From a virus: a stretch of DNA of 58,347 nt. Numbering within the stretch: the stretch's first letter is position 1; every line of letters starts with the position of its first letter. Where the stretch lies: IMG/VR virus record IMGVR_UViG_3300009103_001673, positions 1 through 58,347 of that record; one strand, written 5' to 3'. The notes beneath the pieces are model-generated. The model was given only the letters and a program-made list of their open reading frames with translations, searched no databases and was not told the origin of the DNA. Position numbers and translations under genes: made by a program. Positions 1-58,347 of the stretch are shown in pieces.

Positions 1-696
1 AGTGTTTTGAATCAAAACTATGATAACTTTGAATGCATTATCACGGATGATTGTTCTACAGACAATACTGTTGAGATAATTAGTTCATTCATATCTGAAA
101 ATACTGTTGAAGATTATTTTACTCTTCGGAGAAATAAGAAGAGAATGTTTGCGTTGTATAATTTGCATTGCATGATGCTTCAATCGAATGCAGATGATGA
201 AGATGTGTATATTACGTTGGATGGAGATGATTGGTTGAATGGTGATGATGTTTTATCTCGCCTGAATGATATTTACGAACAAGAAAGCTGTTGGCTGACC
301 TATGGAAGTTATGTCATTTATCCGGGTGGTCAGGATTCTTCTTTTCATGTGAACGAATATCCGAAAGAAATTATTGAGTCTGGAGATTTTAGAAAAGATC
401 CCAAGTGGAGAGCAAGTCATCTTCGTTCATTTAAACATAAACTTGCAAGGCAATTGGTTGAAGATGATCTTGTGGATGATGAAGATGGTAGCTATTATCA
501 AATGGCATATGACCATGCGCTCATGTTTCCTTTGATGGAGATGGCCAGAGAACGAATAGCATTTGTTTCAGATATTCTTTATGTTTATAATGACTCTAAT
601 CCGATTAATGTTCATAAGGTGGATAGACAAAAGCAGATTGAGGTGGCAGATAGAATTCGTTTGAATCATTTAAAAAGGGGGAAGATTGAATGGTAA
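1..696 (+). CDS. Glycosyltransferase family 2, 5'-truncated
   Basis: The reading frame is open from the first base, and its first residues (SVLNQNYDNFE, then DDCSTDNT) are the classic GT2 N-terminal signature, so the true start lies upstream of the window and the TTG at 7 is not the start. A second acidic motif, TLDGDDW near residue 73, matches the GT-A DxD metal and nucleotide-sugar site. GT2 enzymes transfer a sugar from a nucleotide donor to a growing glycan in the cytoplasm. It is the first visible gene of a glycan cluster and overlaps the next gene by 7 bases. Donor and acceptor cannot be inferred. Confidence 0.85.
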   Translation, partial: SVLNQNYDNFECIITDDCSTDNTVEIISSFISENTVEDYFTLRRNKKRMFALYNLHCMMLQSNADDEDVYITLDGDDWLNGDDVLSRLNDIYEQESCWLTYGSYVIYPGGQDSSFHVNEYPKEIIESGDFRKDPKWRASHLRSFKHKLARQLVEDDLVDDEDGSYYQMAYDHALMFPLMEMARERIAFVSDILYVYNDSNPINVHKVDRQKQIEVADRIRLNHLKRGKIEW

Positions 697-1454
697 CCCT
701 GGATGAAATACGAGATGAATTTTTAAGATTAGAAAAAATTAGAAGAAATAACAATTGGTCTGATCCAAGAGATTCTGATAATTATATATTAGCAACACAT
801 GAATACTCTTTTGGTAATAGAAATTATTATAAAGTGTTGGATGAGAATTATCAAAAATATAAGGATCTTCAAGCCTCACGGGGAATTGAGGATATTGTAG
901 ATCAAGACGTTGAAGAATATCTTGTTACTTTTGAACAATCTGTTTATTTATTGGAGTCCAAAGATAAGGAAAGAATTAATGAACTGGATGCTGTTTTAGA
1001 TTTGGATTCTATTGATTGTTTTGTTGAGCTTGGTTTTCGTACACCAAGGCTTCTAAATTATTGGTCTTCTGAAAAAATTGGAGTAAAGGGATATGATGTT
1101 GTTAAGATCAATGTTATGGTTTCTGAATATTTGGGTTGGGATGCAGAAGAATATGATTTAAGTTTGTGTGAGTATCCTTTTGAATTTGAGGAAAATTCTT
1201 TAATTGTTTCATATCATTGTTTTGAACATATCTGTGATCCATTAATGGCATTGCATAGAGTTTATTCTGACATGAAATCAAATTCTTTTTTTCATATAGA
1301 AGTTCCAATTGAAAATCAGGTCATTCCCAATTTAAGATATGCACATGTGCAAACTTTTCATTCTGGGGATTTAGAATCATTGTTGACGGAAGTTGGTTTT
1401 GAAATTATTAATCATTCGGGTGGCCCCGATGATAGATTTTTGGTTAAGAAATGA
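690..1454 (+). CDS. Class I SAM-dependent methyltransferase
   Basis: A 254-residue protein. The central part (residues ~105-215) has a Rossmann methyltransferase layout: a degenerate motif I (CFVELGFRTPRLL), an acidic residue after strand 2 (GYDVV), and the Methyltransf_11-like stretch SYHCFEHICDPLMALHRVY, where the conserved helix after motif II normally reads HxxEHxxdp. The N-terminal ~100 residues are unassigned. The start at 690 follows an AAAGGGGGAAG ribosome site and overlaps the upstream stop, so translation is probably coupled. In this setting it likely methylates a sugar or glycan intermediate. The substrate is unknown. Confidence 0.7.
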   Translation: MVTLDEIRDEFLRLEKIRRNNNWSDPRDSDNYILATHEYSFGNRNYYKVLDENYQKYKDLQASRGIEDIVDQDVEEYLVTFEQSVYLLESKDKERINELDAVLDLDSIDCFVELGFRTPRLLNYWSSEKIGVKGYDVVKINVMVSEYLGWDAEEYDLSLCEYPFEFEENSLIVSYHCFEHICDPLMALHRVYSDMKSNSFFHIEVPIENQVIPNLRYAHVQTFHSGDLESLLTEVGFEIINHSGGPDDRFLVKK

Positions 1455-2374
1455 ATGTTTTGTTTGATAATGTGGATTGGAATTCTTCTGCTGGTCCGCA
1501 TTGGTTTGCCCAAAAGTTGGCAGAAAGTTTAAAGAAGAAAGGACATGGAATTAATACGGGGAATGATGATGTTCAATTGTCCATTGTTATGGCATCGCAG
1601 AGAGTTGAAGGATTGCCATTGATTCAACGATTGGATGGTATTTATTATGATACTGCCAAGGATTATGTTCAGATGAATGCACCAATCCGGGCAACCTATG
1701 AAATTGCAGATGGTGTGGTGTTTCAATCGGAATGGAGCAAGAAGTTGGTAGAGTCCCAATTTGGACCGGCAAAGAAATTTGCAATTATTCATAATGGGTC
1801 TGATATTGAAGTGATTCAAAATACTTTGCCAGCAGAGGGATTGGATGCATATGAGAAGGTGTGGTCTTGTGCGTCAAGTTGGTTTTATGAGGATGGAACC
1901 CAGAGATATATAAAACGCCTGGAAGAGAATATTCGTTATTTTCAAGAGCATTCAGGAGAGCGTGATATTCTTTGTGTTGCTGGGGATGTGAGAGATTTTC
2001 AAAATCCCGATGATGATAAGATTCTTTTTTTGGGAGAGATTGATATTCCGAGTTTATTTTCTTTGTATAAACGGTCTGATTATTTTATTCATTTGGGAAG
2101 GTTTGATAATTGTCCGAATGTTGTCGTTGATGCTCGCGCTGCCGGGTGTCATATTATTTGTAGTTCTCTTGGAGGAACAAAAGAAATTGCTGGAATTGAT
2201 GCAACTGTAATTGAAGAAGATGAATGGGACTTTGTTCCGTTTGAATGCAATGTGCCTACTCGTTTAGATTTCACTCGAAAAATAGAGAATACATATGAAT
2301 GGATAACGTGGAGAAAGGTATCAATAGATATTGTTTCTGATAAGTATTTGGAATATTTTGGAAAGTGTGTATGA
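1451..2374 (+). CDS. Glycosyltransferase family 4-like (GT-B)
   Basis: A 307-residue GT-B-type protein. The N-terminal half ends in a typical acceptor-domain segment (ADGVVFQSEWSKK, then IIHNGSD), and the C-terminal half carries the donor-domain pattern of GT4 enzymes (FIHLGRFDNCPNVVVDARAAG, where C/S-P-N-VV-x-A-x-A-x-G replaces the usual E-x7-E region). The start ATG overlaps the upstream TGA (ATGA). GT4 enzymes extend polysaccharide or LPS glycans from nucleotide sugars. It is one of at least three GT-B enzymes in the cluster, and its acceptor is unknown. Confidence 0.75.
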   Translation: MNVLFDNVDWNSSAGPHWFAQKLAESLKKKGHGINTGNDDVQLSIVMASQRVEGLPLIQRLDGIYYDTAKDYVQMNAPIRATYEIADGVVFQSEWSKKLVESQFGPAKKFAIIHNGSDIEVIQNTLPAEGLDAYEKVWSCASSWFYEDGTQRYIKRLEENIRYFQEHSGERDILCVAGDVRDFQNPDDDKILFLGEIDIPSLFSLYKRSDYFIHLGRFDNCPNVVVDARAAGCHIICSSLGGTKEIAGIDATVIEEDEWDFVPFECNVPTRLDFTRKIENTYEWITWRKVSIDIVSDKYLEYFGKCV

Positions 2375-3408
2375 ATATTATAGTCGTCTTAAAGATGACT
2401 GGAACTGGGTGTGATCCGAATAGTTATGGTTCCCATTATGACCCAGAGCATACAAAACAATGCATTTTGAGTTCTGAATATTTTGGTGTTGATGATAATT
2501 TGCATATCGCAAATCATGCGCCGGGAACAAATAATTATTATGTCGATGTTCTAAACAATAATACAGATATAGATACAATAATTTTCGGAACAATGAATAG
2601 GGAAATATTATCCTTTATCGTCAACAACAGAAAGTATAAAGTCTATACATGGTTTAATGGGCATTGGGATTTTCCTAGTACAGAGTTGTCAACAGACGGG
2701 TTCATGCAGTTTGTGTCAGCCGGGTTTGAGCAGAGTAATATAGTACCGAATCATGAAAGATTATATCATCTTCCTACAGGGTTTCAGCATGATGTACAGA
2801 TAGATCGCATTATTCCAGAATTTCATGTGACGTTTAGCGGAACATTCTTTAGAAATAAAAGACAAATATCTCCACACTATAGGTTTGATGTATTACAATA
2901 TCTCTTAGAACATGGTCTTAGTGTTTTGGTGTTTGATGGTAAGGCTGACAATCCAGAGGAAAAGTATTATATAGATAGACTAAAATCTATCGGTAAAAAT
3001 TTTGAAGTTGTTAATTCTTGGGCATCTCCATCCGACTATCATCGTGGTTACTATGCATTACACTTTCCGTTTCATTACAGCGGCGGAAACGATAAAGGTA
3101 TTGGCACTGTTGCATATGAGAATACAGTTTGGTTTCATAACTGGGATATTTTTAGAATACTTGGTTCCGGCTGTAATTTAGTTACATATGATTGTGTGGA
3201 ATTAAGAGGTCTTGGTTTAAACGATGATAATTGTTTATTTTATAAAAATAATCCTTTGAATGTGAATGGTATGTGTGAGGATATTTTTGATCTAGTTTTA
3301 TCTGAGACTAGAAAACAAATCCCTGTTGAGGTGTCTAGCAAACATAGTTATGCTAATAGGTGGAATTTTATATTATCTAAGGTGAGCAAGAATGAAAATT
3401 TACTTTAA
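2371..3408 (+). CDS. CgeB-like glycosyltransferase, tentative
   Basis: A 345-residue protein. The centre has a segment of the form VTFSGTFFRNKRQ...FDVLQYLLEHGLSVLVFDG, and the C-terminus ends in HSYANRWNFIL, which resembles the C-terminal H-[ST]-[YW]-xx-R-xxxIL helix of CgeB/GT1-type glycosyltransferases. I chose the ATG at 2371, which overlaps the previous stop as ATGA and follows GGAAAG; a GTG two codons upstream is possible. The context of sugar genes supports a glycosyl-transfer role. The family assignment is from motif shape only. Confidence 0.5.
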   Translation: MNIIVVLKMTGTGCDPNSYGSHYDPEHTKQCILSSEYFGVDDNLHIANHAPGTNNYYVDVLNNNTDIDTIIFGTMNREILSFIVNNRKYKVYTWFNGHWDFPSTELSTDGFMQFVSAGFEQSNIVPNHERLYHLPTGFQHDVQIDRIIPEFHVTFSGTFFRNKRQISPHYRFDVLQYLLEHGLSVLVFDGKADNPEEKYYIDRLKSIGKNFEVVNSWASPSDYHRGYYALHFPFHYSGGNDKGIGTVAYENTVWFHNWDIFRILGSGCNLVTYDCVELRGLGLNDDNCLFYKNNPLNVNGMCEDIFDLVLSETRKQIPVEVSSKHSYANRWNFILSKVSKNENLL

Positions 3409-4291
3409 CCGAAAACCTGTCTCTGGACCTTGGGGCGGTGGAAACAAGACAGTAAACTCTTTGGTAAATAGGCTTCATGATAATGTTGTCTTCGACTTAG
3501 AGGATGATGTTGACATTATATTTTGTGTAGACCCAAGACCAAATGAAGATGGATTATGGTATCAGGACTTTTTAGATCATAAATCAAAATTTGGATCTAA
3601 AATAATTCAACGAGTTGGTGATGTGGGTACACACGGAAAACCAGAGCTAACTGATCTTGTAAAACAAAGTATTCATTATTCCGACCTTTGTGTTTTTCCA
3701 AGCCAATGGGCATTTGAGTATGTTAATGCTTCAACAAATTCTATAGTTATTCCTAATGGACCGCTTTCTGATTTTTATCAGTTTCGGAATCAAAGTTTAA
3801 AAATATCTAAACCTATACGGGTCGTTACTCATCATTGGTCTGATAACGACAAAAAAGGATTTGATATTTATAGTTCTTTTAAAGATTTTGTTGATGAAGA
3901 TTTTTATTTTACATATATCGGAAGATATTCAAATAAGTATTCTAAAGATGGTATTGATTTTATTGAACCAATAGATACAGAATCATTAAAATCAATTCTT
4001 CCAGAACACGATGTATATTTGACAGCCTCTCAAGAAGAAGCTGGGGCCAATCATGTACTGGAAGCTATGGCGAGTGGGCTTCCTGTGGTTTATAGATCCG
4101 GTGGTGGAAGTATTGATGAGTATTGTTCGGATGAGTTTGGATGTGTATCATATGAAGGACTTGGGGATTTGTCCACTATTTTGAATGCTGTTGTTGATAA
4201 TTATGAACTATATAAAAACAAAGTTTTAAATTATCAAAGAACTAACGAAGATTTGGTTGATGAATATCTGGAGGTTATTGGGAATGTATAA
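3392..4291 (+). CDS. Glycosyltransferase family 4 (GT-B)
   Basis: A 299-residue protein opening with a glycine-rich loop (PVSGPWGGGNK, residues ~9-19) typical of the GT4 acceptor domain. The C-terminal donor-binding signature is clear: DVYLTASQEEAGANHVLEAMASGLPVV, i.e. the E-x7-E motif followed by A-x-G-x-P-V (residues ~205-232). It overlaps the previous gene by 17 bases, indicating coupled translation. The product should transfer a hexose-type sugar to a lipid-linked or protein-linked glycan in the cytoplasm. The exact sugar cannot be read from the sequence. Confidence 0.85.
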   Translation: MKIYFNRKPVSGPWGGGNKTVNSLVNRLHDNVVFDLEDDVDIIFCVDPRPNEDGLWYQDFLDHKSKFGSKIIQRVGDVGTHGKPELTDLVKQSIHYSDLCVFPSQWAFEYVNASTNSIVIPNGPLSDFYQFRNQSLKISKPIRVVTHHWSDNDKKGFDIYSSFKDFVDEDFYFTYIGRYSNKYSKDGIDFIEPIDTESLKSILPEHDVYLTASQEEAGANHVLEAMASGLPVVYRSGGGSIDEYCSDEFGCVSYEGLGDLSTILNAVVDNYELYKNKVLNYQRTNEDLVDEYLEVIGNV

Positions 4292-4997
4292 AGTCAATAT
4301 AAGCATTGATGATATCACACCACACCCACATTCATCTATAGCAGTTTTGGATAGATGTTTTGAGTTGATTGATATTTTTCCAGATATTAAGTTTACGTTA
4401 TTTATTCCTATTGCGTATTATAGAACAATTCCGAGTCCTTCACGATCCGTTTGTGAAGATCCCATGTATATTGATTTGTTTCCAGATTTTTGTGAAAGGC
4501 TTTTAGAATTATCTGATAATAATTTTGAGTTAGGTTATCATGGATTATATCATGGGATATCGGGAGAGACAAATAACGATGAATTTCGTTCCTTGAGTTA
4601 TAATGAGACGTATGAAAAATTTAAAGAGATGTTTGATGTTTGTGAAAACGCCGGGATTATCAATAAGATGAAGCCAATCTTTAGGCCGCCTGCATGGAAA
4701 ATGTCTCCTGAGTCTATCCATGCGTTGCGGGATTGTGGTATTAATATTTTTGCATTACATTCTTCTTCTGAATATATGAACATATATAAAAGTGAACAAA
4801 AGAAAAAAAATGATGTTGTGTATGCAACTTGTTATCCCCCACACGAAAAACTTAAACTGACCAATAAAACCGAAATTGTGTATCATGCGTGTGATTGGGA
4901 TAGAAATTATTTGAGTGAAGATTTGTGTGTATCTTTGGAAGAATTTTTAAATTCTTCTGATAATTATGAATTTTGTTTTATGAAGCAAATGTTATAG
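4284..4997 (+). CDS. Polysaccharide deacetylase / NodB-like or DUF2334-like protein
   Basis: Starting from the ATG at 4284 (GGAGG at 4270-4274, nine bases upstream) the protein has 237 residues. The N-terminus reads NISIDDITPHP, which places an Asp-Asp pair where NodB-type deacetylases keep their first catalytic/metal aspartates. ELGYHGLYHG (residues ~82-91) supplies the two metal-binding histidines, and FRPPAWKMS matches the R-x-P-x-W/P substrate motif. The fold would hydrolyse N- or O-acetyl groups from a sugar. A more upstream start (4257) has no better ribosome site. Within a sugar operon it probably tailors an amino-sugar. Confidence 0.7.
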   Translation: MYKVNISIDDITPHPHSSIAVLDRCFELIDIFPDIKFTLFIPIAYYRTIPSPSRSVCEDPMYIDLFPDFCERLLELSDNNFELGYHGLYHGISGETNNDEFRSLSYNETYEKFKEMFDVCENAGIINKMKPIFRPPAWKMSPESIHALRDCGINIFALHSSSEYMNIYKSEQKKKNDVVYATCYPPHEKLKLTNKTEIVYHACDWDRNYLSEDLCVSLEEFLNSSDNYEFCFMKQML

Positions 4998-5006
4998 GAG
5001 ATTATT

Positions 5007-5870
5007 ATGCGTAATTGGGGTGAATTTATTTCACGATTTTCTTTAGAGTCTTTTCATGACCCCGATCTGGTTAGAGATTATGTTAATTTTTTTGAATTTG
5101 ATAAGTTTGTTTTTAACTGCGATGAGGATTCAATTCCATCAAAACAGGAATCTTTAGGATCACATATGATTTCGGTTATTCCGAATGAAAGCAAACCGTT
5201 TGAAATAAAGTATGATGATCTGGCTCGTTTGCATTATCTCATTTTAAAAAGAAAAGTATTAATAACACTTGAATTTGGTAGTGGATATTCGACTGTTATA
5301 ATTGCTCATGCGAATTCAATTTTAATGAGTGATTTTTATGATTTGATTAAGGATGAGGTTCGGGTGGATAATCCGTTTCATGTATATGCTATAGAAGAAG
5401 AACAAAGATTTTTAGAAACATCTCAAAAAAGATTAAGTGATGCTTCTCTAGCTTTATTTGCGACTGTTTCTAGGAGTTCTGTGGATATGATTTTGCATGA
5501 TGGTCGGATCGCTTCAGTTTATTCTCGTTTGCCAAATGTTTCACCAGATTTTATATACCTAGATGGCCCATCTCAATATGCAACAACAACTGATATGAAT
5601 GGCTTTAATTTCAATAGTCCCTGTCGAATGCCAATGTCCGCAGATATACTTCGATTTGAGTTCTTTTTGGAACCGGGAACATTGATTTTAATTGACGGCA
5701 GAACAGCAAACGCGAGGTTTTTGCGTTCATATCTAAAGAGAAATTGGAACTATATTCATGATCCTGTTGGTGATGTTCATTATCTTGAATTGGTAGAAAC
5801 ACCATTGGGTAAACATAATAAAGCTAAGATTGATTTTTGTCTTGGTAGTTCTTTTTATGAGAATCTTTAA
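5007..5870 (+). CDS. Class I methyltransferase-like protein
   Basis: A 287-residue protein with a motif I-like glycine loop (TLEFGSGYSTVI, residues ~87-98), a downstream acidic segment (AIEEEQRFL) suited to bind the SAM ribose, and DFIYLDGPSQY (residues ~180-190) as motif IV, followed by a strand-loop LILIDGR. This is the arrangement of small-molecule and sugar methyltransferases found in surface-glycan clusters. AGGAG at 4996-5000 lies 6 bases before the ATG. It may act on an O or N position of a sugar, but no substrate evidence is visible. Confidence 0.65.
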   Translation: MRNWGEFISRFSLESFHDPDLVRDYVNFFEFDKFVFNCDEDSIPSKQESLGSHMISVIPNESKPFEIKYDDLARLHYLILKRKVLITLEFGSGYSTVIIAHANSILMSDFYDLIKDEVRVDNPFHVYAIEEEQRFLETSQKRLSDASLALFATVSRSSVDMILHDGRIASVYSRLPNVSPDFIYLDGPSQYATTTDMNGFNFNSPCRMPMSADILRFEFFLEPGTLILIDGRTANARFLRSYLKRNWNYIHDPVGDVHYLELVETPLGKHNKAKIDFCLGSSFYENL

Positions 5871-6481
5871 TGGGCAGAACAAATTTCATAATAATTCCTT
5901 GGTATAAATCGTTAATAAAACCTAAAGGGGATGTTGCCCTTCTTGGTTTCTCTGATAATAGTTTATTCTCTGGCGATTTGTATGATCGTGTTTTGGGTAA
6001 TTGGGATATAAACTCTGATTGGGAGTTGCCTAAGATGTACGATACGATCATATGCACCCGATGTGCTTATTTCTCATATCGACCAGAAGAGTTTATTATC
6101 AAGTGTCACAGATATTTAAATGATGATGGACTTCTTTTTGTTGACTGGGGATTGGGCGACCATTGGAGATTTCCTAATTATAAAGTTGGGTGGAGAAAAG
6201 ACGGAGAGCATGAATATGCCTATGGTGAGGATAACTACTTGTGGTCAACAGTTTGGGATGAAGGGTTTTTGAATAATGATCAGTATCAGCTATTTCAAAA
6301 TCGAATTTTAAAATTTGGGTACGAAGATGTATCAAGAGCAATTCATCAAGAAGTTCCCTCAGTGATGCATCTAAATTTTGTTCAGCATCATTTTAATGTT
6401 GATGTAAATCTTTTAAGTTGCTGGGAAGATAGACCGCAACTATATATTTTGATTAGTGGAATTAAGAGGAGTTTTGATTAA
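5870..6481 (+). CDS. Methyltransferase-like protein, divergent
   Basis: A 203-residue protein. The stretch KGDVALLGFSDNSLFSG resembles a degraded motif I. MYDTIICTRCAYFS and YLNDDGLLFVDWGLGDHW follow the motif IV and V order of Methyltransf_11/23 proteins (conserved L-x-x-x-G-x-L-x-x-D). The glycine loop is poor, so SAM binding is uncertain. Its ATG overlaps the preceding TAA (TAATG), and the same overlap couples it to the next gene. It may form a complex with one of the neighbouring methyltransferases, since three occur in a row. Confidence 0.5.
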   Translation: MGRTNFIIIPWYKSLIKPKGDVALLGFSDNSLFSGDLYDRVLGNWDINSDWELPKMYDTIICTRCAYFSYRPEEFIIKCHRYLNDDGLLFVDWGLGDHWRFPNYKVGWRKDGEHEYAYGEDNYLWSTVWDEGFLNNDQYQLFQNRILKFGYEDVSRAIHQEVPSVMHLNFVQHHFNVDVNLLSCWEDRPQLYILISGIKRSFD

Positions 6482-7074
6482 TGTCTGATTTAGAAACAGA
6501 TCGGTATTATAAGCTTGAGACACATGTAGATGAAATACTTTTAGATTCTTATAGAGATGCTCAGATAAAAAGACACTCCATAAAATCTCAAAAGACAAGA
6601 GATGCATCTTATTATGAAAAAATTTCTGAAAAAATTATATCAAATACAGATTCTGTATACGAGATGATTTGTTTAGGTACAAGAAATAACCATGAACGAG
6701 AATGCTTTAGAGATTTTTTGAATAATGAGTTCGTGTATTCTTTAGATATTGCCGAAGACTCTGGCAGTGATTATATTTGCGATTTTAATTTCTTGCCCGA
6801 TCATTGGTCGGATAAGTGGGATGTTTTGTTTTCAAATTCTATTGATCATGCGATAAGTGCGACAGATGTATTTTTTGAGTGGATTCGTGTTGTAAAGCCG
6901 AATGGTATTTTAGTGATTGGTTTTGATTTAACTACAACAGGTGTGGTTGAATCGGATTGCAATACCTTTACAAAAGATTCGGTCAATTCGTTTTTTGTTG
7001 ACCAGTCTGACCTTGTTGAAATTGTTGATGTTATTGAATGTGGCTATTATCATGTTATAGCAAGGAAGTTGTAA
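6481..7074 (+). CDS. Class I methyltransferase-like protein
   Basis: A 197-residue protein. Motif I is represented by MICLGTRNNHER, the acidic strand-2 end by VYSLDIAEDSG, motif IV by WDVLFSNSIDHA, and motif V by VVKPNGILVIGFDL, a standard Methyltransf_11 tail (xLKPGGxLxI). The Asn-rich loop replacing the usual GCGTG is unusual but recurs in phage and capsule-locus methyltransferases. It starts in a TAATG overlap with its upstream neighbour. Its function is probably glycan-precursor methylation; the substrate is unknown. Confidence 0.6.
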   Translation: MSDLETDRYYKLETHVDEILLDSYRDAQIKRHSIKSQKTRDASYYEKISEKIISNTDSVYEMICLGTRNNHERECFRDFLNNEFVYSLDIAEDSGSDYICDFNFLPDHWSDKWDVLFSNSIDHAISATDVFFEWIRVVKPNGILVIGFDLTTTGVVESDCNTFTKDSVNSFFVDQSDLVEIVDVIECGYYHVIARKL

Positions 7075-7076
7075 TT

Positions 7077-8192
7077 ATGAAATATGATGTTGTTTTGTAT
7101 TTTGCTGGCGTCGAGCATTCTCATGTCCACAAGTATTTAAGTTTACATAAGAAGTTATCCAGTAAGTGTAAATCGCTTTTATTAATCTCTAATACTAGGT
7201 GGGGAATATCTAATGATAGCTTGGTGTCGAACTATGGTCAGCATTTAGATGATGATATTATTTCGGTTAATGATGATGAAGCAGTTTCCATATTAAAAAG
7301 CTATCAGTATCGTTTGGGTGTATTTTCTTCTTCTTTTAGAAAACATAATTTTGGTAGTATAAACAATCGCGATATATTAGCATCAAAATCAAGGGGCATT
7401 AAAACGATTCAAATTTGTGAAATGCCTGTTATGGATTTTTATTACGCAGGTGCTGATATTGTTAGTTTGGTTTCTCCGCATTTTATTGGATTGTCTGATA
7501 GGCTTTTTTCTTGTAGTAATGTAATATTTTCTAATGCTTTATTGTGGGATGATATAGACACATGCTTACCTTATAAACTGACAAAGAATGAATTTTTAGA
7601 TAAATATGATTTAGTTGATGATAAGCCTATAATTCTTTGGTGTCCAAGCTCTGCTCATTCTCATGTTGACCCAAGATTTGGGAAAAGGCAACAGGATGTT
7701 TATAGGCACGTTTGCAGCTTAGATAATGTTTTAATTAAATTACATCCAAATGAATTTCGTAGACATAAAACTGAAAGACTCAATAATAAATGGACATATG
7801 ATTTATATGCAGAAAATCCTGTTAGGGTTTTAGAACAGATAGATACCCATTGGGCAATGAAGTATTTAGATTATGTTGTTGCGTATCAAACAAGTCTTGG
7901 GATGCATTCAGCACTATATAGAAAGCCTTCTATTTATGTTAATGTAGATGAGAAAAATCTTTTGTTTGCGCCGGGAGTCCAAGGATGTGGTCTTGAATTA
8001 TGGGGGGATAAATTCATATGGGCAGGCACAAGTTGTAAATTAGAAGAATTGCAAGATGTTGTAAATTCTGGTTTTTCGTTGTCAGACGATCAGTATGATG
8101 AACATTTAAGCAAATTGTTATATAACAAAGACCGAACTGCGATAAATATAATGTCGGACCAATTTTTGGAAATTATTAAAAATGAAACTTGA
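7077..8192 (+). CDS. GT-B / CDP-glycerol glycerophosphotransferase-like protein
   Basis: With the ATG at 7077 (AAGGAAG ten bases upstream) the protein has 371 residues. The C-terminal half has PIILWCPSSAH, VLIKLHPNEFRR, and later DYVVAYQTSLGMHSALYRKPSIYVN, the order seen in TagF/CDP-glycerol glycerophosphotransferases and related capsule transferases (KxHP motif, then D-S/T-S-x-x-x-E/H-A-x-x-x-x-K-P). These enzymes transfer polyol-phosphate or sugar units to surface polymers. The canonical E is replaced by H in the second motif. The assignment is to a fold group, not a specific reaction. Confidence 0.55.
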   Translation: MKYDVVLYFAGVEHSHVHKYLSLHKKLSSKCKSLLLISNTRWGISNDSLVSNYGQHLDDDIISVNDDEAVSILKSYQYRLGVFSSSFRKHNFGSINNRDILASKSRGIKTIQICEMPVMDFYYAGADIVSLVSPHFIGLSDRLFSCSNVIFSNALLWDDIDTCLPYKLTKNEFLDKYDLVDDKPIILWCPSSAHSHVDPRFGKRQQDVYRHVCSLDNVLIKLHPNEFRRHKTERLNNKWTYDLYAENPVRVLEQIDTHWAMKYLDYVVAYQTSLGMHSALYRKPSIYVNVDEKNLLFAPGVQGCGLELWGDKFIWAGTSCKLEELQDVVNSGFSLSDDQYDEHLSKLLYNKDRTAINIMSDQFLEIIKNET

Positions 8193-9828
8193 TGATATAA
8201 AAATTACATTTATCAATATGCCTCTTAGAGAAACTGCTTCTCCTAATGTTCCGCCAGAGGGACCAGCTATACTTGCATCTATAGTTCGACAATATGGTGG
8301 AGAACCTTCTATTGTTGATTTAAATGCGTATCGAATTAAGGATGACTTAGCAAAAAAACGTGGATTACAAAACGGAAGACACCTTACATATGACGAAACC
8401 AGAGATTTAATTCGCCAGCATCTAAACAATGTTGGAGATCAAGATGTAATTGCATTTTCTGGAAAGATTACCACATTGCGTTGGCAAGAAGAGATTGTAA
8501 AAATTGTACGAGAAGAACAGCCGGATTCTTTTTTGGTTACTGGGAATGGCTTGGCAACGGAAATTAATCGTGGTTTATTTAATTGGATTCCTGAGTTGGA
8601 TGCAATTGGTCGATCAGAAGGTGATGACATTATTATTAATATATGTCAAGACGCAAAAATAATTAGAGACATGGGATGGTCGAAGGCAATTAAGTCTGGA
8701 AAACTTAGTGAGTTTTTTATTGATGATATTAATGGCAGACCAAGATTTGTTTATGAGGGTGATCGACCAAAAGATTTAGATTCTATTCCATATGCTGCAT
8801 GGGATCTTTTGGAATCTGATCCATATGGACATAATGTTTTAGAGGATTATATTAAAGTTCCTGTTTGGGGAACTGAAGCAAATAATAGTTCTGCAACTCC
8901 ATTTAGAATGAAAAGGAGTTTAACAACAGTTAGTAGTCGTGGTTGTCCATATGCCTGTGCTTTTTGTTATCGCGGATCACAGGGAGAGCGAAATTATGGA
9001 ATGCGCTCACCAGAACATTTGGCAATACAGATTAGAAGATATGTCAACGATTATGATTTAGATTTTATTGGATTTCCTGATGATAATTTTGCAGTAGATA
9101 AAAAACGAATTGCAAAAATGTCTGATGTTTTTGATGCTTGGGGTATTGGCCATGTTCGTTGGGGCACTCATACTCGAATGGATGAAGCAGATGATCGGTT
9201 TATAGATATGGCAAAATCTGGTTGTGTGTATGTTGGGTTTGGTGCAGAATCCGCTGATGAGCATACTTTAACTTTGATGAACAAAGGCGGATTTATTCTT
9301 AGGAATGGAATGACACCAACAAAAATAAATGGTAGTTTATATAATTTTCCTAACACAATGATGAATGCTGTAAGGAATTGTAGAGATACAAATATACATG
9401 GAAATTGTACATGGATTATGGGGTATCCCGGTGAGGAACTAAAGCACCTAAAAACAAGTGTGGCATTCATTAAATGGCAACAGGAGTTTTGGACAAATGG
9501 CTTGGTTGCGGGGACGGAAGAATATCAAAATGCGTATGATTCTGTAAATAGGAGAATGTTCACTGCCACAGCATATCCGGGTACAGAGATGTGGAGGGTG
9601 GTTAAGGATAAACTGACAGAATATTATGATATATCATTTGATAAATACCTGCAACCGATTTGTGATGATAAATTTCATGCTTACGTTTTGGAATTGGATG
9701 ATGCGACAAAGGTATTGAATGATAAAAATGGCAATCCAATTAACTTTGGAAACATGCCTATGGATGATTTTCTACAAGCTAGAGAATATGTAAACTCAGA
9801 CCAGATTGAAAAGATATTGGAGATGTGA
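8182..9828 (+). CDS. B12-binding-type radical SAM protein
   Basis: A 548-residue protein. The N-terminus (residues ~1-150) resembles a cobalamin-binding domain (PPEGPAILASIVRQYGG, then a Rossmann-like VIAFSGK...FLVTGNG), though the DxHxxG cobalamin motif is absent. The radical SAM core holds CPYACAFC (C-x3-C-x2-C, residues ~254-261), which ligates the 4Fe-4S cluster, followed by FIGFPDDNF and YVGFGAESAD, typical of the class B family. Such enzymes perform radical methylation or rearrangement of unreactive carbons. It overlaps the upstream gene by 11 bases. Among sugar genes, C-methylation or another sugar modification is the likely role. Confidence 0.85.
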   Translation: MKLDDIKITFINMPLRETASPNVPPEGPAILASIVRQYGGEPSIVDLNAYRIKDDLAKKRGLQNGRHLTYDETRDLIRQHLNNVGDQDVIAFSGKITTLRWQEEIVKIVREEQPDSFLVTGNGLATEINRGLFNWIPELDAIGRSEGDDIIINICQDAKIIRDMGWSKAIKSGKLSEFFIDDINGRPRFVYEGDRPKDLDSIPYAAWDLLESDPYGHNVLEDYIKVPVWGTEANNSSATPFRMKRSLTTVSSRGCPYACAFCYRGSQGERNYGMRSPEHLAIQIRRYVNDYDLDFIGFPDDNFAVDKKRIAKMSDVFDAWGIGHVRWGTHTRMDEADDRFIDMAKSGCVYVGFGAESADEHTLTLMNKGGFILRNGMTPTKINGSLYNFPNTMMNAVRNCRDTNIHGNCTWIMGYPGEELKHLKTSVAFIKWQQEFWTNGLVAGTEEYQNAYDSVNRRMFTATAYPGTEMWRVVKDKLTEYYDISFDKYLQPICDDKFHAYVLELDDATKVLNDKNGNPINFGNMPMDDFLQAREYVNSDQIEKILEM

Positions 9829-9829
9829 G

Positions 9830-10813
9830 ATGAATTTTGTTTTGCTTGAGATGACGTTTTTACGGTATTTTGCTCCGCTTATTATTGAAGGCAATCGGAG
9901 GGGTATTAAATCTAAAATTTATGTGGGGTGGAGAACTTTTGATAAGTATAATAGTCCATATAAGCATGAGGAATACTTTAGGCAGTTTTCAGAAAAATAT
10001 GATGTTGATCTTATAGATATTTCTAAGTGGTCTAGTAACGATGGAAAAATTACGTTTTTCATTGAGGGTGTTGGTTTACATAATGGTCCCAATATCAGAA
10101 AAACAAATCCAGATCAACTTTTTGTTTCTATCACTTCTATGGCAGATTATGAAGCATTATATTCAAGGTATGTAAACCTGTGTGATTATGTGTGTTTCCC
10201 AAGTAGAACATTTGCTGATGAGTTTGGTTTGCATAACGATAAAAATTTATACTTAGGTAGTCCAAAATATGATTGTCTGGATGATTTATCACAAGTTGAT
10301 TATCTTGGAGATTCTAAAGTGGCTTTAGTTATGTACCCGTCACCGCTTAGGGTTCCTTTTATTAATATGCATAATATCTTAAATCTTTTGAAAAAAAATA
10401 ATTTTGAAATTTGGATGAAAGCTAGAGCTAAAAATCCTGTCAATGATGCGAATTTACATGGAGATAGGTATTTTGTAGAAGAGTCTTGGTATCCACACTA
10501 TACCTTGGATTTAATTAATCAGTGTGATTTGGTTGTTAATATAGACTCGTCTACGATAAAAGAAAGCACAATTTTAGAAAAACCCATGTTGAATTTTAAT
10601 GTCAAAAAGGTAAAACGAGTTTATGATTTTCTTTTTGATTGTGATCATTGTGTAGATTTAGATTCAAATTCTGATGATCAGGCGATAGACAGTTCTATTG
10701 AACTTTTACTTAATACTGATTATAAAAAATCATATAGAGATGCAAAAGAAAAATATTTATGGACGGGTAATGCATCTAAAACTATTTTAAACCATTTTAA
10801 TATTGGAGTTTAG
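9830..10813 (+). CDS. GT-B-like protein, possible glycosyl- or glycerophosphotransferase
   Basis: A 327-residue protein from the ATG at 9830 (TTGGAG 7 bases upstream, one base after the preceding stop). The segment CDLVVNIDSSTIKESTILEKPMLNFN (given here only as its key pattern: D-xx-V-x-I-x-S-S-T-x-x-E-xx-x-xx-K-P) matches the donor-site signature shared by UDP-GlcNAc 2-epimerase-fold and capsule transferases. The N-terminus begins with a hydrophobic strand and LRYFAPLI. Since a NeuB pathway normally needs a 2-epimerase (NeuC), the resemblance is notable, but the catalytic residues of NeuC were not recognised. Confidence 0.45.
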   Translation: MNFVLLEMTFLRYFAPLIIEGNRRGIKSKIYVGWRTFDKYNSPYKHEEYFRQFSEKYDVDLIDISKWSSNDGKITFFIEGVGLHNGPNIRKTNPDQLFVSITSMADYEALYSRYVNLCDYVCFPSRTFADEFGLHNDKNLYLGSPKYDCLDDLSQVDYLGDSKVALVMYPSPLRVPFINMHNILNLLKKNNFEIWMKARAKNPVNDANLHGDRYFVEESWYPHYTLDLINQCDLVVNIDSSTIKESTILEKPMLNFNVKKVKRVYDFLFDCDHCVDLDSNSDDQAIDSSIELLLNTDYKKSYRDAKEKYLWTGNASKTILNHFNIGV

Positions 10814-10815
10814 AC

Positions 10816-11478
10816 ATGCTTGACAATGTTAGTAGTATTATAATTCCGGCGAGAGAGGGATCTAAGGGGATTAAGCATAAGAATAGATTTCTTTTAAATT
10901 TTACTCTAGACGAATTACTTAAAGACGTTTTATCTAAAGTTATTGTTTCTACAGATGATAACGCGATTAAGGAAAAGGTTCTCAGACATAGCGATATGAT
11001 TCGGGTTCATAGTAGAAGTTTTGAAAGCTCTACTGATGGTGCGCCAGTTAGTCATTGTGTTAAAGAGGTTTTGGATTATTATAGCCCAGATCCTAAAAGC
11101 GATGTTATGGTCTTATATCTAACTTATCCAGAAAGGACGTATTCTGATATTGTTCAGATATATGAATGGTATATAAAAAATAATTTTAAATCTTTGTTGT
11201 GTAGAGGTGATATTGATCCACACGCCCATCCCTATCTTTGTTTTATCGACAATGAGGATGGTACTGGGGTTCCTTTAATCAACCACAACCTCTATAGAAG
11301 GCAAGAGTATCCTAAATGTTTTCATGTATCTCATTTTATTTCGATGTTTCGGGTTTCTGAATTTGATAGACTGAATCATCAACTATATAATACGGAGACT
11401 GGGTTTTACGCTTTGGATAAAAAGTCTGATATTGATACTCATGATGATTTGAGGCAATTTTTAAAGGAAGCAAACTAA
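10816..11478 (+). CDS. neuA: NeuA-like CMP-nonulosonate (acylneuraminate) cytidylyltransferase
   Basis: A 220-residue protein with the diagnostic CMP-Neu5Ac synthetase N-terminus IIPAREGSKGIKHKN (residues ~9-23), which binds CTP, then VIVSTDDNAIKE and YLTYPERT in place of the usual LLQPTSP, and ALDKKSDIDTHDD near the C-terminus matching the ID(S/T)xxD metal site. The enzyme couples a nine-carbon keto-acid sugar to CMP. It is directly followed by a NeuB-like gene with a TAATG overlap, so synthesis and activation are co-expressed. Lengths of cellular homologues are similar (about 220-240). Which nonulosonic acid it prefers is unknown. Confidence 0.85.
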   Translation: MLDNVSSIIIPAREGSKGIKHKNRFLLNFTLDELLKDVLSKVIVSTDDNAIKEKVLRHSDMIRVHSRSFESSTDGAPVSHCVKEVLDYYSPDPKSDVMVLYLTYPERTYSDIVQIYEWYIKNNFKSLLCRGDIDPHAHPYLCFIDNEDGTGVPLINHNLYRRQEYPKCFHVSHFISMFRVSEFDRLNHQLYNTETGFYALDKKSDIDTHDDLRQFLKEAN

Positions 11479-12323
11479 TGATAGATTTTGGTGAATTGTA
11501 TTTAATTGGTGAAATTGGCATTAACCATAATGGGGATTTGCAAATTGCAAAAAAGTTAATTGATGCCTCATTTGCATGTGATTGGGATTGTGTAAAGTTT
11601 CAAAAGAGAAATCCCGATGTATGTGTCCCTGACCACCAAAAGGATGTTTTAAGACAAACTCCTTGGGGTGAAATGACATACCTTGAGTATAAGTATAGAG
11701 TTGAGTTTGGTGAGAATGAATATGACTATATTGACTCATACTGCAAAGAAAAACAAATTGATTGGACCGTTTCTGTTTGGGATTTGGATAGTTTGGAATT
11801 TATGTCTAGATACAAGGTTCCGTTTATAAAGATCCCTTCTGCAATGCTAACTAATGATGCTTTAATTCAGGCGACAGCAGATACAGGAAATCCGATAATT
11901 TTAAGCACAGGAATGAGTACATTAGAGGAAGTTGACCACGCAGTATCTTTATTGTCAGATAGAAATTTTAATGACTATGCTATACTACATTGTAATTCTA
12001 CATATCCTGCACCAATAGCAGATTTAAATCTTAATAATATTAAGATGTTTTCTGATAGATATAATGTCCCGGTTGGGTATTCTGGTCATGAGAGTAATGT
12101 AATCCCTTCTGTTATTGCACATACACTTGGAGCAAATATTATTGAACGACATATTACGCTTAATCATAATATGTGGGGAACGGATCAAAAGACTTCGTTA
12201 GAAGTTCATGCGATGAATATGTTAAAAGCTCGTTGTGATGATGCTCGTTTGGTTCTTGGTTCTTATGAAAGAGTTCTTTGTGGAAGTGAATTAGAAGTTA
12301 GAAAGAAATTAAGAGGAAATTAA
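11478..12323 (+). CDS. neuB: NeuB-like nonulosonate (sialic/legionaminic) synthase, no SAF domain
   Basis: A 281-residue TIM-barrel protein. It has EIGINHNGD (residues ~11-19), VKFQKRNP, IKIPSAML, ILSTGMST, HCNSTYPAP, PVGYSGHE and ERHITLNHNMWGTDQ, the full ordered set of NeuB motifs that bind PEP, the metal (histidines) and the N-acyl-mannosamine-type substrate. Cellular NeuB proteins are about 340-350 residues because of a C-terminal antifreeze/SAF domain; this one stops after the barrel (RKKLRG). SAF normally contributes to the neighbouring active site in the dimer, so its absence is functionally notable. Start overlaps the neuA stop. Confidence 0.9.
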   Translation: MIDFGELYLIGEIGINHNGDLQIAKKLIDASFACDWDCVKFQKRNPDVCVPDHQKDVLRQTPWGEMTYLEYKYRVEFGENEYDYIDSYCKEKQIDWTVSVWDLDSLEFMSRYKVPFIKIPSAMLTNDALIQATADTGNPIILSTGMSTLEEVDHAVSLLSDRNFNDYAILHCNSTYPAPIADLNLNNIKMFSDRYNVPVGYSGHESNVIPSVIAHTLGANIIERHITLNHNMWGTDQKTSLEVHAMNMLKARCDDARLVLGSYERVLCGSELEVRKKLRGN

Positions 12324-12326
12324 ATT

Positions 12327-13031
12327 ATGAAAACAATACACATTGTAGATAAGCTGAGAGAGTTGGATTTTGAGTTGGAAGATTTGACTTTGGGTGATTT
12401 TGATATTATTGGCGAAGCCTGTGCCAAAAAACAACGCAGCAAAGATTCTGATTTATATAAATCTGTGGGCGCATTCTTTAGACCAAATTATGAAAGAGGT
12501 CTTTTGATTTATTCTATAATATTAACTTATGATATTCAGTCGTTCTTAGAAATCGGATTTGGTCGGGGTTATGGAACTCTTTGTGCTGCGATGGCAATGT
12601 ATGAAAATGGTGGAGGCACTATTACTACAATTGATCCTAATTTTGATCAAACTCATATTAATCGACTAAAACAATCCTTTCCAAAAGATTGGTTTGATAT
12701 GATAAATTTTGTTTCTGGGTTTTCTCAAAATTATCTGTTTGAGAATGACGATAAATTTGATTTCATTTATATTGATGGCGATCATCGTTATGATGCAGTA
12801 AAGCGAGATTGGCAGCTTTGCGAAAAGCGTTACAACAAACTTCTTTTGTTTGACGATTACAATCCAGTTTCAGAAACTCAAGCGACTGATATAGAATGTT
12901 ACAAATTGATTGACGAAATTGAAGATGATTCCAAAGAATTGATCATAATGGACCGTAGAATATTTTTTGATGATCGTAGATACGCAGATGATGAAATTAA
13001 GTACGGTCAAGTCTTGTTAACAACTGGGTAG
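12327..13031 (+). CDS. Class I SAM methyltransferase (Methyltransf_24 type)
   Basis: A 234-residue protein with a canonical glycine loop SFLEIGFGRGYGT (residues ~71-83), a following acidic residue in ITTIDPNFDQ, and DFIYIDGDHRYDAVKRDW (residues ~146-163), the hallmark of Methyltransf_24 and related catechol/sugar methyltransferases in which Asp and His bind the metal. LLLFDDYNP completes the motif set. It begins three bases after neuB and is probably in the same transcript. Metal-dependent O-methylation of a sugar hydroxyl is plausible. The best-formed methyltransferase in the cluster. Confidence 0.8.
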   Translation: MKTIHIVDKLRELDFELEDLTLGDFDIIGEACAKKQRSKDSDLYKSVGAFFRPNYERGLLIYSIILTYDIQSFLEIGFGRGYGTLCAAMAMYENGGGTITTIDPNFDQTHINRLKQSFPKDWFDMINFVSGFSQNYLFENDDKFDFIYIDGDHRYDAVKRDWQLCEKRYNKLLLFDDYNPVSETQATDIECYKLIDEIEDDSKELIIMDRRIFFDDRRYADDEIKYGQVLLTTG

Positions 13032-13036
13032 AATAA

Positions 13037-13954
13037 TTGATGATGAAATTATATCTAAATGCACCAAATGAGAATTGGATATTGGATCGGTATAAAACCG
13101 AGTGGAATACATATAATTCAGAATATTCTACTACAGATATATCTTCGGCTGATATTATTTGGTTGCTTGATTCGTATACATGGAACAGAATTGACCCGTT
13201 CCTATTAGAAAATAAAATAGTGGTAAGTACAATTACGCACATTGCTCCAGAGAAGTTCGATTATGAATCATTTAACCGCAAAGATAAATTTGTAAATTAC
13301 TATCACGCGATGTGTAGTCGTAGTGGTGAGGATGTAAGAAAGATAACAGACAAACCTGTTACTTCTTTGCAGTTTTGGGTTAATGATCAACTTTGGAATG
13401 AGGCGACAGATGATGTTTCTGTATTAAGGCGAAGATATAAATTACCCCAAAAGAAGGTTTTGGTTGGATCTTTTCAAAGAGATACAGAAGGACATGATCT
13501 TGTTTCTCCAAAATTAGTAAAGGGTCCAGATTTGTTTTGTGATTATATGGAACATATGAAGGCAATTATTGGAAATAATTTGGAAGTTGTGCTTGCTGGT
13601 TGGAGAAGGCAATATGTGATGAAACGTTTAGACGAAGCCGGAATTAAATATCACTATTTTGAAATGTGTGATTTTGAGACTCTTAATGAATTGTATAATT
13701 GTATTGACCTGTATGTGGTATCTTCAAGAATAGAAGGAGGACCGCAGGCAGTGCCAGAATGTGCAATTACACGGACTCCGATTATCTCTACAGATGTAGG
13801 ATTGGCATCAGAAATACTTGCTCCTGAATCTGTCAATGATGATCTCAGTAAAGCCATGCCAAATGTGGATTATGCATATAATAAAGTTCAACAATATAAG
13901 ATAAAATATCATATGAACAAATTTGTTCATTTTTTTGATCAAATCTGTAGTTAA
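13037..13954 (+). CDS. Glycosyltransferase family 4-like (GT-B)
   Basis: A 305-residue protein (a start at 13040 is equally possible). VLVGSFQRDTEG opens the donor domain, VVLAGWRRQYV matches the strand with the conserved phosphate-contacting Arg, and LYVVSSRIEGGPQAVPECAITRTPIISTDVG (key pattern S-R-x-E-G-G-P-x-x-x-x-E-x-x-x-x-x-x-P-I-I) is the GT4 E-x7-E region, residues ~230-260. It is the last gene of the glycan block. Its final codons include a palindrome followed by a T-run that could act as a weak terminator. Confidence 0.8.
   Translation: MMMKLYLNAPNENWILDRYKTEWNTYNSEYSTTDISSADIIWLLDSYTWNRIDPFLLENKIVVSTITHIAPEKFDYESFNRKDKFVNYYHAMCSRSGEDVRKITDKPVTSLQFWVNDQLWNEATDDVSVLRRRYKLPQKKVLVGSFQRDTEGHDLVSPKLVKGPDLFCDYMEHMKAIIGNNLEVVLAGWRRQYVMKRLDEAGIKYHYFEMCDFETLNELYNCIDLYVVSSRIEGGPQAVPECAITRTPIISTDVGLASEILAPESVNDDLSKAMPNVDYAYNKVQQYKIKYHMNKFVHFFDQICS
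13913..13936 (+). terminator. Weak intrinsic-terminator-like palindrome inside gene end
   Basis: An 18-nt perfect palindrome (ATGAACAAATTTGTTCAT, 13913-13930) leads directly into a run of seven T (13930-13936). It lies within the last codons of the glycosyltransferase and before the promoter at 14051. The stem is AT-rich, so it would be weak alone; its position at the end of the glycan block makes a terminator or binding-site role reasonable. Confidence 0.35.
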
Positions 13955-14016
13955 ATATAGCTTGTTATTTTTGAACAAATTTAACGAAGTTGATTATAAT
14001 TATATTGAACTAAGAA

Positions 14017-14050
14017 ATGTTCATCAAGACAAAAAAATGCTCATCAGGTC
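14017..14050 (+). repeat. Pair of 14-nt direct repeats upstream of promoter
   Basis: ATGTTCATCAAGAC (14017-14030) and ATGCTCATCAGGTC (14037-14050) match at 11 of 14 positions. Their spacing start-to-start is 20 bases, about two helical turns, so both would face the same side of the DNA. The second copy abuts the -35 hexamer. This is what an activator or repressor site would look like; no binding protein is identified. Confidence 0.5.
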
Positions 14051-14078
14051 TTGACAAGAAATCTCAGGATGCTATAAT
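14051..14078 (+). promoter_or_regulatory. Sigma70-type promoter
   Basis: A consensus -35 (TTGACA, 14051-14056) and consensus -10 (TATAAT, 14073-14078) are separated by 16 bases, and transcription would begin near 14085. It lies in the 169-base gap between the glycan block and the next gene and points at that gene. Perfect hexamers suggest use by unmodified host RNA polymerase early in infection. Confidence 0.8.
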
Positions 14079-14123
14079 ATGCATACGGTGGAAATTACTA
14101 CCTTTTGAAAGGAATCTTGGTAC

Positions 14124-15275
14124 ATGGCGCGTAAAGCCGCAAAAGCCCTCAAATCCTATGAATTGATGGATTTGGGGAAAGAGCCTGAATGGGATGAACA
14201 ACACGACCTCGAAGACTCGGAGTTGACTTTTCATTTTTCCAGGGCATTAAATTGGTATAATTATAATTATACTTCAAAGCATGGACAGGACTTTCTTGTG
14301 AAATACATGAAGTCTGTAAAGAAACACAAAAAGAATGCCGATGCCGTTTCGGCATTGGAGCCTTGGCAGATTGGTAAACCATATGGTTCGCTTGCCATAA
14401 TGGCTCTGAATGGTCTTGAATTTCCTTCTGTTCTTTCGCAATATAAAGACAGATTTGAATCGAGAATTTCGGAACTTGTTGAGAAGGGAAAGGAAGTTCT
14501 TGCCAAGAAAAAGGTAAAGGTTCTTGCCAAGAAAAAGGCACCTGTCGTTTCTATTCAGGAACGAGTTCGTGCAGTTTCTTCTGAACATCTCGGAAACATT
14601 GAAGGTTTGGTTGACGATTTTGTTGAGAATAATTGCAAAAAGAAGATAAATCTTTACGATTGGCTCCAAAAGTCTGGGGTCAAGGGTGGTCATATGAATC
14701 ATATCATTGACTATTACAAGGAACAGTATGCAGAAATGCAGGAAGTTCTTTTGGGTAAAGATGATGATCTCAATGAGGGTTATGCGTTTTTGTCAAAGCC
14801 CCGCAAGAAGAAGTTGGCATTATTGTATGCCAGCTTTATTGCCGATTCTCAGGAATGGCAGAAGAATTGTCGCGGCAAGCGCAAGGCACGCAAGCGTAAG
14901 GTAAGGACACCGAAAGAGTTGGTAAAGTCTTTTGTCTACAAGAAGGAAGATGAAGACTTTGACCTTGAAAGTGTCAAGCCTGTTGAGATTATCGGAGCAT
15001 CTCAGGTTTGGTTATTTGATACCAAGACTCGGTTCATGTACAAGTATGTTTCGGATGTTGGCATGACTGTCAAGGGAAGCACCATCAAAGACTTTGACCC
15101 GACACAATCATTCAAGAAGAAGGTTCGCGAAATGTATTGCGATGAGGTTCTTGATGATGTTATTGATGGCGGAAAGGTCAAGTTGCGTAAGGCACTTGAT
15201 TCTATCAAGGCAAAGGAGGTTCCTGTGACTGGCCGTGTCGGCAAGGAAATGGTGATTGTGAGGGTGATGAAGTGA
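14124..15275 (+). CDS. Lysine-rich hypothetical protein, probably highly expressed
   Basis: A 383-residue protein that I do not recognise. It has a basic middle (EVLAKKKVKVLAKKK, residues ~127-141, encoded by a 24-nt tandem repeat), a very basic stretch GKRKARKRKVR near residue 252, and a C-terminal region with regular charged helices and LFDTKTRFMYKYV. No signal peptide or membrane segment is visible. It lies behind the strongest promoter in the window and uses AAG for Lys, GAC for Asp and CGC/CGT for Arg more than its neighbours, as gp32 does, which suggests abundant product. The basic character would suit nucleic-acid binding; this is inference. Confidence 0.8.
   Translation: MARKAAKALKSYELMDLGKEPEWDEQHDLEDSELTFHFSRALNWYNYNYTSKHGQDFLVKYMKSVKKHKKNADAVSALEPWQIGKPYGSLAIMALNGLEFPSVLSQYKDRFESRISELVEKGKEVLAKKKVKVLAKKKAPVVSIQERVRAVSSEHLGNIEGLVDDFVENNCKKKINLYDWLQKSGVKGGHMNHIIDYYKEQYAEMQEVLLGKDDDLNEGYAFLSKPRKKKLALLYASFIADSQEWQKNCRGKRKARKRKVRTPKELVKSFVYKKEDEDFDLESVKPVEIIGASQVWLFDTKTRFMYKYVSDVGMTVKGSTIKDFDPTQSFKKKVREMYCDEVLDDVIDGGKVKLRKALDSIKAKEVPVTGRVGKEMVIVRVMK
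14496..14538 (+). repeat. 24-nt tandem repeat inside the Lys-rich gene
   Basis: A 19-nt unit (GTTCTTGCCAAGAAAAAGG) occurs at 14496-14514 and again at 14520-14538, with a period of 24 bases, so it encodes VLAKKK twice in frame. It looks like a small internal duplication by slippage. Confidence 0.8.
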
Positions 15276-15370
15276 TCGTTGAAACTCCGTGGGTGAAGTG
15301 TCCAAAGTGTGGTGAAAGGATGTGGCTTTTTGCCAATCACCATCGGTGTGGATGGAAAAGAGAAAAATGA
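15272..15370 (+). CDS. 32-residue zinc-ribbon-like mini-protein
   Basis: A GTG start at 15272 overlaps the previous TGA (GTGA) and sits 7 bases after GAGGG (15260-15264). The product has CPKCG near residue 10 and a HHRCGW segment near residue 23, a compact Cys/His set able to hold one zinc ion. The stop is overlapped by the next gene's ATG (ATGA at 15367). Two couplings plus a good ribosome site support a real gene despite its size. Function unknown. Confidence 0.55.
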   Translation: MIVETPWVKCPKCGERMWLFANHHRCGWKREK

Positions 15371-15741
15371 ATAATCAACTTATGGTGTTTCTTGGTACAC
15401 AAGATGTTTGGGAAAATTCTGATCCTGGGGATGAGTGGATACACGTAAAGACACCGGCACAGGCTATTGCATTATTGGAGACTGGAGAGGTTTCGGATTT
15501 GTCTTTGGAACATGAGCTTGATTGTGATAAGAGTGATGGCACTGGAATTGATGTGCTAGAGTGGATAGAAGAACAGGTTTTCCTTAGTGAAAGGGGAAAT
15601 TATTATTCTGGTCTAGGGCTATTAGGAAAAACACCGAGAAACTTTTTTGCTCCACCGAAGACCATTACTGCATATTCGGATGATAAAGATGTGCAAAAGG
15701 AAATGAATGCAAAGATTGAAAAAATTAAGCAGGTGAAATAG
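15367..15741 (+). CDS. Cyclic-phosphate-processing receiver (cPPR)-like protein
   Basis: From the ATG at 15367 the protein has 124 residues. MVFLGTQD, WIHVKTPAQAIALLETGEV, SLEHELD and GTGIDVLEWIEEQV follow the order of the small receiver-like family whose members usually read xFLDDxR, T-xx-EA, SLDHDLG and GYDVLxWIE. That family (cyclic-phosphate processing receiver) has been linked to RNA-end handling and repair contexts. The first acidic pair is degenerate here (TQD for DD), so phosphotransfer-type activity may be lost. It lies between a zinc mini-protein and a Mom-like gene. Confidence 0.65.
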   Translation: MNNQLMVFLGTQDVWENSDPGDEWIHVKTPAQAIALLETGEVSDLSLEHELDCDKSDGTGIDVLEWIEEQVFLSERGNYYSGLGLLGKTPRNFFAPPKTITAYSDDKDVQKEMNAKIEKIKQVK

Positions 15742-15743
15742 AG

Positions 15744-16553
15744 ATGAAACTTAATTTTGAAATTAAAGAAATCTCCAAACAAGCTGCTGTAGTATTTGTG
15801 GGCGAACATCATTATTCTCCTGTCATGCCTGTGCTGACAAAATATTATCTTGGTGGGTTTATTGATGGGGAGCTTCAAGCAGTTCTAACTCTTGGGTGGG
15901 GTACACAACCAAAGGCTACAATAAAAAAATTGTTTCCCAATTTAGACAATCAAGATTATTATGAAATTGGTAAGATGTGTTTGCTTGATGAGTTGCCAAG
16001 AAATTCGGAAACGCAATTTTTGTCTTCGGTGGTTAAGTGGATGAAAATGAATTTGCCAGAGATAAAGTTTTTATATACTTTGGCAGATGGCATCATGGGA
16101 AAGCCTGGGTATGTTTATCAGGCTGCAAGTTTTTTGTATGGTGGATATTTTAAAACGAGTGTGTATAGAAGTAGTACGGGAGAAAAGATACATCCAAGAA
16201 CATCTAAAAAATTATGTGAAGAAAATGCTAAATTTTTAAACAAGAAGAAAGTTTTTTGGTTGACTCATGATTTTATGGAAACAAAGGGAATTGAAAAATA
16301 TAATGGTCTAATGTTTAGATATATTTTTCCTTTGAGTAAAAAAGCAAAAAGGATTATAAAAAATGACTCTACTGTAGAATGGAGTAAAAACTATCCAAAA
16401 GGTAAAGACCTTAAATTTTGGAAAATGATGGGTAAGGGATTGTATGAAGAAGTAGATGCACCGACATTTAATTATGATGTTGTAGTATACAATGAAAAGA
16501 ATATAAAATTAAATAGAGCAAATGAGTGTTCTACATTAGAGAGATTTTTTTAA
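15744..16553 (+). CDS. Mom-like DNA-modification protein (GNAT fold)
   Basis: A 269-residue protein resembling the phage Mu Mom family, which converts adenine in DNA to a methylcarbamoyl derivative and protects phage DNA from restriction. Seen here: a GNAT-like core with FIDGELQAVLTLGWG (residues ~39-53), YEIGKMCLLDELPRNSETQFLS (key motif L-x-D-E-x-P-R-N-x-E-x-x-F-L-S, ~73-94), LYTLADGIMGKPGYVYQAASF (Y-A/T-x-A-D-x-x-x-G-x-x-G-x-x-Y-Q-A) and a following YGGY. The order and spacing match Mom homologues; the C-terminal third is Lys-rich. Biochemical activity is not shown by sequence alone. Confidence 0.75.
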   Translation: MKLNFEIKEISKQAAVVFVGEHHYSPVMPVLTKYYLGGFIDGELQAVLTLGWGTQPKATIKKLFPNLDNQDYYEIGKMCLLDELPRNSETQFLSSVVKWMKMNLPEIKFLYTLADGIMGKPGYVYQAASFLYGGYFKTSVYRSSTGEKIHPRTSKKLCEENAKFLNKKKVFWLTHDFMETKGIEKYNGLMFRYIFPLSKKAKRIIKNDSTVEWSKNYPKGKDLKFWKMMGKGLYEEVDAPTFNYDVVVYNEKNIKLNRANECSTLERFF

Positions 16554-16566
16554 AGGAATATAATAA

Positions 16567-17415
16567 ATGCCTATTCTAGTTGATTTTAATCAAATTACAA
16601 TATCCAATCTTATGATCAATCTCAAGATGGGTCATATAGATGAAGTTGATGAGGGTATGCTTCGACATATGATTCTTAATTCGCTTCGATATAATAGAAG
16701 CAAGTTTGTTGAAAGATATGGTGAACTTGTTATTTGTTGTGATGGGCGGGAGACATGGCGTCGTGATGTGTTTCCTTTTTATAAGGCAAATCGTAAGAAA
16801 ACGCGAGCATCATCTGGCTATGATTGGAACCTAATTTTTGAAACGCTAAATAAAATTAGGGATGAACTTGATGAGTATTTTCCTTATAAAGTAGTTCATC
16901 TTGACCGCGCCGAGGCAGATGATATTATTGCTGTCTTGGCCAAACAATGGACGACGAATGGAGAAAAGGTTTTGATTTTGTCGGGAGACAAAGATTTTAT
17001 GCAGTTGCAAAAATATGACCACATAGACCAATATTCGCCTGTCCAAAAGAAGTTTCTTCGGGTGAAGAATCCAAAAGAATTTTTATTTGAGCATATTGTT
17101 CGTGGTGATACAGGAGATGGTATTCCTAATTGCCTGAGTAAAGATTCTACATTTGTGACCGGAGAGCGACAAACACCAGTCACAAAAAAGAGACTTGCCG
17201 AGTGGATGAAGGCAGGAAAGGTTAATTACAAGAATGGAGATGTGGGATTTGATCGGAATCAACGATTGATTGATTTTGATTTCATTCCAGAAGATTTGGC
17301 AAGAGAGATTGCTGACACATACATTTCGGCAAATGTAAAAGAACGCGAAACGTTATTTAATTATTTTGTCACCAATCGTCTAACAAAACTAATGAAAGAT
17401 ATTCAGGAGTTCTAA
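16567..17415 (+). CDS. rnh: T4-type RNase H / 5'-3' exonuclease (flap nuclease family)
   Basis: A 282-residue protein of the T4 RNase H family, which removes RNA primers and adjacent DNA from Okazaki fragments together with gp32. Motifs: N-terminal ILVDFNQ (first metal Asp), CCDGRETWRRDVFPFYKANRK (a Lys/Arg-rich helical arch entry), DRAEADDIIAVLA (acidic metal cluster, residues ~117-129), LSGDKDFMQL (second cluster, ~138-147) and VRGDTGDGIPN (helix-hairpin region, ~178-188). T4 RNase H is 305 residues. AAAGGA lies upstream of the ATG. Position ahead of gp33-59-32 recalls T4 gene order. Confidence 0.92.
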   Translation: MPILVDFNQITISNLMINLKMGHIDEVDEGMLRHMILNSLRYNRSKFVERYGELVICCDGRETWRRDVFPFYKANRKKTRASSGYDWNLIFETLNKIRDELDEYFPYKVVHLDRAEADDIIAVLAKQWTTNGEKVLILSGDKDFMQLQKYDHIDQYSPVQKKFLRVKNPKEFLFEHIVRGDTGDGIPNCLSKDSTFVTGERQTPVTKKRLAEWMKAGKVNYKNGDVGFDRNQRLIDFDFIPEDLAREIADTYISANVKERETLFNYFVTNRLTKLMKDIQEF

Positions 17416-17420
17416 TATAA

Positions 17421-17627
17421 ATGAGTAAGACAAATCGCGACCGAAATCGTAATCATGCATTTGATGAAGAAGATGGAGATTATAAGTTTCGGAAGGAAAC
17501 CAAGAAAAGACGAAAGAAGAATCGGAGATTTGTGGATCAAAGTCTCAAAGATATTGTTCGTACCAATGGAGAATTTGATGAAACTGAGTTGGATGAAGAG
17601 ATGTTTTTTCTTGAAGAAGACTATTAA
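17421..17627 (+). CDS. Small charged hypothetical protein
   Basis: A 68-residue protein beginning five bases after RNase H, so probably in its transcript. The first half is basic (RNRNHAF, KKRRKKNRRF) and the second acidic (DETELDEEMFFLEEDY). It has no Cys pairs, signal or membrane segment. I do not recognise a family. The opposite-charge halves would fit a small nucleic-acid- or protein-binding accessory factor. Confidence 0.65.
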   Translation: MSKTNRDRNRNHAFDEEDGDYKFRKETKKRRKKNRRFVDQSLKDIVRTNGEFDETELDEEMFFLEEDY

Positions 17628-17950
17628 GTAAGATAAAAAACCTGGGGCACGATCCCCGAGACACAAGGAGGTTCCCAGCAAAATGCTACGGGATTATGGT
17701 TAAGGATAATAGTAATAATAATAACCTTTACCAATCCATTGCCATGCTTTTGACATGGGTGGCGGCTACTGGGTCCGTTAAGAATCAATTAATTAAGTCC
17801 TGTGTTAATGTCTGCTTAGTTGGGCGAAGATCATCGGCATAATTGAGTCTGCTTATCTATAGTATAGATAATTAGTATAGTAGTATAACATACCGGGGAC
17901 GGGACTATAGCTTCGGCAAGCCCCGTCCCCATTTTTTGGAATTTGAGGAC
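17628..17950 (+). ncRNA. Candidate structured RNA region without long genes
   Basis: This 323-base gap holds several potential hairpins on the + strand: GGGG/CCCC (17644-17657), TCCCAGCA/TGCTacGGGA (17673-17693), GGTTAAGG/CCTTTACC with one mismatch (17698-17732), CCATG/CATGG (17742-17758), TATCTATA-G-TATAGATA (17854-17870), and a terminal intrinsic terminator (17895-17937). AAGGAGG (17665-17671) precedes a seven-codon frame (ATG 17683, stop 17701-17703, peptide MLRDYG) whose ATG lies within the second hairpin. TTGAGT and GATAAT (17843-17872, 18-base spacer) could form a promoter. It may be a regulatory RNA, a leader or an attenuator. No cloverleaf tRNA was found. Confidence 0.45.
17895..17937 (+). 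terminator. Intrinsic terminator
   Basis: GGGGACGGG (17895-17903) pairs perfectly with CCCGTCCCC (17922-17930); a GC-TTCG-GC tetraloop hairpin sits inside the loop; six T follow (17932-17937). It ends the RNA of the gene-free stretch just before the next coding region. Confidence 0.85.
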
Positions 17951-18436
17951 ATGAAAAGAAATTTATTAAAGCCTTATGATTTTCAAGTGAATCGTAGACC
18001 AGAAGAAATGGCAGACGACTATTATCTTGGAGAAAATACAATGCCTTCAATGAATATGTTGATTGGATATTCCGAAAAACGGAAAGACCAATGGATTTTG
18101 AGATATACAAAAGAAGAGGATGTTGTGTTTTATTCGCCCATTAATAATGACTACAATGAAGATTTAAGTTTTTCGTATGGTCAGATGGTTCAAAGGTGGA
18201 AATTTATTAGAAGACTTAAAGCTATAGCAAAAAACAAAGCAAACAGTCCTGCTGTTATTTTAACAGGTAATGATTTTTTGAGAGCAAAAGATAGAATTTA
18301 TTTGCTCAATCTTTTTCCAAACTATAGAAAATGTGCAATTGTTTGGGAAGATCAACTTGAAGAGATGAAACAATTGGGCTATGAACGCCCTACAGTGAAT
18401 GAAGGGTTTTCTGATTTTACTTATTATATTTCGTAA
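17951..18436 (+). CDS. Hypothetical protein
   Basis: A 161-residue protein from the ATG at 17951; a TTG five codons upstream (17936) lies in the terminator T-run and is less likely. The protein is mixed in charge with FYSPINNDYNED and a central helical part (MVQRWKFIRRLKAIAKNKAN). It has no Cys motif, signal or membrane segment. The upstream terminator means it either has its own start site or depends on readthrough. I do not recognise its family. Confidence 0.6.
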   Translation: MKRNLLKPYDFQVNRRPEEMADDYYLGENTMPSMNMLIGYSEKRKDQWILRYTKEEDVVFYSPINNDYNEDLSFSYGQMVQRWKFIRRLKAIAKNKANSPAVILTGNDFLRAKDRIYLLNLFPNYRKCAIVWEDQLEEMKQLGYERPTVNEGFSDFTYYIS

Positions 18437-18451
18437 AAGGAAAAAAATAAT

Positions 18452-18844
18452 ATGAAAGATTTTATAGAAACAAGAGACGCAATATCATTTGTGGATAATT
18501 ATAGTGTGGTGTTGTTGATCTTTTTTGTTTTATTTTTGACTGCTGTGTGCTTCATACATTATATGTCTTTTTTTAATTTTGTGGTTATGGTTGGGAGTAT
18601 TATTACAGTTTGTTGGCTTGTTGGGAAGTGTGCATATGCAATGGGAAAAGACACTGGCATTAATTATACTATGGAAACTCTGGTTGATCATGGGATAATT
18701 CAGGCAGAAGCAACAGAGGATGATGTAGAACTCAAGGTCGAACCCAATGTAGTTTATTATGACCGATGTAATAATTGCGGAGAGGGTTGGATTGCAAATC
18801 CTTCTGCAACCAAAAGACATAGATATAATGCAACTCGCAAATGA
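18452..18844 (+). CDS. Two-span membrane protein with C-terminal Cys pair
   Basis: A 130-residue protein with two hydrophobic segments near residues 18-36 (VVLLIFFVLFLTAVCFIHY) and 40-58 (FNFVVMVGSIITVCWLVG). The C-terminal half is soluble, rich in acids, and ends in a CNNCGEGW motif that resembles half of a zinc ribbon, followed by a basic tail. It probably sits in the inner membrane with the tail in the cytoplasm. AAAAGGAAA lies upstream. Function unknown; a host-membrane modifier is possible. Confidence 0.65.
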   Translation: MKDFIETRDAISFVDNYSVVLLIFFVLFLTAVCFIHYMSFFNFVVMVGSIITVCWLVGKCAYAMGKDTGINYTMETLVDHGIIQAEATEDDVELKVEPNVVYYDRCNNCGEGWIANPSATKRHRYNATRK

Positions 18845-18850
18845 TAAATA
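18843..18850 (+). promoter_or_regulatory. Possible T4-type late promoter element
   Basis: GATAAATA overlaps the preceding stop codon and lies 23 bases before the next ATG. It differs from T4 late consensus TATAAATA at one position. Such octamers are expected by chance in AT-rich DNA, so only the position supports it. Confidence 0.25.
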
Positions 18851-18872
18851 ATTGTTTTGGGGCGTACAAGAA

Positions 18873-19145
18873 ATGAAGAAGAAAAAGAACAAGACAAAAC
18901 TACCTAGAGATTGGAATGCAGTGAATGCTCATTTCAGAAATTCTGGTTTTATGAAGGACAGGAGAGAAGATCGTGGTGGAAGTAGGAATTCTGGGCGTGA
19001 GTTTATTGATGATTATTATCATGATAAAGAGATGGAAGATTGTGGAGATGATAGCATTGACGATAATTATATTTGTTGGGATGATAATTCTGATGATGAT
19101 GATTGCCAACGGGTTCAGAACCACAGCGGAGATAATGATCAATGA
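18873..19145 (+). CDS. Small basic-acidic hypothetical protein
   Basis: A 90-residue protein from the ATG at 18873 (a TTG seven codons upstream is less likely). It starts with a Lys run (MKKKKNKTKLPRDWNAVNAHF), has a polar middle (GGSRNSGRE) and an Asp-rich C-terminus (DDDDCQR). The RDWNAVNAHFR start resembles short phage proteins of unknown role that share an R-[DN]-W-x-A-V-x-A-H pattern. Its stop is overlapped by the next ATG (ATGA). Confidence 0.6.
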   Translation: MKKKKNKTKLPRDWNAVNAHFRNSGFMKDRREDRGGSRNSGREFIDDYYHDKEMEDCGDDSIDDNYICWDDNSDDDDCQRVQNHSGDNDQ

Positions 19146-19339
19146 AGGCTTCATACCATTCTCATTATTGTGATTTTTGTGGTGAATGTTCAGAAATAAT
19201 TTATCGTACTGTGGTGGACACGAATTATGATCGCGTGTTGGCACCCGCAAAATATGCATGTTTTGAATGTTCAGAAGATAAAGACATTCGTAGAGAATAT
19301 ATAACTGGAAAGCGAGATAAAACTGATGTTGTTGATTGA
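19142..19339 (+). CDS. Small four-cysteine zinc-binding protein
   Basis: A 65-residue protein with CDFCGEC (residues ~10-16) and CFECSED (residues ~40-46), two CxxC knuckles spaced to bind one zinc ion. The remainder is polar. It starts in an ATGA overlap and its end is overlapped by the following gene. Phage proteins of this kind often bind nucleic acid or RNA polymerase; which applies here is unknown. Confidence 0.65.
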   Translation: MKASYHSHYCDFCGECSEIIYRTVVDTNYDRVLAPAKYACFECSEDKDIRREYITGKRDKTDVVD

Positions 19340-19667
19340 TGATTTATATGAAGACCTTGAATACATGGACAGTAGTTTGAATGAATTTGTCAAAGCAGAA
19401 ACGCCCACTCCGTTGGACATATTGATTGACAAAGAAAACAAAAGAGACTTGATTGATTCATTGAGTAGACTTTCACATCATGAACTGATTGTTGTACTCA
19501 TGATGAATTATGAAAATAGTGGTCTTTATCCCAATGCTCTTGTGCGTGATTTCTTTAAAAAGAAAAAGGGTTTGGATTTATCAAGACACGCAGTCGCGAA
19601 ACTTGAGAAGACTGGATTGACCAAGCTTAGAAGAGATTTGAAATTTAATCGGGGATGGGGCATGTAG
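19326..19667 (+). CDS. Sigma70 region 4-like protein
   Basis: A 113-residue protein. The segment from ~28 on (PLDILIDKENKRDLIDSLSRLSHHEL, key pattern P-x-x-x-L-x-x-x-E-x-x-x-x-L-x-x-x-L-x-x-L-x-x-x-E) and the end SRHAVAKLEKTGLTKLRRDL match the layout of sigma70 region 4, whose second helix of the helix-turn-helix usually reads SRERVRQIExxALxKLR. There is no region 2, so it cannot be a complete sigma factor. It may bind the -35 box or the beta flap. It is not the T4 gp55 type, which has region 2 instead. It overlaps both neighbours' reading frames slightly. Confidence 0.55.
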   Translation: MLLIDDLYEDLEYMDSSLNEFVKAETPTPLDILIDKENKRDLIDSLSRLSHHELIVVLMMNYENSGLYPNALVRDFFKKKKGLDLSRHAVAKLEKTGLTKLRRDLKFNRGWGM

Positions 19668-19669
19668 AT

Positions 19670-19867
19670 ATGCCTACATATGAGTATTTTTGTGAAGAGT
19701 GTGCTCACACATTTGAAGTTGAACAGAAGATTACTGATGAGCCGTTAACAATTGCGCCGGATTGCGCGCAATCAACAGAAAAATGTTCGTTAAAGAAATT
19801 ATTGTTTGTTTCAGCAATAAAATTTAAGGGTGAAGGCTGGACACCCAAATATCACGAGAATAAATAG
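19670..19867 (+). CDS. FmdB-like zinc-ribbon protein
   Basis: A 65-residue protein starting at MPTYEYFCEEC (ATG at 19670), the standard FmdB-family N-terminus. A second Cys pair (PDCAQSTEKCS) and a late KFKGEGW follow, matching the usual kxxGxGW end. FmdB proteins are small zinc ribbons thought to act as regulators. A second protein of the same family is encoded at 21056. An upstream in-frame start at 19655 would add five residues not seen in the family. Confidence 0.75.
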   Translation: MPTYEYFCEECAHTFEVEQKITDEPLTIAPDCAQSTEKCSLKKLLFVSAIKFKGEGWTPKYHENK

Positions 19868-19878
19868 GAGTGTATGAT

Positions 19879-20073
19879 ATGGGAGCAATGAAGGAACTTG
19901 ATATTATTCTTCATAATATTGTAGATGAAGGTATTGAGTCCGGGTTTATAGGGAGTAATCTTAAAAGTTATGTCTATGATGAGGCAGTCAATACCTATAA
20001 ACTTTCTGGGTCTATAGTGAAGCCTTTTGTTGAGGCAAAGGTTGACCAACTTTCGGAGGAAATTTTTGAATGA
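19879..20073 (+). CDS. Small acidic hypothetical protein
   Basis: A 64-residue protein from the ATG at 19879, with GGAG (19867-19870) eight bases upstream. It is largely helical and acidic (MKELDIILHNIVDEG, SEEIFE) and lacks Cys. Its stop is overlapped by the next ATG (ATGA). I do not recognise it. Confidence 0.55.
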   Translation: MGAMKELDIILHNIVDEGIESGFIGSNLKSYVYDEAVNTYKLSGSIVKPFVEAKVDQLSEEIFE

Positions 20074-20264
20074 GCGGTCTTCGTGAACAAGTGAAAAAAG
20101 GTGAAATTGGTCTTGATGAGGCAATTGAAATTGCCAAAGACTATAACGAAAGTATTCGAGCATGGTTGATGCGTCGAAAGAAGGGAAACGTAAAGTCTTC
20201 GGTTGACAAAAAGAAACCCGGCAAAAAGAAAAAGCAATATAGAAAAAAGAAAAGAAGGAATTAA
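20070..20264 (+). CDS. Small protein with poly-Lys tail
   Basis: A 64-residue protein, coupled to its predecessor by an ATGA overlap. The first half is a helix (LREQVKKGEIGLDEAIEIAKDY) and the second an extreme basic tail (KKKPGKKKKQYRKKKRRN) suited to nucleic-acid binding. With the acidic upstream partner it could form an oppositely charged pair. Unassigned. Confidence 0.6.
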   Translation: MSGLREQVKKGEIGLDEAIEIAKDYNESIRAWLMRRKKGNVKSSVDKKKPGKKKKQYRKKKRRN

Positions 20265-20293
20265 TTGATGAAGCCGAGTGAGAATGAATAATC

Positions 20294-21055
20294 ATGAGAG
20301 TGTTAAGTATAGACTTAGATTATATTATGGGCCCAACAATTGAGCTTTATGCTGGGGCGTTTTTTAGAAATTATTATGACGATAATCCTGCAACAAGATG
20401 GAATTTACTGTTTAATAATACAGATTTTAAAGAAAATCATATTTATATAGACCAATCCAATTTGTTGTTTTGTTTTGATGTGTTTTTAAAGGCACTAAAG
20501 AATTGTGAAGCCGCTTCATTTGGATATGAGCATGATTCAATTCTTTATGGTATTCGGGATTTTTCAAATATTGATTTGATTAATATTGACCATCACGATG
20601 ATGTTTTTGCTGGCGACTACGATAATCAATATTCAACATATGATGCGGCATTAAAAAAAGAATATTTTGAGATTGTTAATAATAATAGAGTTCATGAAGG
20701 AAATTGGATTGCGTGGTTGGCAAGTCTTAAAAAAATAAATTCTTGTGTGTGGATTGGAAATGAAAATAGTGGAAACAAAGACAGAAATGTTCAAAATTCT
20801 AAAGTTGTTCCAAATTATTTAAATGTAGAAAAGGAAAATTACAAATTTGATGATTATGAATTTGATTACATTTTTGTTTGTTTGTCTCCACAATATATTC
20901 CTAAAAATCATTGGCATTATTTCAGTATGTTCATGAGTGCCTATAAGGAGTTTACAGGAAAAGATGTTAATCTTATCTCCAAAAAATTTCAAACAGAATT
21001 TCAGGGCGAAAAAATAACTAATGAGATAGAACAACTCAAAAGGAAGAATAATTAA
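20294..21055 (+). CDS. UPF0489 / peptide-arginase-like protein
   Basis: A 253-residue protein with an arginase-deacetylase-type pattern: LSIDLDY at residues ~4-10, INIDHHDDVF at ~95-104 (a DHHDD cluster like the Mn-binding DxHxD of arginases), and EGNWIAWLASL at ~135-145 matching the E-x-x-W-x-x-W of UPF0489 proteins. One branch of UPF0489 acts as peptide arginase, turning Arg into ornithine in modified peptides. No precursor peptide is obvious nearby. The assignment is from motifs and needs a profile search. Confidence 0.55.
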   Translation: MRVLSIDLDYIMGPTIELYAGAFFRNYYDDNPATRWNLLFNNTDFKENHIYIDQSNLLFCFDVFLKALKNCEAASFGYEHDSILYGIRDFSNIDLINIDHHDDVFAGDYDNQYSTYDAALKKEYFEIVNNNRVHEGNWIAWLASLKKINSCVWIGNENSGNKDRNVQNSKVVPNYLNVEKENYKFDDYEFDYIFVCLSPQYIPKNHWHYFSMFMSAYKEFTGKDVNLISKKFQTEFQGEKITNEIEQLKRKNN

Positions 21056-21394
21056 ATGCCGTGGTATGACTATCAATGTAGAAATTGTGAGCATGAGTTT
21101 ACAGAAGTTCTAAGGATGGATGACCGCAAAAAACCTACTCGTAGAAAATGCCCCGAATGTGGTCGCAAAATGGTAAAGATACTTCTTGGAACATTGGCAA
21201 TAGCGGATTCTGTTAATATTGGCAGAACAAAACCAGATAACGCTTATTCCGAAGTAGTTTCCAAGATTAATGAGACAAACAAAATTAAAGGCACACGATA
21301 CGAACTTCAAGATAGGTTAGAGAATCGTGAAAAATATGTGCAAAAACCATTAACAAAATATGAAATTAAAAAGAGAGTAAATGATGCGCTTTGA
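21056..21394 (+). CDS. FmdB-like zinc-ribbon protein, longer
   Basis: A 112-residue protein beginning MPWYDYQCRNCEHEF with a second pair CPECGRK (residues ~37-43), a complete four-Cys zinc ribbon of the FmdB type. The tail (residues ~60-112) is polar and helical and is not part of the family. It starts directly after the arginase-like stop and overlaps the next gene by 14 bases. Second FmdB-like protein in the window. Confidence 0.75.
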   Translation: MPWYDYQCRNCEHEFTEVLRMDDRKKPTRRKCPECGRKMVKILLGTLAIADSVNIGRTKPDNAYSEVVSKINETNKIKGTRYELQDRLENREKYVQKPLTKYEIKKRVNDAL

Positions 21395-22067
21395 ACATTC
21401 TCCTCCAATTGAATTAAATTATGAACCATTAAGTGTTACATATAATAATGGTTCTCGTTATTATGAAGTAGAGTCTGATGTTTTGCTTCCAAGTATGACT
21501 TCTGTGCTTTCCATACTTTCGCGAGATTCTATTGATAAGTGGAAAAAGAAAGTTGGTGAACAAAAAGCAGAAGCAGTTTCACGTAAAGCAAGGTTTCGTG
21601 GAAATGAAGTTCATACGATTTGTGAAAATTTTTTGAATAATGAAATTAATTATATCAATGGTGAGATGCCAGATTCCATTGAACTTTTTAATGTGTTGAA
21701 ACAACCGTTAATGAGGAGCCTTAACAAGATATATCATATAGAAGCTTCTTTGTATTCAAAAGAATTAGGTGTGGCTGGCCGAGCAGATTTAATTGGAGAG
21801 TGGGAAAACATTCCTGTTATTCTTGATTTTAAGACTTCTGGAAGACCAAAAAAAGAAGAATGGATTAGTAATTATTATATGCAGAGCGCGGGATATGCAA
21901 TGATGTATGAAGAAATGACCGGGATTAAGATTGAACACATGTTGATTCTTATTGCTGTTGCTGGTAATGTTCCACACATTCAAGCTTTTCCGGCACCAGT
22001 AAAAGATTGGGTTGAGCCTTTAAAAGAAACCATTAAGAGGTATAATGATGAAATTCAACATCCGTAA
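21381..22067 (+). CDS. PD-(D/E)XK exonuclease
   Basis: A 228-residue protein (start at 21381 or 21384). RFRGNEVHTICENFL (residues ~72-86) supplies the G-x-x-x-H helix, GVAGRADLIGEW (~132-143) the Asp of motif II, and PVILDFKTSGRPK (~146-158) the D-F-K-T motif III; the QSAGYAMMYEE helix has the Q-x-x-x-Y motif. This is the RecB/MGME1-like family found in T4-like and other phages, processing DNA ends during replication or recombination. It lies with replication genes, as expected. Confidence 0.85.
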   Translation: MMRFEHSPPIELNYEPLSVTYNNGSRYYEVESDVLLPSMTSVLSILSRDSIDKWKKKVGEQKAEAVSRKARFRGNEVHTICENFLNNEINYINGEMPDSIELFNVLKQPLMRSLNKIYHIEASLYSKELGVAGRADLIGEWENIPVILDFKTSGRPKKEEWISNYYMQSAGYAMMYEEMTGIKIEHMLILIAVAGNVPHIQAFPAPVKDWVEPLKETIKRYNDEIQHP

Positions 22068-22173
22068 TATAAATTGGAAAGATGGATTTTTTACACTTTG
22101 GAATGATCCGTTGGTTGTAACTATTTTGTTGGTTTTATTTCTTGATTTCATTTATGAGTCTTGTAGTGGTTGA
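22048..22173 (+). CDS. 41-residue single-span membrane protein
   Basis: ATG at 22048 (or 22045) follows AGAGG at 22036-22040. The product has a polar start (MKFNIRNINWKDG) and one hydrophobic stretch (PLVVTILLVLFLDFIY, residues ~21-36). Its stop (22171-22173) abuts the start of the wall hydrolase gene and it overlaps the exonuclease end. A tiny membrane protein directly before an endolysin-like gene could be holin-related, but this is a guess from position. Confidence 0.45.
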   Translation: MKFNIRNINWKDGFFTLWNDPLVVTILLVLFLDFIYESCSG

Positions 22174-22178
22174 ATGAT

Positions 22179-22724
22179 ATGGAAACTTATTTTAGATTTT
22201 TAATTTGTATTTTTGTTTTTTGTATGTTTGTGATTTTTGGTTTTTATGTTGGAAATGAATATGCAAAAATGACAAAGAAGCCAGATGCAGTTTATCATAC
22301 ACATATTCATCTTACTCCTCCTGTTCCTACAAGTAGTGACGAAATAGTCATAGATCAGCAAGATAAAGATTGTCTTGCTCGGAACATATATTTTGAAGCA
22401 GCAAATCAATCTGCGCTTGGCAAGTTGGCTGTTGGTTTGGTAGTGTTGAACAGGGTAAAAAGTTCTCGATATCCAGATACTATTTGTGGTGTGGTGAATC
22501 AGAAAAGTCAATTTTCCTGGGTGGATGATTCCAAATCAAATAAACCAAAGGATGATTGGGCCTGGAAGGAATCGGAAAGACTTTCTGATGAGTTGTTAAA
22601 GGGTAAGGGAGATTTTATTAGGTTTGACGATGTTATGCACTATCACGCAAACTATGTTAGTCCGAAGTGGTCAAAGACCATGAAAAGAGTAGCAAAGGTT
22701 GACCAGCATGTGTTTTATGAATAG
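22179..22724 (+). CDS. SleB-type cell-wall hydrolase with N-terminal membrane anchor
   Basis: A 181-residue protein. Residues ~5-24 (FRFLICIFVFCMFVIFGFYV) are one membrane span or signal anchor. CLARNIYFEAANQSALGKLAVG (key pattern Y-x-E-A-xx-Q-x-xx-G-x-x-A-V), NRVKSSRYPDTICGVV, QFSWVDD and MHYHANYVSPKW match the SleB/Hydrolase_2 domain that cleaves peptidoglycan. The anchor suggests a membrane-tethered or signal-arrest-release endolysin. T4's own lysozyme is unrelated. I chose the ATG at 22179; TTG at 22170 is possible. Confidence 0.85.
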   Translation: METYFRFLICIFVFCMFVIFGFYVGNEYAKMTKKPDAVYHTHIHLTPPVPTSSDEIVIDQQDKDCLARNIYFEAANQSALGKLAVGLVVLNRVKSSRYPDTICGVVNQKSQFSWVDDSKSNKPKDDWAWKESERLSDELLKGKGDFIRFDDVMHYHANYVSPKWSKTMKRVAKVDQHVFYE

Positions 22725-22738
22725 GAGTATTGATTGTG

Positions 22739-22960
22739 ATGAATAAAAAAGAAATGGCAAATACATTTTCATTAGAAATTGAAGAAATTGTACATAAGGA
22801 AAACCTTTCTTACATGGATGCAATTGTGTTTGCTGCAATTGCAAAGAATATTGAACCCGAAGTGGCAGCATCATTGTTGAACAATAACATCAAAGATAAA
22901 CTAGAAGCAGAGGCTCGTGATTTGAATTTCTTGCCTAAAATGTCTAAATTGCCTATTTGA
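22739..22960 (+). CDS. 33: gp33-like late transcription coactivator
   Basis: A 73-residue protein (MNKKEMANTFSLEIEEIV...) ending in ARDLNFLPKMSKLPI, the conserved C-terminus of T4-type gp33. gp33 links RNA polymerase carrying gp55 to the gp45 sliding clamp on late promoters. T4 gp33 is longer (112 residues); marine T4-like versions are similarly short. AGGAG lies at 22723-22727; a GTG at 22736 has better spacing than the ATG at 22739. Followed by gp59, as in T4. Confidence 0.8.
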   Translation: MNKKEMANTFSLEIEEIVHKENLSYMDAIVFAAIAKNIEPEVAASLLNNNIKDKLEAEARDLNFLPKMSKLPI

Positions 22961-22962
22961 AA

Positions 22963-23601
22963 ATGTCCGAAAAAACTGCATATGCGGCATATCAGGCGTT
23001 TCTTGCGTTGAAGCAGCATTTTTCAAAAGGAAAATATGATTACTTTCGGTACAATGGAAGAATAAGAAGTAACCTAAATAGATTTAGGGAACGAAAGGAT
23101 CGTTATTACTTTGAGAAGCTGACACGAAAGTACAGCGAAAGTGAGCTAATTAATTTTTTTGTATCTAATTTAATTATAAATCCAGATGTTTGGGTTGGTG
23201 AACTCTGTAGAGACAAAACGTGTGAAGAACGATACAAAGAATGGAAAAGAAAAAAAGAATCGTTGACATATGTTTTCCAAAGTGATATAATGACGATTAA
23301 AGATTTGGAAAGTGATTTTGATGAATTGTTTGTGTGTAAGCCGAATGAATATCCCAAGTTGATTGACTTGTATACCGAGGGTGCTATTTCATTGGAGACA
23401 CTTATTGGGTTTGACCTTGTTTTGGGTTGTTTTGGTCGTTGGAATCGAACAATTGGGGATGATATTATTTGGAAAGACCTGTATCATCTTTGTTTTTGTT
23501 ACAGACCATTTTTGAATTATGACGTAAAAACCGAAAGGAAGTTCAGAACCATTTTACAGAAGGAATTTCTTGGTGTTAAAAAAAATACTCAAGCAGATTA
23601 A
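22963..23601 (+). CDS. 59: gp59-like helicase loader
   Basis: A 212-residue protein with TAYAAYQAFLALKQHFSKGKYD (key pattern Y-x-x-Y-x-x-x-x-x-K-x-H-x-x-G-K-Y-D), RKDRYYFEKLTRKY, FFVSNLIINPDVWVGEL and a late LISFET-like segment (ISLETLIGFD). These follow T4 gp59 (217 residues), which loads the gp41 helicase onto gp32-coated forks and recombination intermediates. The start ATG is 2 bases after the gp33 stop. High confidence by motif order, length and neighbours. Confidence 0.92.
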   Translation: MSEKTAYAAYQAFLALKQHFSKGKYDYFRYNGRIRSNLNRFRERKDRYYFEKLTRKYSESELINFFVSNLIINPDVWVGELCRDKTCEERYKEWKRKKESLTYVFQSDIMTIKDLESDFDELFVCKPNEYPKLIDLYTEGAISLETLIGFDLVLGCFGRWNRTIGDDIIWKDLYHLCFCYRPFLNYDVKTERKFRTILQKEFLGVKKNTQAD

Positions 23602-23875
23602 GTTGTTGATTTCGAGAAAAGTACGAGTAAAAGATTTACAGAAACAAATTCTTCAATTAGAAGAAGAAAATGCATCACTAAAAAATACAGTTGTTGATTC
23701 AATGAACATGGTCACTGCATACAAAGACAGCATGGTAGAAATGAAAAAATTTATGAATCATTTGGTTCAACTTGGAACAATGGAAATTAGTTCCAACAAT
23801 ATTGAAGAAAATGAAGAAGAAGAGGAGGAATTTGACAGATATGCATTATTGAGAAAAAAAACAACAATACATTAA
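23573..23875 (+). CDS. Coiled-coil protein between gp59 and gp32
   Basis: A 100-residue protein starting at GTG 23573 (GAAGGA eight bases upstream; TTG at 23570 is the alternative), overlapping the gp59 end. Residues ~20-45 form a leucine-heptad coiled coil (LQKQILQLEEENASLKN), followed by a helical part with Met and then an acidic run (EENEEEEEEFD). T4 has no gene at this place. The acidic tail could mimic the gp32 C-terminus and compete for partners; inference only. Confidence 0.55.
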   Translation: MLKKILKQIKLLISRKVRVKDLQKQILQLEEENASLKNTVVDSMNMVTAYKDSMVEMKKFMNHLVQLGTMEISSNNIEENEEEEEEFDRYALLRKKTTIH

Positions 23876-23932
23876 AAAAAATACAATAATACGACAATAA
23901 ATTAATACAATAAATACGAGAGGTATTTTATT

Positions 23933-24805
23933 ATGTCTACTAGTTCATTTAGTCAACTCAAGAAGTCGAGCGATTCAAGTCTCGACAATCTTACCAAGGA
24001 GCTTAATAAGCTCAACGATTCACAAAAAAGCAATGTTGGACAGGACGAACGGTTCTGGAAGCTGACAGTCGATAAGGCACAGAATGGTTCTGCGCTTATT
24101 CGGTTTCTTCCGACAACAAAAGGGGAAAGTGTCCCCTGGGTTCGTTTGTTTTCACATGGGTTCCAGGGCCCGGGTGGATGGTATATCGAAAAGTCTTTGA
24201 CTACCATCAACAAGAAAGATCCGGTTTCTGAGTATAACACCAAATTGTGGAACTCTGGCATTGATTCCGACAAGGAAGTGGCTCGGAAGCAGAAGCGCAA
24301 GCTACAGTATGTTTCAAACATCTATGTGGTGAGCGATCCGGGTAATCCTGATAATGAGGGCAAGGTTTTTCTTTTTCAGTACGGAAAGAAAATCTTTGAT
24401 ATGCTCAACGACAAGATGAGTCCCGAGTTTGAAGATGAGACTGCGGTGAATCCGTTCGATCTTTGGAACGGATGTAACTTCCGCCTTCGCGCACGAAAGG
24501 TTGCAGGCTATCGTAATTATGATAAGTCTGAATTTGATTCGCCGAAGCCTCTTTTGGGAGACGACGACGAATTGGAGCGGGTGTGGAATTCGCAGTATTC
24601 ACTTGAGGAACTTGTTGCCCCTGACCAGTTCAAGTCTTATGATGAATTGAAGACTCGTTTTGAAAAGGCAATTGGTATTTCTGATATTTTGACAGAAACA
24701 GTATTTTCGGATGAGGCTTCGTCTTCTGATCCTGAAGAGACTGCTTCAACTGATGAAGAAGATGAATCATTGAGTTACTTTAAAAAGCTTGCAGAAGAGG
24801 TTTAG
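23933..24805 (+). CDS. 32: gp32-like single-stranded DNA-binding protein
   Basis: A 290-residue protein. FWKLTVDKAQNGSALIRFLPTTKGE (key pattern F-W-K-L-x-x-D-x-x-x-x-G-x-A-x-I-R-F-L-P) is the OB-fold start of T4 gp32. PWVRLFSHGFQGPGGWYIEKSLTT and the NPFDLWNGCNFRLRARKV segment match the core. The C-terminus is acidic and helical (DEEDESLSYFKKLAEEV), where replication partners bind. The zinc-ligand set of T4 (Cys-x3-His-x9-Cys-x2-Cys) is not present, as in some marine relatives. T4 gp32 has 301 residues. GAGAGG lies just upstream. Confidence 0.92.
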   Translation: MSTSSFSQLKKSSDSSLDNLTKELNKLNDSQKSNVGQDERFWKLTVDKAQNGSALIRFLPTTKGESVPWVRLFSHGFQGPGGWYIEKSLTTINKKDPVSEYNTKLWNSGIDSDKEVARKQKRKLQYVSNIYVVSDPGNPDNEGKVFLFQYGKKIFDMLNDKMSPEFEDETAVNPFDLWNGCNFRLRARKVAGYRNYDKSEFDSPKPLLGDDDELERVWNSQYSLEELVAPDQFKSYDELKTRFEKAIGISDILTETVFSDEASSSDPEETASTDEEDESLSYFKKLAEEV

Positions 24806-24850
24806 TTTATGTGATTGGATCTTCCCTGTTGGGTTTTGTTCTATTTACCC

Positions 24851-24914
24851 ATTAGCCGGTCCTCCATTTGGCTAATTAGTTATATTTCCCTATTGGTGTA
24901 GCTAATTAAGGGAA
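24851..24914 (+). other. Paired hairpins between gp32 and its terminator
   Basis: ATTAGCC (24851-24857) pairs with GGCTAAT (24870-24876), and TTCCCT (24886-24891) pairs with AGGGAA (24909-24914). They lie between the gp32 stop and the strong terminator. They may stabilise the 3' end of the gp32 mRNA. Confidence 0.35.
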
Positions 24915-24926
24915 TGGTCCCTCCTC

Positions 24927-24970
24927 CCCCCTATCCGTGGTTTTTGGCGTCCACGGGTAGGGGGTTTTTT
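24927..24970 (+). terminator. Strong intrinsic terminator after gp32
   Basis: A 14-bp stem (24927-24940 with 24951-24964, one G-U pair, loop TTTTTGGCGT) is followed by six T and a further GTTTTT. It lies between the convergent ends of gp32 (+) and the probable tape measure gene (-), and is T-rich only for the + strand. Confidence 0.9.
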
Positions 24971-24974
24971 GTTT

Positions 24975-26957
24975 TTAGAGATTGGATGGTTGTGTCAATG
25001 ATGGGTCGGTGTTCATGTCAATGGGTATTGGAATTGCTTGCCCCCCGGTGGATGTTGAACTATTATCTTGTGGTGCGTTAATGGTTACTGGCCCTGCTTC
25101 TCCTGCTCCTGCACCCTTTTCAATTCCGGCAGTTTGTACTGCTGTTGCGGCTGCTGCACGAGAATCTGGGGCTGGTTGTATTTCGGTGCTACTTCGTCGG
25201 AGTTTTGATGATTGTCCCGCTGCCGTTGGCGGCCTATTCAACCCGGTAGGCTCATCAAAATCAAGCATTGCTGATGCATCGTCAGAAGACATTATCTCCA
25301 TTAATTCGCCTGTTGCTTTATCGCCTTTTTTCATTCCTATAATTTTTTCAATCTGATATTCGGCCATTCCCATTGCTTTCAGTTCATCATAACCATAACC
25401 AAAACTTTTAAGTTCATCTGCTCCATATTCTGAAGCTATATGCTTTACTGCATCATCCGTGTAGCCTCTTTTTATCTTTTCCCCACCGCCTATAGATCCT
25501 TTACCTTCTGGATCTTGCCATTGTTCCCGAGAGGCGCTGTCGGAATCTCCCAGCATTGCTGCGGCTTCTGCTTGGCGGCCTGTGTCAACTTCTTCGTCTC
25601 CACCAAAAAAATAGTCCATTAATTTTCCGCCGCCGGGAATTGCTGAGATAACATCTATAGCAAAGTCTTTGACTAAGGATGGGAGATTCATTAGAGAATC
25701 AAAAAGACTGCCAAGCCATCCAGTAATGGTATCTGCCATAGTTCTCCATATACCTGCAATATCAAATTCAAAACTATCAAGCGCAGCCGCTTCTTCATCA
25801 AGACCAACTGCACTCAATATCCACGACACAGCATCTTTAAGCATATTCAAGGGAACATCAATTAAACCATGAATCATTGATTCAAATCCACCTTTAATTC
25901 CTTCAACAATAGAACCAGTTTCTTTGTACTCATCTATAAATCCAGTGACAAAATCAAAGATAGCAAAAAGAGCAGTAACCGGAAAAAATAATTTCTTGAA
26001 AATATTCAGGAAGAATTTTCCACCTGTTTTAATCCAAGGTAATGCACTTTTTACTAATCTGGGGAGTGCCTTTGCCATAGTCATTAGACCAGTAAACACT
26101 GAACCCAATATACCAAAAAGGGATGTCATCCATTTTCCTTTGAAAAACTTTGTAATACCACCGAACATTTTACCCAAAGCACCGCCGCCTTCTTCATCAT
26201 CTTCCTCCGACATAGGAACGCCACCTGGCTCTGCCTTGACTACTCTTCCTGATTCTCGTCTTTCTTCAATTGCGCTCAATCTATCAGCAGCACTTTGTGC
26301 CATTGTTTCTTCGTGCATTATTCTTTCCATTGCTGCCTGATCGACCCATACCCCAAGAAGTTCTGTATTCAGGTTGATCAAACCCTCAGTATCAATTGCA
26401 ATGTGTGACAATAAATCTTTAATTACACCAGTATCAAATAACAAATCATCAAATATACTAGTCTGCTGAGAAATTTCTACTCCTGCTCCTTCTTCTTTTG
26501 ATACTTTTATTTCTTCTGAAGCACCTTCGCCTCCTTCCCCCTCTTCTCCCTCTTCGCCTCCTTCTCCACCTCCCGTCATCTTCCCCCAAAGATTCTTTAC
26601 ACCAGAAACTGCACTTCTGCCAGCGTCCATTGTCATGCCAGCAATCATATTCATGAGTGCATTGTTATCAAAACCAGTTGCAACCATACTTTCAGGATCT
26701 AATCCGGCTTCTTGCACTCTTCCGGCAACAGCCGACCCGGCAGCTTGAATTTTTCCGCCAACAGCCGTTGCTCCTTTTTGTGCAAGTGTTCCTGCTGCCT
26801 TAATATCTGCGGCAGCACCTTCGGCAATACCTTTTCCGACTTTTGTGGTAAGCCCAGCAATTCCCTTTGCAAAATCTGCCAGAGGATTTACGACAGCATT
26901 TGTCTGTTCGTCTGTGATTGGTGTTGGTGCTTGTGGATGAATTATTGGTGCTGACAT
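24975..26957 (-). CDS. Probable tail tape measure protein (gp29 position)
   Basis: A 660-residue protein. N-terminus is Ala/Gly-rich helix (LADFAKGIAGLTTKVGKGIAEGAAA); residues ~130-150 are Glu/Gly low complexity; residues ~265-350 are strongly hydrophobic helices (LFGILGSVFTGLMTMAKAL, FPVTALFAIFDFVTGFID), typical of tape measure proteins; the C-terminus is polar. It directly follows gp51 (two bases), where T4 has gp27-28-29. T4 gp29 has 590 residues. Assignment is by character and place, not by a diagnostic motif; another internal virion protein is possible. Confidence 0.5.
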   Translation of the reverse strand: MSAPIIHPQAPTPITDEQTNAVVNPLADFAKGIAGLTTKVGKGIAEGAAADIKAAGTLAQKGATAVGGKIQAAGSAVAGRVQEAGLDPESMVATGFDNNALMNMIAGMTMDAGRSAVSGVKNLWGKMTGGGEGGEEGEEGEGGEGASEEIKVSKEEGAGVEISQQTSIFDDLLFDTGVIKDLLSHIAIDTEGLINLNTELLGVWVDQAAMERIMHEETMAQSAADRLSAIEERRESGRVVKAEPGGVPMSEEDDEEGGGALGKMFGGITKFFKGKWMTSLFGILGSVFTGLMTMAKALPRLVKSALPWIKTGGKFFLNIFKKLFFPVTALFAIFDFVTGFIDEYKETGSIVEGIKGGFESMIHGLIDVPLNMLKDAVSWILSAVGLDEEAAALDSFEFDIAGIWRTMADTITGWLGSLFDSLMNLPSLVKDFAIDVISAIPGGGKLMDYFFGGDEEVDTGRQAEAAAMLGDSDSASREQWQDPEGKGSIGGGEKIKRGYTDDAVKHIASEYGADELKSFGYGYDELKAMGMAEYQIEKIIGMKKGDKATGELMEIMSSDDASAMLDFDEPTGLNRPPTAAGQSSKLRRSSTEIQPAPDSRAAAATAVQTAGIEKGAGAGEAGPVTINAPQDNSSTSTGGQAIPIPIDMNTDPSLTQPSNL

Positions 26958-26959
26958 TT

Positions 26960-27115
26960 TTACTTATTCCTATTCCTTTCTTCCATCTTTTGTTTTTCTT
27001 TCTCTACATGGTCAATAACCAATGCCACATATAAATCTCTTTCCCAAGGAATCATCCCTTCAATATCTGCAAGGGTATAATTATGATACTGCATAAGTGA
27101 AAAATTTATTCGTAT
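26960..27115 (-). CDS. 51: gp51-like baseplate hub assembly protein, small
   Basis: Too short for ordinary prediction. The frame encodes MQYHNYTLADIEGMIPWERD and ends EERNRNK; SLMQYHxYTLxxIExMIPWERxxYVALL is the signature of T4-type gp51-like hub assembly proteins in aquatic relatives. An ATG start at 27094 gives 44 residues, but GGAGG (complement of 27121-27125) lies too far from it (26 bases). With an ATA start at 27113-27115 (spacing 5 bases) the product is 51 residues and begins M/I-R-I-N-F-S-L-M, like homologues. Lies between gp26 and the tape measure gene. Confidence 0.65.
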   Translation of the reverse strand: MRINFSLMQYHNYTLADIEGMIPWERDLYVALVIDHVEKEKQKMEERNRNK

Positions 27116-27144
27116 AGTTCCCTCCAACGAGTGGTCGGAGAGAA

Positions 27145-27870
27145 TTAGCCGAAAAAACTTGCCAATCCCTCCAACTTAATTTCTTCAATGTGACCACAGC
27201 TTCCGCATTTGAACTCTATATCCTTGTACATCTTTGGAATCGTAATAAAGAAGTGTTCTATCTTCTTGAATTGATCCGGGGTTAGTCTTTCAAGAAATTC
27301 TTGCAATTCGTCTGGTGTGTGGTCTGTGTTGTTATACACGTTTTCTTCATCATAAATTTGATCAATACATTTTGCAATAAGATCAAACGCAACAACGGAG
27401 TGTGTTCCTCCTGATAGGTCAGATATTTTTGTCATCATGTCTATGTCGGGATATGACATAACAATTCCAACAGAATTTGTGAGTTGGATTTTGGGATCAT
27501 GTGTCGGATCTTTTTTAATTTTAATTGTATTTACATCAATTTCAATTTCAGTTGGTTTGCATTTTTTCTCGTCATCATTTTTATGAATATAGTTGGTTTT
27601 TATGGTATCTCCCATTGATTTTCCGCGCAAATTCAGCAAGATATACTCAATGTCAAATAACGGAAGTTTATCTACATCTATATTTTTTGTGAGAATGCAA
27701 TTATTGACAATCTGTTTAATTGAAGTTGTAATTTCTTTATTATCCTCTCCTTCCATTGCCATCAAAAGAATTTTTTCCTCTTTTACAAGAAAAGGTCTGT
27801 ATGAAATTTTCTTATTGTTTGACGGCAACTTCAATTCATAAATCGGCACATCAAGTTTCGGTAAAGCCAT
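27145..27870 (-). CDS. 26: gp26-like baseplate hub protein
   Basis: A 241-residue protein beginning MALPKLDVPIYELKLPSNNKK, then YRPFLVKEEKILLMAMEGED, the conserved N-terminal pattern of T4 gp26 homologues (Y-R-P-F-L-V-K-E-x-K-x-L-L-x-A). The C-terminus carries CGSCGHIEE, a single zinc knuckle seen in many members. T4 gp26 is 208 residues and helps build the baseplate hub. It precedes gp51 on the - strand, as 26-51 in T4. Confidence 0.85.
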   Translation of the reverse strand: MALPKLDVPIYELKLPSNNKKISYRPFLVKEEKILLMAMEGEDNKEITTSIKQIVNNCILTKNIDVDKLPLFDIEYILLNLRGKSMGDTIKTNYIHKNDDEKKCKPTEIEIDVNTIKIKKDPTHDPKIQLTNSVGIVMSYPDIDMMTKISDLSGGTHSVVAFDLIAKCIDQIYDEENVYNNTDHTPDELQEFLERLTPDQFKKIEHFFITIPKMYKDIEFKCGSCGHIEEIKLEGLASFFG

Positions 27871-27889
27871 TATTCAATATCTCCTTATT

Positions 27890-28648
27890 TTATCTTTTGC
27901 CATCATATAGCATAGTAGAATCATCTGGATCGTTCTGTTGATATCCAGACAATGAACTCTTTCTTTTCTTTAAATTTCTCCCAAAAGAAATTCCTTGACC
28001 AATTTTACTCATTAGTTGGCCATCTGCTCGGGACCACAAAGCAACTCCGGTTTTTTCTAAGGCACCAGCAATATCAAAATTTGGAAATAGATCATTTACT
28101 CTTAGAAAGCTTCCAAATGGGCTTAGACTTAATGGTTCTTCTCTCCAATATCTATATGCCATTGTTACCTGAAGCTGGTGGAAACTGTCTTTTGTTGCCC
28201 AGTCTAGTTGAAGTGGAGCAACCATTACAGGATAGGCATCAATAAGTTTTACACTATGAGTAATTTCTCCATCTGTATTATATTGTTCTACAATCATATC
28301 TGTCACATAGTCATCAAAATAACTGAATTCGCTTGACGAAGAATTATCCTGAATATAAGATTGCCACTCTTGAAACAATTCTTTTATTCCCATGTCTTCT
28401 TGGCAATATAAGCTAAGAACAATGTCATCATAAATGCTTTGATATGGAATTTTTCTGATGGGTCCGTGTGTTGTAATTTCATTTGTGGCAAATGCTCTGC
28501 CGGGAAATTGTGCCTGATTACACAAAAGAGATAGCAATCTTGAACCATCTGAATCTAAAATCGCACCACTCATCAATACTCTAAAGTTTGCAGGAGAAGC
28601 CAGATGGCCGCCAATTCTTGATTTAAATTCGTTTACGTTGAATGCCAT
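27890..28648 (-). CDS. 54: Tail-tube-fold protein, probably gp54-like tube initiator
   Basis: A 252-residue protein. MAFNVNEFKSRI, LLCNQAQFPGR, IYDDIVLSLYCQEDMGIKELFQEW and LDWATKDSFHQLQVTMAYRYW (given as key segments) match the tail-tube fold shared by gp19, gp54 and gp48, in which the DWA/T-x-D...V-T-x-x-Y-x-Y-W end is typical. The ~45-residue C-terminal extension (LWSRADGQLMSKIG...) and the place among baseplate genes favour gp54 over the main tube protein gp19. T4 gp54 has 320 residues. A gp19-like tube subunit cannot be excluded. Confidence 0.65.
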   Translation of the reverse strand: MAFNVNEFKSRIGGHLASPANFRVLMSGAILDSDGSRLLSLLCNQAQFPGRAFATNEITTHGPIRKIPYQSIYDDIVLSLYCQEDMGIKELFQEWQSYIQDNSSSSEFSYFDDYVTDMIVEQYNTDGEITHSVKLIDAYPVMVAPLQLDWATKDSFHQLQVTMAYRYWREEPLSLSPFGSFLRVNDLFPNFDIAGALEKTGVALWSRADGQLMSKIGQGISFGRNLKKRKSSLSGYQQNDPDDSTMLYDGKR

Positions 28649-29298
28649 TAGCCTACCTTTCTTCCTTTTCTATATTTCTTTCGCGTGTCCATCCAGACTT
28701 TTCTTTTGCTAGTTCCAACAAATCTTTCTAACGGCAAAAACAAGGCAATTTCCCATTCTTCTGGAGGTATTTCCATATAACGTGATGTTACCTGTTCAAA
28801 TAGATATTTTTTTACACACGGCCTAAAGTATTTATACTTGGCAGACCGTTTTAGTGTATTATATCCATTATTAAAAAGTCTTAATCTTGTGTGTTTGTCC
28901 ATGTTTTCGTCTGTTCGCAATTCATATAAATTGTCCATTAACAACGCTCTCCATATGTGAGGAAGATAATGAAGATTGATTCCAGTAAATCCATCTGCAT
29001 GTGCTTCAAATGGAAATATTAATGGAAAAGAATCATAAAATGGCATTGTTTCTGCGTGTTTTGCTTCATATTCAAACATGAACATCTTGCCGAGCATCAT
29101 TCTTCCTCTGAGAGATGGCTTCATTCTTTGATTGTCGCGCCCAATTTTTAAGATTCTTGTTGAATTGACTCCCCTAAGATTACGAGATCTGATTGCTTTT
29201 TGTCGATACCATTCTCGTGCTTCAAATGTATCTTGAGGTATGGTTCCTCTTTTTACTTGAGATTCTATGATGGTTCTGAAGTTTTTTTTCTTTGCCAT
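28648..29298 (-). CDS. Conserved-looking T4-like late protein, unassigned
   Basis: A 216-residue protein with a basic N-terminus (MAKKKNFRTIIESQVKRG), then GRMMLGKMFMFEYEAKHAETMPFYDSFPLIFPFE (a memorable F-x-Y-x-x-K-x-x-x-T-x-P-F/Y-Y-D-x-F-P-L-x-F-P pattern) and GINLHYLPHIWRALLMD. I have a sense of this pattern from other T4-like and jumbo phages but cannot name its role. It overlaps the tail-tube-fold gene by one base and follows gp4 by 4 bases, so a head/tail joining or DNA-end role is conceivable. The C-terminus is basic. Confidence 0.75.
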   Translation of the reverse strand: MAKKKNFRTIIESQVKRGTIPQDTFEAREWYRQKAIRSRNLRGVNSTRILKIGRDNQRMKPSLRGRMMLGKMFMFEYEAKHAETMPFYDSFPLIFPFEAHADGFTGINLHYLPHIWRALLMDNLYELRTDENMDKHTRLRLFNNGYNTLKRSAKYKYFRPCVKKYLFEQVTSRYMEIPPEEWEIALFLPLERFVGTSKRKVWMDTRKKYRKGRKVG

Positions 29299-29302
29299 AT
29301 AA

Positions 29303-29764
29303 TTATTTATGTCCTTTTGCAGATTTAATTATTCTGATGCCCTTTGATTTTAGTGTATCTTCGGTCCATATTTCAAAGTTCCATCCACGGTCTTTTGCAT
29401 ATTCTTCTGCATATTCCCATTTGGAAGTGTTCATTCCATAGGCATATACTTCTTTTATATATCTTGGTGTTTTTCTGGATTTTGTTTTTGGGGGTTTTGT
29501 TTGTCGTTTGGGCTTGATTTCGACTATGGTGGTTTTTCCGCTTGTGTATGTTATTTTTAAATCTGGATAATATTTATGTTTTCTTCCATCCGTTTTTGAT
29601 ACATATGGGATTAATAATTCTTCACTGCTCCAACGTAATACTTCTGGATTTTCGTCACACCATTTGAATGCCTGTCGCTCCCATAAAGACCTATATGTGA
29701 TATTGGAAAAATTGCCTTCATATTTGTGTGAATTTTTTGGTTTCCATCGCCCTTTGTATGCCAT
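29303..29764 (-). CDS. 4: gp4-like head completion nuclease
   Basis: A 153-residue protein with YKGRWKPKNSHKYEGNFSNI (key G-R-x-K-P-K-N-x-x-K-Y), TYRSLWERQAFKWCDENP, WSSEELLIPY and KYYPDLKITYTSGKTTIVEIKPK (key P-D-x...E-I-K-P-K), the nuclease-like core of T4 gp4 (also called gp50/65), which trims DNA when heads are completed before tail joining. T4 gp4 is 150 residues. First gene of the leftward late operon; its start is 47 bases from a possible promoter on the - strand. Confidence 0.92.
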   Translation of the reverse strand: MAYKGRWKPKNSHKYEGNFSNITYRSLWERQAFKWCDENPEVLRWSSEELLIPYVSKTDGRKHKYYPDLKITYTSGKTTIVEIKPKRQTKPPKTKSRKTPRYIKEVYAYGMNTSKWEYAEEYAKDRGWNFEIWTEDTLKSKGIRIIKSAKGHK

Positions 29765-29780
29765 ATATTATGTATCTCGC

Positions 29781-29787
29781 CTAAATA
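29781..29787 (+). promoter_or_regulatory. Late promoter element, rightward
   Basis: CTAAATA (in GCCTAAATAAATA) lies in the 69-base divergent gap between gp4 and gp48, 47 bases before the gp48 ATG. CTAAATA/NATAAATA elements serve as gp55-type late promoters in T4 relatives. The identical motif facing left is at 29811-29817. Confidence 0.55.
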
Positions 29788-29810
29788 AATATAGTTATTG
29801 TATTCTCTTA

Positions 29811-29817
29811 TATTTAG
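29811..29817 (-). promoter_or_regulatory. Late promoter element, leftward
   Basis: TATTTAG on the + strand reads CTAAATA on the - strand, 47 bases before the gp4 start. With the rightward copy it forms a symmetrical pair serving both late operons. Confidence 0.55.
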
Positions 29818-29833
29818 ATAAAAGGAAAATAAT

Positions 29834-31153
29834 ATGCCTGTTAAAGAGATTGGTAGTTCAATTATTAATAATTTAACTTCCGGGTTTGGTAGTGCCCGAG
29901 GCCCTACCGCAGATTTATTTAACAACAAGCATGGATATGAGTCTTTTAGTTTTCCTTCTGATATCGAGGGAATTGGTCAAAGACACTTTCTTCGTTTTAA
30001 TGTTATAACAAAAGATGGTGCTTATTTTGAGACTGCTGGTGGAGGAAGAGATTCAGAGCAAGCACAAGAAAGCACAACTGGAGAATTTCTTGGTGGTCTT
30101 GTTTCTGGACTAGTTGGAGATGCAATTGGTGGCTCCGTTGGTGGCTTTGGCGGCGGCCTTGCTGGAAGTCTTGCCACAAATGTATTGGATCAAACAGGAA
30201 TTGGTGCCGCATTAGATACAGGAATTAGTGCTGCCACTGGTGCAGCCGCTGATCTTCTTGGTGCTGGCCTTGGCGCTGCCGCAGATTTGGCTGGTGGGGC
30301 TGCTGATCTTTTTGCTGGTGCCATTGGTGGAATTTTGCCAGATACAGTTGAAACAACTTTTGGAAAATTAAATTTAAGTGCAGAAGCATTCCGAAATGCA
30401 ATTGCAGAAACAGTTCCCATTTCTCAAGATGCATTGAGCGGGATTGGTGATTTCCCTGGAAGCATTGGTGGTGTTCCGGCAGAGTTTTCTACCCCGTCTG
30501 GAGGAACCAAAAAAAGTGAAGCTGATATTGTATTGTATGTGCCATTTGCCCTCAATGAAACATATCAGGCAAACTGGACTGGTGGTGACATGGGACTTAT
30601 TGGAATGGCACTTGCAACTGCCGGAGGTGGTCTGGATGCGGCAATAGCACAGGCAACAAATATGTCTAATTTAAAGGGTGCTGCCGCAGAAGTTGGCGGA
30701 AAGATTGCTGGGCAAGTATTGGGAAATCCAAATATTGAAAAAAAGGCACTGAAGATGCAAGGAAAATCAATTAATCCATATTTTGAATTGTTTTTTGAAA
30801 GTGTTGCTCCTCGAACATTCTCTTTTGATTTTAAAATGTCACCAAGAAATGCACAAGAATCTGAAGCAATTCAAAATATTGTTCGTGCTTTTAAAACATT
30901 TGCTGCTCCCCCCGGAGGTCATGGCGAATCGTTAAGATATTGGGGATATCCTTCCATGTTTGAAATTGAATATTGGAATGTGGACAAAATTCATAAATTG
31001 AAGCCATGTGCATTGCAAAATATTACCATCAATTATGCTGGAGCCGGAACCAATCATACTTTTTATGATGGCACGCCAATTCAGACTGATATGACATTAA
31101 CCTTCATGGAAAGCGAACTTCTCACTCGTGGAGCAATGAAAGATGGGTATTAA
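29834..31153 (+). CDS. 48: gp48-like baseplate tail tube cap
   Basis: A 439-residue protein. The first third after an N-terminal part is Gly/Ala-rich low complexity (residues ~70-180, e.g. GGSVGGFGGGLAGSLA). The C-terminal half has FDFKMSPRNAQESEAI, FAAPPGG, SLRYWGYPSMFEIEYW and CALQNITINYAGAGTNHTFYDGTP, which are gp48 core features: a tube-like fold that caps the baseplate for tail tube polymerisation. T4 gp48 has 364 residues; the Ala/Gly insert accounts for the excess. AAAAGGAAA precedes the ATG. Confidence 0.8.
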   Translation: MPVKEIGSSIINNLTSGFGSARGPTADLFNNKHGYESFSFPSDIEGIGQRHFLRFNVITKDGAYFETAGGGRDSEQAQESTTGEFLGGLVSGLVGDAIGGSVGGFGGGLAGSLATNVLDQTGIGAALDTGISAATGAAADLLGAGLGAAADLAGGAADLFAGAIGGILPDTVETTFGKLNLSAEAFRNAIAETVPISQDALSGIGDFPGSIGGVPAEFSTPSGGTKKSEADIVLYVPFALNETYQANWTGGDMGLIGMALATAGGGLDAAIAQATNMSNLKGAAAEVGGKIAGQVLGNPNIEKKALKMQGKSINPYFELFFESVAPRTFSFDFKMSPRNAQESEAIQNIVRAFKTFAAPPGGHGESLRYWGYPSMFEIEYWNVDKIHKLKPCALQNITINYAGAGTNHTFYDGTPIQTDMTLTFMESELLTRGAMKDGY

Positions 31154-31157
31154 TTAA

Positions 31158-31802
31158 ATGCCATACGCCAAATATTTTAATTATCTTCCTACAGTTCCCT
31201 ATGAAACATTTGATGGCACGAATCGTTATAAAGTTGTCACTGATATTTTTAAAAGAACTAGGGCAACTCTGGAGGCAAGAACAGACAAAGCTATTTTTTA
31301 TAATTATCGAGTTTTAGAGGGCCAATTACCCGAACATGTGGCATACAATTATTATGGTTCGGCAGATTATCATTGGGTGGCTCTTTTGATGAATGAAATT
31401 AGAGATCCCCAGTGGTGCTGGCCTCTGGATTCTTTTACGTTTGAACGATTTATTATAAACAAATATGGAAGTATGGAAACAGCATCTACTCAGGTTCTTT
31501 ATCACGAAACAAAAGAATTAAAAGCACGCGCAACTGATGACAATTATACTGAGGGAGATATTGTTTTAAATTCTGGAATTAGGTGTAACTCTGATTTTAG
31601 TTATTCATATACAGGAACAGTGGATGGAAATCTTCCTGGGCAAACATATGAGTTTACTTCAGATCAGGCAGTAAATACAATTTATGCATTGAATTATGAA
31701 GAAGAACAAAATAATAAAAGAGCAGATATTATTTTACTTCGTAGAAATTTGCTTTTTGAATTTGTTGAAACTTTTGAAAATCTTGTTGTCGAAAAAAGGT
31801 AA
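31158..31802 (+). CDS. 53: gp53-like baseplate wedge protein
   Basis: A 214-residue protein. YAKYFNYLPTVPYET at the N-terminus, and YNYYGSADYHWVALLMNEIRDPQWCWPLDSFTFERFI (key Y-G-x-x-x-Y-x-W-x-x-x-L-x-N-x-I-x-D-P-x-x-x-W-P) are the LysM-like segment of gp53. In T4 the 196-residue gp53 joins the wedge complex and completes the baseplate. It follows gp48 by 4 bases and precedes the hub gene. Confidence 0.85.
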   Translation: MPYAKYFNYLPTVPYETFDGTNRYKVVTDIFKRTRATLEARTDKAIFYNYRVLEGQLPEHVAYNYYGSADYHWVALLMNEIRDPQWCWPLDSFTFERFIINKYGSMETASTQVLYHETKELKARATDDNYTEGDIVLNSGIRCNSDFSYSYTGTVDGNLPGQTYEFTSDQAVNTIYALNYEEEQNNKRADIILLRRNLLFEFVETFENLVVEKR

Positions 31803-31807
31803 AATTT

Positions 31808-33124
31808 ATGGAAGAAGGATTTTCTAATGACAGTAATAGAGGTGGTGGTGATGTAATTGTTTCTAAATGTAATGTCATTTCTTCAAGTGGAAAGCAGTTA
31901 AAGGATATTTCTGAAAAAGCGTGGAATTCCATAACATATACTGAGAGTATGGGTTTGTTGACCGGAGATCCACAATTTATATCAGGGGAAATTGTTATTA
32001 ATGATCAAATTGATATTTTTAACGAAATGGCATTGGTTGGGGATGAAGTGGTGGAGCTTAGATTTAATACACCTCAAAAAAAAGAAATTAATTTTGTTGG
32101 AAAGGTCTATAATGTTGGAGTTGTTCGGCCCGATGATAAAACCAGACTTGTCAAATTAAAGTTTTGTTCGGCTGAAAAGATTACAGCAGATCAAATAACA
32201 ATTAATCGAGCATATCGAGAAGTTTTATATTCGGACATGGCAAAGGATGTATTTACTCCATTGAATGTAATTGGAAGCAAGAAACTTTATGTAGAACCAA
32301 CAAAAAATAAGGGGAGTATTATTATAAACAACAAAAGCCCACTTGATGTTCTTAATTCAATTGCAAAGGTATCTCGCTCGGCTGAATATATGGGCGCAAA
32401 TTACGTTTTATTTGAACAATCTGATGGTTTTTTTAAATTTGCTTCAATAGAAAGTCTTATTGATCCATCAAGTGTATCTCCGGCAATAAGTTATGTCATA
32501 GATGCTCCTTCTGGAGAAAAAAACGACCTCAGAAAATTAGTGGGTGTCAAAAAATGGAAAGTAATAACTTTTCCAAATGTTGTTTCGAGTGTTAAGGGTG
32601 GTGTTTATGGATCAACTATGGTCAGCCACGATTTGATGAAACGAAAGGTTGCATACACAACTTTTAATTATGACGAATCTTACAATCAATTTAAATCAGT
32701 AAATTACAATCAGGTTGGTTCGGGCCAAGGAAAAACTTCGTTGACAAATAACAAAACATATAGTGAGAGAAATGGTGGTTTTGTTAAATTTTTACCAAAG
32801 CATTTTAAGTCCTTTGATACAGAAAAAAATTATAATGATGAAAGAGAAGAATCTGAGCTAATAAGAAATTCACAACTTCGTCAGATTAATTCAATTCGAT
32901 TGATGATTATTGTTCCTGGGGATAGCCAAAGACGAGTAGGAGAAGTAATAAAACTGAAAGTTCCTACTGCCGAAGAAAAAGGCGGCAAGCTCGATGAAAT
33001 TATGTCTGGAAGATATTTAATTTCTAAAATTAAACATGTGGTTGGTTCGGAGCCAAATGCTTATAATACTGCAATGGAAATAGTTGCTGATTCTTTCACA
33101 AACCCACTTCCAACAAAGGCATAA
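31808..33124 (+). CDS. 27: gp27-like baseplate hub protein
   Basis: A 438-residue protein. An early part with VVELRFNTPQKKEINFVGKVYNVG, a middle tube-domain region, and a C-terminal segment MIIVPGDSQRRVGEVIKLKVP followed by SGRYLISKIKHVV match the layout of gp27 / phage late control D-type hub proteins, which form the trimeric ring above the spike. T4 gp27 is 391 residues. Position just before the gp5-like spike gene supports it, as these two assemble together. Sequence similarity is weak, so the name rests on the pattern and neighbours. Confidence 0.7.
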   Translation: MEEGFSNDSNRGGGDVIVSKCNVISSSGKQLKDISEKAWNSITYTESMGLLTGDPQFISGEIVINDQIDIFNEMALVGDEVVELRFNTPQKKEINFVGKVYNVGVVRPDDKTRLVKLKFCSAEKITADQITINRAYREVLYSDMAKDVFTPLNVIGSKKLYVEPTKNKGSIIINNKSPLDVLNSIAKVSRSAEYMGANYVLFEQSDGFFKFASIESLIDPSSVSPAISYVIDAPSGEKNDLRKLVGVKKWKVITFPNVVSSVKGGVYGSTMVSHDLMKRKVAYTTFNYDESYNQFKSVNYNQVGSGQGKTSLTNNKTYSERNGGFVKFLPKHFKSFDTEKNYNDEREESELIRNSQLRQINSIRLMIIVPGDSQRRVGEVIKLKVPTAEEKGGKLDEIMSGRYLISKIKHVVGSEPNAYNTAMEIVADSFTNPLPTKA

Positions 33125-33127
33125 AAA

Positions 33128-34291
33128 ATGAGCACATATGGAGATTTTCATTGGTGGGAAGGGGTTGTCGAAGATAATCTTGATCCTATGGGTGCAGGAA
33201 GATGTAAGGTTCGTGTGGTTGCACATAATTCTCCTTTGAAAGAAGATTTGGCTACTGTTGAGCTTCCCTGGGCATATCCTGTTATGCCATTAAATAATCC
33301 ACATGGAAAAATTGTTGCTCTCAAGCCAGGGACACATGTTACTGGTTTTTATAGAGATGGTTCTTCTGGTCAAGATTTAGTAATGCTTGGAACAATCAAC
33401 ACAGGATATGGAACTGCCTTGGGTTTTGATGAAGAATCGCCTCCTGTGGACGCAATTAATCTTGCCGAACCTGTTCCGAGAGTTGGCGAAATTGGTTTTG
33501 TCGATGATCGTGCAGGAACGGGCAGCCCAATTGAAAATCAACCACAAAAAACAATTGTGTCCGCAGAAGATGGAAAAATTACTCATGAAAATAGATCTGA
33601 TTATGGTCCGTTGGTGGTCAATGAAATTAATACACCAAGGTTGACACGAGGGTTGTTAGAAGGAACAATCACAGAGGCACATTCACAGGCATTAACTTCT
33701 GTCATGACAACAGAAGGAAATGAGATTCCTGAACCAGAAACTCCTTTTGCTGCATTGTATCCATATAATACAGTGGAAGAATCTGATAGCGGGCATCTTC
33801 GTGAAGTGGATGATACTCCAGGGTCAGAGAGAATAAAAGAAACTCACAGAACAGGAACATTTTATGAGATTCATCCCGATGGCACAAAAGTTACCAAGGT
33901 AGTCAAAGATGATTTTTCTGTTACCATTGGGGACAAGGGAGTCAAAGTTGATGGCATTTGTGCAGTTCATGTTGTTGGCCAGGCAGATTTTTATTGTGAA
34001 AGTGACGTTAAGATAAAAACTGATATGAATGCACAGGTCGATGTGACGAAAAATGCAGACATTAATGTAACAGAAAATGCCGACATAGATGTAGGTCAAA
34101 ATTTGACAGCCACAGCAGGTGGGCTTGCAAAAGTTATTGGTATGAGTGGAGTAGATATTGTGGCTGGCGGAACCATGAAAGTTATGGCTACTGGTGAAAT
34201 TACATTTGCAGATGCATCTGGAACTGCTGCAAATATTGATGAATTGCAAAAGGATATTGATGAGGGAAGGCGAGTTGATGACCAATTTTAG
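33128..34291 (+). CDS. 5: gp5-like baseplate spike, no lysozyme domain
   Basis: A 387-residue protein. The N-terminal OB-fold is visible in FHWWEGVVEDNLDPMGAGRCKVRVV (key W-x-G-V-V-E-x-x-x-D-P-x-x-x-G-R-x-x-V-R-V) and LPWAYPVMP; residues ~260-370 form repeated short strands (IKTDMNAQVDVTKNADINVTENADIDVG) typical of the gp5 trimeric beta-helix needle. T4 gp5 has a lysozyme domain between these parts; here that place (residues ~110-240) is a polar linker with no lysozyme motif. It punctures the outer membrane during contraction. Confidence 0.85.
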   Translation: MSTYGDFHWWEGVVEDNLDPMGAGRCKVRVVAHNSPLKEDLATVELPWAYPVMPLNNPHGKIVALKPGTHVTGFYRDGSSGQDLVMLGTINTGYGTALGFDEESPPVDAINLAEPVPRVGEIGFVDDRAGTGSPIENQPQKTIVSAEDGKITHENRSDYGPLVVNEINTPRLTRGLLEGTITEAHSQALTSVMTTEGNEIPEPETPFAALYPYNTVEESDSGHLREVDDTPGSERIKETHRTGTFYEIHPDGTKVTKVVKDDFSVTIGDKGVKVDGICAVHVVGQADFYCESDVKIKTDMNAQVDVTKNADINVTENADIDVGQNLTATAGGLAKVIGMSGVDIVAGGTMKVMATGEITFADASGTAANIDELQKDIDEGRRVDDQF

Positions 34292-34295
34292 TTGC

Positions 34296-34302
34296 CTAAA
34301 TA
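34296..34302 (+). promoter_or_regulatory. Late promoter element before gp25
   Basis: GCCTAAATAATAG in the short gap before gp25 contains CTAAATA, 20 bases before the start codon. It resembles the pair in the gp4/gp48 gap. Confidence 0.4.
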
Positions 34303-34321
34303 ATAGAAGGAGGATTGTGTT

Positions 34322-34711
34322 TTGCCAATAGCAAAAAGATGGGCAGATCTGGATTTAGATTTTGGAGCACATCCAAATACTGGAAAATTAACAGTAAAGC
34401 AGGATGCCGAGGCAATTGTTCGTGCAGTTCGCTATTTGTTGATGACCAATTTTTATGAGCGACCTTTTCATCCAGAAATAGGTTCTAATTTGACCAAGCA
34501 ATTGTTTGAGCCAATGACATATGCAACAGTATTAAGAATAAGAGATTCTATTGTTGAATGCCTAAATAATTTTGAACCAAGAGTAGATTTAACAGACATC
34601 AAGGTTGATTCAAAACCAGATTTAAATGCATATTTGGTTGAGCTTACATTTTTTATTATAAACGAAGAAGTAGAACGAACAGCAACCTTTTTACTGGAAA
34701 GAACAAGATAA
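34322..34711 (+). CDS. 25: gp25-like baseplate wedge protein (TTG start)
   Basis: A 129-residue protein. RWADLDLDFGAHPNTGKL, AIVRAVRYLLMTNFYERPFHPEIGS and LFEPM match gp25 (T4: 132 residues), which nucleates sheath assembly and is related to type VI TssE (the conserved E-R-P-F-x-P motif is present). AAGGAGG at 34307-34313, eight bases before the TTG at 34322, supports the unusual start. gp6 starts right after its stop. Confidence 0.93.
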   Translation: MPIAKRWADLDLDFGAHPNTGKLTVKQDAEAIVRAVRYLLMTNFYERPFHPEIGSNLTKQLFEPMTYATVLRIRDSIVECLNNFEPRVDLTDIKVDSKPDLNAYLVELTFFIINEEVERTATFLLERTR

Positions 34712-36580
34712 ATGCCAGACTATACAACGACCACAAATAAATTAAAAATTACAGAACTTGATTTTGATAATATTAAAACAGCATTGAAATCTTATCTTGA
34801 AGGTCAGGATGATTTTAAAGATTATAATTTTGATGGTTCGGCCATGAGTATTTTGTTGGATGTTCTTGCATACAACACTCATTATAATGGGTTTTATACA
34901 AATATGCTCGCAAGTGAAATGTTTTTGGATAGTGCAACTCTTCGATCTTCTATTGTGTCACTCGCAAAACATCTCGGTTATACTCCATCTTCTCGAAGAG
35001 GTGCTTTTGTTGAGCTTGACCTTGTTTTTACTGGAGCAACGTCTGAAATAACAATACCAAAAAATGCAAAATTTACCTCCAAAATTGGTTCTGACAATTA
35101 TACTTTTCTTGCCACGCAGGCTCGTACTGCAAAACTTGATGTTAATGATGGGTTATATAAGGCATTAAATGTTGAAGCGAAAGAGGGTGTTGCCTTTGGT
35201 ATTTCTTATTCTGTAAAGGGAACAACAAATGAAATATTTGAAATTCCAAATGAAAATATAGATATATCCACATTAAATGTTGCGGTTGCTGGTGATGTTT
35301 ATGTAAGGGCAGATGATATTACTGAAGTAACCGCCACGTCAAAAATATATTTTCTTCAAGAAGGAAATCAAAACAAATATGAAATTTATTTTGGCGATGG
35401 GTTTATTGGAAAGAAGCCAAATGTAAATGATTTGGTTGAAATTACTTATTCGGCTTCTCAGCTAGGGTCTGATGGAAATGGCGCAACAAAATTTTCTGTT
35501 GCAGAAACTTTGTCTGGGGCAACTTCGGTTGCGGTTACTCTTGCGCCGGGAGAAACAAGATCTTCTGGTGGTGCAGAGCGAGAAACGACAAGTTCAATCC
35601 GAAATCAGGCACCAAAACAATATGGTTTGCAAAAAAGAATTGTTACTGCAAATGATTATAAAACAAGATTGGAAAATGATTACAATATAGTAGATTCTGT
35701 TCGTGTTTGGGGAGGAGAAGAAAATAATCCTCCTAAGTATGGAACAGTTTTTGTGTGCATTAAACCGAAAACTGGATTTGTTCTTTCAAATTTAGAGAAA
35801 CAACGTATTGGTGAAGATATTTTAAAAAAGAGAAATATTGTAACTGTAACTCCTGAATTTGTTGACCCAAATTATCTTTTTATAATTATTGATGCAAAAA
35901 TTGCATATGATCCAAGAAAAACAACAAGAACTGCCGAACAAATTAAAAGTTTGGCAAGGAGTGCAATTCTAAATTATAGTACAACAAGTCTTGGTAAATT
36001 TGATCAATATTTTCGTTATTCTAAATTAATGAGAATCATTGATGATTCTGAACTTGGAATCACAAATAGCAATATGACCATTGCAATGAAAAAGAGAATT
36101 AAACCAGTTCTCAGGGTTGAAGGAACATATAGACTCTTTTTTGATAATCCCATATATAGACCACATGAAGGACACATTAATGTAATTCAATCATCTTTAT
36201 TTACATATAGAGGTGTGCCAAATTGTATGATTATTGATAGAGATGGTTATTTAATGATTGTTGGCAGTCAAAATTCTTATGGAAATTTGTCACCCACTAG
36301 TCCCTCTGTTGGCCCCCCTATTTCAATAGGTGGAGTAATTGTAGAAGAAAATAGCAATGTTGGTGAGATTGATTATGAAACTGGTGAAATGTTGATTAGA
36401 AAATTTAGGCCTAATTCTATTAATGATGGTTCTAATTATATTTACTTTTCGGCAAAACCTAGAATTCAAGATATTATTCCAAAACAAAATACTATTGTTA
36501 CGATTGAACCTAATGATATTACATTGACTTGTATTGATGACACAGATAGAGTTGTTGAAGATAAAGTTCGTGGATATTAA
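34712..36580 (+). CDS. 6: gp6-like baseplate wedge protein
   Basis: A 622-residue protein. The N-terminus has LDFDNIKTALKSYLEGQ and FKDYNFDGSAMSILLDVLAYNTHYNGFY (key D-Y-x-F-x-G-S-x-x-x-x-L-x-D-x-L-A-Y-N-T-x-Y-x-x-x-Y), and LRSSIVSLAKHLGYTPSS follows; EIYFGDGFIGKKP at ~225 is the typical gp6/gpJ beta-domain. T4 gp6 has 660 residues; it forms the ring that joins wedges. The downstream gene starts 22 bases after its stop. Confidence 0.92.
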   Translation: MPDYTTTTNKLKITELDFDNIKTALKSYLEGQDDFKDYNFDGSAMSILLDVLAYNTHYNGFYTNMLASEMFLDSATLRSSIVSLAKHLGYTPSSRRGAFVELDLVFTGATSEITIPKNAKFTSKIGSDNYTFLATQARTAKLDVNDGLYKALNVEAKEGVAFGISYSVKGTTNEIFEIPNENIDISTLNVAVAGDVYVRADDITEVTATSKIYFLQEGNQNKYEIYFGDGFIGKKPNVNDLVEITYSASQLGSDGNGATKFSVAETLSGATSVAVTLAPGETRSSGGAERETTSSIRNQAPKQYGLQKRIVTANDYKTRLENDYNIVDSVRVWGGEENNPPKYGTVFVCIKPKTGFVLSNLEKQRIGEDILKKRNIVTVTPEFVDPNYLFIIIDAKIAYDPRKTTRTAEQIKSLARSAILNYSTTSLGKFDQYFRYSKLMRIIDDSELGITNSNMTIAMKKRIKPVLRVEGTYRLFFDNPIYRPHEGHINVIQSSLFTYRGVPNCMIIDRDGYLMIVGSQNSYGNLSPTSPSVGPPISIGGVIVEENSNVGEIDYETGEMLIRKFRPNSINDGSNYIYFSAKPRIQDIIPKQNTIVTIEPNDITLTCIDDTDRVVEDKVRGY

Positions 36581-36602
36581 CATCGGGAGAAAATGATATA
36601 TT

Positions 36603-39600
36603 ATGGGAGTTATTAGAACTGCAAATGGGCATCAGACTTCCCTATTGGTGCGGCAACATGTTCCTGAATTTGTTGTAGCCGACCATCCACAATTTATTAA
36701 TTTCGTCGAAAAGTATTATGAGTTCATGGCAAATAATACTTTGATGGCCACAGCTAATTCTGATGTATATTATTATGGTGCAGATACCGCATCAAAGATT
36801 TTGCAAGATATTATGGATGTTGACAGAACAGATTTTGATCAATTTATAGAGTTCTTCAGAAGACAATATGGATATTCGTTTCCTCAAGACGTATATCCTG
36901 ATGGTAACAGAGCAACTCTTTATAAAAATATGGTTGATTTTTATCGTGCAGTCGGTACAGAAGATTCTTTCAAGATGCTTTTTCGGCTTTTGTATAATGA
37001 AGATATTGAAATTTATTATCCAAGTAAAGATATTTTAATTGCCAGTGGTGGAAAATATAGCAAAGGAACACGAGTCAAGGTAAATTATACTGATAATTTA
37101 AATGCAATTAAAAATAAGATGCTTGTTGGGGTCACATCTGGAGCAACAGCAACCATAGAAAAGGTTGTGGTTCTTCCTAAAGGAAGTGATTCGTTTGTCA
37201 GTGGAAATATAGCAAATGATGATGTGACATTTGCCAGTGGTGTTGGTGTGGACCCCTTTGCAAATTCAGAAATTCATGATACCATGAAATTTGTGGAACA
37301 TGGCACTCAAGTTGCATTCATATATTTGACTGATTCTGTGGGTAAGTTTGATTATTTTGAAGATGTTTATTATACTGAAGGTGGTGCCGCAAATACTTCT
37401 GTTGCATCAAACACAATTATACTTCCGTCTATTAAACAAATTATGATGATTGATAGGTTTAATTATAGAAGCGCAAATTCTATAATTTCGCCTTTTGATG
37501 GAAAAATGGGAAATCGTCGTGCAGATAGCACAAATCCTCCTTGGGGATCAGCAAATCTCATATTTGGTTATTCGGCAAATGGCGGATATCATGGAGATTA
37601 TATCAATTACGGAAATACTGGAATTTGGCATACCACAGGAACCGGGACAGGAGAAATAAAAATAGCAAATATTGTTTTTGGTGCTTCTGGTGGAAGAGTT
37701 TTAGAGATTGGAAATAATAATGTTTCGACAGCAAATGGAGATATGCGACAATTTGTATATTCAAAATTAATGGGAATTCGTGGCGAAGATAATCTTTATC
37801 GGTTGTCAATACGAGCAAGAGATTTGGGCGGAAATTCTTCATATTCTGTTGCAACCGGAAATCGGTTTTCGGCAGGAATTGCATTGTTAGACCATGCTAG
37901 ATATATTCTTGGTGCAGATGGATATGCAGATTCTTATGATGAGGCTTTTTGGTTTGCTTCTCACAAGCAAGCCATAGATGATGAATTTTATATTTATCAA
38001 ACATATTTTAGGGGAAGAGAAAACACGCGGTCAACAGGAAATCCATACTTGGCAACCAATTATGGCAGCGGCGGAAGAACCGACCTTCCAATCAAAGATA
38101 GATATTATAATTCGGCACAAAAAGCACTTGATGGCGAAGTTCGGATGCCATTTAATGCCACATATATTCTCCCGACGTTTAAGGTAAATGAACCTGCAAA
38201 TGGGGCATCTTTTTCTCAGGGAATAACACAGATTGATTTTATCTCTCTTGAAGAGATGACACCAATGCAATCTCAAGAAGGACGTAGAACTGGTTTTTAT
38301 ACAGACGATTCAAGTTTACTTTCTAGTTCTTCTCATTTGTATGACGGTCATTATTGGCAATGGCACGCATATGATATTAAATCAAAGCAACAATTAAAGG
38401 ATTATGCTACAGTTGTCCGTGAGTCGGCGCATCCTGCTGGAATGAAAATGTTTGGAACAATGATTTCTGAAAGTTCTGCAAATGGTGCAATTGAATCAAT
38501 CGAAAATAACTTATCAGACACCTTCTCTCCAGACCAATTAAATTCTCTTGCAGGATGGTGGAAGGCAGATGCCATTGGTCCGAAAAATATTGAATGGCGT
38601 AAATGGTCTGCCGATACCACTTCCAATGGAGATTTTGGAACCATCAAAAACAGAATACCTGCTGGTGCCACCGATGGGTTGTCTAAATTTGAACCCAGTA
38701 CCCTTGATTATCTTGAGAATTATAAAGATCAGACCGTCAGATGTTTGCTTTCTTTTGAAGCCGACAGTTCTCCGATAGGCGGAAGTCAAATTGCAAGGGT
38801 TACTGATTGGCATACGTCAGCTGGCCCAAGTGTAACTTTTAATGGGGGACCACAATCGGGGATTACCACAACCCAGGACACAGATCAATTTTATACAAAT
38901 TATCATTGGCCAATGGTAATAGAACCACATAAAAAGTGGTTGTTTAGTACATATGCAAGAACCAGTAATATTATAACAGATGGCTCTGCCGACAGACACA
39001 TAGTCAGAGCAGGATTTCAAATTTCTAACACTTCAGGGCATTTATATAGTCCTATCTCACAAGGATCTTATAGCGAAGCTGCCGATGCCGAAAATACATG
39101 GAAAAGGGTGTCATCTCTGATTGATGCGTCTGCACGACCGGAAACAAGAGTTGCATTACATCTTACTCTTCCAGACAGAACAAAATGGGCAGATCTTGGT
39201 TTGGCAACAGGAAATACTACCACAGATTTTGATGGTTTTATGATTGAAGAATATATTCCAGAACTTCATGGAACCAGCGCACCATATACACCATCTCCTT
39301 TTGTTGTCCCTGGAATGGGCGGGTCAAATGTACACACATGGCGAGATTATAGCCCAAACAAACATCATCTTCATGTAAATACTCATGGCGGAATTTTTCA
39401 TCATCCACAGTGGATTGCCAATGCAGTTGGCGGAATGCCTGCCGTTCGTTTTTCGGCAAATACAGTAAAGAATAATGCCAATGTGTATCCATTTAGTTCC
39501 ATTGGCGGAACAGTAAATTCGATTGCACTGAGTCTTGGAGATTCAACGGCATTTATTCCTCCGACTTCTGGTTTTCAATCAAGTCCAGTTTCAAATTCAG

Positions 39601-41717
39601 AGTATGGGGTGTTGGGTGGAACTCTGGCCAATCCTGCTCTGCCAATACCAGTTTCAAATACATGGACAATCATGGCAGTCGTCAAAACAAATCTTGGAGT
39701 CAATGCAACATCCTATGACACCACACTGAACCCGACTATTTTCAATTCTGGTTATGCCGGAAATAGAGATTCAATTGCTCATGTTCCCAACAATTCGAGA
39801 GGAAGTATGCATCTCGGATATGATGTTGTCGGAGATGTTGGTGCATTGGAAACCACTATTCCTGTAAATACATATCAGGTCATTCAAGCCAACACTGTTG
39901 CAATAACAACTTTTGCTCCTCATTCTTCTGCAAACACAGAGAGTTCATTTAGAATTGTTGGCGTGTCAGTAAATGCTGCATCTGGTGCCGGGTTTGGCGA
40001 TCTTCTCAATTTCCACATAGACGGAAGAAGATTTTCAAATTCAGAAGTGAACAATTCACGATCAGATTTGAGTCTTGCCGCATTCGATTGGAGATCGCAA
40101 AACAACTTTGTGACTTCAATTGGGAAGTGGAAGCCCACACGAAAGGCATTTTTTCCGTTTCCTGTATATCCAGAAGCCAATGGAATCATGGGAGTCGGAG
40201 CAACAGGGAATTTAGTATTCTTTGTGAATTGTTCCAATACAAATATTCTTCCGACACAAACAGAATTTGGGCCACTGGGTGATGTGCAGCTATTTAATTC
40301 AGGAGGTGTTGATTTTGTTGCTCCTCATACTTCAACCGGAAACAATACAGTAAATGGTTCGGTTATTCCTCTTGCGGCTGTATCAGGAGTTGGATCATCA
40401 GGAGATTTGAACTTTGGTATTCCATATGGAGACAGCAGTTTATCAATATTTACACCATATGAAGGTATCACACAGGTATCTCAAGTGGTAGGAACTGGAA
40501 ACACCGATGCCTATCTTATGTATTCACACACAAATGCTGTTGCAAGATTTGGTATAGCCGAAGGAGAAGTCAGCACTTCGGCATTTGGAACTCATAAACA
40601 TATTATTCCAGTTGAATGGGATTCTGCAAATAATTCATGGTATGCCATATATAACGCGACCATCAAGACACCTGCTCCTTATACTGGTACGATAGGCGTA
40701 CCATTTGTTCCTGATGCAGCCAATGGAGATTTTATTGTTGCCAGATTGAGAAAAACTATTGGACTTTATGGAATCACTGATTTTGAATCTTTTGTGTTTG
40801 CAGCTAATTCTGAAAATCAGTCGTATACCGCAGGAGGAGAGCCTGGAAATTCTTTTGTTATTGCTGGTCTTAGTGAGTTCCGTAATGCAAAGAGAGAAGA
40901 AAAAGTTTTGTCAGAAAGAGCCTATTTGTCCAACACATATAATGATATCATAACAGGAACCGCAGATTGGGATGGAGATATTGCCGAGGTTCTTGTATTC
41001 AACGAAAAACTTTCAAATACAAATATTGCTTTGGTGGAAGGATATCTTGCACACAAATATAGTCTTCGGGAAAACCTGAAGCACAAGGATGACGACGGAA
41101 ATGGTGGCCCAGAAGTCGAGGCATACCGATGGGAGTTTGCAAATACACATGATGGTTGGGATTTCTATGTTGCAAATACTATGGACGGATATACACACTT
41201 GCGACATGCCGAAATTGAGTATGGGACTAGTGGGTCGTCCATCCCAGAATATGTATGGACCGCAGGTGATGCAAATAATTATTTGCATATAGCCAGTCCA
41301 GATTTTGATGGATTTGGTTCTATTGTCATGGTTCAAAACACAACAACACAAATTGATGCATCTGCATATGATAAATTTGCTGTTCGTTTTCGGACGTGGG
41401 GCCCGGCGCGGGCAGATGAAGGTCGAGGTTATTTGACATGGACAAATACAGATGGCATAACAGGCAATTCAGATGCAATAACTACAAGTCAATATGGTAG
41501 TGGATGGCAAGAAGACCATATACATGATCTTTCTGGAGAAGCAGATTGGACTGGAAAAATAACAAGTCTCAAATATACCTTTGATTATGATGAATCTGGG
41601 GGAACAAGATATTATATTGACTATGCATATATCTCAGGAAACAATCATCCTCATCCATATCGTTGGAATGCTCCTCCTGCCATTGGCGCAAACAACAGTT
41701 GGCATGTCAACTACTAA
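36603..41717 (+). CDS. 7: gp7-like baseplate wedge protein with large LamG/CBM-like insertions
   Basis: A 1704-residue protein; T4 gp7 has 1032. Residues ~1-200 carry the wedge part: VRQHVPEFVVADHPQFINFVEKYYEFM, then MVDFYRAVGTEDSFKMLFRLLYNEDIEIYYPS (key R-x-x-G-T-x-x-S-x-x-x-L-F-R-x-L-F/Y). Residues ~260-520 look like a beta-sandwich. Around 641 begins LAGWWKA, at ~904 VHTWRDYSPNKH, and at ~1457 GDIAEVLVFNEKL followed by EGYLAHKYSL, the usual start, middle and end of LamG/concanavalin-like domains; the last ~150 residues resemble another carbohydrate-binding jelly roll. Likely decorates the baseplate with glycan binders. Confidence 0.8.
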   Translation: MGVIRTANGHQTSLLVRQHVPEFVVADHPQFINFVEKYYEFMANNTLMATANSDVYYYGADTASKILQDIMDVDRTDFDQFIEFFRRQYGYSFPQDVYPDGNRATLYKNMVDFYRAVGTEDSFKMLFRLLYNEDIEIYYPSKDILIASGGKYSKGTRVKVNYTDNLNAIKNKMLVGVTSGATATIEKVVVLPKGSDSFVSGNIANDDVTFASGVGVDPFANSEIHDTMKFVEHGTQVAFIYLTDSVGKFDYFEDVYYTEGGAANTSVASNTIILPSIKQIMMIDRFNYRSANSIISPFDGKMGNRRADSTNPPWGSANLIFGYSANGGYHGDYINYGNTGIWHTTGTGTGEIKIANIVFGASGGRVLEIGNNNVSTANGDMRQFVYSKLMGIRGEDNLYRLSIRARDLGGNSSYSVATGNRFSAGIALLDHARYILGADGYADSYDEAFWFASHKQAIDDEFYIYQTYFRGRENTRSTGNPYLATNYGSGGRTDLPIKDRYYNSAQKALDGEVRMPFNATYILPTFKVNEPANGASFSQGITQIDFISLEEMTPMQSQEGRRTGFYTDDSSLLSSSSHLYDGHYWQWHAYDIKSKQQLKDYATVVRESAHPAGMKMFGTMISESSANGAIESIENNLSDTFSPDQLNSLAGWWKADAIGPKNIEWRKWSADTTSNGDFGTIKNRIPAGATDGLSKFEPSTLDYLENYKDQTVRCLLSFEADSSPIGGSQIARVTDWHTSAGPSVTFNGGPQSGITTTQDTDQFYTNYHWPMVIEPHKKWLFSTYARTSNIITDGSADRHIVRAGFQISNTSGHLYSPISQGSYSEAADAENTWKRVSSLIDASARPETRVALHLTLPDRTKWADLGLATGNTTTDFDGFMIEEYIPELHGTSAPYTPSPFVVPGMGGSNVHTWRDYSPNKHHLHVNTHGGIFHHPQWIANAVGGMPAVRFSANTVKNNANVYPFSSIGGTVNSIALSLGDSTAFIPPTSGFQSSPVSNSEYGVLGGTLANPALPIPVSNTWTIMAVVKTNLGVNATSYDTTLNPTIFNSGYAGNRDSIAHVPNNSRGSMHLGYDVVGDVGALETTIPVNTYQVIQANTVAITTFAPHSSANTESSFRIVGVSVNAASGAGFGDLLNFHIDGRRFSNSEVNNSRSDLSLAAFDWRSQNNFVTSIGKWKPTRKAFFPFPVYPEANGIMGVGATGNLVFFVNCSNTNILPTQTEFGPLGDVQLFNSGGVDFVAPHTSTGNNTVNGSVIPLAAVSGVGSSGDLNFGIPYGDSSLSIFTPYEGITQVSQVVGTGNTDAYLMYSHTNAVARFGIAEGEVSTSAFGTHKHIIPVEWDSANNSWYAIYNATIKTPAPYTGTIGVPFVPDAANGDFIVARLRKTIGLYGITDFESFVFAANSENQSYTAGGEPGNSFVIAGLSEFRNAKREEKVLSERAYLSNTYNDIITGTADWDGDIAEVLVFNEKLSNTNIALVEGYLAHKYSLRENLKHKDDDGNGGPEVEAYRWEFANTHDGWDFYVANTMDGYTHLRHAEIEYGTSGSSIPEYVWTAGDANNYLHIASPDFDGFGSIVMVQNTTTQIDASAYDKFAVRFRTWGPARADEGRGYLTWTNTDGITGNSDAITTSQYGSGWQEDHIHDLSGEADWTGKITSLKYTFDYDESGGTRYYIDYAYISGNNHPHPYRWNAPPAIGANNSWHVNY

Positions 41718-41723
41718 TTGGAG

Positions 41724-41731
41724 TATAAATA
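41724..41731 (+). promoter_or_regulatory. Exact T4 late promoter element before gp8
   Basis: TATAAATA, the full T4 late consensus, lies in the 47-base gap between gp7 and gp8. Start would be about 13 bases downstream, ahead of AGGAG (41752-41756) and the TTG start at 41765. Confidence 0.6.
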
Positions 41732-41764
41732 CTATATAGTATTGTTATCATAGGAGAATAATCT

Positions 41765-43516
41765 TTGCCTGCACTTCTCGGAAAAAAACTTAGCGTATAC
41801 AATGCAAGAGCCTTTGCGAGCATGTTTGCAACTGACGTTGAGTCGTTGTATTTGTATGTTGGAAGAACTCAACCTTGGGATGATGATACTTCTCCTCCTA
41901 CACCAGAAGATACTCCTGCATATCACAATTCTATTTGGGATAAGATGGCAGGAATGATTCGTGTTCAGCCGGGCCATGTTTCTCTTGGAATTAAAAGAAA
42001 TGATTGGACTTCTGGGACTGTCTATGAAAGATACCACCACGACAACACATCATTAGGGTCTAATTATTATGTTCTTGCAGGAATTGGAAATCGAGACGTA
42101 TATAAATGTCTTGATAATAATGGCGATTCTCCTTCTACATCAAAACCAAATCATAAAAATTTTGGAGCAACAAGAGAACTTGATGGATATGCATGGAAAT
42201 ATATGTATTCCATCCCAGATACCAGATTTAAAAAATTTGCAACAGCCAATGTAATTCCAATTTTCTTGAATAGAGATGTTCCTGCATTTGCAAGCCCAGG
42301 AACCATTATTCATCTTCCAATATCTGCAAATAATACCACAGGAATTGGTTCCTTTTACAGAGGACTTGGGCATGTCAATACAACGTATTCAACAAGCGCA
42401 GTAAATGCAACAATATTTACTACTGTTCCTGCCAATACAACAGCACTTCAACTTAAAGTTGTTGCAAGTTCAGGGTTTGCGCCTGTACAAAATTATTATA
42501 CTAATTCTGCTTTTATGATTACGTCAGGAAAAGCCAAAGGAACATTCAGAAGAATTGTTGCATCATATCCATTTGATAAGTCCTCTGGATCAAATCAAGA
42601 TGCCGGTGGCCCAAATCAAGATGTGTCAAGCAATTTGGTTTTATCTTCTGTTGTCAGCAATATTGCAAATGGTGATACCTTTATGATAGGTCCGTTTGTT
42701 ACAGCTAACCGTCGGATAGGCGGGAGGGGATTTTTGGCAATTGGAAATACCAATAGATATGGAAATATTACTTCAATTTCTGTAGTTTCAAGTGGTTCTG
42801 GATATGCAAATGGATATTCAAATGTTACAATTCAGGGTGATTATCATCAAACGTCAAATGGCCCAACAGTTTATCCAGACGGTTCTGGTGCAGATGTTGA
42901 ACTTATTATTCCTCCATCTGGTGGCGGCCACGGACAAAATGTAGCAATGGAACTTGATGCCAAGTATGTTATTGTTGCTCCTGAAACAACTTTAGCCAAA
43001 GATCATGAAACTGGAAGATTTGTTGGGTATGGAAATGATTACAGACAGGTTGGATTAGTAAGAAGCCCAATGGAATCCAAGACAGGAGGCACTATTGCAT
43101 ATAGAACTTCTTATGATTTAAGAACAACCATATATTTTAACACCCCATCACCACTTGGTTTTGTGAAGAATCAACGAGTTTATAATACATTAACTGATGA
43201 TTTAAACAATGTTTCTGGTTTAGTCTTTAGTATTTGTGGAGATTCGACCCGACAATATCTTTCTTTGACTGATGTAAATGGTCAATTTGCAAATGGCGAC
43301 ATTTTGTATAATAGACTTGGAGATTCTTTTACTATTTCATCTGGTAGTCTGGGTAATTATGAATATCCACTTAATAGTGGAGAGCAGCCAAAAAGTTCGG
43401 TAATTAATAGTGGAATTGCTAAATATACAGGAGAGATATTATATCATGAAAATATTTCTCCAATAACAAGAAGACTTGATCAAAAAGAAGAATTTAAATT
43501 TATTTTTGAATTTTAA
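41765..43516 (+). CDS. 8: gp8-like baseplate wedge protein (TTG start)
   Basis: A 583-residue protein; T4 gp8 has 334. LYLYVGRTQPWDDDTSPP, PGHVSLGIKRNDWTSGTVYERYHHDN, DVYKCLDNNGDSPS and LDGYAWKYMYSIPD (key W-x-S-G-x-V-Y, V-Y-K-C-L, D-G-Y-x-W-K-Y-M) are gp8 hallmarks. The added length is a C-terminal beta-rich portion (residues ~180-540) seen in aquatic relatives. AGGAG lies 8 bases before the TTG. It sits in the wedge with gp7 and gp10 in T4. Confidence 0.88.
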   Translation: MPALLGKKLSVYNARAFASMFATDVESLYLYVGRTQPWDDDTSPPTPEDTPAYHNSIWDKMAGMIRVQPGHVSLGIKRNDWTSGTVYERYHHDNTSLGSNYYVLAGIGNRDVYKCLDNNGDSPSTSKPNHKNFGATRELDGYAWKYMYSIPDTRFKKFATANVIPIFLNRDVPAFASPGTIIHLPISANNTTGIGSFYRGLGHVNTTYSTSAVNATIFTTVPANTTALQLKVVASSGFAPVQNYYTNSAFMITSGKAKGTFRRIVASYPFDKSSGSNQDAGGPNQDVSSNLVLSSVVSNIANGDTFMIGPFVTANRRIGGRGFLAIGNTNRYGNITSISVVSSGSGYANGYSNVTIQGDYHQTSNGPTVYPDGSGADVELIIPPSGGGHGQNVAMELDAKYVIVAPETTLAKDHETGRFVGYGNDYRQVGLVRSPMESKTGGTIAYRTSYDLRTTIYFNTPSPLGFVKNQRVYNTLTDDLNNVSGLVFSICGDSTRQYLSLTDVNGQFANGDILYNRLGDSFTISSGSLGNYEYPLNSGEQPKSSVINSGIAKYTGEILYHENISPITRRLDQKEEFKFIFEF

Positions 43517-43527
43517 AAGGGAACCTC

Positions 43528-46500
43528 ATGCCTATCGACTTTAATAGATATCCGTATTATGACGACTTTACAGAAAGTAATTTGTATTATCGGTTGTTGT
43601 TTCAGCCAGGACGAGCAGTACAGGCGAGAGAATTAACTCAAATACAATCACTTCTTCAAAGTCAAATTGAAAAATTAGGGCAACATATTTTTAAGGATGG
43701 GGCACTAGTATACGGTGGAAAAATTAATTATGATAAAACCAATACCAAGTGGTTAGCCGTCAAGGCTCAAGACAGAAATGGAAATCCTGTTAGAATTCGT
43801 GATATATCTCCTGGGATGATTATAAGAAAAGTAACTGATTCTAAGTCAACAGATAATGAATTTCAAGGTACAATTCTTTCAGTTATTCCTGCCGAGGGTA
43901 ATGACCCCAATACTATTTACTTTAAGTGGACTTCAAATTCTCCTGAAACTGAGGAAACCGAAGGATTTCTTGGAAGTGAAATTTTACAAATATGTGATGC
44001 CGTAAAGGGCGTTGAACGATATACAGTTACTACTTTAGATCCAGATACTAATGGAAGATCTATTCATTATGGGACTTGTTCGACCATAAGTGTTGAACCC
44101 GGAATATATTTTTGGAAAGGTCTTTTTGTTAATTCTCCTGGCGGAAGTATAAAGCTAGACAAATATTCTGATATAACAACATATCGTGTTGGGTATGTTG
44201 TGTCTGAACGAATTGATACAGAAGACCCACGAAGTCTTGATCCATCACAGCATACATCAAATTATTCTGCTCCAGGCGCAGACAGATATAAAGTAAGTTT
44301 AGACCTGACTAAAATTGGTAATGGTCTTACTATGGATGAAAGAATTGTTCCTGATTTTATTGAAGTCGCAAGAATTGATGTTGGAAATTTATTAACTTCT
44401 GAAAATGGTCTTGGTCGCGACATATATGCTATTCTTGGTGATAGATTAGCACAAAGAACATATGATGAAAGTGGAAATTATATTGTTGATGGATTTGATA
44501 TAAAACTTACGAACAGAACCACAGCAGATAATCCAAAGCTGGTTGCAAAAATGTCAAAGGGTGTGGCATATGTTCGTGGATATAGACATACGTTAAATTA
44601 TGGAAATATTGTTGGTGGGCCTGATGGAATAGACAAGGGAAGAGATGTACTGCAAGAGGATATGAATATATTAAATCGTTATGGTGATAATTTTCTTGCA
44701 GTTTATGACGAAGCAAATACTGTTTCCACACACCCAGAAAATGCAAATGGCATGTTTGTTGTTGGTTCTGGCGCAGGGCAATATACTTCAAATTCATGGT
44801 ATGGAAATCGTGGAGAAGCAGTTTCAGTTCATTGTGTTCCACAACAATTGGTCAAAGATTATTCACTCGCTGATCAATGGAAATGGGAATCTACTTTGGT
44901 CGGAACTGCTCGACCAATTCAAATGTGTTATGATATCACACGGACTAAGGCATCAATAGATGCAGGAAGAACTGGAATGGTCTATGACCTTTGGCTTGGT
45001 GATTTCAAGAGTTCTCCAATTTCAAACACAACATCTGTCACAAACATTATTGCTGATGTGTCTGCATATGCAAATTCCACGTTTACGGTTTTTCATTTTG
45101 ATTCACAAACGCATGGAATTACAGCAAACGATAGAATCAGCACATCCGGCGCAATTGCTTCTGATTGGAATGCTGATTTTCTTCCAATACATTCAACAAA
45201 CTCAACCGCAGTTATTATTGGTGGAGTAGTGACAAGTGTTGCTTCTCCTTCCTCCAGAGCACTTACTCTATATCGAACAACAGGAAATACCAGCCCATAC
45301 AAATCAATCGTTCTTGATACAGATTCTTCTGCTGCATGGAATGGTTCTTATATTGGAGCAACCATTAAGGTTGGTAATTCGACACCACACAAAATTATTG
45401 ATTATATTGGGACAAGTTCTTCTGCCGAAACCAAATATAATACCAGATATGGTTTTTCAAAGAGAGGCATGGCAATACTTGATACTGCACTCGAAGAACT
45501 TCCAAAGTATGGAGATGCCTATACGTTAAATTTGAATATGAAACAGGCCAGGTCTGTTGTTTATAATCAAAACAAATCGTCAACGGGCGCCGAACAATAT
45601 CCTGCGATTTTAAATCAGGCATGGAACGTTGATCCAATTAGTGGAGTTACTGGTGGAGATAGGGGGTTATTGGTTGACGAAGTATATGGCGGAAGAATTG
45701 ATGGTGATGCCATCTATAATAGGCACGGAGAATCTGCTGATGGTGAAGATGCGCTTTTGTTTTCAACAGAAAGGTCTGCCGCAAAATCCTTATTGACACA
45801 TGGGTCACTAGATGGAGGCTTGACCAGTAATACAGAAATTATTTATACTGAATATTCTTCTGTTCTTTGTGGGTCTACTGGCGTTGGCCAAGTTTTTACT
45901 ACTCCTGTTAGCGGTAACTATAAGTTCTTTGGTCGTCCAAAAATTTATCCATACGATTCAGGTTCTAGTACGGTATCCAATATAAACCAAATTAAAGAAA
46001 ATTTCGCTCTGGTCAACAAGACCACAGGAAAGGTTTTGACGAGTGCCATAACTCAAATTGTTGTTGTAAATGGCACTTCGCCTACTCTTACAGTAACACT
46101 TCCGGCTGCTGTTCAGTTTACAGCAGGGCAAGAGTATGTTTTGAATTTTCCTGTCAAAGCCGAATTTGCAGAACCTGCCTACAAGAAATTAATAAAGGCA
46201 AATACTACGCATTCACTAGTTTCTACTTCTATACCGGCTGATGGTGTTTTGACAGATTATGACAATGGGCATGTTCATATTGCAGAAGGAGATTATGCAA
46301 ATACTTCTGGCACCAGAATTTCTCTTCGTAAACCAGATGGATTTAAGTTGCATAAGGTTGTTCATCAATTTAAAAATAATCAGGCAAATACTGACATTGC
46401 AAATTCAATGTTGAATGTTATTGATAGATTTGATTTTGATACAGGACAACGAGACATGTTCTATGATAATGCTTCTATTATCCTGAAACCTGAAGTAGAT

Positions 46501-49500
46501 ACTCCTACCGGAAATCTTATGATTATTTTTGATCGTTTTATGCGAATGGATAATCCAAAGGGAGAGTCGCCATCAGAAAATATAGATTCCCCTGGTTATT
46601 TTTCTGTTGATTCGTATCAATATACAACAGATCTGACGCTTGATCATTCGCCTAGTCAGGCTGCATTTACTCCGGGTATGAATGTGGTAGGAAACACTTC
46701 GGGTGTTTCTGCATATGTCATGGATTATGCCAACACGAGCGGAAGTGGTGCATATGCAAAGATGAGAGTACAAGATGTTGCTGCGCCTTCTGGCGTAACC
46801 CCTTCCTTTATTGTTGGCGAGACAATTGATGGCTTTAACAAAGGGACTGGCGCATTAATTTCTGGTAAAATCGTGTCAATTGTTGAAGCCGATTTGAAGT
46901 ATAGTGAAATTCCTGACTACAAGAGTCGTGGCAAAGTTGTATATCCGCTTCGCAATAAACTTGATTTCCGTGCCTATGTATCTTCAAATGGTAGAGTGAG
47001 CGATACGATTTCAGATTCAATTATGCCGCCAATTCCAACTCGTTCGAGCATCAATGCAGGAAGAATTTCGGAAATTCTTTCTGGGCCAGCAAGTACCCCA
47101 ATGACCACAAGCATTAAATTGGATCATTTTGCCGGAAGAATTGATAAAGTGGTGTTGACGGATTCTGGTACTTATACTACCATCAGGGGAAATCCGGCAG
47201 TTACTCCATTTCCGCCAAGGGATGACCAAGATGATAAGGCATTGACCTTGTTTACTTTGCAAATACCTCCGTATACATTTGATCCCAAGCATGTGCAAAT
47301 AAAAGAAAATACTGCACGACGACACACAATGAAAGATATTGGTCGGCTTGCAAAGAGAGTAGAAAACCTAGAATATTATGTTTCGTTGAATGCCTTGGAA
47401 AAGGCTGCCACTGATTTGGATATTACATTTGCCGATGGAACTTCAAGATTTAAGAATGGAATTGTTGTTGATAACTTTGCTGGATTTGGTGTCGCAGATA
47501 TGGAAAATCTTAAAGCTTCTTTGGGCAAGGGAGTTCTTCGTCCACCTGTAAAAACATATGATGATTATGATGCTCCAGGGAGCATTCCATTGCTTTCATA
47601 TGCAGTTGATGATAATTCAGATCTTAATCGAGGCACAAGAAGATATTATACTGTAGACGGAGATCTTGATGGAATTGGAGATGTAATTACATTGGACTTT
47701 ACAGAAATGCCTTTAATTACTCAGCCCGTTGCCACAACAGCAGAAAGCGTCAATCCATTTGACCTTCAAAATTTTACAGGAGAAATAATATTGACTCCTG
47801 ATTTTGATAGATGGATGGATGTTGAAAAAATTCCTGAATATAATTCATTTTTGAATGGTGTTCTTGATAATATTGCAGGCGTGGATGAAAATTCCACAGC
47901 CACCGAAATTTCAGATGCCATAAAGAGCATGGATGATTTTTGGTCAGATATTATGGGAACCAATAAACTTGGTGAAAATATTGAAGGTACAGTTTTTTAT
48001 AATCCAGATGAAGACTTAAACACACAAACATATGCAAAGAATATTGAATTGGGCAGTGTCCGAGATCAATATTTGAATACTGCCACGATTGATGCCGCAA
48101 TTGCTCAACATGGATTAACAGATGGATCAACTCAAAATATTAAAATTCTTCCTTACCTACGATCAAGAGATGTTATTGTTCATGGCGAAGGCCTAAAACC
48201 AAATCATCGTAATGCCATTCGATTTGATGGTATTAGTGTTGAATCATATTTTGGTCAAGCAAATAAGATTTTTATGGTATACAATCCTTTGACTGACACC
48301 AAGTTTCAGCCGAGCGTGGATGGCAGATATGAAAAAATTAAATTAGAAGGTTCGGGTGCCGTTGCAAATGCTGTTCTTATTTCAGTAAGAGAACCATACT
48401 ATCGGGATTCGCAGACAGAAGGGACAAATAGAATTATGGTAGGATATATTGTTCCTGAATTTGATGCAGAAACCGGAAAGGTTGATTATACCAATCGTGT
48501 TGATGGATATTATGGAACTGGATGGGATGCCACTAAAATTGCATCGGGTGGGTTCCAGGGATATTCTGCCAGAACAATTACAGGATATAATACTGGAGCC
48601 ACGGCAAGCTTAACGGTCGGAGGAACCCAACACCTATATAATGGGCATTATACAGGAAGTGTACGAAATTCTACAGGAAATACAACTCACATTGAATTGT
48701 CACCTGATGCTCGTAGATATATTGATGGGAATTTTAGAAAAGAGTCTACGGGCGCTGCAACTTCTTCTATGATTAATTTTACTGGTATCCCTTTGAATTC
48801 CAGAATACAAATTGTTTCTGGTGCCGGGGCTGGCCAAGAATGTATAGCAAATGGTCTGATATATACAACTTCTGGTGGTTCTCCGGTTCTTGAATTAAAA
48901 GCCTCTGCTGCCGGAAGCACTGGATTGACACAAAATATTGATTCGACTAGTGTATATACCATTGGAATGAAACAAGTCAATCCAACAGTTCATGATTATG
49001 GAGTCACACAAATTGCAGACATTACTTCAAAAACAAATCATTATGGAGAAAAGATTGGTGTGCTTCATATTCCATCTACTTCAAAGGTATCATTTACTGC
49101 TGGAAGAAAGCTTGTAGAAATTATGGACAGGTTCAGTAAGGAAGAATGGCTGGTCAGTAGTTATGCTTCTGCATATTATTTTGCCGAAGGAACTGAACGA
49201 GAAGAAGTTGAAGCAGCACATGTGAGATTAGACCTTTTGAAAGAAATTAGAAGTAAAATGAATTTGTTTAGAATTAGTGACCACCCAGAAGATCTCGGAT
49301 ATGTTCCTGCCAGTAATTTGATTGATGGAGCAGAAGGAAAATTGGCAGTTTGTTATGGAATTGAAGTTGCAAATGGAACATGGACGGCAAAAGCAACACA
49401 TGATATTGACTATATTGAAGGTGGTGGTGAATTTGGAACAATTAATGACACAGACCAAGAAAGATTGAATACTACATTGACAGGAGTTTGGGCACTCATC

Positions 49501-49581
49501 AGGGATCAATATCCAAGTATTTATGCAAAATACTTTGAGAGATGGGGTGCTCTACATGAAGAAGAAGTTGCGGCTGGATAA
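43528..49581 (+). CDS. Giant DUF4815-type virion protein
   Basis: A 2017-residue protein. The N-terminus DFNRYPYYDDFTESNLYYRLLFQPGRAVQARELTQIQSLLQSQIEKLG (key Y-Y-D-D-F-x-E-x-x-x-Y-x-R-x-L-F-x-P-G-x-A-V-Q-A-R-E-L-T-Q-x-Q) is the DUF4815 signature of structural proteins in T4-like and other tailed phages. The middle contains many Ig- or jelly-roll-like beta segments; ~1260-1300 is a helical part (KDIGRLAKRVENLEYYVSLNALEKAATD). It probably forms a baseplate-peripheral or short-fibre component equivalent to gp9-gp10. Its GGGA site at 43518 precedes the ATG. Confidence 0.8.
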   Translation: MPIDFNRYPYYDDFTESNLYYRLLFQPGRAVQARELTQIQSLLQSQIEKLGQHIFKDGALVYGGKINYDKTNTKWLAVKAQDRNGNPVRIRDISPGMIIRKVTDSKSTDNEFQGTILSVIPAEGNDPNTIYFKWTSNSPETEETEGFLGSEILQICDAVKGVERYTVTTLDPDTNGRSIHYGTCSTISVEPGIYFWKGLFVNSPGGSIKLDKYSDITTYRVGYVVSERIDTEDPRSLDPSQHTSNYSAPGADRYKVSLDLTKIGNGLTMDERIVPDFIEVARIDVGNLLTSENGLGRDIYAILGDRLAQRTYDESGNYIVDGFDIKLTNRTTADNPKLVAKMSKGVAYVRGYRHTLNYGNIVGGPDGIDKGRDVLQEDMNILNRYGDNFLAVYDEANTVSTHPENANGMFVVGSGAGQYTSNSWYGNRGEAVSVHCVPQQLVKDYSLADQWKWESTLVGTARPIQMCYDITRTKASIDAGRTGMVYDLWLGDFKSSPISNTTSVTNIIADVSAYANSTFTVFHFDSQTHGITANDRISTSGAIASDWNADFLPIHSTNSTAVIIGGVVTSVASPSSRALTLYRTTGNTSPYKSIVLDTDSSAAWNGSYIGATIKVGNSTPHKIIDYIGTSSSAETKYNTRYGFSKRGMAILDTALEELPKYGDAYTLNLNMKQARSVVYNQNKSSTGAEQYPAILNQAWNVDPISGVTGGDRGLLVDEVYGGRIDGDAIYNRHGESADGEDALLFSTERSAAKSLLTHGSLDGGLTSNTEIIYTEYSSVLCGSTGVGQVFTTPVSGNYKFFGRPKIYPYDSGSSTVSNINQIKENFALVNKTTGKVLTSAITQIVVVNGTSPTLTVTLPAAVQFTAGQEYVLNFPVKAEFAEPAYKKLIKANTTHSLVSTSIPADGVLTDYDNGHVHIAEGDYANTSGTRISLRKPDGFKLHKVVHQFKNNQANTDIANSMLNVIDRFDFDTGQRDMFYDNASIILKPEVDTPTGNLMIIFDRFMRMDNPKGESPSENIDSPGYFSVDSYQYTTDLTLDHSPSQAAFTPGMNVVGNTSGVSAYVMDYANTSGSGAYAKMRVQDVAAPSGVTPSFIVGETIDGFNKGTGALISGKIVSIVEADLKYSEIPDYKSRGKVVYPLRNKLDFRAYVSSNGRVSDTISDSIMPPIPTRSSINAGRISEILSGPASTPMTTSIKLDHFAGRIDKVVLTDSGTYTTIRGNPAVTPFPPRDDQDDKALTLFTLQIPPYTFDPKHVQIKENTARRHTMKDIGRLAKRVENLEYYVSLNALEKAATDLDITFADGTSRFKNGIVVDNFAGFGVADMENLKASLGKGVLRPPVKTYDDYDAPGSIPLLSYAVDDNSDLNRGTRRYYTVDGDLDGIGDVITLDFTEMPLITQPVATTAESVNPFDLQNFTGEIILTPDFDRWMDVEKIPEYNSFLNGVLDNIAGVDENSTATEISDAIKSMDDFWSDIMGTNKLGENIEGTVFYNPDEDLNTQTYAKNIELGSVRDQYLNTATIDAAIAQHGLTDGSTQNIKILPYLRSRDVIVHGEGLKPNHRNAIRFDGISVESYFGQANKIFMVYNPLTDTKFQPSVDGRYEKIKLEGSGAVANAVLISVREPYYRDSQTEGTNRIMVGYIVPEFDAETGKVDYTNRVDGYYGTGWDATKIASGGFQGYSARTITGYNTGATASLTVGGTQHLYNGHYTGSVRNSTGNTTHIELSPDARRYIDGNFRKESTGAATSSMINFTGIPLNSRIQIVSGAGAGQECIANGLIYTTSGGSPVLELKASAAGSTGLTQNIDSTSVYTIGMKQVNPTVHDYGVTQIADITSKTNHYGEKIGVLHIPSTSKVSFTAGRKLVEIMDRFSKEEWLVSSYASAYYFAEGTEREEVEAAHVRLDLLKEIRSKMNLFRISDHPEDLGYVPASNLIDGAEGKLAVCYGIEVANGTWTAKATHDIDYIEGGGEFGTINDTDQERLNTTLTGVWALIRDQYPSIYAKYFERWGALHEEEVAAG

Positions 49582-49584
49582 ATA
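49577..49584 (+). promoter_or_regulatory. Possible late promoter element
   Basis: GATAAATA overlaps the stop codon of the DUF4815 gene and lies 35 bases before the next ATG (AGGAG at 49603-49607). One mismatch to T4 TATAAATA. Confidence 0.35.
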
Positions 49585-49618
49585 TAAGAATATTAAAGGA
49601 ATTAGGAGAACATAAATT

Positions 49619-52600
49619 ATGCCGATGCACACTTCGGACACCAGACTTAATCATATGGATTGTTTGGCACAATTAGGCTGGTTGCAATTTGATACTACCC
49701 ATATGGGCGAACCTGATGGATATCTTTTGACACCATGTTGTGTACACGGATATCGAGGTGTCTATAGTCCACGATTTAAACTGGAATGGCATCGAGTAAT
49801 GTCTGGAGTTCAAACGCCGAAGCCTGTTTGGACCGGAGGTCCGCGCCCCACGGGGTCGGGCGGCAGCTACACTATTCGCAACGCGCGCCGAGCGAACCAG
49901 CTTGCCTGGGATCGCCTTCGGGCGAAATACGAGGAGGAGCTTGCGCTATGGGAAGCAGAACAAGCTTCTGGAAGTTATGAAAAAAAATGGAATTGGACTG
50001 ATGCGACTGGTGGAGATCAGGCTAGTTATTTTACGAGAGAACAGATAGAAGGCAGAGAAGGAAGTTGGGTTCTTGTTGCAGGGGCACAGGCAAGTGGCCC
50101 GAATGACGAGCCAGTTGACGCACAGGCAAAATGGTGGATAACAACACAAACAGATGTAGATACAATTGAAGAAGAAGCTGACCCGGTTATGTATGGTGGA
50201 GATCTCCTTGCTGGCGCAGCGGCAGGGTATCTTGGCGGAAGATACGGAGATAACCGGGGCGGTGGAGATTATTTAGGAAGAGAATTTTGGTGGAGAGTAA
50301 ACCGCCGGTCCCATGCCACAAAAGGAAATTATATTCCTCAGTTAAAACGATGGACAAAAGAACATCAAAATTCAGGATTTATGGGCCATGGAACTGTTGC
50401 GCTAGAATCCGAGGGCGGCCGCCCTTTTACTACGGGGCGTGAAGCCGAAAGAGTTGCTGGCGGCACTGCGATGCATCGCGCCGCAGGGGGAATTTCAGAT
50501 CCGGGCCTTGGAGAATCTTCAGGGCTTCCGACACTTCCTGGCGGCGCCAGCCGCTCCTCCGAGGCGGGGTCGTTTTCAAGAGATACCGTTTGGTGGGTCA
50601 AATATGGAAATCGAAATTTTCTTGGAATTGTAGAATGTGCTGATGGAATTGGTACCGACCAAGATCGTGATGATCATAATTATCACGGAGATGGATCAAA
50701 TTGGCGCGGAACTGGTAGTTTTGATCCAGACATCAACACTATAATTCCTCCTGATGCACAGGCAGCAGGTGGATATATTCCCAAGCTTAATTTTTGGGCA
50801 GGAGATGTTCGTGGTGTTCAGGGATTGGCACAAACAGATGCAGATGGAAATATTATTGGTGCCGTCATGACTGATCCGGGGGCAACCGTATTTACAGACC
50901 TTGATTCTGGCACTTCACCAACACCGCCAAATGTTGGAGTAAGTATGCCTGGGCATTATCAAGGGTTTTCTGCCACGGCATTAATAACAACCGAACCAGA
51001 ACAAATTAAATCTGTTCTTCCTGGGTTATTTAAAACAAAAGAAGAAATGATGGCTGAAATTTGTGATGGATATAATGATCCAATTGCACAGACATTTCTT
51101 ATTAATGGCAATGCACATCAAGATGGTGTATTTATCAATAGTGTTGATATTTGTTTCCAATCTAAACCAGCATGGGGCACTTCTGTTCTTCCTGTATATT
51201 TGGAAATTCGCCCTACAATAAATGGATTTCCACATGCAGAAAAAATTATTGTGTCAAAGCTACTTGATTGGGATATGACTAAAGTTGCGCCTGGATATAG
51301 AGAAGATCTTGTGGGCATTTTAAATTCGACAGATCCGACTTCTGATCCAACACTGTCACAAATTTCATATCCAAATTTTAATCAGGATGATGCATATACA
51401 AAATTTAGTTTTAACTATCCTGTATATTTGGAACCCGGAGAATATGCAATTGTTATTCGATCCAATGACAGTAATTATAAATGTTGGATTGCAGATACCA
51501 GAGGAGAAGCTGTTGTCAATGAGGGGTCTTTGATGCAATTTGCTGATGAGTTGATTCAGCCAATTAGTACAACATATTCAAAGCAATATGGCGGAACATT
51601 CTTTAGATCACAAAACGGAAGAACATGGACTCCTGACCAATATCAAGATTTGATGTTCAGGATTAATAGGTGTGAATTTGGAGGAGCATCAAAAATAAAT
51701 CCCGAAACAGGAACTCTTAAACTTGGTGGAGACATAAGAGGAGCAGAATTTGAATATGACAGACTTAAATTAAATACAATTTCAATATTAAAACCAGATA
51801 CCGATTCAACAAGAGTTAGTGGAACATTAAAGACGATAACAGTTTCTTCTGGGGACACAACACCATCGGCAATTGGTGGAGAAGTTGGAAAAGTATTTGG
51901 AGAAAAATCAGAAGATACCAGAGATATGCCCGAACCCATGAAATATATTGCATCCAAGCAACCTAAAGACTCTTCAATTCAAGTGGAAATAGAGTTAAGT
52001 ACCGAAAATCGAAAAGTTTCTCCGGTCATAGATACCAGAAACATTAATGCCATTCCTCTTAAGAATTTAATCAATGATGGTTCTTTGAGCACAACAAACA
52101 TTCAACTACAGAATGGTGGATCTGGATATGCAGTAAATGATACAATTGAAATTACCGGGGGAGGAAGTACCGAAAAGGCTATTATTACAATTACTGCTGC
52201 CCCGGATGGAACGATTTTAGAGGATGGTTTTTCGGTGACTACTGCCGGAAAGGGATTTCATCATTCTGAAAATGTTGCATTTACTTATAAGGATGATGGC
52301 GGTGGCTCTGGAACTGGAGCAATCTTTGAAGTTCTTTCCGAAGAAGGAACAGAAGGTGGAAATTCATTGACAAGATATGTTACTCGCCCAATTAATCTTG
52401 CCACCGGAATGACGGCAAGAGGATTGAAAGTTTTCTTGACTGCACAGCAATCTTATGGTTCCAGAATTTATGTTTATCACAAGGTATTGGCAGAAGAGGA
52501 TTCAGAAGATATTAAGAGAAAGAAATGGAAGTTGATGAAACAGACAACACCCGATGCCGATTATTTTAGTGGAAGTGCATCAACAATGGAAGCACCAACG

Positions 52601-52780
52601 GCAATATCTGGTGGCCTTCATGAATATGTTTTTGATTCTGATGAGCTTATTACTTATACTACCAACGATGGTAATACTTATGATAGCTTTAAGACCTTTG
52701 CAATTAAAATTGTAATGCAGGCATCCAATACATCAAAGCCTCCTCTTGTGAACGACTTCAGAGCAATTGCAGTATTTTAA
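49619..52780 (+). CDS. Large virion protein, companion of DUF4815 protein
   Basis: A 1053-residue protein. From ~480 it carries DPIAQTFLINGNAHQDGVFINSVDICFQSK, LPVYLEIRPTINGFPHAEKI, YLEPGEYAIVIRSNDSNYKCWIAD and GGTFFRSQNGRTWTPDQYQDLMFRINR (key P-x-A-Q-T-F, L-E-I-R-P, L-x-P-G-E-Y-A-I-V, G-x-x-F-x-S-x-N-x-x-x-W-T-x-x-Q-x-x-D-L-M-F). I associate this block with the C-terminal part of DUF4815-type proteins of relatives, so gene fission is likely. The first ~470 residues are unassigned and contain two GC-rich stretches. C-terminus is beta-rich. Confidence 0.7.
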   Translation: MPMHTSDTRLNHMDCLAQLGWLQFDTTHMGEPDGYLLTPCCVHGYRGVYSPRFKLEWHRVMSGVQTPKPVWTGGPRPTGSGGSYTIRNARRANQLAWDRLRAKYEEELALWEAEQASGSYEKKWNWTDATGGDQASYFTREQIEGREGSWVLVAGAQASGPNDEPVDAQAKWWITTQTDVDTIEEEADPVMYGGDLLAGAAAGYLGGRYGDNRGGGDYLGREFWWRVNRRSHATKGNYIPQLKRWTKEHQNSGFMGHGTVALESEGGRPFTTGREAERVAGGTAMHRAAGGISDPGLGESSGLPTLPGGASRSSEAGSFSRDTVWWVKYGNRNFLGIVECADGIGTDQDRDDHNYHGDGSNWRGTGSFDPDINTIIPPDAQAAGGYIPKLNFWAGDVRGVQGLAQTDADGNIIGAVMTDPGATVFTDLDSGTSPTPPNVGVSMPGHYQGFSATALITTEPEQIKSVLPGLFKTKEEMMAEICDGYNDPIAQTFLINGNAHQDGVFINSVDICFQSKPAWGTSVLPVYLEIRPTINGFPHAEKIIVSKLLDWDMTKVAPGYREDLVGILNSTDPTSDPTLSQISYPNFNQDDAYTKFSFNYPVYLEPGEYAIVIRSNDSNYKCWIADTRGEAVVNEGSLMQFADELIQPISTTYSKQYGGTFFRSQNGRTWTPDQYQDLMFRINRCEFGGASKINPETGTLKLGGDIRGAEFEYDRLKLNTISILKPDTDSTRVSGTLKTITVSSGDTTPSAIGGEVGKVFGEKSEDTRDMPEPMKYIASKQPKDSSIQVEIELSTENRKVSPVIDTRNINAIPLKNLINDGSLSTTNIQLQNGGSGYAVNDTIEITGGGSTEKAIITITAAPDGTILEDGFSVTTAGKGFHHSENVAFTYKDDGGGSGTGAIFEVLSEEGTEGGNSLTRYVTRPINLATGMTARGLKVFLTAQQSYGSRIYVYHKVLAEEDSEDIKRKKWKLMKQTTPDADYFSGSASTMEAPTAISGGLHEYVFDSDELITYTTNDGNTYDSFKTFAIKIVMQASNTSKPPLVNDFRAIAVF
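49831..49950 (+). other. GC-rich patch 1 within the 1053-residue protein gene
   Basis: By hand count 81 of 120 bases are G or C (about 67%), against about 40% in the flanking 60-base stretches (49681-49740 and 49981-50040). It encodes an Arg/Ala-rich insert with codons such as CGC, GCG and GGC that are rare in the neighbourhood. The frame stays open. Confidence 0.85.
50401..50580 (+). other. GC-rich patch 2 within the same gene
   Basis: By hand count 116 of 180 bases are G or C (about 64%). It encodes a Gly/Ser/Ala/Arg-rich stretch (e.g. GGTAMHRAAGG, LPGGASRSSEAG). It includes GGCGGCCGCC and is bounded on both sides by AT-rich sequence of the same gene. Confidence 0.8.
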
Positions 52781-52785
52781 ATTGT

Positions 52786-53022
52786 ATGGCGAATGAACAT
52801 TTAGTAAAAACAGACAACCCTGAATACATGAAAGACGAAAAGTCTGGAGCATTGGTTTCTACAGACCTTGTTGCCTTCAAGAAATTTAAATTACAACAAC
52901 AGCAATCAGAGAAAATAAAAAATCAAGAAAACGACCTAAATAATATTAAGTCTGATATATCTGAACTTAAAGATGAAATGGGCGAAATAAAGGATTTATT
53001 AAAACAATTTTTGACAAAATAG
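52786..53022 (+). CDS. Small coiled-coil protein before the tail fibre
   Basis: A 78-residue protein. Residues ~38-75 form a regular coiled coil (KIKNQENDLNNIKSDISELKDEMGEI), ending in LLKQFLTK. The N-terminal part has DNPEYMKDEKSGALVSTD, which I associate with small virion proteins found beside fibre genes of T4-like phages. It may be a structural or assembly helper for the fibre encoded next. No signal or membrane segment. Confidence 0.7.
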   Translation: MANEHLVKTDNPEYMKDEKSGALVSTDLVAFKKFKLQQQQSEKIKNQENDLNNIKSDISELKDEMGEIKDLLKQFLTK

Positions 53023-53035
53023 GACGTTTTGATTA

Positions 53036-56000
53036 ATGCCCAAGTTTGAATCACCAATAAAAATTAGTTCTATTAAAAGCCTATCCGGCAACACAACACT
53101 CCTTCATCTTGGTGATGACAACCGAGTTGGTGTTCTTACAGATGCGCCCGAATCCGAATTACATGTTGATGGCACAATTACTGCAACAGGTCTTGTTGTT
53201 CCTCCTTCAATTATTTCTGCTCAGGGAGATTCTGCTACCACTTTTGGTTTTAATCCAAATTTTACTGAGTGGAATGGGCCTCCAGACAATAGCCCCAATG
53301 TTGCAAATGGATACTCACAAACAGGTGGTGGAGTAGTTCAACGATCATCAATATCAAATCTTGGTGGTTTCTCTGCAAGATTTCATGATAATGGTGATGT
53401 CGTATGGTCAAGAGAAGTACCATTTCAATCGCCGCTATATGCCAATGTATTTATCCAAGGCACATTTACTTATAAATTTGATGGTTGGTCTTCTGGCGAA
53501 CCAGGCCTTGCGGTTACATTAACTTCAAGACCAAAGGCATGTACTGATTACACGTCAATGACAAATACATTTATTGTTCCTACATTTTCAGAAAATCGCT
53601 CTACTGCAAAGGATTGGCAAACAGGAACTTTTCGAGCACATACTCCCGGCAATCGCGAAATAACACATCTTAAAATTGAAATTATTTCTACTTCTGCAAC
53701 TACTTATGATTCAGCTACAGTTGGGGTCAATAATGACGGGGGAGCAGGCAATTCAACTATACTTGGCAATGAAGATAACATAATAGATTATGATTGGTAT
53801 GTGGATGGATTTGATTTCTCGTTCATGCACCCAGACATGCGAGTTGATCAACAAGGGAGAATAACTGGCGCACATATTGCTGCTGCAACAATTGATGATC
53901 TTCACATCAGGGATATGATTTCGTCTACTTCTTCTTTGATTAAAAACGATGCTGGTTTATCTGTTCAGGGACTAGTTGCAAATACCACTCATGCAGATGG
54001 TTGGAGTATTGCCAAATCTGGAGAGATCAAGGCAACAGACATTAAAATATATGGACATGACGGAACAGTTCTTATTTCTGGTAGAGGAGATACAGACGGA
54101 AAGCCCAATCCATTTGCAGAATGGCGGGCAGCCGAAGATCCTGCAAACAGACCATCACTTTCCGATTTAGATCCTGCCGCATCAACATATCTTTATGGTC
54201 TTGCATTTGAAGAGAGCAATAAGACTTCGTTGTTGGCAAACATTAGTTATCTTGCCACAAGCGGTCTTGATTCTGATACGTTTTCTGCAAATGACCATTC
54301 AATACATTTTGCGAATGTTGTCTCTGGTGCCGCAGGCGCAGATGGAACTGACCTTGCAAATGGTTTCATTACATTCAATGGAATTACCACCAATGCTCCC
54401 CCTGGTTCTATCTATACATCAACAGATGCCACAATTATCAGAAACCAAGATGCATATATTTTGTTTCTTGCAAACACCCAAAAATGGGACACAAACATTG
54501 GTGCCCAACAAAAATATCATGCCAATACATTGCTCGGCGAGTTTGGGCTTTATGTATTGGCAACGCCGACTGTTGGTGGTTGGTTGTATCATCCACATGG
54601 AAACTCAACATGGTATACAATTGATTCCACACAGTCTGGAAATGACCTTCACGAAAATGACTTTTTGGTCATTGGTAGAATTGGAACAGATCCTACCGGA
54701 AAGATTCGTGCAGACAAAACATATCTACAACCACCAAAAAATCCAGACTCAATTACAATTCCAGAAAGAACAGGAACATTTGCTCCAATTGGAATTACGG
54801 CAGGCGGTGTTCTCTTTGCAGACATTCATTTAAATCAATGGAACCATACTGCAAATGCTGGCGAAATACAATTTACAAATCGAAGAAATAGTCCAAACAC
54901 AAGATTTGCCTTTATTCATCCCGGCACAGACGACCCGGCAGACAGCATAATATATACAACCAATGGTGCCTATGGTGTTCTGACAAGTCTCGAAGATTTC
55001 CCTGGTTCTCGATATATTACTTTTATTGGAGCAGATCAGAGTAGATTTACATTACAGACCGGGCACTCTCCTGATTTTGTTGCAGCATTTCCTATTGGAG
55101 ATAAGTGGTTTTATAATCAGGACGAAGGAAAGTTTGCCGAGTTTACTCCAGATGGCCGTGACTGTATTGTTGCGCGGGTTGATTCAAATGGGTCTGCTGT
55201 TTCTGCATTTCCTTCAGACTCGTCCGCACTTACAAATATCTACAGGTATGCAGAACGAGAAACAATAACTGCCGAAGGCGCAACACTTTCTGAGTTGATT
55301 ATTGATCCGCCCAGAGGAATGGCATCTGGTGGATTGGTTTTTGCTGAATTGACAGTCAATAAAGAATTCAAACAATCTGATGATACTTTTGTTTCTAATG
55401 CTGGTTTTATTGCCATTACAAATTCAATAAACGATCCAAAAAATGAATTTTATGTAATTCATCCGACCAATGGAAACAATTGGTTGGTAGATACTGTTGG
55501 TCGTGGTGTTGTCACAAGCCTGAAACCAACTGTTAATGCATATGGAACAAGACACATTGCGTTTGTTGGAACAGACACAACAAGATTTGCTTTGCCATCA
55601 GATGCATATGAAAATGTATCAAATTCTTTTGTTGCAGTTCTTGAAAATGATTCTCAAGGACACCCAAGAGCAGATGGAAAATGGTATTATGATAATGGAG
55701 CCAATGTGTCAAGCACATTTACGCCTGATGCAAATGACTTTATTATTGCAACGATTAATTCATTTGACCCTGACTCTGATGGAATTGACCAAATTACTCA
55801 ATGGTCAGCACCAGAGGGGCAAATTATTGTTGATGGCGTTACAACAACCATTACAAGTCTTCGGAATTTATTAAATTCAAGAATTGATTCCACAAACGCA
55901 GCCGTAACTTTTGCCATAGATTCTGCTGCCAATGCATATGCAAATGCTGTTACTGCACAAGGTACTGCTGCTGATGCATCTGCAAATGCTGCACAGGCAT

Positions 56001-58347
56001 TGGGGTTGCTAGATGGTGCCATCACAGTTTACTTTGAAGAAGAAGGTGGTCATTTTGTAAATGCAGTAGGAACTGGTGGATATGGTTATAATGATCTTTG
56101 GATTAATGTCAGCCCGTACAATGAATTTATTGATGGTTCTTGGTCTTCAAATGCAATCTTTAGATATGCAAATACTTTTGGTGGATTTGATTCTCCTTTG
56201 GTATGGATGCATGACAGCGAAAACCTACAAGGACGAGCATATCTTGCAAGTCTTACTGCAAGGCAGTTTGCAGACCGGGCAACAACAATTTATTATATGG
56301 ATAGAATTAATTCTTCTGCTCCATTTTATGGGCCAAACGTTGCAATACTTACAGTGTCCGGTCCAGATTTGGCAGCCGGAAAGATAAGACTCAATACTAA
56401 TCCAGAAGGCGATTTTTGGTATGATACGACCGACGATGCTATTGAATTCAATCGTCCTTATGTTTATAAAACGAACACTTCTTTCAGTACCAGTAATGCA
56501 TATGGTCTTTCTCTTCAGCCTCCGGTTTCTGGATATGCAAATGGAATTGGAACAACAGGAGAATGGTCGCAGACTGCTTATATTGATGCCGATTTTAATC
56601 CTGCTTTATCTCCAACTGGATGGTATGACATAAGAGACACCGCAATTTCGACAGCGACTGATCAGGCTGCAAGAGACAGTGCAGCAAATGCATTGGCACA
56701 GGCAGCAAATGCACAGTTTGCTGCCGACAGACAAATTCTTGCATTCTTTCAGGTTGAATCAGATGTTCCGACTGCAACCGGAAATGGCGATGTTTGGATT
56801 CATACAGACAATGCAATCAAAACAGATGGAACCAAAAACACTGGTGCAATTTTTGTTGCGAACACAAAACCTTCTGGTTCATATAATGCCGGTGTTGACC
56901 CAACAGGATTTCAAAATTACTGGTATGAGGCACCAAACAATGCCATCGGGCTTATGTATTTACATAGTTATTCGGCGGGTGTCTCTGGAGAATTTGAACA
57001 CGGCACAAACATCATGCCGAGAGGGTATTCTCTCTTTGATGCCCCTGCGAGTGATTATGAATTTTCTACCCCCTCGGTGCCGAATACCAGAGAAACTGAA
57101 GCTCCGTACTTCTTCGGGCAGGCCCCCGCCAACGCGGGTGCGGGGAAAGGTTTTGCTAATTTATATATTGATTCTTCTGGTTATGTGGGAAGTAATAGTC
57201 TTTTTGTTCGTGGAGTGGATTCTTCTTGGCATCGCGCAGGTTCCATTTTATCTCTTGGAGATGTAGATCCAAGCACATGGCTGTCCGATTTAAATACCTT
57301 TGGAATTGATATTCCAAAAGGAAAGAAATGGATATTTTCGTGGCATTGGAAAACTTCTAATTTATATGTGTCAAGTGATGCCGATGTTGCCAACAGGACT
57401 GCAAATCTTGGTGTAGGTTTTCGTGTTGGCAATAGTACACATGCGGGAAGTTGGGTAGAAGCATCGAGTGATATGTGGGGTTCTATAAATCCACAAAAAA
57501 ATCCAAAAGAAAAAGATGTTTGGCAGCGGGATTATCATGTTTTAGATTTTACTTCCCCCGACTCCTATGATGATCCTGGTGATGGCGAGGGCATCATTCC
57601 AGCTAATGAAATTACCAAAATACATCCAGTATTCGTTTTAAAGCGAGTAGATATTGCGGGCGATCCAAATTGGCTTGTAAATCGTGAACAACATTATAAT
57701 ATTGACGCAGTTCAATTAGAAGAAGTTCCAAATACAGTATTCACTCCATCACAATTCAAAGAACCCTCAGATGATTCTGCAATTGTATTTGGCAGAGAAA
57801 TAACAGACGGGAAGATTGTCACACATTATTATGATTCGGGAACTTCTGGTTACGGACCAGTTCCAAATACAACGCCAACCGGATATCCAAACCCACAGCC
57901 ACATGGAGATTTCTGGGTAGATACCGGCAACAATAATATTATTTTCCGATATCATCAACAAAATCCTCTCAATGGTGTAATTCCTTCTGCCCAAACAATT
58001 CATTGGACAGCAGAAACAAATGGAGATGGATGGTATACCACAGAAGATTTGAGAACCGGCAATGCACTCTCGACTTCTTATGATGCCCTGGCCAATGCAG
58101 CAACGGCACAGGCTGCTGCGGACAGAGAAATCGTTGCGTTCTTCCAGACTGATGTTCCAGAAGCAACTGGTAATGGTGATGTTTGGATTGACACAGATAG
58201 TTTTGCAACACTGAATACGAGTTCAATATATGTTGCATTCAGCAAAGGGGCAACAGCAACAGCAGCTAGTCCTGCTCCCGACAAATGGTATCCATCACCA
58301 ACAAGTGCAATCGGTCAAGTATACCTCAATGCCTATCTTGCAGAACG
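53036..58347 (+). CDS. Very long tail fibre protein, 3'-truncated by the window end
   Basis: An open frame from ATG 53036 to the last base (1770 codons, no stop seen). The start KISSIKSLSGNTTLLHLGDDNRVGVLTDAPESELHVDGTITATG (key patterns L-x-L-G-x-D-x-R-V-G-V and E-L-H-V-D-G-x-I-x-A-x-G) is the usual T4-like fibre N-terminus that attaches to the particle. It contains jelly-roll-like segments, and repeated modules (A/D/Q-rich helix, then DGxIxxxF/Y, then GDxWIxTD). Probably the main host-recognition fibre. A GC-rich patch lies at 57111-57150. Confidence 0.85.
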   Translation, partial: MPKFESPIKISSIKSLSGNTTLLHLGDDNRVGVLTDAPESELHVDGTITATGLVVPPSIISAQGDSATTFGFNPNFTEWNGPPDNSPNVANGYSQTGGGVVQRSSISNLGGFSARFHDNGDVVWSREVPFQSPLYANVFIQGTFTYKFDGWSSGEPGLAVTLTSRPKACTDYTSMTNTFIVPTFSENRSTAKDWQTGTFRAHTPGNREITHLKIEIISTSATTYDSATVGVNNDGGAGNSTILGNEDNIIDYDWYVDGFDFSFMHPDMRVDQQGRITGAHIAAATIDDLHIRDMISSTSSLIKNDAGLSVQGLVANTTHADGWSIAKSGEIKATDIKIYGHDGTVLISGRGDTDGKPNPFAEWRAAEDPANRPSLSDLDPAASTYLYGLAFEESNKTSLLANISYLATSGLDSDTFSANDHSIHFANVVSGAAGADGTDLANGFITFNGITTNAPPGSIYTSTDATIIRNQDAYILFLANTQKWDTNIGAQQKYHANTLLGEFGLYVLATPTVGGWLYHPHGNSTWYTIDSTQSGNDLHENDFLVIGRIGTDPTGKIRADKTYLQPPKNPDSITIPERTGTFAPIGITAGGVLFADIHLNQWNHTANAGEIQFTNRRNSPNTRFAFIHPGTDDPADSIIYTTNGAYGVLTSLEDFPGSRYITFIGADQSRFTLQTGHSPDFVAAFPIGDKWFYNQDEGKFAEFTPDGRDCIVARVDSNGSAVSAFPSDSSALTNIYRYAERETITAEGATLSELIIDPPRGMASGGLVFAELTVNKEFKQSDDTFVSNAGFIAITNSINDPKNEFYVIHPTNGNNWLVDTVGRGVVTSLKPTVNAYGTRHIAFVGTDTTRFALPSDAYENVSNSFVAVLENDSQGHPRADGKWYYDNGANVSSTFTPDANDFIIATINSFDPDSDGIDQITQWSAPEGQIIVDGVTTTITSLRNLLNSRIDSTNAAVTFAIDSAANAYANAVTAQGTAADASANAAQALGLLDGAITVYFEEEGGHFVNAVGTGGYGYNDLWINVSPYNEFIDGSWSSNAIFRYANTFGGFDSPLVWMHDSENLQGRAYLASLTARQFADRATTIYYMDRINSSAPFYGPNVAILTVSGPDLAAGKIRLNTNPEGDFWYDTTDDAIEFNRPYVYKTNTSFSTSNAYGLSLQPPVSGYANGIGTTGEWSQTAYIDADFNPALSPTGWYDIRDTAISTATDQAARDSAANALAQAANAQFAADRQILAFFQVESDVPTATGNGDVWIHTDNAIKTDGTKNTGAIFVANTKPSGSYNAGVDPTGFQNYWYEAPNNAIGLMYLHSYSAGVSGEFEHGTNIMPRGYSLFDAPASDYEFSTPSVPNTRETEAPYFFGQAPANAGAGKGFANLYIDSSGYVGSNSLFVRGVDSSWHRAGSILSLGDVDPSTWLSDLNTFGIDIPKGKKWIFSWHWKTSNLYVSSDADVANRTANLGVGFRVGNSTHAGSWVEASSDMWGSINPQKNPKEKDVWQRDYHVLDFTSPDSYDDPGDGEGIIPANEITKIHPVFVLKRVDIAGDPNWLVNREQHYNIDAVQLEEVPNTVFTPSQFKEPSDDSAIVFGREITDGKIVTHYYDSGTSGYGPVPNTTPTGYPNPQPHGDFWVDTGNNNIIFRYHQQNPLNGVIPSAQTIHWTAETNGDGWYTTEDLRTGNALSTSYDALANAATAQAAADREIVAFFQTDVPEATGNGDVWIDTDSFATLNTSSIYVAFSKGATATAASPAPDKWYPSPTSAIGQVYLNAYLAE
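55908..56112 (+). repeat. Fibre module copy 1
   Basis: Encodes an Ala-rich helix (SAANAYANAVTAQGTAADAS), then LDGAITVYF and NDLWINV. It is the first of four recurring helix-strand modules in the fibre, the most divergent. Confidence 0.55.
56640..56812 (+). repeat. Fibre module copy 2
   Basis: Encodes QAARDSAANALAQAANAQFA, then ADRQILAFFQVESDVPTATG and NGDVWIHTD. Closest partner is copy 4 at 58070-58200. Confidence 0.65.
57111..57150 (+). other. GC-rich patch 3 in the fibre gene
   Basis: By hand count 30 of 40 bases are G or C. It holds CCCGC (57125-57129) and GCGGG (57134-57138), which form a perfect 5-bp hairpin with a 4-base loop. It encodes FGQAPANAGAGKG, in frame. Confidence 0.7.
57795..57922 (+). 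repeat. Fibre module copy 3
   Basis: Encodes DGKIVTHYYDSG followed by GDFWVDTGNNNIIF. It has the strand part of the module but a reduced helix. Confidence 0.55.
58070..58200 (+). repeat. Fibre module copy 4
   Basis: Encodes ALANAATAQAAADREIVAFF, then PEATGNGDVWIDTD. Nearly identical in residue pattern to copy 2 (A-N-A-x-x-A-x-A-A-D-R-x-I-x-A-F-F, A-T-G-N-G-D-V-W-I-x-T-D). Confidence 0.65.

Follow-up and report, generated by a model that had tools for sequence, protein, structure and literature searches.

The gene at positions 8182-9828 of the window, by which we mean the whole 58,347-nucleotide stretch analysed here, encodes a radical SAM protein whose predicted structure has the class B (cobalamin-type) fold, with putative use of cobalamin. 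The protein belongs to a previously unnamed and uncharacterised family of this known B12-type fold, and its most likely role is the tailoring of a nonulosonic acid (a sialic-acid-like sugar), or of a precursor, made by the phage. The family is under purifying selection and is almost always accompanied by genes for a NeuB-type nonulosonate synthase and a CMP-sugar cytidylyltransferase.

The window, a viral record of 58 kb, belongs to a T4-like marine phage. Its baseplate wedge protein (gp6) is closest to that of Pelagibacter phage HTVC008M, at 37% identity; the two phages are only distantly related. The contig probably represents part of a larger phage genome. Sugar, glycosyltransferase and methyltransferase genes make up an island in the first 14 kb. 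The first-pass annotation had placed the radical SAM gene in a sugar operon, which agrees with the synthase and cytidylyltransferase found nearby within this island:

7038-8192 (start at 7038 or 7077 uncertain), + strand: glycosyltransferase-like protein, directly upstream of the radical SAM gene (weak match; BFO_1060 family, E 0.015)
8182-9828, + strand: B12-type radical SAM protein, 548 aa (Pfam Radical_SAM, AlphaFold model, PDB folds)
9827-10813, + strand: glycosyltransferase/epimerase-like protein, between the radical SAM and cytidylyltransferase genes (weak match; Pfam Epimerase_2 19.8 bits, below cut-off)
10816-11478, + strand: CMP-sugar (nonulosonate) cytidylyltransferase (PseF-like, E 2.7e-10; CTP_transf_3 32.1 bits, cut-off 22.6)
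11478-12323, + strand: NeuB-type nonulosonate synthase, 281 aa, short form without the C-terminal SAF domain (Pfam NeuB 236.3 bits; NeuB_NnaB 230.9 bits, below the equivalog cut-off of 399.65)
12327-13031, + strand: SAM-dependent methyltransferase (Methyltransf_24, 59.5 bits, over cut-off)
13037-13954, + strand: glycosyltransferase (phrog_2170, E 1e-6)

As the NeuB-type synthase and the cytidylyltransferase lie in one gene run, the window qualifies as carrying a CMP-nonulosonate cassette. Genes for precursor enzymes (phosphatase, SDR, aminotransferase) are absent from this run and present in many relatives. The island also encodes a DUF2334 (polysaccharide-deacetylase-like) protein at 4281-4997 (43 bits, cut-off 26). 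Elsewhere in the window, a 1704-residue ORF at 36603-41717 lies in the tail/baseplate region, and its long middle part may, on the impression of reading only, carry lectin-like domains.

Conservation and distribution of the family

The ORF at 8182-9828 (+ strand) begins with ATG and overlaps the upstream ORF by 11 nt. It is a genuine, conserved gene: homologues with 63-74% identity in many independent viral contigs, the dN/dS ratios and the high model confidence together rule out a chance ORF, and the homologues and dN/dS likewise dispose of a frameshifted one. The dN/dS values were 0.04-0.08 in five informative close pairs, one near-identical pair being left out of this range as uninformative, and show that the family is under strong constraint.

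Besides the window, the family has members in one Opitutia MAG, in a few Patescibacteria genomes and in ~25 IMG/VR contigs. About 22 of the contigs carry relatives at the 63-74% level, and more distant copies occur in the phage loci L021, L038/L042 and L071. Among bacteria, the Opitutia copy has 70% identity and the Patescibacteria copies 44-57%. The family was present in 3 of 380 genomes of the phylum of Patescibacteria genome L030 and in 3 of 247 genomes of its order, L030 itself being included in each count, while no second member was found among 286 genomes of the Opitutia MAG's class. Among isolated phages, only Streptomyces phage SF3 matched, weakly and over the radical SAM part (25.9%).

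In the phylogenetic tree, the family and the closest of the phage radical SAM proteins tested are separated by a very long branch, and a second phage group (L021, L042, L071) falls among the Patescibacteria copies. The Opitutia copy branches within the clade of T4-like phages, which makes transfer from a phage likely; in this MAG (L029:5965-8423), the phage-type radical SAM gene and a cytidylyltransferase gene are flanked by ordinary bacterial genes. Near one Patescibacteria copy (L053:12103-14767), four KdsC-type HAD phosphatase genes lie within 3 kb.

Fold, cluster motif and the cobalamin face

The following parts of the protein were delimited:

8182-8631, + strand: N-terminal Rossmann (cobalamin-type) domain, residues ~1-150 (DSSP on the model; sub-threshold B12-binding; profile match to the TokK domain)
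8716-8757, + strand: beta-hairpin after strand 5, residues 179-192 (model strands 179-183 and 186-192)
8917-9471, + strand: radical SAM barrel core, residues ~246-430 (Pfam Radical_SAM at residues 251-429; model)
8944-8967, + strand: CPYACAFC, a CX3CX(aromatic)C [4Fe-4S] motif, residues 255-262 (sequence, family alignment)
9475-9825, + strand: C-terminal helical part with LDDATK at residues 505-510 (family alignment, model)

The Pfam Radical_SAM profile matched at 60.9 bits (cut-off 29.5). The CPYACAFC motif noted in the first-pass annotation is present, and its three cysteines (CX3CXFC) are invariant in all 29 family members; LDDATK is an invariant or near-invariant signature of the family. 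Searching with a B12-binding profile, as that annotation had proposed, gave a mixed outcome. The window protein reached 16.8 bits at residues 86-150, below the cut-off of 32.1, whereas 25 of the 29 members matched at E <= 0.1 (best 3.1e-8) and one Patescibacteria copy passed the cut-off with 34.5 bits.

NCBIfam matches were mostly to B12-type radical SAM families, none above 74 bits against cut-offs of several hundred. The best full-protein score was to BchE (73.7 bits), and the cut-offs of PhpK, Sden_1168, BchE, HpnJ, KedN5, HpnR and TIGR04295 (400-700 bits) were all missed. Membership in the AprD4, PhpK, BchE and HpnJ families is ruled out by these cut-offs. MiaB, RimO and similar tRNA-modifying families were absent from the Pfam and NCBIfam matches, which rules out a role in tRNA modification, the kind of unrelated family that the first-pass annotation had named as counter-evidence.

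We used the AlphaFold model built with 29 family sequences (pLDDT 89.6, pTM 0.89) and not one built with 8 close sequences (pLDDT 55). It consists of a Rossmann domain of five parallel strands with helices (strands 7-12, 41-46, 89-93, 117-121 and 141-144 by DSSP), the hairpin at 179-192 and then the radical SAM barrel. Confidence is low only at residues 255-270, in the loop binding the iron-sulphur cluster; the cluster itself is not part of the model. In a Foldseek search of the PDB, the 15 best chains (E 1.5e-13 to 5.4e-10) were OxsB, AprD4, CysS, TsrM, TokK and MgmA, with OxsB giving the best E-value; lipoyl synthase formed the next group after the B12-type radical SAM enzymes (E 5e-6). The earlier assignment to the B12-type, or class B, enzymes is thus supported by the modelled Rossmann domain and hairpin and by the best PDB matches, all of which are of this type.

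Class 1 cobalamin radical SAM enzymes have a beta-hairpin after strand 5 and bind cobalamin base-off, without a histidine (review PMC13331322). The MetH-type histidine motif DxHxxG is indeed missing from the window protein, as had been reported, but its absence is not unusual: base-off/His-off binding of cobalamin is seen in OxsB, TsrM and TokK (PMC13331322); the same literature rules out that the missing motif marks a degenerate protein. In these enzymes, the lower-face loop after strand 3 carries Asn186 (OxsB), Arg69 (TsrM) or Trp76 (TokK) (PMC13331322). The corresponding stretch of the phage protein is SGKITTLRWQ, in which Thr97 is invariant in 29 of 29 members and aligned with TokK Trp76; judging from the alignment, the residue below the cobalt would be Lys, Met or Ile at position 95 (as OxsB Asn186) or Thr97 (as TokK Trp76). 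After strand 4, nearly all members have [ST]G[NG]GLATE, and OxsB likewise has GN here. In the Rossmann domain, nearly every invariant residue is found in one of the loops following strands 1-5, on the side where TokK and OxsB bind cobalamin. This pattern fits a bound cofactor or substrate and stops short of proof of cobalamin.

Linkage to NeuB and cytidylyltransferase genes, and the proposed role

A cytidylyltransferase homologue was found near the radical SAM gene in all 25 intact phage loci (the window included) and NeuB in 24 of them, several of these loci being near-duplicates, so that they represent ~20 lineages. The lone locus without NeuB, L071, ends ~5 kb downstream. The cytidylyltransferase gene directly adjoins the radical SAM gene in most loci, usually as the next gene. 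Bacterial loci contained NeuB in 5 of 9 cases and the cytidylyltransferase in 7 of 9. Also often found nearby are a small HAD-like protein, DUF115/MptE-like (Maf-like) proteins, SDRs and aminotransferases of three classes; Maf enzymes transfer nonulosonates onto proteins (PMC11339370).

For a control group, we collected 80 phage NeuB loci regardless of radical SAM genes; the family occurred in 6 of them and another radical SAM protein in 6 more. The statement in the first-pass annotation that radical SAM enzymes are rare in phage operons is therefore only partly right, given these loci, the ~25 other viral contigs with the family and the cassettes described for pelagimyophages (PMC7029224). 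Compared with 46 full-length NeuB loci lacking any radical SAM gene, loci with the family were enriched in the cytidylyltransferase (21/21 versus 15/46, Fisher p 7e-8), DUF115 proteins (14/21 versus 4/46, Fisher p 2e-6) and SDR genes (14/21 versus 11/46, p 0.001). These statistics count related phages as independent, and the p-values are indicative only, because the loci of one group were centred on another gene than those of the other, and part of the seeds derived from radical SAM loci. The linkage is one-sided: the radical SAM gene occurs with NeuB, and NeuB occurs without the radical SAM gene, which is the pattern of a tailoring enzyme.

It is improbable, in our estimate, that the protein is a glycan-island enzyme with some other target, be it a lipid, a protein side chain or a different sugar, and is linked to NeuB through co-transfer only. 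The islands are large and mosaic, and the relatedness of the phage sequences makes the counts non-independent, which would suit such an explanation. Against it, the linkage is retained in Patescibacteria and in distant phages whose genes are ordered differently (L021, L042), and NeuB loci without the radical SAM gene usually lack a linked cytidylyltransferase. Tailoring of a CMP-nonulosonate is the most likely role because of the cytidylyltransferase in 25 of 25 loci and NeuB in 24 of 25, set against the 15 of 46 loci with a cytidylyltransferase where the radical SAM gene is missing.

Several cassettes have unusual members. In L092:5218-6618, L102:5959-7380 and L123:8391-9794, another B12-type radical SAM family (466-473 aa) lies among the same cassette genes, near cytidylyltransferase, SDR, aminotransferase and NeuB genes; the L123 protein, the one tested, matched B12-binding in full (59.9 bits). 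In L026, the cassette with the family member contains, a few genes further downstream (12824-14818), another B12-type radical SAM gene, which is KedN5/TokK-like (266 bits to NF033712, cut-off 700). NeuB is fused to a sugar-isomerase-like TIM barrel in L024:12279-14186 (635 aa); in L042 (12328-14207), the two parts are encoded by separate, adjacent genes.

In the pathway that we infer, NeuB would condense a host- or phage-supplied sugar with phosphoenolpyruvate, and the cytidylyltransferase would form the CMP-sugar. The radical SAM enzyme would probably act on this sugar or a precursor, its 5'-deoxyadenosyl radical taking a hydrogen off an unactivated carbon and so altering that carbon. Glycosyltransferases (DUF115/Maf-like in many relatives) may then accept the modified CMP-sugar and decorate virion proteins or the host envelope. 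In L042, a head protein gene adjoins the DUF115, cytidylyltransferase and radical SAM genes, and this location of the cassette within a head-gene run suggests virion glycosylation there; in the T4-like islands, the glycan could be destined for the virion or the host surface. DUF115-like, cytidylyltransferase and radical SAM genes lie in an apparent virion structural gene run in L042:3815-14207, L021 and L071, with NeuB also present in L042 and L021.

The leading candidate for the carbon change is cobalamin-dependent C-methylation, a guess that we put at somewhat under even. Methylation from methylcobalamin is the commonest outcome for the B12-type radical SAM fold and needs no partner, which would suit loci containing only NeuB, cytidylyltransferase and radical SAM genes. 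The unusual sugar carbon chemistry proposed in the first-pass annotation thus agrees with the most likely role, here narrowed to the nonulosonate (NeuB/CMP-transferase) pathway, and its example of C-methylation stands as a candidate only. It seems to us rather unlikely that the enzyme, still using cobalamin, does something other than methylate the nonulosonate or its precursor; oxidation as by BchE, ring contraction as by OxsB, epimerisation and carbon-carbon bond formation are examples. Such reactions are known for cobalamin radical SAM enzymes (PMC13331322, PMC13142503), and the top profile (BchE) and top fold E-value (OxsB) both belong to enzymes of this kind, but every profile score is far below its family cut-off, and the sequence therefore points to none of these reactions in particular.

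Cobalamin itself can be questioned from the bacterial carriers. In the seven Patescibacteria genomes with the gene, which may be incomplete, no BtuC-type transporter scored over the cut-off, and in five of the seven the radical SAM protein was the sole B12-binding-domain match. This genome content speaks against a need for cobalamin, whereas the conserved loops speak for it. Cobalamin importers other than the BtuC type exist.

AprD4 is not known to require cobalamin. The lack of a BtuC-type permease over the cut-off and the few B12-binding proteins in the Patescibacteria carriers are why we keep, although as an unlikely reading, a dehydration like that of AprD4, by a radical SAM diol dehydratase with a B12-type fold working without cobalamin in the same nonulosonate pathway. 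Its product would be a deoxy-keto sugar, then reduced by an SDR or aminated by an aminotransferase; in pathway this is a sub-case of nonulosonate tailoring, and in chemistry a rival to methylation. AprD4 (6fd2) is the second-best fold match (TM-score 0.58 by query and 0.69 by target, the highest by target), and radical SAM loci are enriched in SDR genes and often contain aminotransferases. However, the protein scores 37.2 bits against the AprD4 family NF033070 (cut-off 500), several loci, including the window, have no SDR or aminotransferase nearby, and the loops of the cobalamin face are invariant, not degenerate. AprD4, which dehydrates a sugar diol, works with the reductase AprD3 (PMC5461906); an obligate SDR partner of this sort is unsupported here, as several loci lack an SDR.

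A bolder combination seems to us quite unlikely as a whole, namely that a new family common to marine phages and ultra-small Patescibacteria carries out cobalamin-free radical chemistry on a CMP-nonulosonate despite its B12-type fold, making an undescribed nonulosonic acid that is attached to phage head or tail proteins.

We found no radical SAM enzyme of nonulosonic acid biosynthesis in the open-licence literature. If the enzyme does act on nonulosonates, this would be a new kind of chemistry for the sialic-acid family of sugars and would explain the recurrence of radical SAM genes in marine phage surface-glycan islands. It would also provide a small, defined cassette (NeuB, CMP-transferase and radical SAM enzyme) testable in E. 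coli. Because Patescibacteria whose genomes show little sign of B12 metabolism also carry the enzyme, the extent to which a B12-type fold depends on B12 can be tested directly.

Comparison with known systems

The family resembles OxsB, TsrM, TokK and CysS in its domain order (five-stranded Rossmann domain and beta-hairpin, then the barrel), in the CX3CX(aromatic)C motif and in lacking the DxHxxG histidine (PMC13331322). It differs from them in sharing only ~13-15% identity, in its C-terminal part, in being phage-borne in a nonulosonate cassette and in that cobalamin binding is putative here. With AprD4 it shares the best TM-score by target, a sugar substrate on the AprD4 side and SDR genes that recall the AprD4 reductase partner, but the profile score is low, the SDR is not always present and the cobalamin-face loops are conserved in the phage family. 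The P-methyltransferases PhpK and Sden_1168, as well as BchE and HpnJ, are among the best NCBIfam scores (51-74 bits), though far below cut-offs of 480-600 bits, and no phosphonate, tetrapyrrole or hopanoid genes were seen in the radical SAM cassette.

Pelagimyophages carry radical SAM cassettes in their host-recognition island, mentioned in passages that name no family, pathway or function for them (PMC7029224). These are also T4-like marine phages with a sugar island and radical SAM genes, which may or may not be of the window's family. In Acinetobacter prophages, EpaA/EpaB convert pseudaminic acid to 8-epipseudaminic acid, as demonstrated by NMR (PMC12053666). That system has no radical SAM enzyme and works on a host-made nonulosonate, but the likeness lies in phage genes that alter a nonulosonate carbon and thereby change a surface glycan (PMC12053666).
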